A DNA stretch of 49,029 bases from Bacteroidota bacterium (lineage in GTDB: Bacteria; Bacteroidota; Bacteroidia; Chitinophagales; Saprospiraceae), in assembly GCA_017857395.1 (NCBI GenBank), contig JAFMDF010000030.1:1-49029 (forward strand). Reading direction: 5' to 3'. This document shows, one piece after another, positions 1 through 49,029 of the stretch. Made by a program: the position numbers and the translations under genes. Position 1 is the first letter of the stretch; each line of letters opens with the position of its first letter. The notes under the pieces were generated by a model. The model was not told the DNA's origin and ran no database searches. It worked only from the letters and a program-made list of their open reading frames with translations.

Positions 1-106
1 TTGCGAGTTTAAATAGAAGTAATTTGCATTTAAATACGATTTTTAAGCGGTATTAATTGAAATATTAATTATTATTCTATTCAACCCGTAACTCGCAACT
101 CGCAAC
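1..106. repeat. Inverted/tandem GCAACTC repeat
   Basis: TTGCGAGTT at 1-9 is matched in inverted orientation by two tandem copies of AACTCGCAA at 90-98 and 97-105. The same heptamer repeat recurs at 14222-14254 before lipA. The stretch up to the first gene at 259 shows no coding signal. The upstream gene, if any, lies outside the window. Confidence 0.55.
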
Positions 107-258
107 AATAACCTATTATTAAATTTATACCCTTCCCTTAAAAGTATCGCTTATGATAGGTGTAAGTACTTACATTTCACATATAAACGAAACATTTATT
201 GATTGTCAAGTATTTCATTTTTGAGAAAGAAGCCTTATTTTGCTAAAAAATAACTTCA

Positions 259-1068
259 ATGAACCAAGCAGACCTTGACGTATTCAGAGATAATATACGT
301 CTAAAAAAAGCCTTTCTTAAACTCAATTTGGACATCGTTCCAGTCATGGAATTCATGCCCTATCATTTGGATATTGAAAACCGTCGATTAGCAGCCTTAC
401 TTGCTTTTGTAGAAAAATACCAAGAATGTCAGAGTAGAAAAATCATGGAATTGATAGGTAAGCCTTTTCCACCTATTTTTCCAGGTATCTCTCCCGAAAG
501 TGATTGGCATCGCTTTAAATTATGGTTAGATGGAGCGCCTGTAAGAGAAAAATTAAGGACTTTATTACCTGAAAATTTTCAGCCTATTCCACCTAATCAA
601 GTAACAGATGCAAATGCAGAAAAAGCATTGGGTGTCCTCAATGAGGCTTTAGAAGAAATTGGCTATGGTTTTGATTTATGGAGAGGCATTCCTCCCAAAG
701 TGATGTATCAATATTTATGGGATAGCTTAGAAGAAGTCTTTGAATTAGATGAGGAAGGTGGTTGGGTATTGGATGGTTGTAATGGCTATTGCCCCGATTG
801 TTTTCAGCGACCTTGGTGCGAAACGGGTACGACTAGTCATTGGCCAGAAGATGAGAAAGCAGGTAAAATGAATCTACCAGACATATTAAGCCCTTACGTT
901 TCTGCTAGTCCCAATTCTTTAGATATTCTTAGAAGGTATAAAGAAGAAGATTTTGAGGATATGGGTGACCGTGACCAAGATTCGGGGTATGTACCTGACC
1001 CACTTAATCGAGGTTTGTATGAACGGCAAAATTATAATTGGGAAGATGAGGGGGATTTGCCTTTTTAG
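259..1068 (+). CDS. Hypothetical acidic protein with four-Cys cluster
   Basis: I do not recognise this 269-residue protein. It has no signal peptide or membrane segment, so it is probably cytoplasmic. Its centre carries a compact cluster C174-X3-C178-X2-C181-X5-C187 that looks like a metal (zinc or iron) or structural site, and its C-terminal 80 residues are strongly acidic and rich in Asp/Glu, Tyr and Pro. It resembles the protein at 8712-9383: both have a 'WxxG...LP(P)EN...' stretch, an 'ALEE' helix followed about 40 residues later by a Cys cluster, then an acidic, Tyr/Asp-rich tail. The ATG is preceded by AT-rich DNA without a Shine-Dalgarno sequence. The gene stands alone and is convergent with the next one. 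Function unknown. Confidence 0.75.
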   Translation: MNQADLDVFRDNIRLKKAFLKLNLDIVPVMEFMPYHLDIENRRLAALLAFVEKYQECQSRKIMELIGKPFPPIFPGISPESDWHRFKLWLDGAPVREKLRTLLPENFQPIPPNQVTDANAEKALGVLNEALEEIGYGFDLWRGIPPKVMYQYLWDSLEEVFELDEEGGWVLDGCNGYCPDCFQRPWCETGTTSHWPEDEKAGKMNLPDILSPYVSASPNSLDILRRYKEEDFEDMGDRDQDSGYVPDPLNRGLYERQNYNWEDEGDLPF

Positions 1069-1101
1069 GTTTATCCGTGGAGAAATCTAGGTAGAATTAA
1101 G

Positions 1102-1140
1102 ACATTTTTCCAAGTATAAAATAGATATCTGGAAAAATGT
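1102..1140. terminator. Candidate bidirectional terminator hairpin
   Basis: ACATTTTTCCA at 1102-1112 pairs perfectly with TGGAAAAATGT at 1130-1140 (11 bp, 17-nt loop). It lies between convergent genes ending at 1068 and 1342, so it could end transcription from both sides. There is no long T tract after the stem apart from the T/A content of the stem itself. Confidence 0.4.
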
Positions 1141-1341
1141 GATAAAAAAGAGGACATTTTTACAGCTATCAGTAGTCTGAATGATTTGTTTTTATGATTT
1201 TGTACTTATATTATCGGCAATTAAGTTTAATTCAGATTGCCAATTAAGTCCAGCTGATATTGTTTTGATTTTTATTTTTTCAAAATTGCCGCTACTTTCT
1301 GACCTACTTTGACTAAATTTTTCCTTTGAATAATCACCTGC

Positions 1342-2355
1342 TTAATCCAATAAATCTTCCACAAAAGTCTTATCAAATTTCATCTCCTCCGCCACTTGTA
1401 GGATATACTTTTTCTCCAAACCATCTACTGAACCACTACGTTTAGCCATAATCGCCATTTCCATAATTAGCGCTTCATCTTCCTCATATTCTTTTAGTAA
1501 ATCATAATCTAATTGGAAATTAGACCCTGTTCGTAGGGACTCTTCTAATAAATGATTCTTTTGTGATTTTGGAAGCTCTGCATTTTGGATAATCGGTCCA
1601 ATAAAAGCAATTTGCGCTTCATTAATTTCATTATTGCATTCAATTAAATTGGCTAGCCCTTTGATTTTCTGTACTTGTAAGGCGGCGGTAATTGCTGGTG
1701 TTTCTTCTGGTTTATAATGTTCAATATAAAGTGCGTTTTTATCAAAAAAGGATTTAGAAGTAGTGGCAATTTTATTGGTCGTCGATTTTGCCCATATGCC
1801 CATAATTATTGGTCCGCCTACAGGAATAAACTGAGCAATAGATTTTTTCATGGTTCTTTCAATAATGCCTTTACCTAAGGTCTGTACTTTTCCTTGTAAG
1901 ACGGCTACGGGAGAATCTAGTAAATCCTGTGCACTATCTTGTAGGGTCATTAATTTGGTGTTTCCTCCAAAAGCTGCAATGGGAATATCTAATAATAAGT
2001 CCTTGTTTAAAAAATCCTCTTTGTCATTGGCGCAGCTCAAATCGTATATCATGCCAAATTGATTCTTAAAATTTAACAATAATTCAGGAACTGCTCCTAA
2101 AATCCCTAATGGGCCTGGCACAATAGAAGAAGCAGCTGCTAATAGCATATTTTGCTCGGCATAACCATTTACTATTTTTTCAATATCGGCAGTACTATAT
2201 TGACTATTACCTTTGTCTGCCATACAAGCTTGAAAAGCACTTTCCATTGAACTGAACAAACCATCATTTAATTGATGCTGCAAAGCAGATAAATCTATTA
2301 AATCCTTTTTAGGACTTACAAAACGGGTGAGGTCTTTAATTTTTGAGAAGAACAT
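1342..2355 (-). CDS. EcsC-like / TerB-like domain protein
   Basis: 337 residues, no signal peptide. Residues ~70-200 contain Gly/Pro/Ala-rich hydrophobic stretches ('SIVPGPLGILGAVPELL', 'IAQFIPVGGPIIMGIWA') typical of EcsC-like membrane-associated proteins. The last ~95 residues are all-helical and acidic ('ALIMEMAIMAKRSGSVDGLEKKY') and look like a TerB/DjlA-type helical domain, in which acidic residues may bind metal. The role is probably at the membrane surface, possibly in stress response, but substrate and partners are not visible. It is transcribed away from the small membrane protein gene at 2450-2830, with about 95 bp between them. The start codon is ATG and there is no alternative nearby. 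Domain calls are by eye and moderately sure at best. Confidence 0.55.
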   Translation of the reverse strand: MFFSKIKDLTRFVSPKKDLIDLSALQHQLNDGLFSSMESAFQACMADKGNSQYSTADIEKIVNGYAEQNMLLAAASSIVPGPLGILGAVPELLLNFKNQFGMIYDLSCANDKEDFLNKDLLLDIPIAAFGGNTKLMTLQDSAQDLLDSPVAVLQGKVQTLGKGIIERTMKKSIAQFIPVGGPIIMGIWAKSTTNKIATTSKSFFDKNALYIEHYKPEETPAITAALQVQKIKGLANLIECNNEINEAQIAFIGPIIQNAELPKSQKNHLLEESLRTGSNFQLDYDLLKEYEEDEALIMEMAIMAKRSGSVDGLEKKYILQVAEEMKFDKTFVEDLLD

Positions 2356-2449
2356 AGAACATCATTTTTTTTTTAAAAAATAACTTTCTTGTAGGTATGT
2401 TTTCTTTTTAGACTATGCAAAGTGAATAAAGACACAGTTAGCCAATGTC

Positions 2450-2830
2450 TTAAGTTACTTTAAATTTCCCACTTGCTCCAATTAAATTCAATATCAAACC
2501 AAAAACATTAATCCCTGGACCAATAATCATTGCTGCGGTACAACAATATAATTCTGGCGATTCTTGCATTAGCCCAATATGCTTCACCACACCACCATAG
2601 CCCATCAAGACAACTGCTGCTACCATTAAAACTCTATAAAGAGTTACCTTTTTGAGAAAGCCTGGAATTAAGAAAGTCGCATAAAGCGTCATAAATATGG
2701 CGGCGGGAATTGGTGCATTCGGTGTCCATTGTTGGTGTCCGTTGGAAACGCTATAAAGGCTTCCTGCATTGAAGAGCATGCCTAGGGCATAATAGCCTAA
2801 TTGGAGGCGGAGTAAGTTTTTTAGTGTCAT
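2450..2830 (-). CDS. Small four-helix membrane protein
   Basis: 126 residues with four hydrophobic segments (about 7-28, 41-60, 66-84 and 97-118) joined by short loops, so an integral inner-membrane protein. A Cys-Cys pair sits at the start of the last helix. Length and topology resemble DoxX-like or other small Bacteroidota membrane proteins, but I see no diagnostic motif and make no functional call. It is divergent from the lipoprotein gene at 3081, and the 250-bp gap between them presumably holds both promoters. Confidence 0.6.
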   Translation of the reverse strand: MTLKNLLRLQLGYYALGMLFNAGSLYSVSNGHQQWTPNAPIPAAIFMTLYATFLIPGFLKKVTLYRVLMVAAVVLMGYGGVVKHIGLMQESPELYCCTAAMIIGPGINVFGLILNLIGASGKFKVT

Positions 2831-3080
2831 TTTGTTTTGTTATAAGATGTAGTTGGTAATTTCCCTAAATAAATCAACTAAGTGATGCCGACCTGAAGGT
2901 CAGGGACGGGAAAGCCTGAAGACCTTTACTACCAGTTTTATATGGCTAAAGTAATTAAAAATTAACCATCGTCTTAACTTAACGACGAAATCCCTCAACT
3001 CAACGATAAAAATTGGGTAGCTCCTTCAATTGATAGATATTTGAATCATCAATTAATCAATCCATCAAAATACCCAAATC

Positions 3081-3950
3081 ATGAGAAAGACCACTTTGTT
3101 TTTTACCACTTTTGTTTTCTTTTTAGTATCTAGCTGTATTCCCTCTTTGCATTCGATTGTAAATGATGAAAATCGGATGACAGATGACCGTCTGATAGGG
3201 GATTGGAAGATGGAGGAAGATATATTTGATGATGCAACAATAAATTTTGAATTCTCTGTTGAATCAGTTGATGAAGAAGATAGACAAGAAGGTATTAAAA
3301 TGATGAAAGAATTAGAAAAAGAAATGAAACAGATGAAATTTGGTAGTAAAAAAAAATATTCTAGTTGGAAATTTGAAAGAGCAGCGATTATTACTGCCAA
3401 AGAAGATACAACTAAATCAACTGTTAATAAGAAAGTTACAACAGATGCAACAGCAACATTTCATGGTGGAGCACCTTCAATGGTGCCCGAAAATTGGACA
3501 ATTATAGAAAAAAAGGAGTTGCCATTTTATGTGTTAACTTATAAAAAATCAGATGATACTAAACAATATATGAAAGCAGAATTGACAAAAATAAAAGGAG
3601 AATTATATATAGATTTCTATCCTTATAGAGAACCAGATGAAAGTAGATTTGGTATTAATTCTATCAATGCACACACTTTTGCTAAAGTAGAAATCAAAGA
3701 AGGAAAGTTATTGCTCCATTCTTTTAATTTAACAGAGATTGAAGGGTTATTAAAAACCAAAAAGATTAGATTAAAACATGAAACTATAACCAATGCAACT
3801 ATAGAAGACGGTAAAATTATCTATGATGATTATATGGTATTAACTGCTTCCACCGAAGAATTGCGAGCTTTTATTGCCAAATATAGTGATAACGAAGATT
3901 TATTCGATGAAGCAGAAGAATTAACCGCTAATAATGAAAAAAATCCTTAA
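3081..3950 (+). CDS. Hypothetical lipoprotein upstream of LytS kinase
   Basis: 289 residues. The N-terminus is a lipoprotein signal ending in VSSC with the lipidated Cys at position 19. The mature part is Lys/Glu-rich, with an early 'RLIGDWKMEED' segment and mixed alpha/beta content. No catalytic motif is visible. Its 3' end overlaps the start of the histidine kinase gene by 17 bp, so the two are co-transcribed and probably translationally coupled. It could be the envelope sensor or an accessory factor for that kinase (inference from overlap only). The shorter reading frame on the opposite strand (3065-3400) is a shadow. Confidence 0.65.
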   Translation: MRKTTLFFTTFVFFLVSSCIPSLHSIVNDENRMTDDRLIGDWKMEEDIFDDATINFEFSVESVDEEDRQEGIKMMKELEKEMKQMKFGSKKKYSSWKFERAAIITAKEDTTKSTVNKKVTTDATATFHGGAPSMVPENWTIIEKKELPFYVLTYKKSDDTKQYMKAELTKIKGELYIDFYPYREPDESRFGINSINAHTFAKVEIKEGKLLLHSFNLTEIEGLLKTKKIRLKHETITNATIEDGKIIYDDYMVLTASTEELRAFIAKYSDNEDLFDEAEELTANNEKNP

Positions 3951-4938
3951 CCATACCTTCTTTCAACAACTCCTCTTTTGGAGTCTTTCTTTCTTTATCC
4001 TACATCGCCTTTTCACTAGAGAAGGCGATAATGGCTTAACGGATATTTATTTCACGATTCTATTTCATTTGCCTTTATTATTAATAGTCTATGGCAATTA
4101 TTACTTAGTCCGTCAATTTTTTATAAAAACGAGAAAACTTGGTTTTTATTTATTGGGAATCATCTTTTTAATAGGACTTGCGGTAAGTTTTCATTATCTA
4201 ACTTTTAATATTTTAGCAGATTGGATTTTCCCAGGTTATTATTTTGTGTCTTTTTATGAAATTAGGGTAATAGCAGAATTTGTCATGAGTTATGCGATTA
4301 TTTCTACTTTACTTTTTTTATCTAAAAATTGGTTTGCATTAAAAGAAAAGCAATTAGCTTTAGAAAAGGAAAACCACCAGGTCAAATTAGCTTCCTTAAA
4401 AGCACAGATAAATCCACATTTTTTATTCAATAGTTTGAATAATATTTATGGCATTACGGCTAAGGAGAATAAAGCAAGTCGGGCTTATATCTTAAAATTA
4501 TCGGCTGCTTTTCGATATATGATTTATGATACTTCGGAGGAATTAGTGCCGTTAGAAAAGGAGATTATTTATATAGAAAATTATATGGCTTTAGAGAAAT
4601 TGAGAATGGATGAAAACGCAGCCGTTTCCTTTCAAAGTGATGGCGACTTTTCGGGGTATTTAATTGCGCCGCTTATTTTATTGCCCTTAGTTGAAAATTG
4701 TTTTAAGCATTGTGATAAAAATGAACCAAAAATTGACGTTCAAATTAGCTTTAAGAAATCTGTATTAACTATTCAAACGAATAATAATCAAGTAAAAGAA
4801 GCAAGCGAAATAGCAGGCGGATTAGGTATTCAAAATTTGAAAAATAGATTAGAATTGATTTATCCCAAGAAGTATCAATTTAATCAAAAAATAGTCGAAG
4901 GGTTTTATAAAAGTAGTTTAGAAATTCGACTTGATTAG
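3934..4938 (+). CDS. LytS/YehU-type sensor histidine kinase
   Basis: 334 residues. Four hydrophobic segments fill residues ~8-130, so the sensor part is embedded in the inner membrane without a large external domain. A short coiled coil (~132-155) follows. The His_kinase domain begins with QINPHFLFNSLNN, making His162 the phosphoacceptor. The N box is 'LLPLVENCFKH' and the ATP-lid glycine motif is 'GGLGIQNLKNRL'. This is the family that pairs with LytTR regulators, and such a gene follows 120 bp downstream. The start overlaps the upstream lipoprotein gene by 17 bp. The input signal is unknown. Confidence 0.92.
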   Translation: MKKILNHTFFQQLLFWSLSFFILHRLFTREGDNGLTDIYFTILFHLPLLLIVYGNYYLVRQFFIKTRKLGFYLLGIIFLIGLAVSFHYLTFNILADWIFPGYYFVSFYEIRVIAEFVMSYAIISTLLFLSKNWFALKEKQLALEKENHQVKLASLKAQINPHFLFNSLNNIYGITAKENKASRAYILKLSAAFRYMIYDTSEELVPLEKEIIYIENYMALEKLRMDENAAVSFQSDGDFSGYLIAPLILLPLVENCFKHCDKNEPKIDVQISFKKSVLTIQTNNNQVKEASEIAGGLGIQNLKNRLELIYPKKYQFNQKIVEGFYKSSLEIRLD

Positions 4939-5058
4939 TAGGTCGTATAAGTTAACCAAGTACAACTGATATGCTAAATCTAACAGATCTAGTAAATCGG
5001 ATTTCTGCGGTCAATCTGATTCAGCAATAACCTAATTTACAATTCAAAACCAACAAAA

Positions 5059-5739
5059 ATGACCTATAAATGCCTAATTGTCGATGATGAACCGATTGCC
5101 CGAAAAATTTTGGCAGAATACTTAGCAGAATTAAGTGATATAGTAATTATTGGGCAATTAAAAAATGCCATTGAAGCAATTAATTTTTTAGCTAATCAGG
5201 AGGTCGATATATTATTCTTGGACATCAACATGCCCAAATTATCAGGTGTACAGTTTTTAAAAAATATCAAAAATCCACCTTTGGTTATTTTTACAACGGC
5301 TTATTCCGAATATGCGGTAGCCGCATTTGAATTAGAAGCTTTTGATTACTTGGTCAAGCCGATTGCTTTTGACCGTTTTTTAAAAGCAGTTAATAATGCT
5401 AAAAAAAGATTGAGCGAAAAAAATACTGGTCGAGAACAATCGAAATTATTCACTATCAAAGAAAACAAACGAATTTATAAAGTGAATTTCGAAGAGGTAT
5501 TCTTGCTTCAAGCTTACGGGGATTATGTACGAATTTACACGAAAGAAAAAAAGTATGTGACTAAAAATAAATTGAATCTAGTCAAATCAACACTACCCAA
5601 TTATTTTATGCAAGTACATCGTTCTTATATTATCAACTTGAATCACTTAAAATACGTAGAGGGAAACATGGTGCAAGTAGAGACAGAAAGTGTGCCTGTT
5701 TCCCTTAGTTTTAAAGAGGAATTAATGAAACGCCTTTAA
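5059..5739 (+). CDS. LytTR-family response regulator
   Basis: 226 residues. The receiver domain (1-115) has the acidic pair 'VDDE' near the N-terminus, phosphoacceptor Asp55 in 'LFLDINMP', a Thr at 'FTTAYSEYA' and Lys in 'LVKPIAF'. The LytTR DNA-binding domain (about 130-226) is recognisable from 'VFLLQAYGDYVRIYT' and 'QVHRSYIINLNHL'. It is the natural partner of the LytS-type kinase just upstream. LytTR proteins bind paired direct repeats near promoters; the downstream protease gene, 100 bp away on the same strand, has its own well-formed promoter with a palindrome and could be a target, though that is only inference. Confidence 0.95.
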   Translation: MTYKCLIVDDEPIARKILAEYLAELSDIVIIGQLKNAIEAINFLANQEVDILFLDINMPKLSGVQFLKNIKNPPLVIFTTAYSEYAVAAFELEAFDYLVKPIAFDRFLKAVNNAKKRLSEKNTGREQSKLFTIKENKRIYKVNFEEVFLLQAYGDYVRIYTKEKKYVTKNKLNLVKSTLPNYFMQVHRSYIINLNHLKYVEGNMVQVETESVPVSLSFKEELMKRL

Positions 5740-5788
5740 TTTCTGTATAAATAGTCCACTAAAAAATAAGTTAAGATCTAAGCTAATC

Positions 5789-5819
5789 TTGCTCTAATGT
5801 TAATTTAACATTAACTTTG
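5789..5819 (+). promoter_or_regulatory. Promoter with palindromic spacer for the aspartyl protease gene
   Basis: TTG at 5789-5791 and TAACTTTG at 5812-5819 are separated by 20 bp, which matches the Bacteroidota -33/-7 promoter consensus. A perfect 17-bp palindrome, AATGTTAATTTAACATT (5796-5812), fills the spacer and touches the -7 box, so it is a likely operator. Transcription would start near 5825, about 17 nt before the ATG at 5842. Confidence 0.6.
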
Positions 5820-5841
5820 AGTAAATTAAAAGTGAAGCAAG

Positions 5842-6756
5842 ATGAAGAGACTTATTATATTATGCTTATTTATATCGCAAATCGCAACAGCTCAGAACTT
5901 TGTATCTTTCCTAGATATAGCTACTTCCTGGGGTAAAACCACAGAAATAAACCTTGTTCCTGCCAGTACCACTATATCTTTTACAATGCTAGAAGGAATG
6001 ATGGTCGTTGAAGCAACGGTCAATCAACAAAAAGGTAATTTTATTATTGACACAGGCGCTCCTACCCTAGTATTAAATCAACAACCTACGGTTAATACCC
6101 AATTAACGGGTAGAGGAATCAGTGAAGGATTGATAGCGGATGAAGTGGTTGTACAAGAATTCCACTGGTCAGGTATTCGCAAAAAAAATGTAGCTGCCTT
6201 TAAAGTAGATATTAGTCATTTAGAAAAAATTTCTGGTCAAAATCTAGCTGGAATTATTGGCTATGATATTTTAAAAGAAGTCGAATTATTAGTAGATTAT
6301 CATACACAGACTGTACAATTAAGCCCAGTTAAGGCGCCTAAAACAAAAGAACCTTTAGCAATCATCCCTTTTACAATGCAAGCACATTTACCAGTTATCA
6401 AAGTAAAAATTGGTAAAAAGAAATTTCGACTGGCTTTAGATACTGCATCAGAAAGTAATATTCTCGATAAAAAGATACTCCGCAAACTTGATAAAACGCT
6501 CCTTTCTAACCATAAAATTGGAGAAATCCAAGGCGTTGACCAACAAATCAAAGAAGTGCAAGTAGCAACCATTCACCAAACAGCTATTAGAGAACTATCT
6601 TTTGATAATATGGCTTATCTATTTACAGACTTAAGTCATTTGAAATCGGATAGTGGTTTGTATATTGATGGGCTGCTAGGTTATCCATTTTTCAAACAAG
6701 GTAAGTTGTCTATCAATTATCAAGAAAAGAAGATTTATGTTTGGGAAATGGATTAG
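5842..6756 (+). CDS. Exported retropepsin-like aspartyl protease
   Basis: 304 residues with an N-terminal signal peptide (1-17, cleavage after 'IATA'). Two aspartyl-protease-like halves are visible. The first has the active-site-like triplet D70-T-G in 'FIIDTGAPTLVL', followed by 'LAGIIGYDIL'. The second has D200-T-A in 'LALDTASESNIL', followed by 'IDGLLGYPFF'. This duplicated arrangement is usual for Bacteroidota single-chain retropepsin-like proteases, though the second triplet is DTA rather than DTG, as in some active single-chain enzymes. It probably acts in the periplasm. The substrate is unknown. It follows the LytTR regulator by 100 bp but has its own promoter. Confidence 0.85.
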   Translation: MKRLIILCLFISQIATAQNFVSFLDIATSWGKTTEINLVPASTTISFTMLEGMMVVEATVNQQKGNFIIDTGAPTLVLNQQPTVNTQLTGRGISEGLIADEVVVQEFHWSGIRKKNVAAFKVDISHLEKISGQNLAGIIGYDILKEVELLVDYHTQTVQLSPVKAPKTKEPLAIIPFTMQAHLPVIKVKIGKKKFRLALDTASESNILDKKILRKLDKTLLSNHKIGEIQGVDQQIKEVQVATIHQTAIRELSFDNMAYLFTDLSHLKSDSGLYIDGLLGYPFFKQGKLSINYQEKKIYVWEMD

Positions 6757-6923
6757 GAAAAATTGGAAATGAATTGAATGCTAGTTGACACTTGAGGAGG
6801 TCTTTATTTTTCTTAAATCTTAAGCTATGCTTCCTACTATCTTTTAACAATATGACGATCCCGGTTGAAAATAAGGGACAAGTTGTGGTAATCAAAAATT
6901 ATCAACTTCAATAGAAATACAAG

Positions 6924-7409
6924 TTATTCTCCGTATAGCCCTTGTTTATCCAAAAATTTCAGCACTTTCTTTTTAATAGCATCTCTTTCCTCTTCTAAGG
7001 ATAAGTCTTTTTTTATTTTAATGGATTGGCGCTTTATTTTTTTGTTTTTAATAGCAAAATCATCAGATACATCTCCTATTAGTAAAAGATAATCCGCTTC
7101 CATTTTAGCAGCATCTGCTAAAGAAATTAATTTCTCTTTAGAAGGAATCATATCTTCCTCCAATATTTTAGCTACCTTTTTATTTACTGCTAATTTATTC
7201 AACGCAGTCGTCTTAATTTTCAATTTCTGCGCTGAGTAAAACCGTAAATATCCTTCCGCAAATAGGCTATAATGACCTACTTCTCCTATCACTAAAACTT
7301 TAATTTTTTCATCCATTTTGGCAACAGTCGTTTCCGCTTTTTGAAAAATATTTTTTGCTTGATTTAATTGAATGCTCAAATTAGAATAATCCTTGGACAA
7401 ATTACTCAT
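6924..7409 (-). CDS. Cysteine-free protein resembling LMW phosphatase/ArsC fold
   Basis: 161 residues, cytoplasmic. After a helical N-terminal extension (~35 residues), 'KVLVIGEVGHYSLFAEGYLR' aligns with the P-loop and first helix of the low-molecular-weight phosphatase/thioredoxin-coupled arsenate reductase fold (family pattern VLFVCxxNxxRSxxAExxLR). The rest also follows that fold: 'LSLADAAKMEADYLLLIGD' for the later strand and 'LEEERDAIKKKVLKFL' for the last helix. However, the catalytic Cys and P-loop Arg are missing; indeed the protein has no cysteine at all. If the fold call is right, this is a catalytically dead member that may bind a ligand or partner. It has its own promoter with a palindrome upstream. 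Confidence 0.5.
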   Translation of the reverse strand: MSNLSKDYSNLSIQLNQAKNIFQKAETTVAKMDEKIKVLVIGEVGHYSLFAEGYLRFYSAQKLKIKTTALNKLAVNKKVAKILEEDMIPSKEKLISLADAAKMEADYLLLIGDVSDDFAIKNKKIKRQSIKIKKDLSLEEERDAIKKKVLKFLDKQGLYGE

Positions 7410-7470
7410 TTTAAAAATTTCGTACTACAAGTTAACGAATAATAAACCTTTAGTTTACATTAATTTAACA

Positions 7471-7503
7471 CAAAAGTATTGAATATAAAACTAGTATACT
7501 AGT
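7471..7503 (-). promoter_or_regulatory. Promoter and palindromic operator candidate for the 7409 minus-strand gene
   Basis: Read on the minus strand, TACTTTTG (7478-7471) is a good -7 box. A perfect 14-bp palindrome, ACTAGTATACTAGT (7490-7503), lies 12 bp upstream of it, where the -33 region should be, so a bound protein could block or recruit polymerase. The 5' untranslated region would be about 55 nt. Confidence 0.45.
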
Positions 7504-7936
7504 CTTTCCATATTAAACTTTATGAGCGACTCGATTTATCAATTTCTAGCAATTAAGTCGCAGCATACATTCATAAATAATATATCAAATTGACAACCAA
7601 TGCTCACAGAAAGGAAAGGATAATCAGAAAATTATACGCACTACGTACGAGTGTGGCTTTAATCTGATTTATAAAAAGTGCTAAAAACAGTTTTCTCAAA
7701 ATCTTAGTTATTGTAAAATGGCCAATCAAGGTTATTTTTTGGAATAAAAATATATTTTTAAAATAATTAAATAAAAAAAGATATATTTATTGTTTTTTTT
7801 TATTGACAAAACACACAAAAAAAATAATTATAACTAACTGTTCATCAATCACTTAAAATCATATCACAAAAAATAAACATTATTTAAATATTGAAAAATA
7901 AAGTAATTTGTAATTTTTTAAACCTTTAATCGTCCA

Positions 7937-7944
7937 TATCTTTG
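7937..7944 (+). promoter_or_regulatory. -7 promoter box in front of the ATCCCA/hairpin array
   Basis: TATCTTTG matches the Bacteroidota TAnnTTTG -7 consensus exactly, giving a predicted start near 7950. No ideally spaced -33 TTG is seen; TTTG occurs about 26 bp upstream, further than usual. No protein gene follows for 760 bp, so a non-coding transcript is the simplest reading. Confidence 0.4.
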
Positions 7945-8182
7945 TAGTGTAATTAATCGGAAAACGTTTCGATGTTTACAATCCCACAAAAAAGAACAAC
8001 AGTGATAATTCCATGAACAAATAGTAGGGACTTGAACAATCCCATAACAAATTATCCCAAAAGAAAGCCGAGATTTAAATCCCACATTAAAATCAACGTT
8101 TTCTACTAATAACAACATCGGAGGTTGGCGAATTCATGAACATTTATCCCAACACAACAACCGCCTCCGACCATGAACATAT

Positions 8183-8530
8183 CTTGACATTATTTTTAAG
8201 ACGCAAACAACAGTCCATAATCCCATGAATGAAGAGACCGAGTCAAATCACGACTCGGTCTCTTCAAAAAAGCTTGAACATTTGACATTCCAGAACAATA
8301 AGAACAAAATATCCTAACAAGAACACATTATTTTTTAGAACAAACACCGTTTTTTATAATCCTATGAATGAAATGCCCGATCAAGTGTCGGGCTTCTTTA
8401 AGAACTAATCAAGGCCTGATTATATATCAAAACACTCCTTTCTATTTACAATTAGCACAACAAACAAACACATTATTTTTTGAACAAACACACATCCCAT
8501 GAACCGGTCATTCGCACCGGTTTTCTTTTT
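8183..8530 (+). repeat. Three tandem units, each ending in a hairpin with a 7-nt loop
   Basis: Three diverged units have matching landmarks. Each begins with ACATTATTTTT (8188, 8325, 8470), followed by a CAAAC-containing segment, then an AATCCCATGAA-like block with its ATG at 8225, 8364 and 8499 (spacing 139 and 135). Each then has a hairpin: stems 8230-8244/8252-8266 (15 bp), 8375-8380/8388-8393 (6 bp) and 8502-8508/8516-8522 (7 bp). All three loops are exactly 7 nt, and the stem sequences differ completely while staying self-complementary, which is the mark of a conserved RNA structure. Units two and three end in T-rich tracts like intrinsic terminators. Confidence 0.65.
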
Positions 8531-8711
8531 ACAAAAAAATACCTTCCTTTCCTTTTAATAAAAATACCCAGAGGCCCTCAGGTCTAATAAAAAATAAAAT
8601 GTTGGAAGCCATTTAGCATTAAGCACAGAAAAAGAAAAATTACTATTTTCTAGTTTTTAAAACTTTTATATCTTGCCCAAGTAAAAGCATATTATTCAAC
8701 ACGAATTCACT

Positions 8712-9383
8712 ATGGACAAATATTTAGAACAACTGTTAGCAGATATAAAATATGCCACAGAAAACGTAGCTTGGCCTTATGCGAGTAGCGAAAAAGAAGC
8801 CGTTTCTTTAGCAGATTGGATATCTGACGAAGAGGAAGAAAAAACAGCACCTCGTATCCAATTAGAGGTTTGGACAGGGATTCAACAATCCCAATTCCCA
8901 CCAGAAAATTTATTATCAGACAAACAAATTGACCTACTTTATAAGGCCTTAGAAGAAATGTTAAGGGCTTATAATTATTATGCTACCTTTATTTTCACCT
9001 TGCCTACCCGCATTCGATATGAAGTAGTTCGTACCAATTTTAGTCAAGAAGCGATTCAAAAGCAATGGCATACAGGCTTCTTTGAATTATGCAAAACCAA
9101 TCAATCAAATCCAGATTGCCTAATGGGTGAGGAGTGTCATTGTGCTTATTTTGAAGAATTATCTGCTAATTTTATTCAAGAAGATTTAAGCCCAGCAGAA
9201 GAACGCCAACGAGAACTAGAAATTGAACTCCAACACATCAAACGAAAATATGGCGCCGACTACATGAAGTATTATCCCTATCATCTCGACCCTAAATATG
9301 ATGATGAACATGGGAATCCTCATGATTATGGTTTTGGAGATGTAGACGATGAAAAGGACGAAGATAATTGGTGGAAGCAATAA
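8712..9383 (+). CDS. Hypothetical acidic Cys-cluster protein, relative of the 259-1068 product
   Basis: 223 residues, no signal peptide or membrane helix. It carries clustered cysteines at 127, 136, 142 and 144, and a very acidic C-terminal tail with Tyr/Asp/His ('PKYDDEHGNPHDYGFGD') that ends in a Trp-Trp pair. The order of landmarks (Trp-Gly segment, Pro-Glu-Asn, an 'ALEE' helix, a Pro-containing strand, the Cys cluster, then an acidic tail) matches the protein at 259-1068, so the two are probably distant paralogues 7.6 kb apart. The Cys spacing differs (X8, X5, X1 here; X3, X2, X5 there). It is a single gene with the hairpin array upstream. Function unknown. Confidence 0.7.
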   Translation: MDKYLEQLLADIKYATENVAWPYASSEKEAVSLADWISDEEEEKTAPRIQLEVWTGIQQSQFPPENLLSDKQIDLLYKALEEMLRAYNYYATFIFTLPTRIRYEVVRTNFSQEAIQKQWHTGFFELCKTNQSNPDCLMGEECHCAYFEELSANFIQEDLSPAEERQRELEIELQHIKRKYGADYMKYYPYHLDPKYDDEHGNPHDYGFGDVDDEKDEDNWWKQ

Positions 9384-9529
9384 TAATGTCGATGAATTAT
9401 TAATTAATTTAGTCGTAATTCGTAAGCATCAGTAACATCAATTAGTACACTGCCCTATTATTTTCCTATAATGCAATACATCAAAACAATAAAACTAATG
9501 CAACTATGCTGCATTTAGAAAACAATTTG

Positions 9530-9550
9530 TATTTTTGCAACGTTATTGCA
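9530..9550 (+). promoter_or_regulatory. Promoter overlapped by TGCAA-N5-TTGCA operator, possibly Zur-like
   Basis: TATTTTTG (9530-9537) is a -7 box. TGCAACGTTATTGCA (9536-9550) is a perfect 5-5-5 inverted repeat that overlaps it and would cover the transcription start, an arrangement expected of a repressor site. Nearby are two more TGCA-containing motifs (9471-9475; ATGCA/TGCAT at 9499-9515) and the 14-bp palindrome ATTGATGCATCAAT at 9567-9580. A Fur/Zur-family metal regulator is suggested by the MerC-type gene in the operon; this is inference. Confidence 0.45.
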
Positions 9551-9589
9551 ACTAGTATATTCATCTATTGATGCATCAATTTTACTGAC

Positions 9590-10156
9590 ATGAGATTTTT
9601 AAGGCTATTAATTATTAGTTTAAGCATTTTGGGTTTCTTCAGTTGTGGTAAAGAAGATCGGCCAATTATTGATTTGGGAAACGAAATATTTACTAGTTTT
9701 CAAATGACTTTTAATCCTCTTGGAGGTGGTAATGTTGTCATTTATGGTTCTGAAGATTTAGGCGATATAGGTGTTCCTATGGCTGCAGCTTCTGGGACTT
9801 TGATGGTAAATACAACTTATGATGCACGATTAGTCTTATTTAATAGGAAGGTAACCCCCAATAAAAATTTAACTAGCAGCGTACAAGATGAAGGCACTAA
9901 CTACCAAGTATATGCAATGGTAAACCCCGATAATGTGTTTCAATCTATTACTTATAACGATATGGATAGCAATGGAAATCCACTTGGTTTTAATATGACT
10001 TTTACAACAAGTGAACGATTTACTACTGGTAATTTGCGGTTTACCTTAAAAAGAGGTGTTGATAAATCTGTTCCTTATATATTAGGAAAGGCGATTCCGA
10101 GTCAAGTAGGTGGCGAAGAATTGATTGATGTGGTGTTTGATGTCAAAGTACAATAA
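9590..10156 (+). CDS. Lipoprotein of a probable metal-responsive operon
   Basis: 188 residues with a lipoprotein signal ending in FFSC (Cys19). The mature protein is beta-rich, with a pattern 'FNPLGGGNVVIYGSEDLGD', 'SGTLMVNTTYDARLVLFNR' and a C-terminal beta segment. This is reminiscent of the small surface lipoproteins found beside TonB-dependent receptors and metal genes in Bacteroidota, where one strand is followed by a 'L.aNTTY' turn. No such receptor gene is in the window. The gene starts an apparent operon with the lipoprotein at 10217 (60-bp gap) and the MerC-type gene, behind the TGCAA-N5-TTGCA promoter. It probably acts on the outer membrane; ligand unknown. Confidence 0.6.
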   Translation: MRFLRLLIISLSILGFFSCGKEDRPIIDLGNEIFTSFQMTFNPLGGGNVVIYGSEDLGDIGVPMAAASGTLMVNTTYDARLVLFNRKVTPNKNLTSSVQDEGTNYQVYAMVNPDNVFQSITYNDMDSNGNPLGFNMTFTTSERFTTGNLRFTLKRGVDKSVPYILGKAIPSQVGGEELIDVVFDVKVQ

Positions 10157-10216
10157 ACAACAATTTTCAAACCCTTTATCCCATATCTTAAGTTCTATAA
10201 TAAACAGGAATTATTC

Positions 10217-10615
10217 ATGAAAATTCAATATACATTTCTTTTTCTCTTATCTTTATTGATTGCTTGTACTCCCAAAATAAAGGATGCAGGAGTTGATTAT
10301 TTTGCCCAAGCAGAGGCATTAAAAGTAAGCACAGATAGCATTCAGTTGACTATTAAAGACGCGTTGCAAAATCTTAGGGAAGAAAGAAATAGTATCATGG
10401 TACAAGGCAGAGCTTTAACAGAAAAAGAATTGGCCTTTATTGATGGTGTGAATGTAATTATAGCCGATTATGGCAAATTTCAAGCCTATCAAGATGATAT
10501 TGCTAAATCAGAGGATGCTTATGAACCGAATGGGAAAGAATTACTCTACTTGAACAAACAGGCAAACCAATTAATAAAGCAAATACAAAAGAAGATAGCA
10601 AAACTAAAGAAATGA
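10217..10615 (+). CDS. Small helical lipoprotein
   Basis: 132 residues. A lipoprotein signal ends in LIAC (Cys17). The rest is almost all helix, with heptad-like 'LQNLREERNSI' and 'LNKQANQLIKQIQKKIAKLKK' that could form a coiled coil in the periplasm. There is no enzymatic motif. Its stop codon overlaps the start of the MerC-type gene by 4 bp (ATGA), which means tight translational coupling, so its job is probably tied to that membrane protein. Confidence 0.6.
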   Translation: MKIQYTFLFLLSLLIACTPKIKDAGVDYFAQAEALKVSTDSIQLTIKDALQNLREERNSIMVQGRALTEKELAFIDGVNVIIADYGKFQAYQDDIAKSEDAYEPNGKELLYLNKQANQLIKQIQKKIAKLKK

Positions 10616-11067
10616 GCAAATTCATCAATAATAATATAGATTTTTGGGGCTTTTTGGCTTCTTTTTTATGTGCGTTGCATTGCGCAGCAGTTCCCCTCAT
10701 TTTATTATTTGGTTCACTAGGTAGCTTTGCTTGGTTAGCCAATCATACGGTAGAATTAGTATTTATTACGGTTAGTATCATCTTAGCTTATTGGTCCTTA
10801 TGGACAAGTTATAGTAAGCATCACAAACAAAGGAAGGCGGTCAACATAGTATTAAGTGGTTTTGCCTTTTTATTAGTGAGTCGTTTAGTACCTCATCATA
10901 TTGGAGATATTTTAGTGGTTATTGGTGGTTTAATTGTGGCTTATGCGCACTACGTTAATTGGCGATTATTGCAAGCTTGTAAGCATTGTGCGCATCATCA
11001 CGAAAAGAAAGTAGAAAAAAAAATGATTCCCTCTAAACCATTAGCTCAGTTAGAGGAAGTTTATTGA
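10612..11067 (+). CDS. MerC-domain membrane protein
   Basis: 151 residues with four membrane segments (about 11-36, 46-64, 78-90 and 96-116). The first helix carries the MerC signature 'DFWGFLASFLCALHCAAVPL', with Cys20 and Cys24 in CALHC. A cytoplasmic tail has a second metal-binding-like motif, C123-X2-C126 followed by three His (128-130). MerC proteins of mercury operons move Hg(II) inward, but Bacteroidota homologues occur without other mer genes and are more likely to handle zinc or other soft metals. No merA or merR is present here, supporting a non-mercury role. It is the last gene of the operon starting at 9590. Confidence 0.82.
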   Translation: MSKFINNNIDFWGFLASFLCALHCAAVPLILLFGSLGSFAWLANHTVELVFITVSIILAYWSLWTSYSKHHKQRKAVNIVLSGFAFLLVSRLVPHHIGDILVVIGGLIVAYAHYVNWRLLQACKHCAHHHEKKVEKKMIPSKPLAQLEEVY

Positions 11068-11120
11068 TTGCATATTATATTAACCTGTAACATTACTGTT
11101 ACTAGTTAATTTAATGATAA

Positions 11121-11150
11121 TTTCCTGTAAAATTATCAAGTAACAGGAAA
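11121..11150. terminator. Candidate hairpin between convergent genes
   Basis: TTTCCTGT (11121-11128) pairs with ACAGGAAA (11143-11150), 8 bp with a 14-nt loop, between the MerC-type gene end (11067) and the cyclase gene end (11165). It could serve both strands; the T tract is short, so this is a weak call. Confidence 0.3.
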
Positions 11151-11164
11151 TAGAAGTATTACTA

Positions 11165-12595
11165 TTATTTCAATCGCAATTTCTCCTTCTGCTGCACGAA
11201 TTCTTCTTCCGTCAAATATCCTTTCTCTCTTAATTCACTCAATTTTTGCAATTTTTCTAAAAAATCTGGTGGCGGCGCATCCATATCTACTACCTTAGGA
11301 GGCATTTCTTTTTTGATAGGCTTTTTAATTTTTCTAGATTGTCCTTCTGCCTCAATGCGATAATTACTAGCTGCAAAAGCCTTAAATTCAGGCTGCATTC
11401 TTATAAAAGCTAAATCATCGGTCGCATTAATTTGACGAGGCGGAATCCCAAAAGCTATAGCCGCATCTAGATGAATCAAAGCATTCTTTGTGTCTTCAGC
11501 CATGGAATAACAGCGAGCCAAATAAAAATGCACAGGTGCATCATCATATTTCAATTCGTTCGCTTTAACAAATTCTTCAATGGCAGTAGCATAATCATAT
11601 TCATTCAAATAATTTTCTCCTGCTCTCTTATGTCGAACAAATTGCGCTTTCAAATAGCTTTTTTGACTACTCAATTGTTCCTTCTGTACTTGTTCATTTT
11701 CTTCTTCACCACTATCATGATTCATTTCCCTCGAAGAAGCCACTGATGGGACATTTTTGTTATACTTCGCATCAAACTCTTCATCAGACATAGATTTGAA
11801 AAGTAACATATCTAAGAAACTAATGATAGGTGGTGCACATATAAATAAAGCTTCTCCTTCTGCGATCCCCATAATAAAGAAAAGCGGATAGAGAATACCC
11901 AGTAATTTTTGTCCTAGGTAAAACCGATGAACCCCAAATAAACCAAACGGGAAAGCTAATTTTGTGGCAGTCGCTTTACTTTTTGCTACAGTTGACAGAT
12001 TAGCTTTCTTTTTATTAAATTTTCTACCTCGCCTCTTATTTGAGTCATCCTTTCGAGTAGAAGTGCTTTCTAATCTTCTGGTCGGCACGGTAATCCCTGG
12101 GTTAGAAATAGCATAAATAGCCGTATTGTCCTTAATATTCTTTAACCCAAAATCACCTACTGAGGTCGCTCGAATAGTTGGATGGTTTTTAATATCATCG
12201 TATACTTTTCCTGTCACAAAAATACCTCCAGGCACACATAAAGACTCTACCCGTGAAGCTATATTTACTCCATCTCCAAAAACATCTTCATCGCTAAAAG
12301 TAATATCTCCCGTATGAATGCCTATTCGTAACGGAACTTTGGGGTCTTGCTTTAGTTCTCGCTGAATATCAACCGCACATTCCACAGCAGCAGCAGTACT
12401 ATAAAAAATACTCAAAGTCCCATCTCCGTAATATTGTAGGATTTCACCATCGTATTGCTCTGTCAGCCGAGTAAATACCTCTCGATGACGGTTTCTGAGG
12501 CGGCTAGTAATTACCTCATCCTTCTGCATCATGGCAGAATATCCTACAATGTCCGTAAACATAATAGCAGCTAAGCGACGTTGGCGTTTACTCAT
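11165..12595 (-). CDS. Class III nucleotidyl cyclase with TM2, TPR-like and SHOCT domains
   Basis: 476 residues. The N-terminal 165 residues form a class III adenylate/guanylate cyclase catalytic domain. The metal-binding Asp15 lies in 'FTDIVGYSA' and Asp58 in 'YYGDGTLSIF', and the transition-state Asn111/Arg115 lie in 'VNIASRVESL', so it looks active. A basic linker leads to a TM2 domain (about 205-270: 'PFGLFGVHRFYLG' and two helices). After this come TPR-like helices (315-390: 'GENYLNEYDYATAIEEFVKA', 'APVHFYLARCYSMAEDTKNA') and a SHOCT-type C-terminal helix hairpin ('LREKGYLTEEEFVQQKEKL'). The unusual order puts a cytosolic cyclase on a membrane anchor. Whether it makes cAMP or cGMP cannot be told by eye. 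Confidence 0.88.
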   Translation of the reverse strand: MSKRQRRLAAIMFTDIVGYSAMMQKDEVITSRLRNRHREVFTRLTEQYDGEILQYYGDGTLSIFYSTAAAVECAVDIQRELKQDPKVPLRIGIHTGDITFSDEDVFGDGVNIASRVESLCVPGGIFVTGKVYDDIKNHPTIRATSVGDFGLKNIKDNTAIYAISNPGITVPTRRLESTSTRKDDSNKRRGRKFNKKKANLSTVAKSKATATKLAFPFGLFGVHRFYLGQKLLGILYPLFFIMGIAEGEALFICAPPIISFLDMLLFKSMSDEEFDAKYNKNVPSVASSREMNHDSGEEENEQVQKEQLSSQKSYLKAQFVRHKRAGENYLNEYDYATAIEEFVKANELKYDDAPVHFYLARCYSMAEDTKNALIHLDAAIAFGIPPRQINATDDLAFIRMQPEFKAFAASNYRIEAEGQSRKIKKPIKKEMPPKVVDMDAPPPDFLEKLQKLSELREKGYLTEEEFVQQKEKLRLK

Positions 12596-13255
12596 TAACC
12601 GAGCTTTAGTAAATTTAATTGGTTCACAAATGTGAAGATGCTAAATTAAAAAACAAAATGCAAATAGAAGAAAGTTATTGGAAGTTATTATGAGAAATAA
12701 TCGACTAACGACCAAATAAGCTTCAAATGCAACTTTAACCTCAACTTCAAATTTAAACCTCCTTCAGCAAGAATTTTGTCATTCTCATTAAAATTACTAT
12801 TGCCATTAAAAATTATCAAACCTCCTTCGAAGGGGTTCTACCTATGGGATTGAAGTTGAAGTTGAGATTGAAATTAACCTTTAATAACGTCTTCCCGCCT
12901 ACTTCTCCAAATATTTTTCTTCTTTTTTTAACAAAAAAGCTATTTAGTTTGGTCAATAACCTATCATTAGAAGATTAATTTTCATATATTTGAGTAAGGC
13001 AGATAAATTTTGTTTTATTGCTATTTGTTTATTAATTCGGATTAGACAAAATTAATTAATAAACAACTGATTTTCAGTAAACTATATTTTCTAAAATTAT
13101 TTACTAAATCATTCGCTTTTAAAACTATAATAGCATAAAGGTGTCATTCGTCTTATTGAATACCTTTGAACTAATCAGGCAGTTGATTTTCATTTTTGGT
13201 CCTAACCATCGTTGACAACCTTAAACATTTTACTAATTTTACTTGTATTAACGAT
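12596..13255. repeat. Intergenic region with inverted and direct repeats
   Basis: No gene is seen in these 660 bases. CTCAACTTCAA (12740-12750) is inverted at 12856-12866 (TTGAAGTTGAG). Within the loop the 11-mer AAACCTCCTTC occurs twice (12755-12765 and 12818-12828), the second merging into the palindrome CCTTCGAAGG (12824-12833). The rest (12880-13150) is AT-rich and featureless. Confidence 0.5.
13161..13168 (+). promoter_or_regulatory. -7 promoter box upstream of the exported protein gene
   Basis: TACCTTTG fits TAnnTTTG. Transcription would start near 13175, leaving about 80 nt before the chosen ATG at 13256. No clear -33 TTG at the best distance. Confidence 0.35.
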
Positions 13256-14038
13256 ATGAAAAAGCTTTTCCTCTTTCTCGCAATTGGTTGTTTTGGTTAT
13301 ATAAGTTTGCTAGCACAAACCATACAACCTAGAAATCGGACATTTTCCAATCAAGGAATTGTCTATAATAAAGAATTGTCCTTTGATTTCCGAATTAATA
13401 CGTTCAGAGGTTTTTCCTTTGCTGTCAATGTAGGTAAAATTATTTCTTATGATAAAACACGTTTTTATCATTTTGAATTTGGCAACCTTAGACATCCAAA
13501 AGAATTTAAGCAGAACGACCAATTTTCTCGACGATTTGGTGGACAGCGTTCTTTCTTTTTTGGTAAACAAAATTCTATGTTTGCTTTGAGAGGTGGTTGG
13601 GGAACGAAAAAATATTTTTCTGAAAAAGCTAGCACTAGAGGTGTCGCCATAGGTATTAGTTATGAAATCGGTCCATCTATTGGGATTTTAAAGCCTTATT
13701 ATTTAGAAATTAATCGGTTCGATGCCTCCTCCGTAGAAGAGAAATATAGCACCGATAATCAAGATAGGTTTTTAGATGTAACTCGAGTTCAAGGCGCAGC
13801 TCCTTTTAGCAAAGGTATTACAGAATTGGCTTTTTTACCTGGCGCACAGGCTAAATTTAGTTTTCATTTTGATTGGGGTGCATTCGACGAATATGTAAAA
13901 GCGATGGATATTGGCATTATGGGTGATTTCTATTTGAAGAAAGCGGATATTTTAGTTGATAATGGTCTAGAAGGTGTTAAAAATCGACAGTTTTTTATAA
14001 ATCTATTCGTAAGTTTGCAGCTAGGTAAACGAAGTTAA
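13256..14038 (+). CDS. Exported protein, possible outer-membrane beta-barrel
   Basis: 260 residues from ATG 13256. A frame open from TTG 13196 would add 20 residues, but the classic signal peptide (MKKLFLFLAIGCFGYISLLA) begins exactly at 13256, so that start is preferred. The mature part has alternating hydrophobic beta strands rich in Phe, Tyr and Gly ('FAVNVGKIISYDKTRFYHFE', 'RGVAIGISYEIGPSIGIL') and ends with a strand 'FINLFVSLQLGKR', as small porin-like barrels of Bacteroidota do. Function unknown. It stands alone and is followed by a good terminator. Confidence 0.7.
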   Translation: MKKLFLFLAIGCFGYISLLAQTIQPRNRTFSNQGIVYNKELSFDFRINTFRGFSFAVNVGKIISYDKTRFYHFEFGNLRHPKEFKQNDQFSRRFGGQRSFFFGKQNSMFALRGGWGTKKYFSEKASTRGVAIGISYEIGPSIGILKPYYLEINRFDASSVEEKYSTDNQDRFLDVTRVQGAAPFSKGITELAFLPGAQAKFSFHFDWGAFDEYVKAMDIGIMGDFYLKKADILVDNGLEGVKNRQFFINLFVSLQLGKRS

Positions 14039-14152
14039 GCTAATGATGAGTTATAAGTGATGAGTGATGAATAGAGTTTTAGTTAATGTTGAGATTTTGA
14101 CATCACTTTAATCAACTCTTTAATTATTAAAATTGTTATTTAAAAATATATG

Positions 14153-14190
14153 GGGTTTACCAACTTTGCGTTCGGTAAACCCTTTTCTTT
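14153..14190 (+). terminator. Intrinsic terminator
   Basis: GGGTTTACC (14153-14161) pairs perfectly with GGTAAACCC (14174-14182), a 9-bp stem with a 12-nt loop, followed by TTTTCTTT. It ends transcription from the gene at 13256-14038 before lipA. Confidence 0.75.
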
Positions 14191-14221
14191 AGTAAAAAGT
14201 TGTTGAGAGTCATTCTTGCCA

Positions 14222-14254
14222 CAACTGGCAACTCACAACTCGCAACTCGCAACT
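14222..14254. repeat. Tandem GCAACTC-type repeat before lipA
   Basis: Four to five imperfect copies of an 8-nt unit (CAACTCGC-like) sit 8 bp before the lipA start. The same repeat is at the window's left end (90-106). It replaces any usual leader sequence, so it may affect lipA translation or be a mobile spacer. Confidence 0.55.
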
Positions 14255-14261
14255 GTAAAAT

Positions 14262-15140
14262 ATGATAGAATTACCAATAATTAGTAAACCACCAAAAGAA
14301 CCTAGAAAGCGCAAGCCCAGCTGGTTAAGGGTAAAATTACCGATTGGTGAAGAGTTTAAGAAGGTGCGTAATTTGGTGGATAAATATAAATTAAACACCA
14401 TTTGCCAAAGTGGAAATTGCCCTAATATGGGCGAATGTTGGGGCGCAGGTACCGCTACCTTTATGATTTTGGGCAATACTTGTACTCGGTCTTGTTCTTT
14501 CTGTGCCGTAAAGACAGGGCGACCACCAGAATATGATGAAGATGAACCAAGGCGGGTAGCCGAAGCGATTAAATTAATGGAAGTAAAGCACGCTGTTATT
14601 ACTTCTGTTAATCGAGATGAGTTAAAAGATAGAGGCGCAGAAGTTTGGTATCAGACTGTCCGATTAACGAAAGAAATGTCCCCAACGACCACTATCGAAA
14701 CCCTAATTCCTGATACTAAAGCCAATTGGGCAGCCTTGGAAAGAATGAGTAGTGGCGGACAAGAAATAGTATCGCATAATATGGAAACGGTAGAGCGATT
14801 GTACCGAAAGGTACGCCCTCAAGCAAAATACCATCGAAGTTTAGAACAAATCCAACGAACTAAGGATTTTGGAAAACGAACCAAGTCAGGTATTATGGTC
14901 GGTTTAGGAGAAACAGATGAAGAAGTTTACAAAACTATGGATGATTTAGTCGCACATGGTTGTGATGTCATCACGATTGGACAATATTTGCAGCCTACTA
15001 AAATGCACTTAGCTGTAGACGCTTTTATTACCCCTGAGAAATTTGCAGAATACAAAGTAGTTGGTTTAGAGAAAGGATTCGATTTTGTGGAAAGTGGCCC
15101 ATTGGTGCGGTCTTCTTATCATGCGGAACGACATCTTTAA
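14262..15140 (+). CDS. lipA: Lipoyl synthase
   Basis: 292 residues, the usual length. This radical-SAM enzyme inserts two sulfurs into the octanoyl group on the E2 and H lipoyl domains. Both iron-sulfur clusters are visible: C48-X4-C53-X5-C59 for the auxiliary cluster that donates sulfur, and C74-X3-C78-X2-C81 in '[10 protein letters not shown]' for radical SAM. The C-terminal Ser that ligates the auxiliary cluster is present in '[11 protein letters not shown]'. The gene stands alone here; no lipB is adjacent. It is cytosolic and essential to pyruvate and 2-oxoglutarate dehydrogenases. Confidence 0.97.
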
Positions 15141-15141
15141 T

Positions 15142-15266
15142 AATTTTCAATTTTCAATTTTCAATTTATAATTTTCAAAAGCATTTTCTGGTTTTTTGAC
15201 AACAGGATTCGCTTTGAAGTTTATAATTGAAAATTGAAAATTGTTATTGAAAATTGAAAATTGAAA
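15142..15266. repeat. Inverted TTTTCAA/TTGAAAA repeat
   Basis: Three or more copies of the heptamer TTTTCAA (from 15144) are followed by a spacer, then TTGAAAA copies in opposite orientation up to 15265. The two halves can fold on each other over about 35 bp. The element sits between the lipA stop and the next gene, whose only plausible start codon (TTG 15261) is inside it. Shorter versions occur near 33430-33450 and 42150-42168. Confidence 0.6.
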
Positions 15267-16322
15267 CCTAGGTTATCTCCTTCATATAAAATAACGCTCC
15301 TCTTCTTAATCTTTCTTATCAATAGCTGCCAGCCGAATAAGGTCAAAATCACTCCAGCATTTTATCATTGGCAAACTAATTTATCACTTTCTAAAATAGA
15401 GCAAAAATACCTTTCCAATTTAGCCATCCAAAAAATCTATCCTAAATTTTTTGATGTAGATTGGGATTTTAATCAACAAGCCGCTGTTGCTTTAGCAACG
15501 CTCTCTCTTTCCTCAGATTTACCAAAGGAAGTAGCAATCATACCGACCGTATTTATTACCAATCGAACCTTAGTTCATATTTCGAATGACCAACTGCCTG
15601 ATTTAGCCAACAAAGTAGTGCAAAAATTAAAAGGTCAAATGGGATTATTTTCTACTCTTACTATTAACGAAATTCAATTTGATTGTGATTGGACACAAAG
15701 TACTAGAATCAAGTATTTTGAATTATTGACCTTATTAAATCAATTTTTTGAGCCTCAAGGAATTACTTTATCAGCGACCATTCGTTTACATCAAATAAAA
15801 TATGCGCAAAAAACAGGTGTACCACCTGTAGCAAGAGGCATGTTGATGTATTATAATATGGGAACGGTACAAAAAGAAACGACCGGAAATTCTATTTTGG
15901 ATAATGAAATTGGTGCAAAATACCTCGATAAATTAGCCCCTTATCCTTTACCTCTAGATGTTGCCTTACCTTTATTCCAATGGGGCGTATTATTTAGAAA
16001 TAATAAAATGATAAAGTTATTGAATCAGTTGACAGCAAATGAATTGAGTGATGTACAGCGGTTTGCTAAAATCAATAAAAATCATTGGGAAGTAATAAAA
16101 AGTACGTACCTTAATGGAGTATATTTGTATAAAAATGATAAAATTCGATTGGAAAAAGTGGATAGGGCGACTTTAACAGCAGCAGCAGATTTATTGCAGC
16201 AACAGTTAAAAAGAGATAATCGAAGTATTGTTTTTTATCATTTAGATTCGACGGTCATTCAGCAATTTAAAATAACTGAGTTGAAAGAAATAATTAAAAA
16301 ATTTGAAAGAACTACCAAATAA
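15261..16322 (+). CDS. Lipoprotein resembling DUF3142-type (TIM-barrel-like) proteins
   Basis: 353 residues from TTG 15261. An in-frame stop at 15255 and no ATG before the signal sequence make this the likely start. A lipoprotein signal ends in LINSC (Cys23). The conserved core has 'INEIQFDCDWTQSTR', 'LSATIRLHQIKYA', 'GVPPVARGMLMYYNMG' and 'YPLPLDVALPLFQW', a strand-helix rhythm like glycoside-hydrolase-type TIM barrels with acidic and aromatic residues at strand ends. I believe it belongs to or near DUF3142, function unknown; a sugar-active role is only a guess. It is followed at once by the partner gene at 16336. Confidence 0.65.
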   Translation: MKPRLSPSYKITLLFLIFLINSCQPNKVKITPAFYHWQTNLSLSKIEQKYLSNLAIQKIYPKFFDVDWDFNQQAAVALATLSLSSDLPKEVAIIPTVFITNRTLVHISNDQLPDLANKVVQKLKGQMGLFSTLTINEIQFDCDWTQSTRIKYFELLTLLNQFFEPQGITLSATIRLHQIKYAQKTGVPPVARGMLMYYNMGTVQKETTGNSILDNEIGAKYLDKLAPYPLPLDVALPLFQWGVLFRNNKMIKLLNQLTANELSDVQRFAKINKNHWEVIKSTYLNGVYLYKNDKIRLEKVDRATLTAAADLLQQQLKRDNRSIVFYHLDSTVIQQFKITELKEIIKKFERTTK

Positions 16323-16335
16323 TTTTAAGAAAATA

Positions 16336-18624
16336 ATGTCTATTGGTATAAGCCTAGGTTGTTTTATATTATTCCTATGCCTACCTACCAAAATATCCAA
16401 AGGTTGCGGCCCTTATGTTGATCGGGAATTCTATGGATATTCTTTTTTAAATCCCTATATTATTGACATTGATGCCCCAAAATCGCCCTATTTTGCAGGT
16501 TTTGAAAAACTATACAAACAGCTAAAACCAACCGAAGATATTCAACAAAAAGACAACTTAACAGAATGGAGTGAACGATTTTGTAATATTCCTAAATTAT
16601 TAGATATCAACTTTATCGTTTACAAAGCATCGCTGACACAAATGCGACGCTTAAAAACATTAATGCGGCGCAAAAACAGCCAATTGACTGGGCAATTAGC
16701 GGGCAATACCTTCGCTCGTCATTTACATCAAAATAAATGTGAAGAAGCAGTCGATTATCTAATTTTTGCCAAACGATGTGAGCCACATGTCACTGCTCGT
16801 AGTAGTTGGAATCCAGTTCAAAGAGATACCGTGGCGATGCAATTTTTAATAAAGGATGGGGTAAAAGAATTCAAAAAAACAAAGTCTCATTATTTTAAAT
16901 TGCGCTATGCATATCAACTGATTCGTTTAGCACATTATAAAAAAGATTATGTGCAAACTTTGGCGTTATACGAAGATTTATTACCAAAAACAGATAATAA
17001 TCCAAGTTTGATAGAAGATTGGATTGAGGGGCATAAAGCAGGTGCATTAATGGGCTTAGGTCGAAATGTGGAAGCCGCTTATATATACAGTAAAATTTTT
17101 CACAATACACCAAGTAAAAGAGCAACCGCATATCAAAGTTTTACGATAAAAACCGATGCTGAATGGGAAGCTTGTCTTCGCTTATGTCAAAGTGATGAAG
17201 AACGAGCCACACTTTATGCGCTAAGAGCAAATGACCCTAATAGTTTGGCGGTAGAAGACATGGAAGCCATCTATCACATTAATCCTAAAAATGAACATTT
17301 AGCCTTATTATTAGTTCGAGAAATCCAAAAATTAGAAAAGGATTTATTAGGCGGAGATTTTAATAAAAAGAAAGAAAGTAATTGGCGGTATCACAAAATT
17401 CCAAGAAAACAAGTAGGTAAAAACCTATTAGACTTACTCAAATTGGTCTTGTTAGTCGGCGAAGAGAAAAAGGTAGATAATCTAGCCTTATGGCAAATAG
17501 CAGAAGGCTATTTAGAATTATTAGGCGGAGATTATTATGCTGCAAAAAATACTTTAGGGCATCTTAGAGGCGCTATTAAGGACGAAATATTAGCGGAACA
17601 ATTAGAAGCATTAATTATGGTCGCTAATATTGATGGTTTGGAAGAAGTGAACACCGAAATGGAAGATTTAATTGTGAGTTATGAACGAACAGAATTATTT
17701 ACCAAATATCCAGATTTTGGAAAATTTGTCAAGGATAAATTAGCTTACTTATATCACGAACAAGGATTTGAAGGAAAAGCTTTTTTAGAAGAACACACCT
17801 TAAAAGAATTAAAATATAATCCTCAATTGGGATTAATAGAAGAATTAATTGCTCTTTGCAAAAAGGAAAAAAGAAGCAAATTAGAAGATGAAATGGTCTT
17901 AAAAAGTGATGGTGTCACGACTATTGAAAGTGATTTATGGGATTTAAAAGGCACTTATTTTTTAGGTCAAATGCAATTAGAAGCTGCATTGGAAGCTTAT
18001 CGACAAATGGCTAGAAAAGATAGAGACAATTTTGGGCTATATAATCCATTCAGAGAAATCTTTGTAGACTGTGTCAATTGCCGTATTATTGACACTGCAG
18101 GGTATAATAAAACGGTCATTTTAGAACAAATCTTAGAGTTGGAATATAAAGCTAAAGCAGATATGGAAAAAGCCGCTATCTCTTACTACCAAATAGGAAA
18201 TGCCTTGTATAATATGACCTATTTTGGGTATGAATGGGAAGTAGCAGACTATTTTAGAAGCGGGTCAAGTTGGTATGGTTTAAAATCTGGGGAAGCCGTA
18301 TTTGCTAGTAATGGCGCACCTTTCGGAAATCATGAAACAGTAAATTGTTCCTTACCACTTTATTATTATGACAAAGCTTTCCGTTTGTCCAAAAATAATG
18401 AACTAGGTGCAAGAGCCGCATTTATGGCAGCAAAATGTCAACAAAATCAGTTTTTCACCAAACAAGGAAGTGATTATTCGATATCTGGCAATCAAATTCC
18501 TTATGTGACAGCAGAGTATCGACAATATTTTAATATACTGAAAGATTATTATGGGGAAACTGCTTTTTACGAAGAAGTTGTGGAAGAGTGTTTGTATTTT
18601 GAACGGTATGTAGCTAGGAATTAA
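16336..18624 (+). CDS. Secreted helical-repeat protein paired with the DUF3142-like lipoprotein
   Basis: 762 residues from ATG 16336, which puts it 13 bp after the lipoprotein gene; a TTG at 16303 would give a 20-bp overlap and 11 more residues. The N-terminus is a signal peptide ('SIGISLGCFILFLCLPTKIS') followed by 'GCGPYVDREFYGYSF', a conserved-looking mature start. The rest is TPR-like helical repeat ('YFKLRYAYQLIRLAHYKKDY', 'HKAGALMGLGRNVEAAYIY', 'ATLYALRANDPNSLAVEDM'). It is probably periplasmic or surface-exposed and works with the lipoprotein. The target is unknown. Confidence 0.65.
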   Translation: MSIGISLGCFILFLCLPTKISKGCGPYVDREFYGYSFLNPYIIDIDAPKSPYFAGFEKLYKQLKPTEDIQQKDNLTEWSERFCNIPKLLDINFIVYKASLTQMRRLKTLMRRKNSQLTGQLAGNTFARHLHQNKCEEAVDYLIFAKRCEPHVTARSSWNPVQRDTVAMQFLIKDGVKEFKKTKSHYFKLRYAYQLIRLAHYKKDYVQTLALYEDLLPKTDNNPSLIEDWIEGHKAGALMGLGRNVEAAYIYSKIFHNTPSKRATAYQSFTIKTDAEWEACLRLCQSDEERATLYALRANDPNSLAVEDMEAIYHINPKNEHLALLLVREIQKLEKDLLGGDFNKKKESNWRYHKIPRKQVGKNLLDLLKLVLLVGEEKKVDNLALWQIAEGYLELLGGDYYAAKNTLGHLRGAIKDEILAEQLEALIMVANIDGLEEVNTEMEDLIVSYERTELFTKYPDFGKFVKDKLAYLYHEQGFEGKAFLEEHTLKELKYNPQLGLIEELIALCKKEKRSKLEDEMVLKSDGVTTIESDLWDLKGTYFLGQMQLEAALEAYRQMARKDRDNFGLYNPFREIFVDCVNCRIIDTAGYNKTVILEQILELEYKAKADMEKAAISYYQIGNALYNMTYFGYEWEVADYFRSGSSWYGLKSGEAVFASNGAPFGNHETVNCSLPLYYYDKAFRLSKNNELGARAAFMAAKCQQNQFFTKQGSDYSISGNQIPYVTAEYRQYFNILKDYYGETAFYEEVVEECLYFERYVARN

Positions 18625-19127
18625 AAAACCTTATAATAAATTACAGCATGAAGAAAGTTTATTGCAGCTTCAGCAATATTTAAACTGACTACTTATCCAT
18701 TTTGTCAATTAAAAAACTACTACCTAACAGAAATGCTGCCCAAGCTTTTCATTCCTTCCAGAATTTCCATTTTTGACAATTTGCAGTCAGTATTAGATCT
18801 GCCTAAACCCAATTTGTTAGCCTCAAAAGAAGTTACTTTGGAAGTAAGTTAGATTTGATAAGCAGGCTTAGTGCTACTACTATTTTATATACCGCTTCGT
18901 CAGGTTACTTATTACTTAAACTTTATTTTAATTACCACATTAGGTATAAGTAGTTAAATTAAAACAATTTTATATATTGTTTTTAACTATAATCTGTTTT
19001 GTCAAAATAAAAATTTTTATATTGCGTTCTTAAAAGAAAATTAAGTCTATTGTTAGGCAGCTATTTCTATAAAAAAACTGTTTTACAAGAGATTTAATTT
19101 AAGAACTGCATTTAAAACTAAAAAAAT
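18625..19127. other. Intergenic stretch without a recognised gene
   Basis: 503 bases. A 39-codon frame from ATG 18732 exists but has no initiation context or recognisable product. A TATATTGC box at 19018-19025 with TTG at 18999-19001 is a weak promoter candidate for the acyl carrier protein gene, leaving about 100 nt of leader. Confidence 0.4.
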
Positions 19128-19388
19128 ATGACGCAAATTGACATTAAGCGAGAGGTCATCTCTGTGCTAAGTGATATGGGTATTGCTGAAAGAGCAATTA
19201 CTGAAAAAGCCAATTTTAGTAAGGATTTAGGGCTAGATTCTCTGGATTTTACAGAAATGGTAATGGAATTTGAACTTAGATTTAACTTGAGTATTCCAAC
19301 TATGGAGGCAGAAAAAATCTGTACCGTTAAACACGCAATAGACTATTTAAATAAAGCTATAAGCAAAAGGGCAGTTGCTCATTCTTAA
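19128..19388 (+). CDS. Orphan acyl carrier protein
   Basis: 86 residues, four-helix ACP fold. Ser38 in 'LGLDSLDFTEMVMEFE' is the site for 4'-phosphopantetheine, with the usual Asp-Ser-Leu motif and acidic helix II. Housekeeping AcpP is usually next to fabF; here no fatty-acid or polyketide gene is nearby, so this looks like a second, specialised carrier. Its C-terminal tail is basic, unlike typical AcpP. Partner enzymes cannot be read from this window. Confidence 0.85.
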   Translation: MTQIDIKREVISVLSDMGIAERAITEKANFSKDLGLDSLDFTEMVMEFELRFNLSIPTMEAEKICTVKHAIDYLNKAISKRAVAHS

Positions 19389-19492
19389 ACTTACCGTTTT
19401 TATACAAGATTAATCTATCGAATAAAGTTTGCCTAATTTAAGGGCTTTACAAAAAATAATCCACATAACAAGTAGGTGCTTAACATTCTATT

Positions 19493-20338
19493 TTAAGCAT
19501 CAGCCATATCCAAAATTTTCAAGAAAGTACAAGGTTCTGGTCTAACTCTATAATTATCTGTTAAATCTGCAAAAAGTATTTTACCATTTTTATCCGTAAT
19601 GATAATAGTCGGCATCACCGTGTCTGAGTCATACCCTAATGCCTGAAAGCCAAAAGGCAAACCATTTTTACTTAATATATTCAATCGCCGTGCTACTTGA
19701 TTTCCTTTATCTACTAAGAAATGGAAACCTACTTGAAATTTTTTAGCCAAGGAAGCCGTATATTTATGCGGTTGTGGGCTGACCAAAACCATATTTACAC
19801 CTCGCTTTTCTAATTCTTTATATTGCCCTGCAATTTCTTTGATTTGTGCCATACAAAGGGGACACCAATTTCCTCTATAGAACATATAAATACTAGGATT
19901 TCCTTTGAAGTTATTTGTCGAAACAGTATTGGCTTGCCCATCTTCTAGTTGAAAACCAGGCAATGTTTGGCCTACTTTTAAAATGTTATTTTCAGAACGA
20001 TTATCAAACTTAGAATACCATACTAGGTAGATACCCCATAAACTGCTGGCTACAGTCGCCAAACTTATCCCCAAAAATGGACCTTGCTTGACACCAATAA
20101 TACTTAGAAGCAGACCGATTCCAATAGTAAGGGTATAGGGTAATAAATTCGCTGAAGTTCGTGGTTTTTTATTAATAAATACTAGAATAAAAAACAACAC
20201 AATAGGAAAGGATGCTAAAAAAGCGCCTGTATATTGCCAAGAAAAACCATACTCAAATAATTCCATTCCCGCAAAAGCAGCAATAGCCAAAGCGATAACA
20301 GGAAAAGTAGAGATAAAAATAGACTTGAGTAGATTCAT
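19493..20338 (-). CDS. Membrane-anchored peroxiredoxin/thioredoxin-fold protein
   Basis: 281 residues. Four membrane helices (about 7-28, 36-55, 66-84 and 88-109) precede an AhpC/TSA-type domain (118-281). The catalytic motif is 'FYRGNWCPLC', with Cys159 and Cys162: peroxidatic-like position plus a CXXC partner. This 'YRGxWCPxC' form is typical of bacterioferritin-comigratory/PRX-like AhpC families with a thioredoxin-like CPXC pair. The redox domain should face one side of the inner membrane; its side is not certain. Reducing hydroperoxides or disulfides are both possible. No operon partner is adjacent. Confidence 0.8.
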   Translation of the reverse strand: MNLLKSIFISTFPVIALAIAAFAGMELFEYGFSWQYTGAFLASFPIVLFFILVFINKKPRTSANLLPYTLTIGIGLLLSIIGVKQGPFLGISLATVASSLWGIYLVWYSKFDNRSENNILKVGQTLPGFQLEDGQANTVSTNNFKGNPSIYMFYRGNWCPLCMAQIKEIAGQYKELEKRGVNMVLVSPQPHKYTASLAKKFQVGFHFLVDKGNQVARRLNILSKNGLPFGFQALGYDSDTVMPTIIITDKNGKILFADLTDNYRVRPEPCTFLKILDMADA

Positions 20339-20568
20339 TATATTTAGGTGTTTTTAGTTGGAGTATTCAACACCTAAAAGTAATCATTAAATGATAGTTG
20401 ATTGATTGCAAATTAACTATTTTATATTTATATGTCTTTGCTTTTACTTTAATCGAATATGCGGGTTATTTCGATTTATTGAGATTCAGTAAATAAGAGC
20501 ATAAAACAGTCAAAATTCAAGTAATTCTTTAGCGTTTAGATAAAATCGTATATAACTGGCAATTGGAA

Positions 20569-21177
20569 TTACTTTACTAAGACAAATTCGACTCGTCTAT
20601 TTAATGCTTGCTCTGCTTCCGTTTGATTCGCATTTACAGGTTTCTTTTCCCCTAAACCTTTAGCAGTTAATCTGTTTCCTTCAATACCCATTTTAATTAA
20701 AGCAAGGCGAACAGTTGCTGCTCTATTTGTAGACAATTGTTGATTGTATTCCGCAGCTCCTCGATTATCCGTATGACCTTCGATAATTAGTTGGATTTGT
20801 TCATTTTCTTGTAGCATTTTTGCCATCTCTTGAAGTATAGAAAAAGAGTTTGGTTTAAGGACTGCCTTATCATATTCAAAATGAATGTCTCTTGAAATGA
20901 TTTTTCCATCAGTCATTAACGTCTCATAAAAATTAGTGCTTCCCTTGGCAATGGCAATATTTTCCATATCTATAGGCAATTTATCTTCATTGATAGCAAA
21001 ACCAATCATAACTAACACAGTAATGCTAGCGACCATTAATAGAAATTTAGTCCGCTTTTTAGCCTGCCGCTGCCGCTCGGCTTTATTAAAAATGGTCAAA
21101 AAACTAGGGGTATTTAAGTCATTCGTTACTTTTTGTTGCTGGAATAACTGTTTGAACTGTCTTTCTGCTTGATTCAT
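20569..21177 (-). CDS. Membrane OmpA-domain protein in anti-sigma position
   Basis: 202 residues from the ATG at 21177. A longer frame (start 21219) would overlap the sigma gene and has no sensible N-terminus, so 21177 is chosen, giving a gap of 10 nt after the sigma-factor stop. Layout: a ~45-residue cytosolic head with 'DLNTPSFLTIF', one membrane helix (about 43-62), and an OmpA C-terminal peptidoglycan-binding domain (95-202) with 'IIEGHTDNRGAAEYNQQLS' and 'NRRVEFVLVK'. The gene order and single-span topology match anti-sigma factors, with the external sensor replaced by a cell-wall-binding domain. It may be an anti-sigma factor that senses the cell wall; this is inference. Confidence 0.75.
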   Translation of the reverse strand: MNQAERQFKQLFQQQKVTNDLNTPSFLTIFNKAERQRQAKKRTKFLLMVASITVLVMIGFAINEDKLPIDMENIAIAKGSTNFYETLMTDGKIISRDIHFEYDKAVLKPNSFSILQEMAKMLQENEQIQLIIEGHTDNRGAAEYNQQLSTNRAATVRLALIKMGIEGNRLTAKGLGEKKPVNANQTEAEQALNRRVEFVLVK

Positions 21178-21187
21178 TATTATTAAT

Positions 21188-21697
21188 TTAAGGCATGACA
21201 AATTTCCCCTCAATTGCAAAACCTGCTTTAATCAACCATTTTTTTAATTGCTGCTTCCCTCGTTTATAATGCGTTCGAGCAGTGCCCAATTGAATACCCA
21301 TTACTTGGGCAGCTTCTTGAATCGTCAAATCTTGATAGAAAACTAAGTGTAAAATGCGGCTTTGTTTGGGAGATAATTGGTTTAAAGCTCGTTGAAAAAT
21401 AACTTGCTGTTCTTCGTCATTAGTCGTTGATTGAGGTAAAATTTCTATTAAATTTAGGGTTGATTGACGCTGTTCTTTTTTATAATAATCAATAGCAGTG
21501 TATCGAATAATGGCAAAGAACCATGTTTTGAATTGCGCCTGCTCTTTAAATTTAGCTTTCCCTTCTAAAATTTTTAAATAACTCAATTGCAATACTTCTG
21601 CTGCTGCTGCTTGGTCTTTATAGCAACAATGTACTGCCCATGCAAAACTTTCTGTGTGCAATGCCTCCAAATTTGCTTTTAAATTCGCTGCAATCAT
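21188..21697 (-). CDS. ECF-type RNA polymerase sigma factor
   Basis: 169 residues. Region 2 includes 'AAAAEVLQLSYLKILEGKAKF' and 'QFKTWFFAIIRYTAIDYYKK'. Region 4 is 'LSPKQSRILHLVFYQDLTIQ' with the HTH 'QEAAQVMGIQLGTARTHYKR'. It is typical of Bacteroidota ECF factors. It is co-transcribed with the OmpA-domain protein directly downstream, its probable regulator. No promoter pair for autoregulation was recognised upstream. Confidence 0.93.
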   Translation of the reverse strand: MIAANLKANLEALHTESFAWAVHCCYKDQAAAAEVLQLSYLKILEGKAKFKEQAQFKTWFFAIIRYTAIDYYKKEQRQSTLNLIEILPQSTTNDEEQQVIFQRALNQLSPKQSRILHLVFYQDLTIQEAAQVMGIQLGTARTHYKRGKQQLKKWLIKAGFAIEGKFVMP

Positions 21698-21763
21698 TAA
21701 AATCTATTGTTTCTAGATTAAAATAAAACGCACAATTAATAAATAAGCAAATCTTAATCGCCT

Positions 21764-21815
21764 TATCCGTGGGAATTAAAAAACTTAGCTTCCCTCGGAT
21801 AACTTCCATGGATGC
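21764..21815. repeat. Diverged TCCGTGG inverted repeat
   Basis: TATCCGTGGGAA (21764-21775) is inverted at 21790-21801 (TTCCCTCGGATA, 11 of 12 matching) and continues with ATAACTTCCATGGATG. It belongs to the same family as the near-perfect copy at 29836-29901; a single arm occurs at 1072-1082. Confidence 0.45.
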
Positions 21816-21898
21816 CAACTTGTGCGTTTTATTTTTCTTATACCTCTTTGTCTCAAAATCAAGTTATTTATAGGACAGGCGAAGGTTTTTCTATGAAA

Positions 21899-24892
21899 TC
21901 ATTTTAACAAATCATACTGACTATAAATTCGCCCATTTACAATCGTCCATTCAACAGACCGAATATGCTTAATATCCGTTAATGGATTTTCTTTCACAAT
22001 GACTAAGTCTGCTAATTTACCAACTTCAATCGTTCCCATATCTTCTTCCGTTCCCAATACCTTTGCATTATTAATAGTCGCAGTTTGTAGCACTTCAAAA
22101 GTTGATAGTCCTGCTGCTTGATAGGCTTCTAATTCCATCTGTAATCCGAATCCGTAAGGTAAAATAGGCCCATCCGTTCCCGCAGAAATTAATCCGCCTT
22201 TTGCTTGGACATCTTTAATCATTTTACAAGCATTCATAAATCTCTTTTCCCAGCCTGCTTTATCTTTTTTCACCTGTTCTATACCACTTTTAGCGTTTTG
22301 TAGATTAAAAGGCGTTTCCAATTTTTGTAGGCGTTCATCTTCTAAAACGATAGGATTTTTTTCTAGTAAATAATTATAACTCACATAAATACCAATCGTT
22401 GGAGTAAAGCTCATCCCCGATTTAGCAATTAAAGTACTGACATCTCCATAAGATGATAATGTAGCCGTCAACTTTGGCGAATAGCCTCTTCGGCTGGTGC
22501 CTGCAATATGTTCAATGCCATCAATCCCATAAGCCGTGGCGGGATATAATTCATGGGAGGTAACAGGCAAACCTAGTTCATGCGCCCTTTCAATCACTCG
22601 CTTTTGCACAGGATCAGGTAAGCGCACATACGTTTTAATCATATCATAATCTAGGGCGGTGGCTCTTTCTAGTTCTAATTCCAGTTGAGCTGGAGAAGTA
22701 AACGCATAACTTCCACCATAATAAATACGATTGCCATCAATGGGGCTACCCGTAAAAAATACTCTTGGGCCAATATAATTCCCTTCATCCGTTGCTTCTC
22801 TGCGATTAAGCGCATCATAAGGGTCAGTTGCAGGGTCACGAGTAGCCGTCACCCCCCAAGCCAACCATTTTTTACCCAAATTTTGTCCATCCCAAGAACC
22901 TTGATGGGAATGAATATCTATTAAACCAGGCATTATATAACTATCCGAAGCATCTATTTTTTTATCCGCTTTTCGATTGGCATCGTGCGCTTCGATTGCA
23001 ATAATTCGGTTGCCTTCTATGATAATATCTTTATTGGTTTGCAGTTCATTTTTTACACCATTAAAAAGTCCTTTTACATGAATTACTGTTCGGCCTTCGG
23101 GAGATTTACGGGTCGTTTTTAGCCTAACTTCCATTTTTTCGGCAATGCCTGTTTGGATATTTATTTTTTTCAAACCATCCGTTGTCAAATACAAAATATG
23201 TTTGGAATCCCCTGACCAACTTGGCACATCCGCTAATTCATTAGTTAATCGAATAGGAATCCCTGTTGGTTGCCCTTTGGTATCAACTGGAATCTGCCAC
23301 AACACCCCATCACTAATAGCTGCAAAATTTTTACCATCAGGTGACCAAACTGGTCCATCCTTCCCTCTTACCCCAAAAGACCAATTTTTTAAACCTTTCC
23401 AATTCCAGGTTTCCGTCCCGTCAGCAGTATAAAAAAGCAAGCGATTCACACCTTCTCGATACAATTTAGAATAAGGCTCTAAAGTAGTTGTCGCAATAAT
23501 TTTCCCATCTGGCGACCAAGTAGGACTGCCAATACTGCTAGGAATGGCTTTACTAACGGTTCTAGTTTCACCCGTTGCCACATCCATCACACCTAAACGA
23601 CCTAGTCTTGGGCCAAAACTTAAACTATAGGCAATGGATTGTCCATCAGGAGAAAACGCAATACCTGATGACGCAGCACTTAAATCGCCTATTTTTCTTG
23701 TTGTCTCCTCCCCTACTCCATGAGTATAAATTGCCCAAGTCCCGGCTTTATCAGATACATAAGCGATATACTTTCCATCAGGTGACCAAACAGGTGTTAG
23801 CTTGGCAGCAGCATCTTTAGTAACTTGTATTAATTGCCCATCTTCTTGTTGCATCCAAATATTATTTATCCCAATAAAAGTAAAATCTACCCCATTTGGT
23901 GCTAAATTTGGATGCGTTATTCCTTTTATTATTTCAGCTATTCCAGTATCAAAATTTCGTTTCTTTTTAGCATAAGTGGGTCTTTTTAATTTAAAAGTAG
24001 CCGAAAAAGGAATCGTTTTTTTAGCATTAAACTGGGCGCTTTCTCGAATAATTTGCCCGTCTGCGGTGTAGATAAATTCATTATTTGACAACCAACTAGT
24101 TCTAAAAGGAAAAACGTCAGATGTACCATTTTTTGTAAGCGTCATGGGTTCTGGCATATCCAACCAATATTGCATCAGGTTACTTTCGTCAAAATCATGC
24201 TGCACATAAGTAACAGAAGTGCCGTCAGGTCGCCACGATACACCTGTTAACTTCCCGTCTGCTTTACCAATTAGTACCGACTTATTTTTCAAAAAAGAAT
24301 GATAATAAATACCTTTTCCATCTGGATTATCCGAAATAAACGCCAAACGATTGCCCCTATCATTCCAAGCAGGTGCATATTGATTGCCTGCCCATTTTGT
24401 CACTTGCGTTAATTTTTTGGTCGCTAAATCAATCGTCCAAATATCATACGTACCGCTTTTATCACTTGCAAAAGCTATTCTATTCCCATCTGGCGACCAA
24501 TGCGGTTCTCGATAATCGTGTATCCCATTCGTTAATTGTTGTAAATTACTGCCGTCTTTATGGATGGTATAAATATGCCAATTGCCTTCCCAATACCCTT
24601 GAAATGTTAGCTGTGCTCCGTCTGGTGACCACGATGGTTGACGAGCGTCTCCAAATTCATCGGTGATGGGTTTCGCTTCGCCTCCTTTTATGGGCATTAA
24701 CCAGAGTCTGCCTTGTAAATCTAAGGCTATCGTTTGTTTGTCAGGAGATACAGCTGCTGCCATATTCGTACCTTCGTTGACAGTTAGTTCTATTGTTTTG
24801 AAAGGAGGGCTTATTGTTTTTTCGTTTCTTGGAAGGTAGAAGGCTAGTAAGGTAATTAGGGTAATTATGGATAGGGCGGTTATGAATCTCAT
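21899..24892 (-). CDS. TolB-like beta-propeller / amidohydrolase fusion
   Basis: 997 residues. A signal or anchor helix (1-20) leads to WD40-like PD40 repeats (about 35-590) with many 'WSPDG' blades, then an amidohydrolase domain (about 610-997). The metal site begins with 'IDIHSHQG' (HxH), continues with His in 'TSHELYPATAYGIDGIEHIAG', and ends with Asp in 'ISAGTDGPILPYG'. Enzymes of this kind, exported in Bacteroidota, are usually peptidase- or imidazolonepropionase-like; the substrate cannot be told. It is probably periplasmic. It lies 133 bp downstream of the second, unrelated amidohydrolase. Confidence 0.88.
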   Translation of the reverse strand: MRFITALSIITLITLLAFYLPRNEKTISPPFKTIELTVNEGTNMAAAVSPDKQTIALDLQGRLWLMPIKGGEAKPITDEFGDARQPSWSPDGAQLTFQGYWEGNWHIYTIHKDGSNLQQLTNGIHDYREPHWSPDGNRIAFASDKSGTYDIWTIDLATKKLTQVTKWAGNQYAPAWNDRGNRLAFISDNPDGKGIYYHSFLKNKSVLIGKADGKLTGVSWRPDGTSVTYVQHDFDESNLMQYWLDMPEPMTLTKNGTSDVFPFRTSWLSNNEFIYTADGQIIRESAQFNAKKTIPFSATFKLKRPTYAKKKRNFDTGIAEIIKGITHPNLAPNGVDFTFIGINNIWMQQEDGQLIQVTKDAAAKLTPVWSPDGKYIAYVSDKAGTWAIYTHGVGEETTRKIGDLSAASSGIAFSPDGQSIAYSLSFGPRLGRLGVMDVATGETRTVSKAIPSSIGSPTWSPDGKIIATTTLEPYSKLYREGVNRLLFYTADGTETWNWKGLKNWSFGVRGKDGPVWSPDGKNFAAISDGVLWQIPVDTKGQPTGIPIRLTNELADVPSWSGDSKHILYLTTDGLKKINIQTGIAEKMEVRLKTTRKSPEGRTVIHVKGLFNGVKNELQTNKDIIIEGNRIIAIEAHDANRKADKKIDASDSYIMPGLIDIHSHQGSWDGQNLGKKWLAWGVTATRDPATDPYDALNRREATDEGNYIGPRVFFTGSPIDGNRIYYGGSYAFTSPAQLELELERATALDYDMIKTYVRLPDPVQKRVIERAHELGLPVTSHELYPATAYGIDGIEHIAGTSRRGYSPKLTATLSSYGDVSTLIAKSGMSFTPTIGIYVSYNYLLEKNPIVLEDERLQKLETPFNLQNAKSGIEQVKKDKAGWEKRFMNACKMIKDVQAKGGLISAGTDGPILPYGFGLQMELEAYQAAGLSTFEVLQTATINNAKVLGTEEDMGTIEVGKLADLVIVKENPLTDIKHIRSVEWTIVNGRIYSQYDLLK

Positions 24893-24956
24893 TTTGAATG
24901 TTAGATGATTTGGAAAGTGTAAATTTAATAAAAGTCTATTGATTTTTTTGACGAAT

Positions 24957-24996
24957 TAGGAGGATGAGCTACGGATTTAGATAGTCCATCCTCCTA
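24957..24996. repeat. Inverted repeat between the two amidohydrolase genes
   Basis: TAGGAGGATG (24957-24966) pairs with CATCCTCCTA (24987-24996), 10 bp with a 20-nt loop. No T tract follows on the strand of the flanking genes, so it is not a standard terminator. Confidence 0.35.
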
Positions 24997-25025
24997 GCAC
25001 GTAAAAAATCATCCACTAGTCACAC

Positions 25026-26672
25026 CTAACTCTCATAAACCCAATGTCCTCCAACCATAGTCCGTTCAATAGGCGTCTCAATAATTCGGAAAGGGTCAAT
25101 TGTGGTAATATCTGCACCTAAAACCACCAAATCTGCCAATTTACCAGTTTCCAAAGAACCTTTAATAGCCTCTTCATAAGAAGCATAAGCGCCGTGAATA
25201 GTGCCTATTTTTATCGCTTCTTCTATGGTGACTTTTTGACTAGTTCCCCAAGCAGTACCATTCATATCTGTTCTGGTTACACTAGATTGTAGCGCCATCA
25301 TTGGTTCAAACGGACCAGGCGGGTAGTCAGAAGTTTGGGTGACTTTAATGCCTGCATCCAAAAAATTTCGGAGTGCAAACATATTTTCTAAGCGTTCTGC
25401 ACCATAATGCTTCATTTTCTCTCCATGAAAATAAACATAGGTAGAAAAAGGATTAGGTATCGCATTTAAGGCTTTTATTCGACCCACCAAATCTTTATTA
25501 ACAACCGTGCAATGCTCTAAGCGGAATCGAGGGTCTGGTCGGGGATATTCTTTTTGTAAACGTTCATACACCCGTAAGGCTATATCAATTCCTACGTCTC
25601 CATTTGCATGTATCCCTATTTGCCAATCTGCTTTATGGGCTTTGATGGCATGTTCATATAAGGCATCTTCATCCATGACGATTATTCCATAATCCTCTGC
25701 TTTACCGATATAAGGCTTTGATAAACGAGCCGTTCTTTCAGAAATAGAGCCGTCACAAGTTAATTTCATCCCACCAACTTTTACCCAATTATTCCCAAAT
25801 CCAGTACGAATGCCCGCATCCAACATCTCGTCAATATGGTAATAACCAATCATGCTATAGACCCTTATTTTTAACTCATTGGCATGATAAGCATCTTGAT
25901 AAGCCCTTAAATCTTTGGGACTTCCATAGGCATCCGTAACGGTTGTAACGCCCGTTTTAGTCATCATCTCAGAAATTAATTTAGCACCCGCTTGATAGTC
26001 TTTTGTATCAAAAGAAGAAGGTATCAAGCGGTCTAAGGCATTGGTAGCCGTCTCTTTTAACAAACCTGTTGGTTCACCCGTTGCGGGGTCTCTATCTATT
26101 TGCCCTCCCGCAGGATCTGGCGTTTCTTTAGTATAATTGACCAATGCCAATGCTTTCGAATTTACATAAGCAGTATGCCCACCACGATGCCCAATATAAA
26201 CAGGATGGTTCCGCGCAACTTCATCTAAGTCATACCGATTAATAAAACGACCTTCTACTGTTTTGGTATCATCATATAAAAAACCAGATACCCATTCACC
26301 TTTCGGTGTTTTTGCTGCTCGTTCCTTGATGGCTTCTTGAATAGCAGTAATAGAGCGTAAATCACAATTGACATTTCGTAAGTGTCGCCTACCAGAAGAA
26401 GCGGGATGAGAATGGGCATCTATAAATCCAGGCGTAATCGTTTTACCGCCCATATTAATCTTTTTAGTAAATCCATTAGCATATTTTTTAATTTGCCGAT
26501 TATTCCCAACAGCTAGGATTTTATCTCCTAAAATCGCAATAGCTTGTGCCTTTGGTTGCTTTGGATTGACCGTTATAATATTGGCATTATAAAGAATGGT
26601 ATCTGCTGAAGTTTTCCAAAAAGGAATGGTCGCTAAGGGTGGTAAGTGCCTTACAAAATGTCTGCGGTTCAT
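25026..26672 (-). CDS. YtcJ-like amidohydrolase (Amidohydro_3)
   Basis: 548 residues. The N-terminus 'NRRHFVRHLPPLATIPF' has a twin-arginine-like motif, suggesting Tat export of the folded metalloenzyme. The catalytic core shows 'FIDAHSHPASSGRRH' (HxH), the insert-rich central barrel with 'YIGHRGGHTAYVNS', and 'IGIHANGDVGIDIAL' with 'FRLEHCTVVN' and 'TQTSDYPPGPFEPM'. YtcJ-like enzymes hydrolyse amides or aryl-acyl bonds, with unknown natural substrates. A 133-bp gap separates it from the propeller-amidohydrolase downstream; co-transcription is possible. It is divergent from the acetyltransferase. Confidence 0.88.
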   Translation of the reverse strand: MNRRHFVRHLPPLATIPFWKTSADTILYNANIITVNPKQPKAQAIAILGDKILAVGNNRQIKKYANGFTKKINMGGKTITPGFIDAHSHPASSGRRHLRNVNCDLRSITAIQEAIKERAAKTPKGEWVSGFLYDDTKTVEGRFINRYDLDEVARNHPVYIGHRGGHTAYVNSKALALVNYTKETPDPAGGQIDRDPATGEPTGLLKETATNALDRLIPSSFDTKDYQAGAKLISEMMTKTGVTTVTDAYGSPKDLRAYQDAYHANELKIRVYSMIGYYHIDEMLDAGIRTGFGNNWVKVGGMKLTCDGSISERTARLSKPYIGKAEDYGIIVMDEDALYEHAIKAHKADWQIGIHANGDVGIDIALRVYERLQKEYPRPDPRFRLEHCTVVNKDLVGRIKALNAIPNPFSTYVYFHGEKMKHYGAERLENMFALRNFLDAGIKVTQTSDYPPGPFEPMMALQSSVTRTDMNGTAWGTSQKVTIEEAIKIGTIHGAYASYEEAIKGSLETGKLADLVVLGADITTIDPFRIIETPIERTMVGGHWVYES

Positions 26673-26802
26673 CGTTTTAGTTTTGATTAGGAATACAAAT
26701 AGTTCTTAAAGGAAAGAAATTTCAAGAAGAATTAGGGAATTTTCTAACTTATAATTATGTTCCGACCAAATAATTCACCTTTTCAGTATCTAATAGCTTT
26801 CA

Positions 26803-27405
26803 ATGGAATATCAATTTACTCATAAATCTACCGCCGAAGCACTCTATAATGCCTTCCAAGCGGAACCATTCTACTTAGCCATTACTAAAGCTAGAAATAA
26901 TCAACAAGAAAGTGAAAAAGAGGCACTTACAAAATATTTCGATTTTAGCATTCAAGAAGCCAAAAAATATGGTAATTATTCGACCTTGGATAATCCATTA
27001 GTTGGGGCATCTCTTTGGCATCAACCCCGAACAGATGAAATTTACGAGCAACAAGCAAGGGAAAAGAAAGCCTTTTTAAAAAATCATTTTGGCGCAGAAA
27101 GTTTAGCGGTTTATAAGAAAATAGCGCATGGAATGGAGACGATGGAAGAGACCGTAATTGAAGACCATTATTGGTATTTATCTATTCTAGCAGTTGCAAA
27201 AGAATATCAAGGACAAGGTTTTGGTCGGCAATTATTAGCCCCTGTTTTAGCAGAAGCAGACCGATTAAATACACCTACTTTTTTAGAAACTTTTACGGAG
27301 GTAAATTTAATTTTTTATGAAAAATTGGGCTATGAAGTGGCGCTTGAATATGTAGAACCTGTTTTGAATAAGACTTGTTGGGTTTTGGTTCGGCAGCCTA
27401 CTTGA
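26803..27405 (+). CDS. GNAT-family N-acetyltransferase
   Basis: 200 residues. The acetyl-CoA signature is 'YQGQGFGRQLLAPVL' (motif A, Q/RxxGxG/A) after the strand 'WYLSILAVAKE', and motif B is 'VNLIFYEKLGYEVALEY'. Cytosolic. The acceptor is unknown. It is divergent from the amidohydrolase and convergent with the metallo-beta-lactamase-fold gene. No operon. Confidence 0.9.
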   Translation: MEYQFTHKSTAEALYNAFQAEPFYLAITKARNNQQESEKEALTKYFDFSIQEAKKYGNYSTLDNPLVGASLWHQPRTDEIYEQQAREKKAFLKNHFGAESLAVYKKIAHGMETMEETVIEDHYWYLSILAVAKEYQGQGFGRQLLAPVLAEADRLNTPTFLETFTEVNLIFYEKLGYEVALEYVEPVLNKTCWVLVRQPT

Positions 27406-27489
27406 TTTGATTGGCTAAATTTCCAGAATTTAATAAACCTAACCCCTCCCTCGGTTTTAAATTTACTAAATCTTGGAGATTTTAGCAAA

Positions 27490-28452
27490 TTACTTTGTAA
27501 TAACAGAAAACCCATCAAACTGATATTCCTTTGCCCCATCCGTTTCCGTATATTTAGCTTTTCCCCTTTTTATTTGTTGAAAAGCAATCGCCATTTTTTT
27601 CAAATAATCACTACTCGCCCAAGGAATATTATGAGACGGTAAAATATGGTCTACATCGACTATCAATTTAGCTAAATAATTCGCACTTTCCACATATTGA
27701 TCCACATCTGATTCGTCAAAATGGGCATATAAAGGGGCTGGATAAAAAGTATCTCCTGTAAATAATAAGCGATTCGCTCGGTCTAATAAACAAAGGGCAT
27801 CAGGTGCATGACCTGGCGTATGTAAAATTTCTAACGTAATGCCACCTAAATCAATTTGGTCTTGATGCACAATCGTTTTAGTAATTTGGAAAGGTTTTAA
27901 TTCATAAGTTTCATTAGCAAAACCAGCAGGTGTAGGTTTCCAAATCCAATCGCCTGTTATGAATTCTTTGGCAATTTCATGCGGTCTACCTTCTGCATTT
28001 TTCTTCGTAAAATCAGTTGCTACTCCATAAATATTGTCGAACTGGTAATTGCCGCCCACATGGTCATAATGCGTATGTGAATTCAAAACAATCAAAGGCA
28101 ACTCCGTCAATTGATCAACGATTTGCTTGATATCGCCAATGCCAGTTCCTGTATCCCATAATAAGGCTTTATCCGTTCCAGTAATCAAATAAGAAATGAC
28201 TTCTTCAAATTGACCAGGTTCATAAATAGCGATGATATTTGGGGTGATTTGATAGATTTCAAACCAGTTACTATTTGTTTGAATTTGTGGAAAGGCTTTC
28301 CATTCTGGACGAGGGAGTTTGTCCCACCAGTTTTCTTTGTTGGCGCCTCTGTTTTCTACTTTTTCGGTGGCATTTTTTTCTTGGGAAATATTGTTGGTAC
28401 AACTAAAGGTGGCTGTTAAAATAAAGAGTAAGAACAGAATAGACTTTTGCAT
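27490..28452 (-). CDS. Lipoprotein of the metallo-beta-lactamase fold
   Basis: 320 residues. A lipoprotein signal ends in TFSC (Cys18). The hydrolase motif HTHYDH lies at 126-131, with further metal ligands in 'ILHTPGHAPDALCLLD' and 'LLFTGDTFYPAP' and a final His in 'HILPSHNIPWA', all needed for a two-metal site. It may be a glyoxalase II-, lactonase- or beta-lactamase-like hydrolase at the cell envelope; the lack of a close match to true class B lactamase motifs makes antibiotic resistance unlikely. The start codon lies 19 bp from the nested-palindrome element. Confidence 0.85.
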   Translation of the reverse strand: MQKSILFLLFILTATFSCTNNISQEKNATEKVENRGANKENWWDKLPRPEWKAFPQIQTNSNWFEIYQITPNIIAIYEPGQFEEVISYLITGTDKALLWDTGTGIGDIKQIVDQLTELPLIVLNSHTHYDHVGGNYQFDNIYGVATDFTKKNAEGRPHEIAKEFITGDWIWKPTPAGFANETYELKPFQITKTIVHQDQIDLGGITLEILHTPGHAPDALCLLDRANRLLFTGDTFYPAPLYAHFDESDVDQYVESANYLAKLIVDVDHILPSHNIPWASSDYLKKMAIAFQQIKRGKAKYTETDGAKEYQFDGFSVITK

Positions 28453-28470
28453 ATTGTGTTATTTTAGCTC

Positions 28471-28688
28471 AAATTTACTGATTGTAACGTTTTGCGATGA
28501 AACTGTCCCAGCAGGACAATATGTCGGTAGAAAAGGATGTTTTCGCAAATTAAAAATGTGCCTTTAGGTACATTATGTATTGCATTCCGTACCTAAAGGC
28601 ACGGTAAAATCAAGGTAAATCTCAATTTTCTACCGACATAAACCCCCTAAAGGGGTTATCACCGCAATCCGTTACAATCAGCAAATTT
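28471..28688. repeat. Nested-palindrome element, copy 1
   Basis: The outer arms 28471-28489 and 28670-28688 pair in 18 of 19 positions (core CTGATTGTAACG/CGTTACAATCAG). Inside are the 14-bp arms ATGTCGGTAGAAAA (28521-28534) and its perfect complement (28626-28639), then 14-bp arms GTGCCTTTAGGTAC (28558-28571) with 28589-28602, flanked by small hairpins TGTCC/GGACA (28504-28518) and CCCC-TAAA-GGGG (28644-28655). The whole 218 bp can fold as one branched cruciform or RNA. It encodes no protein. It fills the gap between the metallo-beta-lactamase-fold gene and the bicupin gene. Confidence 0.8.
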
Positions 28689-28700
28689 AGTTTTTTAAAA

Positions 28701-29792
28701 TTAAATAACCGTCTTAAATTCTCCAGGCAAAGAAATCTCCAAAAACTCCAAATCCTCTGAAAAATGAGTCAATCGACTTTTTCTATCAGGCGGCATCACA
28801 AAAGCATCCCCTAAATTTAAAGTATGTTCTCCTTCATCGACTACTGCTAAAGTTAAGCTGCCTTCCAAAATAAAAGTAAATAAAATATCCGTTGTATGGC
28901 TAGCCCATTTTGTGGGATTAAAATTTTCTAATGGTCGAATGATTTTTACATCGGCCAAACCATTAGTTGCGGCATTAATTCCTGTAGCTATAGCCTCAAA
29001 ACCAGCAATTCGCCAAGGTTGCCAAGTAGCATTTTGTAGTTGATGATGACAAAAGGTTTGCCCACTAAAAACTCTATTTTGATTAATCGTTTTGGTTGGC
29101 AATTCTAAATCGTGATCAATCGTCGTAATGTGTTCCGCAGGCACACCAATTTCTATCACTTGTAAATTATCAGAAGATTCCAAGACTCTATGTCGAATTT
29201 CTGGTGGTTGTGTAACACAATCTCCTGCCCTTAAAATAAACGGCGGTCCTTGGTCTTCATACACCAGTTTCACCCAACCTCGATAGCAATAAATCAATTG
29301 AAAACCAATCGTGTGATAATGCACCATATCAGGCACAGGTCCACCAGTAGGAATGTGAATATGCGAAGCAATAATACTACCACCCAAACGGTCTGGAATC
29401 AAGTCTCGATACATCATACCCGCTCGACCAACTACCCAAGGTTCGCCGCCAGTTAGTCGCCTCGTTTCAAATTTATGTTGGGTTTTAGGGCGTTCTAGTT
29501 GGTAAGTTTTTGGATGTAATTCTATTTTTGTTCCGTTGGGAGCGATTAAGATATTTTGGGTAATTGAAAATTGCTCAGGTTCATCGGTTAGTATCCGAAT
29601 ATGACTGGCAGGGATTTGGGCATTTCGGTCTATTCTAAGTTCCAATCCATGCCCCGACATAATTGCTACTTGTGGGTCATCTGCTGGAAATATTTGGTCT
29701 AATCTAAAGCCTAGGTTTTGGAAGAAATTCATTTCTTCGGTGAGGTCTTTGGTTGGGAGGAGAAGTTGAGCTTGGGCTTTATTTTTTTCCAT
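28701..29792 (-). CDS. VOC-like / bicupin fusion protein
   Basis: 363 residues. The N-terminal ~75 residues look like a half-glyoxalase/VOC domain ('LLLPTKDLTEEMNFFQNLGF', 'AIMSGHGLELRID'). Cupin 1 (about 130-230) has 'MVHYHTIGFQLIYCYRGWVK' and 'AGDCVTQPPEIRHRVLE', giving the His ligands of a metal site. Cupin 2 (290-363) has 'FILEGSLTLAV' and 'LNLGDAFVMPPDRKSRLTHF', with fewer obvious ligands. The protein may be a dioxygenase, isomerase or binding protein; I know no characterised member with this order. It follows the trpD gene on the same strand, 161 bp away. Confidence 0.75.
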   Translation of the reverse strand: MEKNKAQAQLLLPTKDLTEEMNFFQNLGFRLDQIFPADDPQVAIMSGHGLELRIDRNAQIPASHIRILTDEPEQFSITQNILIAPNGTKIELHPKTYQLERPKTQHKFETRRLTGGEPWVVGRAGMMYRDLIPDRLGGSIIASHIHIPTGGPVPDMVHYHTIGFQLIYCYRGWVKLVYEDQGPPFILRAGDCVTQPPEIRHRVLESSDNLQVIEIGVPAEHITTIDHDLELPTKTINQNRVFSGQTFCHHQLQNATWQPWRIAGFEAIATGINAATNGLADVKIIRPLENFNPTKWASHTTDILFTFILEGSLTLAVVDEGEHTLNLGDAFVMPPDRKSRLTHFSEDLEFLEISLPGEFKTVI

Positions 29793-29835
29793 TTATAATA
29801 AATACTTATATCCACATCAAAAATGTACAAGTTTT

Positions 29836-29901
29836 CATCCGTGGAAGATATCCGTGGAAAATTAACTCCTGTTCGATTTCCACGGATAACTTCCACGGAT
29901 G
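29836..29901. repeat. TCCGTGGAA inverted repeat, near-perfect
   Basis: The 25-nt arm 29836-29860 is matched by its complement at 29877-29901 in 24 of 25 positions, with a 16-nt loop. Each arm itself contains TCCGTGGAA twice. It is followed on the plus strand by six T, but the flanking genes are on the minus strand, so it is not their terminator. Related sequences are at 1072-1082 and 21764-21815. Confidence 0.7.
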
Positions 29902-29953
29902 TTTTTTCCTAAATAAGTTTACTGTAGTTGTACCTTTTATTTATAATCCGTTA

Positions 29954-30964
29954 CTAATCGACCAAATTCTTTAGCATCTTTATCGCATTCCCATTAGCAA
30001 TCGCCTCCTTAGCCTCTGCGATACAATCCTTAATATCCACCGTTGGTTTAAAGCGCTGAATGGCAAAACCAGCATTAGCGCAAACAGCCATTTCTTGTGC
30101 AGTTGTTCCATTGCCACTTAAAATATCCGTTAAAATTTTAGCAGAATCCGCTATAGTATCGCCTCCTTTTAAGTCCTCAGGATTTAAGGTTTGCAAACCT
30201 AAATCTTCTGGACTAATCACGCCATCAAAATTATTAGACCGTATTTCAAATGGGCTAGTTAAAGAAATTTCATCATAAACATCCAAAGAATGTACCGTTG
30301 CATAATTAATGCCTATATCTTCAAAAACCGTTTTATATAAAGGCAATAAAGCAATCGAGAAAACACCCGTAAATTGATGATTTGGTCGAGCAGGATTTAA
30401 TAAAGGCCCAAGCATGTTAAAGAAGGTTTTGACGGCTAATCCTCGTCTAATTGCCCCTACATGTCGCATAGCAGGATGGAATAAAGGCGCATGCATATAA
30501 CAGAAATTTGCTCTGTCCAAAGAAGCTCGTAAAGTATCATAATCATTGGTCATTCTATAACCCAAATGCTCTAAGACATTGGACGACCCACAATTAGAAG
30601 AAACGCCAACATTCCCATGTTTCGCTACTTTATACCCTGCTCCTGCGACTACAAAAGAAGAAGTAGTAGAGATATTAAAAGTATCTTTTCCATCACCGCC
30701 TGTACCACATACATCAATGGCATCCATGTCTGTAATGTCGATATATAAGGCCAATTCTATCATGGCTTCTCTAAATCCTGCTAATTCCTCGCCTGTAATG
30801 GGGCGCATCTGATAACAGGTCAATAAAGCAGTCGTTTGATGTGGATTGACTTGCCCTTTGCCTACTGCGGTAAGAATAGCTTTTGCTCGTTTTTTATTTA
30901 GTTTTTCTCCTGTAAATAAATCGTTTAGGGTATCTTTTATATTTAACATTACGACGTCGGACAT
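29954..30964 (-). CDS. trpD: Anthranilate phosphoribosyltransferase
   Basis: 336 residues, normal length. The enzyme joins anthranilate to phosphoribosyl pyrophosphate in tryptophan synthesis. Diagnostic motifs are 'DVCGTGGDGKDTFNISTTSS' for PRPP binding, 'KHGNVGVSSNCGSSNVLEHL', the anthranilate-side 'FNMLGPLLNPARP' and 'HSLDVYDEISL'. Other trp genes are absent from this window, so trpD is separated from the usual trp cluster here. Kynureninase (39548-40789), which releases anthranilate, lies 9 kb away, so salvage of anthranilate is possible. Confidence 0.95.
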   Translation of the reverse strand: MSDVVMLNIKDTLNDLFTGEKLNKKRAKAILTAVGKGQVNPHQTTALLTCYQMRPITGEELAGFREAMIELALYIDITDMDAIDVCGTGGDGKDTFNISTTSSFVVAGAGYKVAKHGNVGVSSNCGSSNVLEHLGYRMTNDYDTLRASLDRANFCYMHAPLFHPAMRHVGAIRRGLAVKTFFNMLGPLLNPARPNHQFTGVFSIALLPLYKTVFEDIGINYATVHSLDVYDEISLTSPFEIRSNNFDGVISPEDLGLQTLNPEDLKGGDTIADSAKILTDILSGNGTTAQEMAVCANAGFAIQRFKPTVDIKDCIAEAKEAIANGNAIKMLKNLVD

Positions 30965-31111
30965 TTCTCTTTTAATTTAGTGTTCAATGTAATCAACTAA
31001 GCTAGTAAACGGGTAAAGTTATCAATTGTCTGATATAGTTGACAATAATTTTAATAAAATTCCAATTTGTATTGGCGAACTCTACGGAAAAGGAAAGTTT
31101 ACTTGCGATGA

Positions 31112-31291
31112 AATTATTGCGTTTGGCAATTCCTAGGTCAGGTCTATTCTCGAAATCAAATAGATTATACTGATGTTACTTTGGCTAAGGTAGCAACTAG
31201 AAGTAAGGAGATTAAAGCTGATTTTAAGATTAAAAAAACAGGCGGCTATTTTACGGCATTTTACGGTGGAGTTAGAACAGTTGTAATCTAA
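31112..31291 (+). pseudogene. Possible gene remnant
   Basis: A frame without a start codon encodes about 59 residues ending 'KKTGGYFTAFYGGVRTVVI' before a stop at 31289, and looks protein-like. The preceding DNA (31023-31136) holds another short protein-like frame ('IPICIGELYGKGKFTCDE') in a different phase. Together they could be the frameshifted end of a lost gene; I do not recognise the family. No functional claim is made. Confidence 0.3.
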
Positions 31292-31306
31292 ACATTCTTT
31301 AAATTT

Positions 31307-31340
31307 AAAAGCAGTTACTTTCTAGAAAGTAACTGCTTTT
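31307..31340. terminator. Perfect 34-bp palindrome, bidirectional terminator
   Basis: Positions 31307-31340 are an exact palindrome centred on TCTAGA (31321-31326), with AAAA before and TTTT after each stem. It ends 2 bp before the stop of the minus-strand micro-gene at 31343 and follows the plus-strand remnant, so it can terminate both. Confidence 0.7.
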
Positions 31341-31342
31341 TC

Positions 31343-31522
31343 TTATTTATCTTTAAGTTTATCTAAAATAGATAATGCTAAATCTTCAGATTTATCAAAT
31401 CCTCTTCTAAATTTTTCCTTTTCTTTTTCAGTCATTTTATCAAAATCAACCTCTCTAAGTTCATAGAGTGTTTTTTTGATGGTCGTGATAACTTTATCTG
31501 TATTTACTTTTGGTTTTATCAT
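31343..31522 (-). CDS. Micro-gene, 59-residue charged protein
   Basis: 59 residues from ATG 31522 to TAA 31343. The protein is helical and highly charged ('VITTIKKTLYELREVDFDK', 'MTEKEKEKFRRGFDKSEDLA', ending 'LDKLKDK'). It starts 2 nt after the stop of the micro-gene at 31525-31695 and ends at a perfect terminator, so the two form one small operon. It looks like a small regulator, antitoxin or adaptor, but no family is recognised. Confidence 0.55.
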   Translation of the reverse strand: MIKPKVNTDKVITTIKKTLYELREVDFDKMTEKEKEKFRRGFDKSEDLALSILDKLKDK

Positions 31523-31524
31523 AG

Positions 31525-31695
31525 CTATTTTTTTGATAATTTCTTTAAATAATTTATTTCATCCAAGATTTCATTTACATAATGCTCTAAACCTTTTTTA
31601 CCAAGTCTTTCAAGAAATTCCTCTGTATAAAGATTGATTAAAGTTAGTTGTTGTTCCAAGTTTCTTTGTCTTTTTTTTATTTCTTTTTCGGTCAT
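31525..31695 (-). CDS. Micro-gene, 56-residue helical protein
   Basis: 56 residues from ATG 31695 to TAG 31525. It is amphipathic and probably coiled coil ('KRQRNLEQQLTLINLYTEEF', 'LEHYVNEILDEINYLKKL'). It is the first gene of a two-gene micro-operon with the gene at 31343-31522. No promoter box is clear; AT-rich DNA precedes it. The tight spacing and good helix-forming pattern suggest a real gene. No family recognised. Confidence 0.55.
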   Translation of the reverse strand: MTEKEIKKRQRNLEQQLTLINLYTEEFLERLGKKGLEHYVNEILDEINYLKKLSKK

Positions 31696-31861
31696 TCCCC
31701 GATTTGTTTTGTTGGTTTTAATTTAATCATTGTGTTTATACATTATAAAAATAGGCTTTTTCTACTAGAAATAAAACAATAGGCTTTCAAATGAGTCCAT
31801 AAAGTTATTATGCTTACACATTTACTCTTTTACAGTCGCCATGAGATAAAAAGAAAAATCA

Positions 31862-33361
31862 TTACAAATCCCCAATAACCCCATTCATCCACCGCCCCCG
31901 ATTACTCAACCAATTCTTCAAATTAGCGACCTCCACATCATAATTATTTTTACCCTGTGCCCATTTGCCAAAATCTCTAGTTCTTGCACCTCGAATAATA
32001 AAAGCATATTCGTCAATATAGGTCAATAATTCAGGGAGTTGATTGGTTTGAAAAGTCGCCCATTCGGTTTTGAGTACCGATTTCATGGCAGGGTCTTCTA
32101 ATAATCTGAAAAAGAATTTAGTGCCTTTAGCAACTGGGGGATTCCAAAATAAAGGTCTATTAAAACTACTAAAGTGTTCAAAAGAACCTTCGAAGGCAAA
32201 AGCCCAGTCAAAATCCCAGATTGGTCCCATGGTGTATTTCCCTGTATTCGTTTTATGGATATAAGTACTTTTTGGATGATTGATTTCTTCGTTACCCGTT
32301 AGCATATAAGCAATCAAATATTGGGCTACAGAAGTCGCATCCAAATAGTCTAAATAGTCATTATTTGGAAAACTGGCATCGGCAATTAATGCTTCCAATG
32401 CCTCAAATTCTTGTTTGATTTCCGTTTTTTTATTGGCGTCAATTTCTTTAGGATATTTGATGGTAACAGGCAGGCGGTAACTAGCAGATTGAAACTGATA
32501 CGGTTCATCAAAATTGGTATCTAAGTTTAACAGTAGTCCATCTTTGCCGACATTGACTCGATTCTTTTTAACTTCTATTTGTTCGGTTAGCATAAAAGTC
32601 CCTAGGAATTCTCCGTTCAGCGTCACTTCAACAGGAATAATCGTATTCGTATAGGGCATGTTTAATAATTGCCCGATTTTCATACCTACCGCATTTAAAA
32701 GATGGGTGCCATCTAAAAAATTAGCCAATAAGACCCAGTCTTTTTCTGCTTTTAAGCCTAATATCTCCGCATCCTCGTCCAATTTAAATTTGTAAGATTT
32801 TTTTGGAAAGGTCCAAGTGGTGTTGCCTCGGCCTCGAATCTGTGCCCTACCTGTAAAGTCATTATACTTTGATTGTCCATCAATTGTAATTTGAGTGGGA
32901 ACAAAATCTGTTTTGGAATTAATGCCTACTCGTCCGTCTGTAGTGATACTAACTTGCGGTAATTTATTATCCCAGACAACGCTAACTGTATAGTTTTTGG
33001 ACGTACCTGTAGCTGATTTTAAGGTATAAGTAACCCCATTTCTAAAATCAACGGAACTACTTCCACTCACTTGTTGTACTTCGTTTATTTCTACGGATTG
33101 CGCATTAGTCGTAAAAGTTGGAATGGCATTGAAATAATAATGTTTTAGCCGACCATTTAGAACATTCGCCTGAATATCAAAAACGGCATCTGATTTTAAG
33201 TTTGGATTATTTTTTTGTTCAAATAGGAAAGATTCAAAGAATAAGACCCCCTCTTCTTGTTCGGCTGGCACAAGTGGTTCGTTTTTGGCACAGCCTAGTA
33301 GGCTTATAATGACAATTATTAAAAAGTAAAAAGAGTTATTTTTGGTAAACAGTCGAGGCAT
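31862..33361 (-). CDS. CotH-kinase-domain lipoprotein
   Basis: 499 residues. A lipoprotein signal ends in SLLGC (Cys24). The N-terminal ~150 residues contain a DUF5018-like beta-sandwich part ('SGSSSVDFRNGVTYTLKSA'). The CotH domain (about 145-470) shows 'AQIRGRGNTTWTFPKKSYKF', 'WVLLANFLDGTHLLNAVG', 'YLIAYMLTGNEEINHPKST' and the metal-binding 'MGPIWDFDWAFAF'. CotH proteins are atypical protein kinases in spore coats and have relatives on bacterial surfaces. This one should face the periplasm or outside; its substrate is unknown. No neighbours suggest a function. Confidence 0.85.
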   Translation of the reverse strand: MPRLFTKNNSFYFLIIVIISLLGCAKNEPLVPAEQEEGVLFFESFLFEQKNNPNLKSDAVFDIQANVLNGRLKHYYFNAIPTFTTNAQSVEINEVQQVSGSSSVDFRNGVTYTLKSATGTSKNYTVSVVWDNKLPQVSITTDGRVGINSKTDFVPTQITIDGQSKYNDFTGRAQIRGRGNTTWTFPKKSYKFKLDEDAEILGLKAEKDWVLLANFLDGTHLLNAVGMKIGQLLNMPYTNTIIPVEVTLNGEFLGTFMLTEQIEVKKNRVNVGKDGLLLNLDTNFDEPYQFQSASYRLPVTIKYPKEIDANKKTEIKQEFEALEALIADASFPNNDYLDYLDATSVAQYLIAYMLTGNEEINHPKSTYIHKTNTGKYTMGPIWDFDWAFAFEGSFEHFSSFNRPLFWNPPVAKGTKFFFRLLEDPAMKSVLKTEWATFQTNQLPELLTYIDEYAFIIRGARTRDFGKWAQGKNNYDVEVANLKNWLSNRGRWMNGVIGDL

Positions 33362-33462
33362 AGGTTGTGATTAATTTATTTTTCTAGGCTAAAGATAGCA
33401 AAGTATTAATACTTTTAAATTTTAGATTTATCATTTTCAATTTTCAATTTCTTTAATTTCCC

Positions 33463-33470
33463 TATCTTGC
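33463..33470 (+). promoter_or_regulatory. -7-like box just before the HipA-like gene
   Basis: TATCTTGC lies 6 nt before the ATG at 33477, so transcription would start at or next to the start codon, giving a leaderless or nearly leaderless mRNA. No -33 TTG at the right distance is seen, so the call is tentative. Confidence 0.3.
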
Positions 33471-33476
33471 AACCTT

Positions 33477-34256
33477 ATGCATAAAATCAACCTTAGAACA
33501 CTCAATGTCGTCCAATATCGACAGCCTTTAAGAGAAGGTGGTTCGTTGCCTGCCATCGTGCAAGCGGACGATAATAACTTATACGTCCTCAAATTTAGAG
33601 GCTCTGGGCAAGGCAAAAAAACTTTGATTGCAGAACTAATTGGCGGCGAATTAGCAAGAGCCATTGGCTTAAATATGCCAGAATTGGTCTTGATGAATTT
33701 GGATGATTCTTTTAGTCGATTAGAATCTGATGAAGAAATTCAAGATTTATTAAAGTTTAGTGTCGGCTTAAACTTAGGCATGAGTTTTTTATCGAGTGCC
33801 ATTACTTATGACCCATTGGTGTCTATTGCAGATGGAGAAACGGCTTCTAAAACGGTGCTATTAGACAGTATGATTACAAATATTGACCGAACTGCTAAGA
33901 ACACCAATTTACTCAATTGGAATGATGAATTATGGTTGATAGACCACGGGGCTAGTTTATATTTTCATCATAACTGGGCAAATTGGAAAGCTTCCGTACC
34001 TCGTACTTTTCCGATGATAAAAAATCATGTATTATTGGAAAGAGCCGATAATTTAGTGCGAGCAGCAGCAGATATCAAAACTTTGCTCAATGAAAAAGTG
34101 ATTCAACATATCGTTGCGACCATTCCTGAAGATTGGTTAACCGACAAATCAAGCGACTTAACGCCTGATGAAAGGCGAGCTGCTTATGTGACCTTTCTTT
34201 TAGCAAAGTTGAACAATATTGATTTATTAGCAAAAGAAGCCGCCGATGCCAGATAA
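33477..34256 (+). CDS. HipA-like kinase (HipA_2 type)
   Basis: 259 residues, about half the length of classic HipA. It keeps kinase landmarks: a nucleotide-site 'LYVLKFRGSGQGKKTLIAEL', catalytic Asp137 with Asn142 in 'NIDRTAKNTNLL', and the metal-binding Asp156 in 'LWLIDHGASLYFHH'. It lacks the N-terminal HipA domain, and no HipB-like repressor is present. Its 3' end overlaps the DUF3037 gene by 11 bp, so they are translated together. In many bacteria these two genes travel as a pair with no described role; here, too, this looks like a two-protein system. Substrate unknown. Confidence 0.82.
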   Translation: MHKINLRTLNVVQYRQPLREGGSLPAIVQADDNNLYVLKFRGSGQGKKTLIAELIGGELARAIGLNMPELVLMNLDDSFSRLESDEEIQDLLKFSVGLNLGMSFLSSAITYDPLVSIADGETASKTVLLDSMITNIDRTAKNTNLLNWNDELWLIDHGASLYFHHNWANWKASVPRTFPMIKNHVLLERADNLVRAAADIKTLLNEKVIQHIVATIPEDWLTDKSSDLTPDERRAAYVTFLLAKLNNIDLLAKEAADAR

Positions 34257-34632
34257 TATTATCTCTTACGAATATGCGATTATCCGAGTCGTGCCTAAAG
34301 TGGAGCGGGAAGAATTTATCAATGTTGGGGTGATTGTTTATGCCAAACAGAAAAGGTATTTAGGTATCAAATATCATATTGACGAGAAAAGATTGGCGGC
34401 ATTTGGGACTCCTATTGATATTAAGTTAATTACCAATTATCTAAAGGCTTGGGAATTAGTTTGCCAAGGTAGTAAGAATGGGGGAGAAATTGGTAGCTTG
34501 GAAATGCACGTTCGATTTCGATGGTTAACTGCTAATCGAAGTTCTATTATTCAAAGTTCGGCTACGCATCCTGGGCTTTGTGAAGATCCCGAAAAAATCT
34601 TGGCGACTATTTTTGAAAAATATGTCCTTTAA
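34246..34632 (+). CDS. DUF3037 family protein
   Basis: 128 residues, cytosolic. The family pattern is clear: 'YEYAIIRVVPKVEREEFINV', 'GVIVYAKQKRYLGIKY' and 'RFRWLTANRSSIIQSS'. It has an alpha/beta fold without evident catalytic residues. Its start lies inside the HipA-like gene (11-bp overlap), implying a fixed ratio of the two proteins and possible modulation or substrate recognition for the kinase. Confidence 0.8.
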   Translation: MPDNIISYEYAIIRVVPKVEREEFINVGVIVYAKQKRYLGIKYHIDEKRLAAFGTPIDIKLITNYLKAWELVCQGSKNGGEIGSLEMHVRFRWLTANRSSIIQSSATHPGLCEDPEKILATIFEKYVL

Positions 34633-34717
34633 AGTTTACCAATGGATTTAATTTCCCATCAGAAAAAGAAAGACTTAATTTTAGTAATAATTATTCGTTT
34701 GTAAAAAATGGTTTGCA

Positions 34718-35185
34718 ATGAAAGTATATTCTATACAGCTGATTTTATGTTTCCTATTATCTACTTTTAGTAGTTATGGGCAAAGTACCACTTATCAAGA
34801 AAAAAAGGCAAAGAAAATAGCAGCAGGTTCTGTTTTTACAAAAATCATTAATCGGGAAGCACCCGCAACCATCGTCTATGAAGATGAAGACATTATTGCT
34901 TTTGTGCCTTTGCGCCTGCAAGCACCTGTCCATTTATTAATTGTTCCAAAAAAGGAAATTCCAACCATCAATGATATAGAAGAAGCGGATGCTTTGATGT
35001 TGGGTAAAATGTTTTTGGTGGCTAAAAAATTAGCAAAAGAAAAAGGTATTGCAGAAACAGGATATCGGCTATCTATGAATATTAATGAAGATGCAGGGCA
35101 ATCTGTCTTTCATTTACACCTGCATCTAATGGGCGGAAAAAAATTGGGGCCGATGGTGACGCAAGAAGAAAAAGGAGAGGAATAG
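34718..35185 (+). CDS. Exported HIT-family protein
   Basis: 155 residues. A signal peptide (about 1-21, cleavage at 'SYG') precedes a HIT domain. The catalytic triad motif is H132-L-H134-L-H136 in 'SVFHLHLHLMGG', with the upstream 'APVHLLIVPKKEIPTI' that forms the nucleotide site. HIT proteins are usually cytosolic nucleotide hydrolases acting on AMP-linked compounds; export is unusual and implies a periplasmic substrate or a repurposed enzyme. It follows the HipA-like/DUF3037 pair by 86 bp on the same strand. Confidence 0.88.
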   Translation: MKVYSIQLILCFLLSTFSSYGQSTTYQEKKAKKIAAGSVFTKIINREAPATIVYEDEDIIAFVPLRLQAPVHLLIVPKKEIPTINDIEEADALMLGKMFLVAKKLAKEKGIAETGYRLSMNINEDAGQSVFHLHLHLMGGKKLGPMVTQEEKGEE

Positions 35186-35208
35186 TATAAAATAAGCGCA
35201 ACTTAAAA

Positions 35209-35607
35209 ATGAAAAGAGAACTGTTAATAGAAGGATTCAATGAATTAGAAATAGCGGAACTTTCAAAATCTGAAGAATTTCAAGCAATTGTATTTTCAGA
35301 TGAACCAGTAATATTTAAAGCTGGGACAAGTGAAATCTTAGGGCAATTAAAAAAAGGGGACACTAAATTAGAAATTACTTTTTCACATATAACTGGAGGA
35401 GGAGAAGGAGTGCTTTTAAAATTGATGAATTTATTTAGACAGTTTGCCAAAAAAGACCAAAAAAAGAAAATTATTTGGATAGTTCATGCAGTTGATTGTC
35501 CAAAACCAAATCCAAAACTTCCAAGAATATTAGCAATGAAGGGTTTCGAAATCGTGGAAGACCCCATAGACGGGAAGGTGTATAAGAAAATGGAGTTTTT
35601 AAAATGA
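35209..35607 (+). CDS. Hypothetical protein, possibly GNAT-like fold
   Basis: 132 residues, cytosolic, 23 bp after the HIT gene and probably co-transcribed. The middle shows 'LEITFSHITGGGEGVLLKLM' then 'LFRQFAKKDQKKKIIWIVHA' and 'LPRILAMKGFEIVE', the strand-glycine loop-helix-strand-'GF' order of an acetyltransferase motif A/B, but the loop is unusual (GGGEG). This could be a divergent acetyltransferase or a structural relative. The N-terminal half is too short for a complete GNAT core, so caution is needed. Confidence 0.5.
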   Translation: MKRELLIEGFNELEIAELSKSEEFQAIVFSDEPVIFKAGTSEILGQLKKGDTKLEITFSHITGGGEGVLLKLMNLFRQFAKKDQKKKIIWIVHAVDCPKPNPKLPRILAMKGFEIVEDPIDGKVYKKMEFLK

Positions 35608-35688
35608 TAAGAGGGGTAAAATAGTATAATCAACATTCCACATTCTCGTTATTTTCATCAAAATCATAGCATTAAAAATCAATTAAAA

Positions 35689-36249
35689 TTGAAAGAATTC
35701 CTCTCTAAAATACATCAGATAGAAAATGTTATCTTAGAGGAATATATCTCCCATTGGACGCCCTATACCTTACCTAGAAAGACAATAATGACGGCCCCTG
35801 GCGATACCCAAAAATATTGGTATTATGTCCTCGAAGGCATTCAAAAATCCTATTATTTAAAGGAGGGCAAACAACATGTTATTGCCTTTACTTATACCCC
35901 TTCCTTTACAGGTATTCCTGAATCTTTTTTTATCCAAGCACCTTCCAAATATTATTTAGAAACGATTACGGATAGTAGATTCTTGCGCATTTCTTTTGAG
36001 CAGCATCAACAATTAATGCAAGAACATCGAGCCATTGAAACGCTATTTCGCAAAGCAACCGAGCATCTATTAATTGGGGTATTGGAACGATATTATGAAT
36101 TGATGGCTTTTGATATAGCGACTCGATTTAAATCTTTTACTAGTAGAAGTCCCCATTTATTAAATATGGTATCTCATAAAGATTTGGCTTCCTATTTGCG
36201 GATTGATGCGACTAATTTTAGTAAATTGATAAACAATACACGGATTTAA
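35689..36249 (+). CDS. Crp/Fnr-type regulator
   Basis: 186 residues from TTG 35689; the frame is open further upstream but has no ATG. Residues ~15-120 form a cNMP-binding beta-barrel ('GDTQKYWYYVLEGIQKSYYL', 'IPESFFIQAPSKYYLETITD'), though the classic ligand-phosphate motif is degenerate. A C-terminal HTH follows ('MVSHKDLASYLRIDATNFSK'). The DNA-binding part is shorter than in E. coli Crp, as is common in Bacteroidota members of this family. It is a lone regulator with a terminator-like hairpin after it. Confidence 0.85.
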   Translation: MKEFLSKIHQIENVILEEYISHWTPYTLPRKTIMTAPGDTQKYWYYVLEGIQKSYYLKEGKQHVIAFTYTPSFTGIPESFFIQAPSKYYLETITDSRFLRISFEQHQQLMQEHRAIETLFRKATEHLLIGVLERYYELMAFDIATRFKSFTSRSPHLLNMVSHKDLASYLRIDATNFSKLINNTRI

Positions 36250-36337
36250 AAGAATGATGAACTATAAATGATAAACGATGAATTCGTAAATTGGAAAAGA
36301 TAAGTCACACTATGGTAAAATGCATGGCAACTTAGGA

Positions 36338-36394
36338 GAGTCGTGTTACCGTCGCAATGCAAAAGTAACCCGACTCCTGAGTCGTAATTTTTTT
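36338..36394 (+). terminator. Hairpin with switch-like alternative pairing
   Basis: GAGTCG (36338-36343) pairs with CGACTC (36371-36376), then after one mismatch GTTAC (36345-36349) pairs with GTAAC (36365-36369), around a 15-nt loop. CGACT (36371-36375) can instead pair with AGTCG (36380-36384), making a small hairpin before a run of eight T. This mutually exclusive pairing resembles an attenuator. It lies between the Crp-type gene and the DinB-like gene. Confidence 0.45.
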
Positions 36395-36535
36395 TAATTC
36401 ACCCATAATTTCCACTATACCGCAATATAAGTAACAGCCTTTTACCTCATTCTTTTTTGATTTTTTTAGAATCTTGGTTTATACCAAGAATAAGATAAAT
36501 GATAGTGCCGACTTTTGTGTAAAAAATTAATCGTT

Positions 36536-37078
36536 ATGAAAAATTGGATAGCACAAATAGACGAAACTACAACCATATTTCAAGCATCATTCGGCACATT
36601 GACCGAAAAAGAATTGAATTGGAAACCCAATCCAGCAACTTGGAGCATTGCCCAAAACATAGACCATCTAATCACTATCAATCAAACTTACTTTCCTATT
36701 TTAATGGCTTTAAAAACGGAAAAATATCAGCCTCATTTTATGACAAAAATAGGTTTTTTGACTTCTTTTTTGGGCAATATGCTACTTAAAGCAGTAGAAC
36801 CTACCAATAAGAAAAAAATCAAAACCTTTCCAATTTGGGAGCCTGCTACTAGTCAAATTTCGGGAGATATTTTAGCCCGTTTTGCAAAACATCAAGGACA
36901 ATTAAAACAGGAAATTACCGCCGCAAAAGTATTCGTAGAGAAAGGAACAGTTATTTCCTCTCCCGCTAACAAATACATTGTCTATAAACTAGCAACTGCT
37001 TTTGATATTATGGTGATGCATGAAAAACGGCATTTGGAGCAAGCTAAAGCGTTATTACTTAAATTAAAAGAAGTGTAG
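36536..37078 (+). CDS. DinB-like metal-binding four-helix protein
   Basis: 180 residues from ATG 36536; a TTG at 36515 adds seven residues without a reason. DinB_2-type bundle: 'LNWKPNPATWSIAQNIDHLI' holds the first metal His, and the C-terminal 'DIMVMHEKRHLEQAKALL' holds the second and third, making a mononuclear metal site. Such proteins include thiol-dependent transferases (BshA-linked STP in bacillithiol detoxification) and uncharacterised stress proteins. The function here is open. It is convergent with the AraC-type gene, 6 bp apart. Confidence 0.85.
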   Translation: MKNWIAQIDETTTIFQASFGTLTEKELNWKPNPATWSIAQNIDHLITINQTYFPILMALKTEKYQPHFMTKIGFLTSFLGNMLLKAVEPTNKKKIKTFPIWEPATSQISGDILARFAKHQGQLKQEITAAKVFVEKGTVISSPANKYIVYKLATAFDIMVMHEKRHLEQAKALLLKLKEV

Positions 37079-37084
37079 TTTTTT

Positions 37085-38188
37085 TTACCCTTTTGCTAAG
37101 TATTGTTTGGGTGTTACGCCCATCAATTTTTTAAAGGATTTATTAAAGGTAGTTTTTGAATTAAAACCAACTTCTTGTGCCAAGCCAAAAAAGGTCATAC
37201 TCTTACCTTGTTCAGATTGAGCCAACTTGATAAATTCCATAATGCGATAATAATTGATATACTCAAAGAAATTCATGCCAATGCGTTCGTTGAGTAAGCG
37301 AGCTAATTCTGGATTACTTACACCTACCATTTCTGCTAATTCTGCTTTTAATAGTTTATTATTAAGGTAAGGCTTCTTTGCAACCATGAGATTATCTAGT
37401 GTTTCTTTTAGTCGATTTAGGTCAACAGTACTTAGTTTAGATTGGGCATATTTTTGTAGGACTTCCATAGGCTTTTGCCTAAATAAATCTGGTTCGTTTA
37501 TGCTATAAAACGCAATAAAGAGGATGATAAAGGCAATACTTAACCAAATAGCTGGTCGAGCTTTTATTTCTAATAATTCATATCCAGAAATATTAAGCAA
37601 ATAGATAATCGTCCAAACAAATAAACAACTCCCAATAGCTATTAGAAAATTGAAAAAGAATTGCGTTTTTATGGTATAACTTAGCTCATTAAGGAGCTGT
37701 TTTCTAAATTGTAAAAATTCATAGAGACTCATAGCCCAATAAGTAATATTAAATGCTAGGCCAAAACCAACAACAATATTTACCACCCTGTATAATTCTC
37801 CACTTTTCACTCTGGCACTCAATACTTCATCCGTAGAAAGCATAAAATAAAAAACAATAAACAAAATATAGCATAACCCAGGAATATAATGCACTAAATC
37901 TACATAGGAAAAACGTTTGCCTAATAAAGAAGACCTTGTGAAAAGATAGACCGTAGCACCAAATAGGAGAATAGAAAACTCAGAAAAAGAAATCAATCTA
38001 GGATTTGGCCCAAAGATGTCCGATAAATACAAAATACGCCCACTCAAACCAATTAATAGCACAAAGACTAAAAAAGCGATATAGCCATTGATGCTTTTCC
38101 TGTTCTTCGCAGAAAAAAGATAAATGATTAGTAAAAATACACTTTGAAAAAAGCCAAAATAAACAAGCTGATTTAGTAAGGTTTGCAT
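37085..38188 (-). CDS. Membrane AraC-type regulator with 7 TM segments
   Basis: 367 residues. Six or seven hydrophobic segments fill the first ~230 residues (for example 'FGFFQSVFLLIIYLFSA', 'YIAFLVFVLLIGLSG', 'AIWLSIAFIILFIAFYS'). A cytosolic AraC DNA-binding domain (about 265-367) has both HTHs: 'LLKAELAEMVGVSNPELARL' and 'FFGLAQEVGFNSKTTFNKSF', then 'MGVTPKQYL'. This is the Bacteroidota one-component design, in which a membrane sensor directly carries the DNA-binding part. Target unknown; its 5' side faces the repeat at 38221. Confidence 0.88.
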   Translation of the reverse strand: MQTLLNQLVYFGFFQSVFLLIIYLFSAKNRKSINGYIAFLVFVLLIGLSGRILYLSDIFGPNPRLISFSEFSILLFGATVYLFTRSSLLGKRFSYVDLVHYIPGLCYILFIVFYFMLSTDEVLSARVKSGELYRVVNIVVGFGLAFNITYWAMSLYEFLQFRKQLLNELSYTIKTQFFFNFLIAIGSCLFVWTIIYLLNISGYELLEIKARPAIWLSIAFIILFIAFYSINEPDLFRQKPMEVLQKYAQSKLSTVDLNRLKETLDNLMVAKKPYLNNKLLKAELAEMVGVSNPELARLLNERIGMNFFEYINYYRIMEFIKLAQSEQGKSMTFFGLAQEVGFNSKTTFNKSFKKLMGVTPKQYLAKG

Positions 38189-38220
38189 AAATAATATTGA
38201 GTAAGACCGTACAAATAGTT

Positions 38221-38308
38221 AGTGCACGAAGAAGACACAAAGCACACAAAGTACTTATTCTTTCCTAAATTTTAACGCTTAGTGACCTCTGTGTCTTCTT
38301 CGTGCACT
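38221..38308. repeat. Inverted GTGCACGAAGAAGACAC repeat
   Basis: The 22-nt arm 38221-38242 (AGTGCACGAAGAAGACAC plus four) is inverted at 38287-38308, matching at 21 of 22 positions, with a 44-nt loop. The 'GTGTCTTCTTCGTGCACTCTGTGTCC'-type motif is a well-known intergenic repeat in many Bacteroidota and other environmental genomes. It lies between the AraC-type gene and the exported barrel protein. Confidence 0.65.
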
Positions 38309-38368
38309 CTGTGTCCAAATCTATTTTGTTTACTAATGAACGGAAGGGTATAGTTATTAATCGTTACC

Positions 38369-39067
38369 CTATTTTAACAAAAACTGATTAACATGTTTGA
38401 CCCCCTCCTGTTTCATTTTAATATTTGCTTGATAAAAAGCATCAAAGGTAGCTTTATCTTTCCATTCGGTAATCACTAAATAATCAGGTTGATAGTAATA
38501 ACCAAAAGGCGATTTACCATCCATTAATTCTACTACGGTTTTACCACCCAATTTTTTAGTCTTTTTCGCTAAAGTTTTTTTAAACTTGTTAAAATCACCC
38601 ATATCTTTTTGCCAATAAGCTGTTGCCACCGTTACCTTATCTTTATTAATCTGAAAAGAAATATCTGTGGGCATTTCATAATAGGTCAAATTAAAAATAG
38701 ACCAAAGCGCCCGACGTTGTTCGTGAAAATCAGGCACTTCTTTTTCAATATCTACAAGAAATGCTTCTCGTTTCTCTAAACTTCCCCATTTTCCAAAAGC
38801 GAAAACTTCTGGCTGAATATTCCCTTGCGTATATTCTGCAATTGCGTATCCCGGTAAAGGCTGATAACTCAGTTTCATAGCCACGGGAAAAGCGGTATTT
38901 TTATACTTGTCAAAAAGTGCCTCGTTGTCAGGTTGATTACTTAACAAGAGTATATCTAGTACTTCCCCTTTTTTGAAGTCAAAGGATTTAATACTTGATT
39001 GTCCCATCAAGGAAATTTGCATTAAACTAAGAAAGCATACAGTCGCTAATAAATGTAAAAATTTCAT
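38369..39067 (-). CDS. Exported protein with tandem dimeric alpha-beta barrel domains
   Basis: 232 residues with a signal peptide (1-22, 'MQISLMGQ'). Two similar halves: residues ~33-125 ('VLDILLLSNQPDNEALFDK', 'PEVFAFGKWGSLEKREAFL') and ~140-232 ('VTVATAYWQKDMGDFNKFK', 'PDYLVITEWKDKATFDAFY'). Each has the DUF1330/NIPSNAP-like pattern of a dimeric ferredoxin-like barrel, so the single chain may fold as a complete dimer. Substrate unknown; probably periplasmic. It is in the same strand as, but separate from, the AraC-type gene. Confidence 0.72.
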   Translation of the reverse strand: MKFLHLLATVCFLSLMQISLMGQSSIKSFDFKKGEVLDILLLSNQPDNEALFDKYKNTAFPVAMKLSYQPLPGYAIAEYTQGNIQPEVFAFGKWGSLEKREAFLVDIEKEVPDFHEQRRALWSIFNLTYYEMPTDISFQINKDKVTVATAYWQKDMGDFNKFKKTLAKKTKKLGGKTVVELMDGKSPFGYYYQPDYLVITEWKDKATFDAFYQANIKMKQEGVKHVNQFLLK

Positions 39068-39547
39068 AAATTATTTTTATAAATTAAGAAGGTTAACAGC
39101 AACAAAACTATTAGCAACGATAGAAAATGTAAAGAAAAAAGAGGCTCGAAAGGTGCAGATACGGTACTTGTACCTATTACTAGACATGAATAGGAGGAAA
39201 TAAGGCCTATAAGGCTTGAAAGCAAGCTTGTACAGCTTGTTTATAGATTTCTCCAATTAGAATTTCTATTTTCTAATTGGCGCTTCGGAGATAGTTTGTT
39301 CAAAATTTAAAATATTATTTCCCTATTTTTTAAAGGATATAAGTATGTCGAAATGGGGCACAACTCACAGGATTGTGCCCCATTTCGTTCAAAATTCGGG
39401 GTAAAAAATACTTATACCCTCATAACGCTGAACAAGCTACTTAGGAGAGTATTTGAATACAGTAATAACTTGGATTACTAGCCCGAATAGTCGATTATTA
39501 TTCCTACTCGGACAAGATGCCCAAGCTACTTAAAATCATAGGTGATG
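39068..39547. repeat. Intergenic region with two inverted repeats
   Basis: No gene in 480 bases. CCAATTAGAA (39253-39262) pairs with TTCTAATTGG (39271-39280). CGAAATGGGGCACAA (39349-39363) pairs perfectly over 15 bp with 39373-39387, with a 9-nt loop. No T tract follows directly. The latter's strength and length suggest a mobile repeat or terminator relic. Confidence 0.5.
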
Positions 39548-40789
39548 CTAAGTTATCGCCGCCCGAATCTTATACACTGGCCTATCCCAAGCCTTCGTTT
39601 CCATCACCTTTTTAATCAATTGCACCACCTTATAAATATCCCGAAACCGCAAGTACATAGGCGTAATACCAAAACGTAAAATATCAGGTGTTCTAAAATC
39701 AGCAACGACGCCTTCTTTTTTAATCGCTTGATAAATCCCATGTCCTTCTTCGTGACTGTAAGCGACGTGACCTGCTCGTTTTTCGTCTTCTGTTGGGCTT
39801 GCCAAAGTAAAACCAAACTCCCCACATTCTTGCGCCATCAAATCCATAAATAATTGGCTTAATAGCAATGCTTTTTGTCTTAAGTCTTTAATAGACGTCT
39901 GCGCAAATAAGTCAATGCCATTTTCTAAAGCAGCCATTCCTAATATACCAGGCGTACCACAACGGAAACGAGCAATATCGGGTGCTGGTGTATAATCATC
40001 TGTAAAGGCAAAAGGGTCTTGATGCCCCATCCAACCAGAAAGAATAGACAAAGCCTTGGATTGATGTCTTTTAGCTACATAAATAAATGCAGGCGCGCCG
40101 GGGCCACCGTTTAAAAATTTATAGCCACAGCCTACTGCAAAGTCTGCTTGGCATTCATTTAAAGCAACTTCTATTGAGCCAACGCTATGACTTAAATCCC
40201 ATACTACTAAAACACCCTTTTCGGATGCTTTTTGGGTAATAGCTTTCATGTCTTTAATCGCTGCCGTTTTATAATGTACGTGCGGTAATAATAAGACCGC
40301 TACTTCTTCTGTAAGATTATCTAAAATGGCTTCAGGTTCAACTGTTTTAGTTACCAATTTTCCATCTGCAAAAGCAGAAATTCCTTGCATCATATATATA
40401 TCTGTCGGGAAATTTCTTTTTTCTGCCAACATGATTCTTCGACCTTTATTCATATAAATAGCCGCACATAATGCTTTATAAATATTAACGGAAGTGGTGT
40501 CGCCCACAATTACTTCGCCATCTGCTGCGCCAATCAATGAGGCAATTTTATTACCCACTCTAATCGGAGAATCAAACCATCCTGCATTTGACCAAGAAGC
40601 AATCATGCCATCACCCCATTCTTGTTGAACAGTTGCTAGTAGTCTTTTTTTAGTACTTTTTGGTAATGGCCCTAACGAATTACCGTCCATATTGATTTTG
40701 CCTTTTGGTAGGTAAAATGCTTTTCGAAGGTGGGCTAAAGGGTCTTTTTTATCTAATTTTTGGCAGTAGGATTTTATAATTTTGGTCAT
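39548..40789 (-). CDS. kynU: Kynureninase
   Basis: 413 residues, typical length. A PLP enzyme that splits kynurenine or 3-hydroxykynurenine into anthranilate or 3-hydroxyanthranilate plus alanine. Landmarks: 'FYLPKGKINMDGNSLGPLP', the phosphate-binding 'DTTSVNIYKALCAAIYMN', 'VVWDLSHSVGSIEVALNE', and the PLP Lys at about 222 in 'AVGCGYKFLNGGPGAPAF'. The end 'DFRTPDILRFGITPMYLRF' is diagnostic. It lies downstream of the class III aminotransferase on the same strand (162-bp gap). The kyn pathway partners kynA and kynB are not in this window. Confidence 0.96.
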   Translation of the reverse strand: MTKIIKSYCQKLDKKDPLAHLRKAFYLPKGKINMDGNSLGPLPKSTKKRLLATVQQEWGDGMIASWSNAGWFDSPIRVGNKIASLIGAADGEVIVGDTTSVNIYKALCAAIYMNKGRRIMLAEKRNFPTDIYMMQGISAFADGKLVTKTVEPEAILDNLTEEVAVLLLPHVHYKTAAIKDMKAITQKASEKGVLVVWDLSHSVGSIEVALNECQADFAVGCGYKFLNGGPGAPAFIYVAKRHQSKALSILSGWMGHQDPFAFTDDYTPAPDIARFRCGTPGILGMAALENGIDLFAQTSIKDLRQKALLLSQLFMDLMAQECGEFGFTLASPTEDEKRAGHVAYSHEEGHGIYQAIKKEGVVADFRTPDILRFGITPMYLRFRDIYKVVQLIKKVMETKAWDRPVYKIRAAIT

Positions 40790-40951
40790 AAATTAGTTAC
40801 TATAACTTAGGCATCATGTCTATATAGGCTAGTTGAAAATGAACCATTTTCTAAATCTTTATCCATGATTTAGCAAATCAGGATTTTCGGCAAGCCTACT
40901 AAACATTACTAGAAGTAATTTTAAAAAATCCCAAAGATATATATAAAAGAT

Positions 40952-42142
40952 TTATTTTACTTCCTCAAAAACAGCAATAATTTCCAAAGCAGCAGTCTGC
41001 AATTCTTCCATCGTAATAACCAAAGGCGGTGCTAACCGAAAGGCATTCGGGCAAGACAAAAACCAAAAGGTAATTAAGCCCTTTTCTAAACAGCGTTCAA
41101 CTATTTTTTGCACGATTGCTGCGTTCTCCATTTCAATAGCAAAATATAAACCTCGAAAACGAATTTCTTTAACTAACGGGTGTTTAATTAAAATATCGTG
41201 CAATAATTGCCCTTTTTCATTGGCTTCGGCTATTAAATTGGTCGATAGTAAATATTTTAATCCAGCATAAGCACCAGCACAAATCAAGGGATGCCCACCA
41301 AAAGTAGTGATATGTCCAAGTATTGGGTCGAAAGTAAATTGTGCCATATTTTCTCTCGAACTGACTAAGGCTCCAATCGGTAAACCTGCTCCTAAGGCTT
41401 TTCCCAAAGTCAAAATATCGGGCACGACCTTATAATATTCAAATGCCCATAGTGTTCCAGCTCGCCCCATGCCCGCTTGCACTTCATCAAAAATCAATAA
41501 TGCCCCTACCCTATCGCATTGGTCTCTTAACGCCGTTAAATATTTTTGTTCAGGCATTCGGATACCAGCATCGCCTTGAATCGTTTCGACAATTACGGCC
41601 GCACAAGATTCATCAATAGTGGTTAGCTCTTCGTAATTATTTAAATGAATAAAATCTATTTGTGGCAATAAAGGTTGGAAAGCGGTCTTTTTATATTCAT
41701 TACCACTCACCGATAATGAACCGTGTGTACTACCATGATAAGCACCTCGAAAAGAGATAATTCTTCGTCTGCCCGTTACTCGTTTGGCTAATTTTAAAGC
41801 GGCTTCATTGGCCTCTGTACCAGAATTAACGAAATAACAAGTATCTAATTGAGTAGGTAAAGTACTCGCTAATAATTCACCTAATTGAACTTGGGCATCT
41901 TGTCGAAATTCTCCATACACCATAACGTGTAAATGGCGGTCGATTTGTGCTTTCAAAGCATCATTGACGACTTTATTTCCATGCCCTAAGGCAGAAACAC
42001 CTAAACCCGAAATCAAGTCTAAGTAGCCTTTGCCATTTTTATCATAAATGTATAGTCCTTCTGCATGAGCAACGTCTATGCCCATCATATAAGGGTTGGT
42101 TTGGGCAAGGTTATTTTTTAGGTAAAATTTAGAGGAATCCAT
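40952..42142 (-). CDS. Class III PLP aminotransferase
   Basis: 396 residues. Diagnostic motifs: 'YFVNSGTEANEAALKLAKRV' near residue 110, 'ISFRGAYHGSTHGSLSVSG', 'DEVQAGMGRAGTLWAFEYYK', and the PLP-binding Lys at ~247 in 'ILTLGKALGAGLPIGAL'. This is the acetylornithine/ornithine/lysine/4-aminobutyrate group; the exact substrate cannot be fixed by eye. It lies directly upstream of kynU on the same strand, so a role in kynurenine or amino-acid breakdown is possible, but arginine-related use is equally likely. The start is just beside the second nested-palindrome element. Confidence 0.92.
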   Translation of the reverse strand: MDSSKFYLKNNLAQTNPYMMGIDVAHAEGLYIYDKNGKGYLDLISGLGVSALGHGNKVVNDALKAQIDRHLHVMVYGEFRQDAQVQLGELLASTLPTQLDTCYFVNSGTEANEAALKLAKRVTGRRRIISFRGAYHGSTHGSLSVSGNEYKKTAFQPLLPQIDFIHLNNYEELTTIDESCAAVIVETIQGDAGIRMPEQKYLTALRDQCDRVGALLIFDEVQAGMGRAGTLWAFEYYKVVPDILTLGKALGAGLPIGALVSSRENMAQFTFDPILGHITTFGGHPLICAGAYAGLKYLLSTNLIAEANEKGQLLHDILIKHPLVKEIRFRGLYFAIEMENAAIVQKIVERCLEKGLITFWFLSCPNAFRLAPPLVITMEELQTAALEIIAVFEEVK

Positions 42143-42166
42143 TCTTTTTTAATTTTCAATTGAAAA

Positions 42167-42396
42167 TTACTGCTTGTAATACCGAAAGCTTTCGGTACGG
42201 TGAAACTGTCCCAGAGGGACAAAATATCGGTAGAAAATGATGTGTTCCCGAATCAAAAATGTGCCTTTAGGTACATCATGTATCACATTTCGTACCTAAA
42301 GGCACGGTAAAATTAGGGTAAATCTCCATTTTCTACCGACATAAAACCCCTAAAGGGGTTAATATTTGGAATCACCCTAATCCGTTATAATCAGGA
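42167..42396. repeat. Nested-palindrome element, copy 2
   Basis: It has the same parts and order as the copy at 28471-28688: TGTCCC-AGA-GGGACA (42207-42221), ATATCGGTAGAAAA (42224-42237) with 42329-42342 (13 of 14), GTGCCTTTAGGTAC (42261-42274) with 42292-42305, and CCCC-TAAA-GGGG (42347-42358). The outer arms are worn. An extra palindrome, ACCGAAAGCTTTCGGT (42181-42196), is present near the left end. It lies between the class III aminotransferase gene and the antiporter gene, in the same orientation as copy 1. Confidence 0.8.
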
Positions 42397-42410
42397 AAAT
42401 TACAAAACTA

Positions 42411-43709
42411 TTATTCTTCAGTCGGCACTACAGAAGGTGCTTCCCATCGTCGATAACCAACAGGCGAACTCTCCGCAGTTTTAACCGCTTTTCCACCTCT
42501 ATTTTTATCATAAATCATGGCAGCCGTCATAATCAAACTAGTACCAATAATGGTATATAATAAAATACCCGGTTCAAATCCAGCAATTTCTGCTTCTTTT
42601 GGAATGGCATAAAAAAGTAAAATAGTAATCAACCCTCTCGGTGCAATAAACAATTGAGGTAAAATATCTGAGCCGATAAAAAACCGTAAAATGATATAAC
42701 GGATGGCATAAATAGATAAAATAATCAAGCCACTAATTAAAGCAACTTCCATATTTGCCAACGAAGATAAGACGATAGTAATACCAAAAATTACAAAGAA
42801 AAAAGTTCTAATGACAAAAGCCGTTTCCATCGTGATGACATGCAAGCCTTCGTAAATATGGTGTGCTTCTTTATAATTGAGGTATTTCTTTAGTGGTCCA
42901 AAGAAGAATAATTTCATATTGGCAATCAATAAACCAAAAATGAGAATCATTAATAAAGAAGAAAGATGCTGTAACTTTCCTAAAGAATAAAATAATAGTA
43001 AGACAGCTATTAATAAAAATAACTTGACATGGCTCTTAATATTTTGAAAAATTAAAACAATTAAATAACTAATAATCAAGGAGATAATAATCGTCAAGAA
43101 AATATTAAAGAAAAACTCCCCAGAACCATGTGTCCCTTCTTGCGCTTCCAATTGTCCAGCTAAATAATAAAAGAGCATAATCCCCATAATATCAGAAAAA
43201 GTACTTTCATAAATATGAAATTCTTTTTTGTCAGGTCGTAAACCGCCTACACTTGGGATAATAATAGCACTCGATAGTATGGACAAAGTGGTGGCATATA
43301 ACCAAGCAGAAACACTGGTCATCCCAGGTACAAAATGTTGTAAAATCATTGCCGCTGCCCAAGCAGAAGCAATTAAACCAATAAAGGCAATCAACATAGA
43401 TTTGGCAATAGGCAATAGTTTTTCTCGCTTCAATTCTAGTTCTAAAGCTGCCTCCAATACAATCATGATTAAACCAACCGTACCTAATATTGGTAAGATG
43501 GAATTAAAATCAAATCCATCCAGTTTGTCTGCTAAGGCAATATTTGCCACGATTCCCAGTATAATGAGCATTAAAACCGAAGGAATACTTGTTTTTTTAG
43601 CAACTTCTCCAAAAACAAAAGAAATAATAATGACCGCCGATGCTGCAATAATTAGCGCATAGGTCGAAGCTGCTCCGACTAAAAATGGTAAAGTTGAAAA
43701 AATATCCAT
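42411..43709 (-). CDS. CPA1-type cation:proton antiporter
   Basis: 432 residues with about 12-13 membrane helices. Pfam Na_H_Exchanger features: 'PSVLMLIILGIVANIAL' early, 'TLSILSSAIIIPSVGGL', the acidic 'FSDIMGIMLFYYLAGQL', and a conserved 'PRGLITILLFYAIPKEAEIA' near the end. This exchanges Na+ or K+ for H+ at the inner membrane. The C-terminal tail (~40 residues) is short and carries no regulatory RCK domain. It is on the same strand as the MscS-like/AAA+ pair, 176 bp downstream, which may hint at a common role in ionic or osmotic stress. Confidence 0.9.
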   Translation of the reverse strand: MDIFSTLPFLVGAASTYALIIAASAVIIISFVFGEVAKKTSIPSVLMLIILGIVANIALADKLDGFDFNSILPILGTVGLIMIVLEAALELELKREKLLPIAKSMLIAFIGLIASAWAAAMILQHFVPGMTSVSAWLYATTLSILSSAIIIPSVGGLRPDKKEFHIYESTFSDIMGIMLFYYLAGQLEAQEGTHGSGEFFFNIFLTIIISLIISYLIVLIFQNIKSHVKLFLLIAVLLLFYSLGKLQHLSSLLMILIFGLLIANMKLFFFGPLKKYLNYKEAHHIYEGLHVITMETAFVIRTFFFVIFGITIVLSSLANMEVALISGLIILSIYAIRYIILRFFIGSDILPQLFIAPRGLITILLFYAIPKEAEIAGFEPGILLYTIIGTSLIMTAAMIYDKNRGGKAVKTAESSPVGYRRWEAPSVVPTEE

Positions 43710-43885
43710 ACTATGAATTTTATTTAGATTTTGGGATAAACCCTCTGCTAAGTAAGCGGGCGGACATAATTATTCGGATAATAATTGTTGAATTGCTTGA
43801 TTGCTATATTGTTGTATGACAATGTGTTATGATAACAATAAAACAATTTTAACAATATAACAATTTTGTCCGACCACTTATTTAT

Positions 43886-44692
43886 TTATACATTAACCAA
43901 TTTACACTGATAGCCCCATTCTTTAATCAAGGCAATCAATTCATGCAAATGGCTTTCTTCTTTAATTAATATTTTAGCATCTATTTGATTTTCTACCGCT
44001 TCATCCTGAAACAATTCAGGTTTGTGATGCCAATCTACATAAGGCGCTGTCGCAAATAAATCTAATAAATGTAAGCGATGATTATTGAAAGTCGCTGTAT
44101 TTTCTTTAGGTGTTAAAGCTAAGTGATAAAACCCACCAATTTTTTCTCCAGATATTAACGTATATCCATTTTCCAACAACCGATTATAGCTCAAATGATG
44201 CAATCCTTCGCCTGTCTGCAAATGCATTTTAACTCGCCCCATTTTAGTTACAATTCCTTGTAGATTAGTTGTTTGCAGTTTTATTCCCTCTACAATATGA
44301 TTGTCAAAATGAATCCACCGACCGCTAATATAACTCCGTAAATAAGACCAACTGCCTATTATTAGAAAAATAATCATAGAACCATGTAACCAAGGGTTAA
44401 TCCAGACAAATACGCCAGCTAAGGTCACTATCGCCAATAATTCAAATACAACAAATACTTTTCTAAATACTTCTCTAAACTGATTTTGATAACGCCCAGA
44501 AAAAGAACTATGCTTGGTGAGTTGTTGAATTTCAAATAAGACAAAATAGATAGCTGCTAAAAATAGCGCTACCAATAAAAATTCCCACCAACTGATCTGA
44601 TTAAAAAATTGTTCTACCACATCTGGTTGTTCTATCACATCGACTCGTTCTACCACGCCTGTTTGGTCAGTCGTATCTTTTTGTTCCATCAT
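43886..44692 (-). CDS. Membrane protein with MscS-like beta domain, partner of AAA+ ATPase
   Basis: 268 residues. An acidic N-terminal ~30 residues precede three hydrophobic segments (about 35-56, 75-92 and 98-115), then 'SGRWIHFDNHIVEGIKLQTT', 'LQGIVTKMGRVKMHLQTGEG', 'LHHLSYNRLLENG', which resembles the beta domain of MscS channels that follows the pore helix. No typical pore helix (Gly/Ala-rich TM3) is visible, so it may not conduct ions. The C-terminal ~100 residues are mixed. Its start is 3 nt downstream of the AAA+ gene stop (44692 versus 44696), so the two are translated from one mRNA. Function unknown. Confidence 0.6.
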   Translation of the reverse strand: MMEQKDTTDQTGVVERVDVIEQPDVVEQFFNQISWWEFLLVALFLAAIYFVLFEIQQLTKHSSFSGRYQNQFREVFRKVFVVFELLAIVTLAGVFVWINPWLHGSMIIFLIIGSWSYLRSYISGRWIHFDNHIVEGIKLQTTNLQGIVTKMGRVKMHLQTGEGLHHLSYNRLLENGYTLISGEKIGGFYHLALTPKENTATFNNHRLHLLDLFATAPYVDWHHKPELFQDEAVENQIDAKILIKEESHLHELIALIKEWGYQCKLVNV

Positions 44693-44695
44693 AAA

Positions 44696-47101
44696 TTATT
44701 TTAATGCTTCTCGATGATATTTCAAATAGCCTTTATCTTCTAATAAATGACCTAGTTCGTTGACTAACACTTCATTAATCTCTAACCATCCATCTAACTG
44801 TCTGCGCAACAAACCAATACCTATCAAGCGTTGTAAAATAGGTGCGTATTTATCCGTAAAAGCAGGGCCAAAGATTCTTCTTAAACGGTATTCATTGGTG
44901 CGTTTTTCTATCATAATGGCAGCTAAAAGAATCGCTACATCAGGGTTTAAAAAATCGGGTAAACCAAAAGTAAAGCCACCAATATGTTGGACACGGTCTT
45001 CATCAATTCTAACGGTTGCACAAGACCAACGATTTAAAGCTTCTCCTATATTACCGCCTGATAAACGATATATTCTATCTATCAATCGCTTAAATTCATT
45101 TGCAGATAAAGGTTCCCCGTCTATGTTGGTTAATTTTTTGTGGGTCGCACCATGTCGAATCATAATAGCCTCTCGAATTTCTTCTAGTGACATTTTGTCC
45201 ACATTAATTTCTGCTTGAAAAACCTTACTTGTTTCGTGAAATAAATTTAGATGTGTGTTCAACCAATTACTCATAGAAACTAAAAAGAACAAACGATTTG
45301 AATTGCCATCAATAAATTTTCGAAGGGTGCGTACATTTTGGCTTAAGGGTAAATCTTTATCCCACCATAATTCTAAATCATCTATCCAAATTAAAGGAGG
45401 TCCTTTATCAGTTGTATATTTTTTAATAAATGCTAAAGCAGGTTCTAAGTTAAAACCTGTTGTCATTCGTCGCCCATTCAATTTAATCAAAGTATTGGGC
45501 GCTAATCGAATCGTGTTATTATTAAAAAACTGGGTGGCAATTAACTCTCCTAGAATCGTCTTTCCAGAAAAACGCTCTCCTGTAATAACCGCAGCTCCTC
45601 TATAATTCGCTTTCCAATTATCAATTAATTTTTTTACATGTGCTAACTCTCGTTGACGACCAACTGCAAAGGATTCTCCAATAAAACCTTTCGTCAAAAA
45701 AATACTCGCATAATTACTATTATTATCATCCCCTGTTCGACTTTGAATCAATCGTACTATTTTTTCGGCATCACTTAACGCATCTTCTTGTGCAACAGTA
45801 GCTCGTAGGTTTTGTAAACGTTGCCATTGTCCATTAATCCATTTGCCAATACGATTTTGTATTCGATTTTGTCTTTTTCTAAATTGATTTAAAGTAGCTT
45901 CTTGAAGCGGTATTGGCAAAAATGCTCGATTCGGCTCATAGATAGCCGATACATTAAAGATATATGCTAACCGATGGTGTATTTCCGACCTTAAGGAGAC
46001 CAAGCTACTAGCTGCTTGTTCCGAATTTTTATAAAAAGTATTTAATGGTTGGCAGATAGTCGCTTTATCTACATCTACTTTTCTCCCTTCTTTTTCATCC
46101 GCATCTAATAAAATAGCTCGATTTTTAATATTAATCAAAGCCATTTTTAGCCCATTATGCGTATTTTCTGTCAATTCCCAAACCTCATACAAAAGGGGTA
46201 GTATCTCCGCATCCAACCATTGTTTAGAGCTTCGCTTAAAAGTCAAATCTTTAATTTCTACCATACCACCGTTTGCATTAACAGGCGTATCCATTCTAGG
46301 AACCAGCTCATTAATCCGATGTTCTAAAGCATCCGTAAATACATTAAAATGATTCGGCAAGCTGATGCCTGCTTCTAAATCTTCTAAATGCTTGATGATT
46401 TTAGATAACTTAGGAATTTGTTCCTGCTCAATTTCCTCAATCGTCTGATTCGCTATAGTTTGTACGTTGGCAATTTCGGCTTGGCAGAAATTTTCGGTTT
46501 TTCGCACCAATGCTTCAATTTCATTAAAATTAGAAGCCACATTTAATAAAACCCTATAATCTTTTTGTAGCCTTAGGCATTGGTCTGCCATAGCTAATAA
46601 TTGCTGCTTATAAACGAGCCAAGGATTTTGTTGTAATTGCCATTGAGCAAGGTGTTTGGTCTTCTTTTTTAATGGAATATTTAGCCCCCTTTCTACATCT
46701 CCTTTAAAATCATAAATCGCTTTTTCTAATGTTTCTTGAGAAGCTAAATTTAAGTTACGTAAAGCAACAGAGGTGGTCAATCCATCAATTTTAATAATTT
46801 GTCCTTTCTGCTGTTGGAATAAAATATCTCTCCATAATATCAAAAAGTCCTTTGCTAAATTCGACCACTCAAAATTCATCCAATTATATTCAAATTGTTG
46901 TTGCTCCGTCAATTCAGCAGTATTTCCTGTCAATTCTTGATAACAGAAATCGCCTATTTTAACCAAAGCATTCCCAATAGAGCTAGCTTCGTTAGCCATC
47001 ACTTCAAGATTTATGGGCAAATTTTTAGCTTCCCAAGTCTGTTGGATACTTTGTTGGAGTATTTGTTCAAAGTTGGATAATAGGTCTGATAGTTGCTTCA
47101 T
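44696..47101 (-). CDS. Large AAA+ ATPase with long helical N-terminal region
   Basis: 801 residues. The first ~460 residues are nearly all helix with coiled-coil stretches ('EEIEQEQIPKLSKIIKHLED'). An AAA_16-type P-loop domain follows: an 'AVGRQRELAHVKKLIDNW' entry, Walker A 'GERFSGKT' (about 507-514), Walker B 'LIWIDDLELWW' (about 571-581) and a sensor-like 'LFFLVSMSNWLNT'. The C-terminal ~110 residues ('ILQRLIGIGLLRRQLDGWLE') look like a winged helix. The architecture suits a STAND-like switch ATPase. Downstream, 3 nt away, is the MscS-like membrane protein, so both probably form one system. No effector nuclease is seen. A -7 box is at 47202-47209. Confidence 0.8.
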   Translation of the reverse strand: MKQLSDLLSNFEQILQQSIQQTWEAKNLPINLEVMANEASSIGNALVKIGDFCYQELTGNTAELTEQQQFEYNWMNFEWSNLAKDFLILWRDILFQQQKGQIIKIDGLTTSVALRNLNLASQETLEKAIYDFKGDVERGLNIPLKKKTKHLAQWQLQQNPWLVYKQQLLAMADQCLRLQKDYRVLLNVASNFNEIEALVRKTENFCQAEIANVQTIANQTIEEIEQEQIPKLSKIIKHLEDLEAGISLPNHFNVFTDALEHRINELVPRMDTPVNANGGMVEIKDLTFKRSSKQWLDAEILPLLYEVWELTENTHNGLKMALINIKNRAILLDADEKEGRKVDVDKATICQPLNTFYKNSEQAASSLVSLRSEIHHRLAYIFNVSAIYEPNRAFLPIPLQEATLNQFRKRQNRIQNRIGKWINGQWQRLQNLRATVAQEDALSDAEKIVRLIQSRTGDDNNSNYASIFLTKGFIGESFAVGRQRELAHVKKLIDNWKANYRGAAVITGERFSGKTILGELIATQFFNNNTIRLAPNTLIKLNGRRMTTGFNLEPALAFIKKYTTDKGPPLIWIDDLELWWDKDLPLSQNVRTLRKFIDGNSNRLFFLVSMSNWLNTHLNLFHETSKVFQAEINVDKMSLEEIREAIMIRHGATHKKLTNIDGEPLSANEFKRLIDRIYRLSGGNIGEALNRWSCATVRIDEDRVQHIGGFTFGLPDFLNPDVAILLAAIMIEKRTNEYRLRRIFGPAFTDKYAPILQRLIGIGLLRRQLDGWLEINEVLVNELGHLLEDKGYLKYHREALK

Positions 47102-47201
47102 TAATTCGAATTACAGATGGAGGATTAATTAAAATCCTACTTAAATTTGTTTAAAAGTGTTTAGACGACAATCTGTTCAATCATTCAGCGGCTAAATTAA
47201 G

Positions 47202-47209
47202 CAAATCTA
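47202..47209 (-). promoter_or_regulatory. -7 box for the AAA+/MscS-like operon
   Basis: On the minus strand this reads TAGATTTG, a perfect TAnnTTTG. The predicted start is near 47195, leaving a leader of about 95 nt before the ATG at 47101. No clear -33 TTG is present. Confidence 0.35.
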
Positions 47210-47524
47210 TGGTTTTTTAGATAAAGACTTCTTTTTTGGAGATAGTCACTTGTTTTCTTAGCTTATTTTTGGTCAAAAAAAAACTAAATTAACAACTCAT
47301 ACAAAGGGTGGAACGTACGCAGAGATTTAATAATGAAGAAGTTAAATTCTAAGCGAACTCAGCGGGATTATTTTTGTCAAACTATTGACCAAATAATTCA
47401 CTCTTGAGCATATTTTTCCAAATCACCTAAATATTCTTACTCTACATTTAGTAACTCGTTACAATAGTTAGTATTTTGTGGTCTATTTTCTCTTATTTTC
47501 AATAGCGCAAATCAACAAACAATT
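47210..47524. other. Intergenic region with a weak ACGCAGAG/CTCAGCG repeat
   Basis: No gene. ACGCAGAGATTTAA at 47310-47323 and CGAACTCAGCGGGATTA at 47353-47369 form an imperfect inverted pair of the kind common in Bacteroidota intergenic DNA. AT-rich otherwise. Confidence 0.3.
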
Positions 47525-48310
47525 ATGAAGCAATTATTTAGCTTAAAAAATAAAGTGGCGATTGTCACGGGTGGTGGAAAAGGGATTGGGGAAAGCATTT
47601 GTAAAATCTTTGCTCAACAAGGAGCAATTGTGCATATTTTAGATATTGATAAAGACAACGGTTTGCGAGTCAGTATGCAAATTAGAAATGAAAAAGGAAC
47701 CGCTTTCTTTCATCATATTGATTTAACGAAGCATAAAAAATTGGGCAAGTTATTCAAACAAATTTATAAAAAGGAAGGGAGTTTGGATATTTTAGTGAAT
47801 AATGCAGGGATTGCACATATTGGCAATGTAGAAAAAACAACACCAGATGATTTAGATAAATTATATGCAGTCAACGTCAAAAGTGTTTATAGTTGCTTGC
47901 ATTACGGGGTTAAGTATATGAAAAAATCTGGTGGTGGTTCTATTGTCAATTTAGCGTCTATTGCTTCCGTTATTGGCTTGGCAGATAGATTCGCTTACTC
48001 TGCTACGAAAGGAGCTATTTATACGATGACTTTTTCTATTGCGAAAGATTACATACAAGATCGTATTCGCTGCAATGCGGTTGGGCCTGCTAGAGTACAT
48101 ACGCCTTTTGTGGACGGCTATTTAAAACAACATTATCCTGGTAAAGAAAAAGAAATGTTTGAGGTGTTATCTAAAACGCAACCCATGGGTCGAATGGGTA
48201 AACCTGATGAAATCGCTCAATTGATTACTTATTTGTGTTCAGATGAGGCGGGTTTTGTAACGGGTAGTTTTTACCCTATTGATGGTGGGTTTTTGACACT
48301 TAATACTTGA
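47525..48310 (+). CDS. SDR-family NAD(P)-dependent oxidoreductase
   Basis: 261 residues. The Rossmann motif is TGGGKGIG (15-22), with Asp40 in 'ILDIDKDN' favouring NAD. NNAG is at 92-95. The catalytic Ser145, Tyr158 and Lys162 are all present ('NLASIAS', 'FAYSATKG'). The family includes 3-oxoacyl-ACP reductases and sugar or alcohol dehydrogenases; the 'KNKVAIVTGG...MGRMGKPDEIAQ' sequence is nearest to 2-keto-3-deoxy-L-fuconate/cyclitol dehydrogenases, but the substrate is not fixed. It stands alone. Confidence 0.92.
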   Translation: MKQLFSLKNKVAIVTGGGKGIGESICKIFAQQGAIVHILDIDKDNGLRVSMQIRNEKGTAFFHHIDLTKHKKLGKLFKQIYKKEGSLDILVNNAGIAHIGNVEKTTPDDLDKLYAVNVKSVYSCLHYGVKYMKKSGGGSIVNLASIASVIGLADRFAYSATKGAIYTMTFSIAKDYIQDRIRCNAVGPARVHTPFVDGYLKQHYPGKEKEMFEVLSKTQPMGRMGKPDEIAQLITYLCSDEAGFVTGSFYPIDGGFLTLNT

Positions 48311-48344
48311 TTTTTTTTACAAGCTAGATAGGGCGATTAGGTGA

Positions 48345-48415
48345 TTTTTTAACACATAGTCACAGTAGTATTTACACATAGTTCGTAAAGACTATGTTCA
48401 CTATGTGTTAAAAAA
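48345..48415. terminator. Inverted repeat between convergent genes
   Basis: TTTTTTAACACATAGT (48345-48360) pairs perfectly over 16 bp with 48400-48415. A smaller pair, ACATAGT (48376-48382) and ACTATGT (48391-48397), is nested in the loop. T runs lie on both ends, so it can stop transcription from the SDR gene and the protease gene, which converge here. Confidence 0.6.
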
Positions 48416-48436
48416 TGAATAGTTAACTGATTTTCA

Positions 48437-49029
48437 TCATTTATCTAACGCTCCCATAAGCTCCTGAGCAGCCTCATTTTCTGGCCACAGCCGTAATGCT
48501 TCCGTTAAAGCTTTCCTCGCCGATGCGGATTCCTTTTTTGCCAAATACGCTTTACCCAATAAGGTATAAGTATTAGAAAAAAAGCCGTGTTCTTTCTCGC
48601 TTAAAGCCAATATTTTCAAACCATCCTCAACTTTTCCAGTTTTCAAAAGTTGGTCAGCGACTCCATTAATACCCTCAGGAGAAACGAAATAATTGAAATA
48701 AAAATTGGATTGCTTTTTCAGGTCTTTATATTGTTGAATAGTTTTTTCAACACCAATTTTCGCTATCGAAGTATTTAGAAAATCTTTAATAGCAACAACT
48801 GGTTTATTTAAATCCTTATCTCCTCTTAATATCTTTTCTAAATAATGGGTGGAGATACCAAATAAGGCGTCTTGTCCATCTTTTGGGCTGACAGAAGTTC
48901 CACTTAAAACCCCAACTAATTTCCCTTCCGCATCTATTAAGGGAGAACCACTTGCGCCGCCAATATTAACGCCTTTATTTTCCTGAGAAAAAATAATCCG
49001 ATTGCCTTTCACCCCCAATACGGTCGCAG
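48437..49029 (-). CDS. Trypsin-like serine protease with TPR tail, 3' part
   Basis: Only the C-terminal ~197 residues are in the window; the gene continues past its right end (the frame is open to 49029, and a TTG at 49018 is not a real start). The active-site region 'NIGGASGSPLIDAEGKLVGV' carries the catalytic Ser in GASGSP, with the following 'SGTSVSPKDG' loop. About 60 residues later come TPR-like helices ('VEDGLKILALSEKEHGFFS', 'LGKAYLAKKESASARKALTE'). This is the layout of exported trypsin-2/HtrA-like proteases with a C-terminal scaffold. His and Asp of the triad would lie outside the window. Confidence 0.85.
   Translation of the reverse strand, partial: ATVLGVKGNRIIFSQENKGVNIGGASGSPLIDAEGKLVGVLSGTSVSPKDGQDALFGISTHYLEKILRGDKDLNKPVVAIKDFLNTSIAKIGVEKTIQQYKDLKKQSNFYFNYFVSPEGINGVADQLLKTGKVEDGLKILALSEKEHGFFSNTYTLLGKAYLAKKESASARKALTEALRLWPENEAAQELMGALDK

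Follow-up and report, generated by a model that had tools for sequence, protein, structure and literature searches.

Judged by its sequence signals, the segment at 7937-8530 of the window (the whole stretch of 49,029 nt analysed here, one of the 631 contigs of a 10.15-Mb Saprospiraceae genome) is a single non-coding RNA gene of about 585 nt, which we name type I RNA. The motif repeated along it reads as the reverse complement of regions conserved in another non-coding RNA family, which is multicopy and is named P RNA here; type I RNA therefore probably soaks up P RNAs. Our preferred reading, held with moderate confidence, is that the segment encodes a multi-site decoy, or sponge, for these paralogous small RNAs. 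The genome holds three type I copies, that of the window and two in tandem on contig C132, the second of which is broken at the contig end with its 3' part at the start of C509. The features of the window copy are collected in Table 1.

Table 1. Features of the type I RNA gene in the window (stem pairs counted on arms picked and registered by eye)
Feature	Position	Strand	Basis or partner
Promoter	7903..7944	+	GTAATTTG at 7903-7910 (-33 region), TATCTTTG at 7937-7944 (-7 box, TAnnTTTG)
Type I RNA gene body, putative P RNA sponge	7946..8530	+	Fold, paralogues/orthologues, P complementarity
P-complementary site AATCCCAC	7980..7987	+	To loop E2
P-complementary site CCATGAACA	8011..8019	+	To E1/E3
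Small hairpin GGGA[CTTGAACAA]TCCC	8027..8043	+	Sequence; similar element in copy B, G155, G156
P-complementary sites AATCCCAT and TAACAAATTAT	8038..8055	+	To E1/E3 and to E3, respectively
P-complementary site TAAATCCCAC	8076..8085	+	To loop E2
Hairpin H2, loop displays CATGAACA	8119..8169	+	6/8 pairs changed on both sides, 11 versions
P-complementary site in H2 loop	8135-8143	+	
P-complementary site CCATGAACATATC	8171..8183	+	To E1/E3
P-complementary site ATAATCCCATGAA	8217..8229	+	To E3
Hairpin H3, 15 bp, 7-nt loop	8230..8266	+	Double changes at 4/11 pairs, 7 versions
P-complementary site ATATCCTAA	8309..8317	+	To E1
P-complementary site TTATAATCC	8354..8362	+	To E3
Hairpin H4, 7-nt loop	8375..8393	+	Double changes at 4/6 pairs, 6 versions
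P-complementary site ATCCCATGAAC	8494..8504	+	To E1/E3
Intrinsic terminator, hairpin H5 and T-run	8502..8530	+	Sequence; double changes at 3/7 pairs, 7 versions

P RNA, a family-wide small RNA with three conserved elements

The pattern ATCCCATGAAY occurs 25 times in the genome, against six for the reversed pattern. Twelve of these places lie antisense of ncRNA-like loci, the P RNAs, three in the type I RNAs, seven inside ORFs of at least 100 aa, and three elsewhere (one at the start of a STAS gene on C326, one downstream of a gene on C423 and an unassigned one on C565). Three P RNAs of this genome are complete (C116, C153 and C570), the rest being contig-end pieces or core and terminator only. 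A complete P RNA runs from a promoter (..ATCTTTGTAGTGTG or near variants) through a 5' hairpin, E1, the E2 hairpin, a spacer and E3 to a terminator. E1 (UAAUAAUUUUAGGAUAUGUUCAUGGGAUUU) and E3 (UUUUGGAUAUGUUCAUGGGAUUAUAAUUUGUU) both contain the core GGAUAUGUUCAUGGGAUU, E2 is a 12-nt hairpin loop (UUAGUGGGAUUU), and E1-E3 form the conserved 29% of P. The E2 loop is present in all 15 distinct P 5' regions, which were picked by their E1 core; it is invariant across seven different 11-bp stems, and 12 of the 14 stem positions are paired throughout the 13 distinct contexts in which it was seen. P RNA carries a promoter, a terminator and covarying stems of its own, and this promoter shares ATCTTTGTAGTGT with that of type I RNA.

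ATCCCATGAACATATCC, the antisense of the P core, is found exactly in all nine genus genomes (reversed control with at most two mismatches: none in six of them, one or two in three). Across the family, GGATATGTTCATGGGATT with at most one mismatch was matched in 288 of 398 genomes and 93 of 112 genera, and the reversed control was absent among the matches listed. Several of the 30 P loci retrieved family-wide carry units in tandem, spaced by about 160-175 nt and flanked by hairpins. AUAAU, which follows the core and was no part of the search key, is 83-98% conserved over 63 units. With the P core in nine of nine genus genomes and type I RNA in four of nine, the core would be conserved for some reason other than the sponge. 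P-like cores are also seen in viruses: the IMG/VR contigs L299, L300 and L303 hold GGATATGTTCATGGGATTATAATT, with a terminator-like hairpin after it in L299 and perhaps in L300, and one other context is common to three further viral matches (L301, L302 and L304). Phages may thus carry P-like RNAs.

Type I RNA is complementary to the conserved parts of P RNA

The complementarity between the two RNAs is strongly supported. The window RNA shows 38 complementary 8-mer positions with P RNA, whereas shuffles gave a mean of 4.7 and a maximum of 14 (0 of 500 reaching the observed value) and the same-sense control gave 1. At k = 8 the other eight type I pieces also lay beyond all 500 shuffles; at k = 10 the 3' piece of copy B was not significant (26 of 500 shuffles reach it) and G155A was reached by one of 500. 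Over the nine pieces, 106 of 112 complementary matches of at least 9 nt fall within E1-E3, counted with the P gene of C570 as reference and with any site fitting both E1 and E3 counted twice. The longest match, 26 nt, is in G155. The window RNA has 11 sites of at least 8 nt to E1-E3, single sites measuring 8-13 nt, plus six short matches elsewhere in P. These sites carry partial copies of CAAATTATAATCCCATGAACATATCC and AAATCCCAC and are mostly predicted unpaired, with hairpins between them; their mean predicted unpaired probability is 0.68, against 0.48 for the rest of the RNA. The ten matching letters of the site at 8076-8085 are also present in A, B, G153, G155A and G156A, and 12-13 letters match in G155B and G156B.

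Predicted interaction energies with P lay beyond all 25 shuffles in each of the four pieces tested out of nine (W, G153, A and G156B). When single P elements were set against the window RNA, E1 lay beyond 200 shuffles, while E2 and E3 alone did no better than the best shuffle. In its predicted fold, P has E1 and E3 largely paired (mean unpaired probabilities of 0.14 and 0.38, respectively), so that pairing with type I RNA would need refolding or a helper. A scan of 1.35 Mb (13% of the genome), partly chosen in that 20 stretches came from contigs with motif hits or of prior interest, gave the window RNA as the best 600-nt stretch, with eight sites against a maximum of three in the reversed control. 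The seven best scan windows were four type I RNAs, one antisense of a P gene and two lying mostly in or against ORFs (C423 and C556). On C423, a hairpin at 16016-16080 (L255:1016-1080) lies downstream of a secreted-protein-like gene, and ATCCCATGAACGATTATCC, carried in its loop, is partly complementary to E3 of P.

From these sites we infer titration of P by type I RNA. Three points weigh against it: gene starts in general are not clearly richer in P-complementary sites (see below), P is predicted to pair within itself over some of its elements, and only four of nine genus genomes yielded type I RNA. The pairing could also be real and the roles different, the long RNA being a target or effector controlled by P, or both RNAs belonging to one structural RNA-RNA assembly. 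The same complementarity would fit, P is far more widespread and multicopy, as the regulator of a species-specific target could be, and both promoter kinds share the same element. However, about 11 short sites along a non-coding RNA exceed the needs of a single target, and no other feature of the long RNA points to an effector; we regard such a distribution of roles as unlikely, though worth keeping in mind.

A repeated motif, predicted to be mostly unpaired

ATCCYA occurs nine times on the plus strand of 7946-8535 and not once on the minus strand. Judged by the remainder of the window, 0.26 would be expected per strand (Poisson P = 1e-11), and none of 2000 dinucleotide shuffles of the segment reaches nine. 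The strong excess of ATCCCA/ATCCTA described in the initial annotation is therefore real, with a count of nine and not eight. The nine sites have mean unpaired probabilities of 0.52-0.98 in the predicted fold. The same annotation had suggested a transcribed decoy, an option that our results support, but the partner was proposed to be a protein and the genome shows a complementary RNA family instead.

In RNAs of the CsrB/RsmZ type, a repeated motif displayed among hairpins titrates a regulator protein; these RNAs have many GGA motifs, mostly in hairpin loops. Type I RNA likewise repeats a motif among hairpins, and such unpaired repeats could be the binding site of a protein that the long RNA titrates, as CsrB/RsmZ titrate CsrA/RsmA. 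Yet the type I motif is not GGA, which appears only three times in 590 nt, with one ANGGA, so that it is not of the CsrA type. Titration of a protein would also leave unexplained the exact complement to the conserved parts of a second RNA family, and we consider it improbable.

All hairpins share a single promoter and a single terminator

The TAnnTTTG box at 7937-7944, correctly recognised at the outset, is the only one of its type in 7903-8530, and transcription would start near 7950. A pattern covering both promoter boxes is found at three genomic places, which are the three type I copies; CTTTGTAGTGTAATNA with at most one mismatch is found at four (the three type I copies and the type II RNA on C585, described below), against one for the reversed control. 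The last hairpin is the only one followed by a long T-run. The window RNA folds better than its shuffles (z = -3.86; copy A, z = -2.32). Transcription from the minus strand would turn the window into a P-like array; this reading was rejected because the conserved promoter and the terminator T-run lie on the plus strand.

The segment had been described as a tandem array of three units of about 137 nt, possibly yielding a family of small RNAs. The recurring segments on which this rested are present (ACATTATTTTT at 8187, 8325 and 8470, AATCCYATGAA at 8219 and 8358, and CATCCCATGAA at 8493), but Tandem Repeats Finder finds no array there, and the motif is not confined to the supposed units, as it also runs through the 5' half at 7981-8151. 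One small RNA per hairpin unit would agree with the spacing of the three similar segments, 135-146 nt apart, and with the tandem units in which the family-wide P RNAs occur. It is nevertheless hard to reconcile with one promoter and one terminator spanning all hairpins, with a long T-run after the last hairpin only, and with a promoter, sites and a terminator that are constant among copies differing in their hairpins. An array of independent small RNAs is thus very doubtful, and we retain the single decoy RNA.

No frame in the window RNA exceeds 66 aa, and the longest ATG-started frame fully inside it encodes 57 aa on the minus strand, which bears out the absence of a protein gene; a 66-aa ORF at 7918-8118 on the minus strand overlaps the RNA gene. 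Downstream, 8712-9383 encodes a 223-aa protein without Pfam match, and the promoter-like stretch preceding this gene is also found after the orthologous RNA in G153. The view that the RNA gene has a promoter of its own and is independent of the downstream gene is supported. In Rfam 15 the window has no match at gathering score, and in an E-value search of the type I, type II and P RNA loci all matches listed were below gathering.

Type I RNA keeps its signals while its hairpins drift

By BLAST, type I RNA is present in four of nine genus genomes (G000, G153, G155 and G156), so that the related copies in sister genomes that the initial annotation had set as a test do exist. Its absence from the other five is likely; the genomes are 82-94% complete, and a diverged relative could escape. 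Covariation, the other test set, is seen in 6-11 versions per hairpin. In H2, six of eight pairs are changed on both sides and one of the 88 cells is unpaired, and in H3 pair 2 is broken in four of seven versions; as the arms were chosen and registered by eye, this covariation is support and not a formal test. Structure is thus kept while sequence changes, as had been claimed, although the statement that the stems differ completely compared different hairpins: set against its own counterparts, each hairpin has part of its sequence kept and covaries at other pairs. The hairpins at 8230-8266, 8375-8393 and 8502-8522 do each have a 7-nt loop in the window copy, but loop length is not conserved: at 8230, the hairpin has a loop of 7 nt in the window and in G153, of 10 nt in copy A and of 9-13 nt in the copies from G155 and G156. 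Type I copies also differ from one another by the gain, loss and duplication of hairpins, but the promoter, the motif sites and the terminator are constant. Intergenic DNA that is degraded or repeated, or the relic of a mobile element, would account for multiple copies lying partly at contig ends but hardly for a promoter, a terminator, stem double changes and a strand-specific motif kept in copies from four genomes, and a lack of RNA function is extremely improbable.

A BLAST search of 150 family genomes with the window RNA gave matches in ten, including its own. Four of the nine others were examined and appeared to be chance matches, and all nine have at most four AT[CT]CC[AT] per 600 nt on a strand, a density by which alone the remaining five were judged. 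Searches of phages returned only 27-nt matches (E = 0.7), and searches of plasmids none. The promoter pattern itself was found in 77 stretches of genome contigs and 65 of viral contigs. When these were ranked by motif repetition, the most conspicuous candidates outside the genus, among those listed, were a coding repeat (L063) and small-peptide loci of Tenacibaculum, and were discarded. The Tenacibaculum loci (L131:4680-5710 and L100:5980-6730) consist of tandem genes that encode small peptides, about 33 aa long (M..LLKRIDRIVKGFLTALAECAKGASYAIHH and relatives), and every gene has its TAnnTTTG-like promoter and its terminator.

A candidate target of P RNA and a second type of long RNA

The best candidate for a P target is the conserved start site of the mRNA of a STAS-domain protein (PF01740). 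Its leader carries AUAUCCAAAAUU and UCCCAUGAAC and is conserved in eight orthologues (45-100% identity; G156 gave a weak match only), with AUAUCC in seven of the eight, AAAACCGA in all and CCAUGAA at the start codon in seven, G152 having CUCAUGAA. AUG occurs in several sites of the window RNA (CCCAUGAAC), which gives these the look of mRNA start sites. A role of P RNAs as general start-codon repressors is unsupported by the sampled gene starts. At 876 of them, P-complementary 10-mers show no clear enrichment (42, against 33 for the reversed and 23 for the sense control), nor does TCCC directly before ATG (2 against 1.3 expected). This suggests that P has few such targets or acts otherwise, and the depth of the P core must be explained by something beyond the sponge.

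Type II RNAs are long non-coding RNAs that have the type I promoter in common but carry the repeat AAAACCGAUU (..AAGUA) between their hairpins instead. The genome has one on C585 (L042:1960-2870; relatives L041, L198, L201, L206 and L202). A search matched eight of nine genus genomes, G151 giving only weak short matches, and seven cases are convincing: C585, G152, G156, G155 (where the contig end leaves a 5' piece), G063, G150 and G154. UUGUUGUUGCC precedes the terminator in all six copies readable to the end; it is itself preceded by an E3-like CAUGAGAUUAUAAU in C585 and G152, and by variants differing in one or two letters in G156, G154 and G150. The STAS leader has the type II motif as its other half. 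No complementary RNA for AAAACCGAUU was found among the loci examined. The leader, AUAUCCAAAAUU...AAAACCGAU..UCCCAUGAA, joins type I and type II motifs (L306 upstream of 1501, C326:6468 in the source genome; orthologues L307-L313). AAAACCGAUU was also observed three times around a hairpin in a lipoprotein-like mRNA leader (L295, around 1500, G152:C66) and downstream of an apparent sigma-factor gene (L297, around 1225, G156:C244).

On this basis, we propose that type I RNA would be made from its own promoter and end at its own terminator, and that it would present some 11 sites, mostly predicted to be unpaired, between hairpins of freely drifting sequence. These sites, reading as the reverse complement of E1, E2 and E3, would pair with P RNA, as sequence and predicted energy suggest, and free P would fall by titration. 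P itself may act by pairing over the start codons of a small number of mRNAs, that of the STAS gene among them, in which case the sponge would mimic such a start site. More tentatively, these RNAs might form a bacterial competing-RNA network, in which a family-wide multicopy P RNA is checked in one genus by dedicated long multi-site sponges, perhaps born of reverse-complement P elements behind a P-like promoter. The sponge would then mimic and compete with the start site of the STAS (anti-sigma-antagonist-like) mRNA, and type II would mimic the neighbouring AAAACCGAUU half of the same leader.

Relation to known RNA sponges and significance

The Bacteroidota phylum at large initiates translation largely without Shine-Dalgarno sequences. 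A published account describes this for Flavobacterium (PMC9723704).

MicroRNA sponges such as CDR1as/ciRS-7 carry many partial target sites on one long RNA. Type I RNA resembles them in this respect but is bacterial and linear, has far fewer sites and involves no Argonaute. QrrX of Vibrio cholerae is described as an RNA sponge that pairs with and inactivates the sibling sRNAs Qrr1-4 (PMC9732341). Like QrrX as described there, type I RNA, known from its sequence, would be a dedicated non-coding RNA base-pairing with, and inactivating, a set of sibling sRNAs; it differs in its roughly 11 short sites on about 585 nt, in phylum and in sequence. FopS of Bacteroides thetaiotaomicron is described as a 14-member sRNA family with a conserved seed and a terminator that pairs near start codons, and its sequence is also reported in a phage (PMC11697453). 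P RNA is similarly multicopy in a Bacteroidota genome, with a conserved core and a terminator, and P-like cores occur in IMG/VR viral contigs; by description, P differs in its two core copies and invariant hairpin loop. A model of FopS is said to have been added to Rfam, and the P loci have no Rfam match at threshold.

A literature search covering mostly open-access papers, without preprints, found neither type I nor P RNA. The logic of the sponge is already known. Neither the P family nor a long RNA carrying so many sites turned up in Rfam 15 or in the literature searched. If the preferred reading is true, bacteria would have in type I RNA an equivalent of the multi-site microRNA sponges, a dedicated RNA of about 585 nt with about 11 sites for one sRNA family. 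Its partner is thereby exposed as a non-coding RNA family unmatched by Rfam 15, with its core in 288 of the 398 sampled family genomes, and the pair would open a direct way into the post-transcriptional control of a large group of environmental bacteria.
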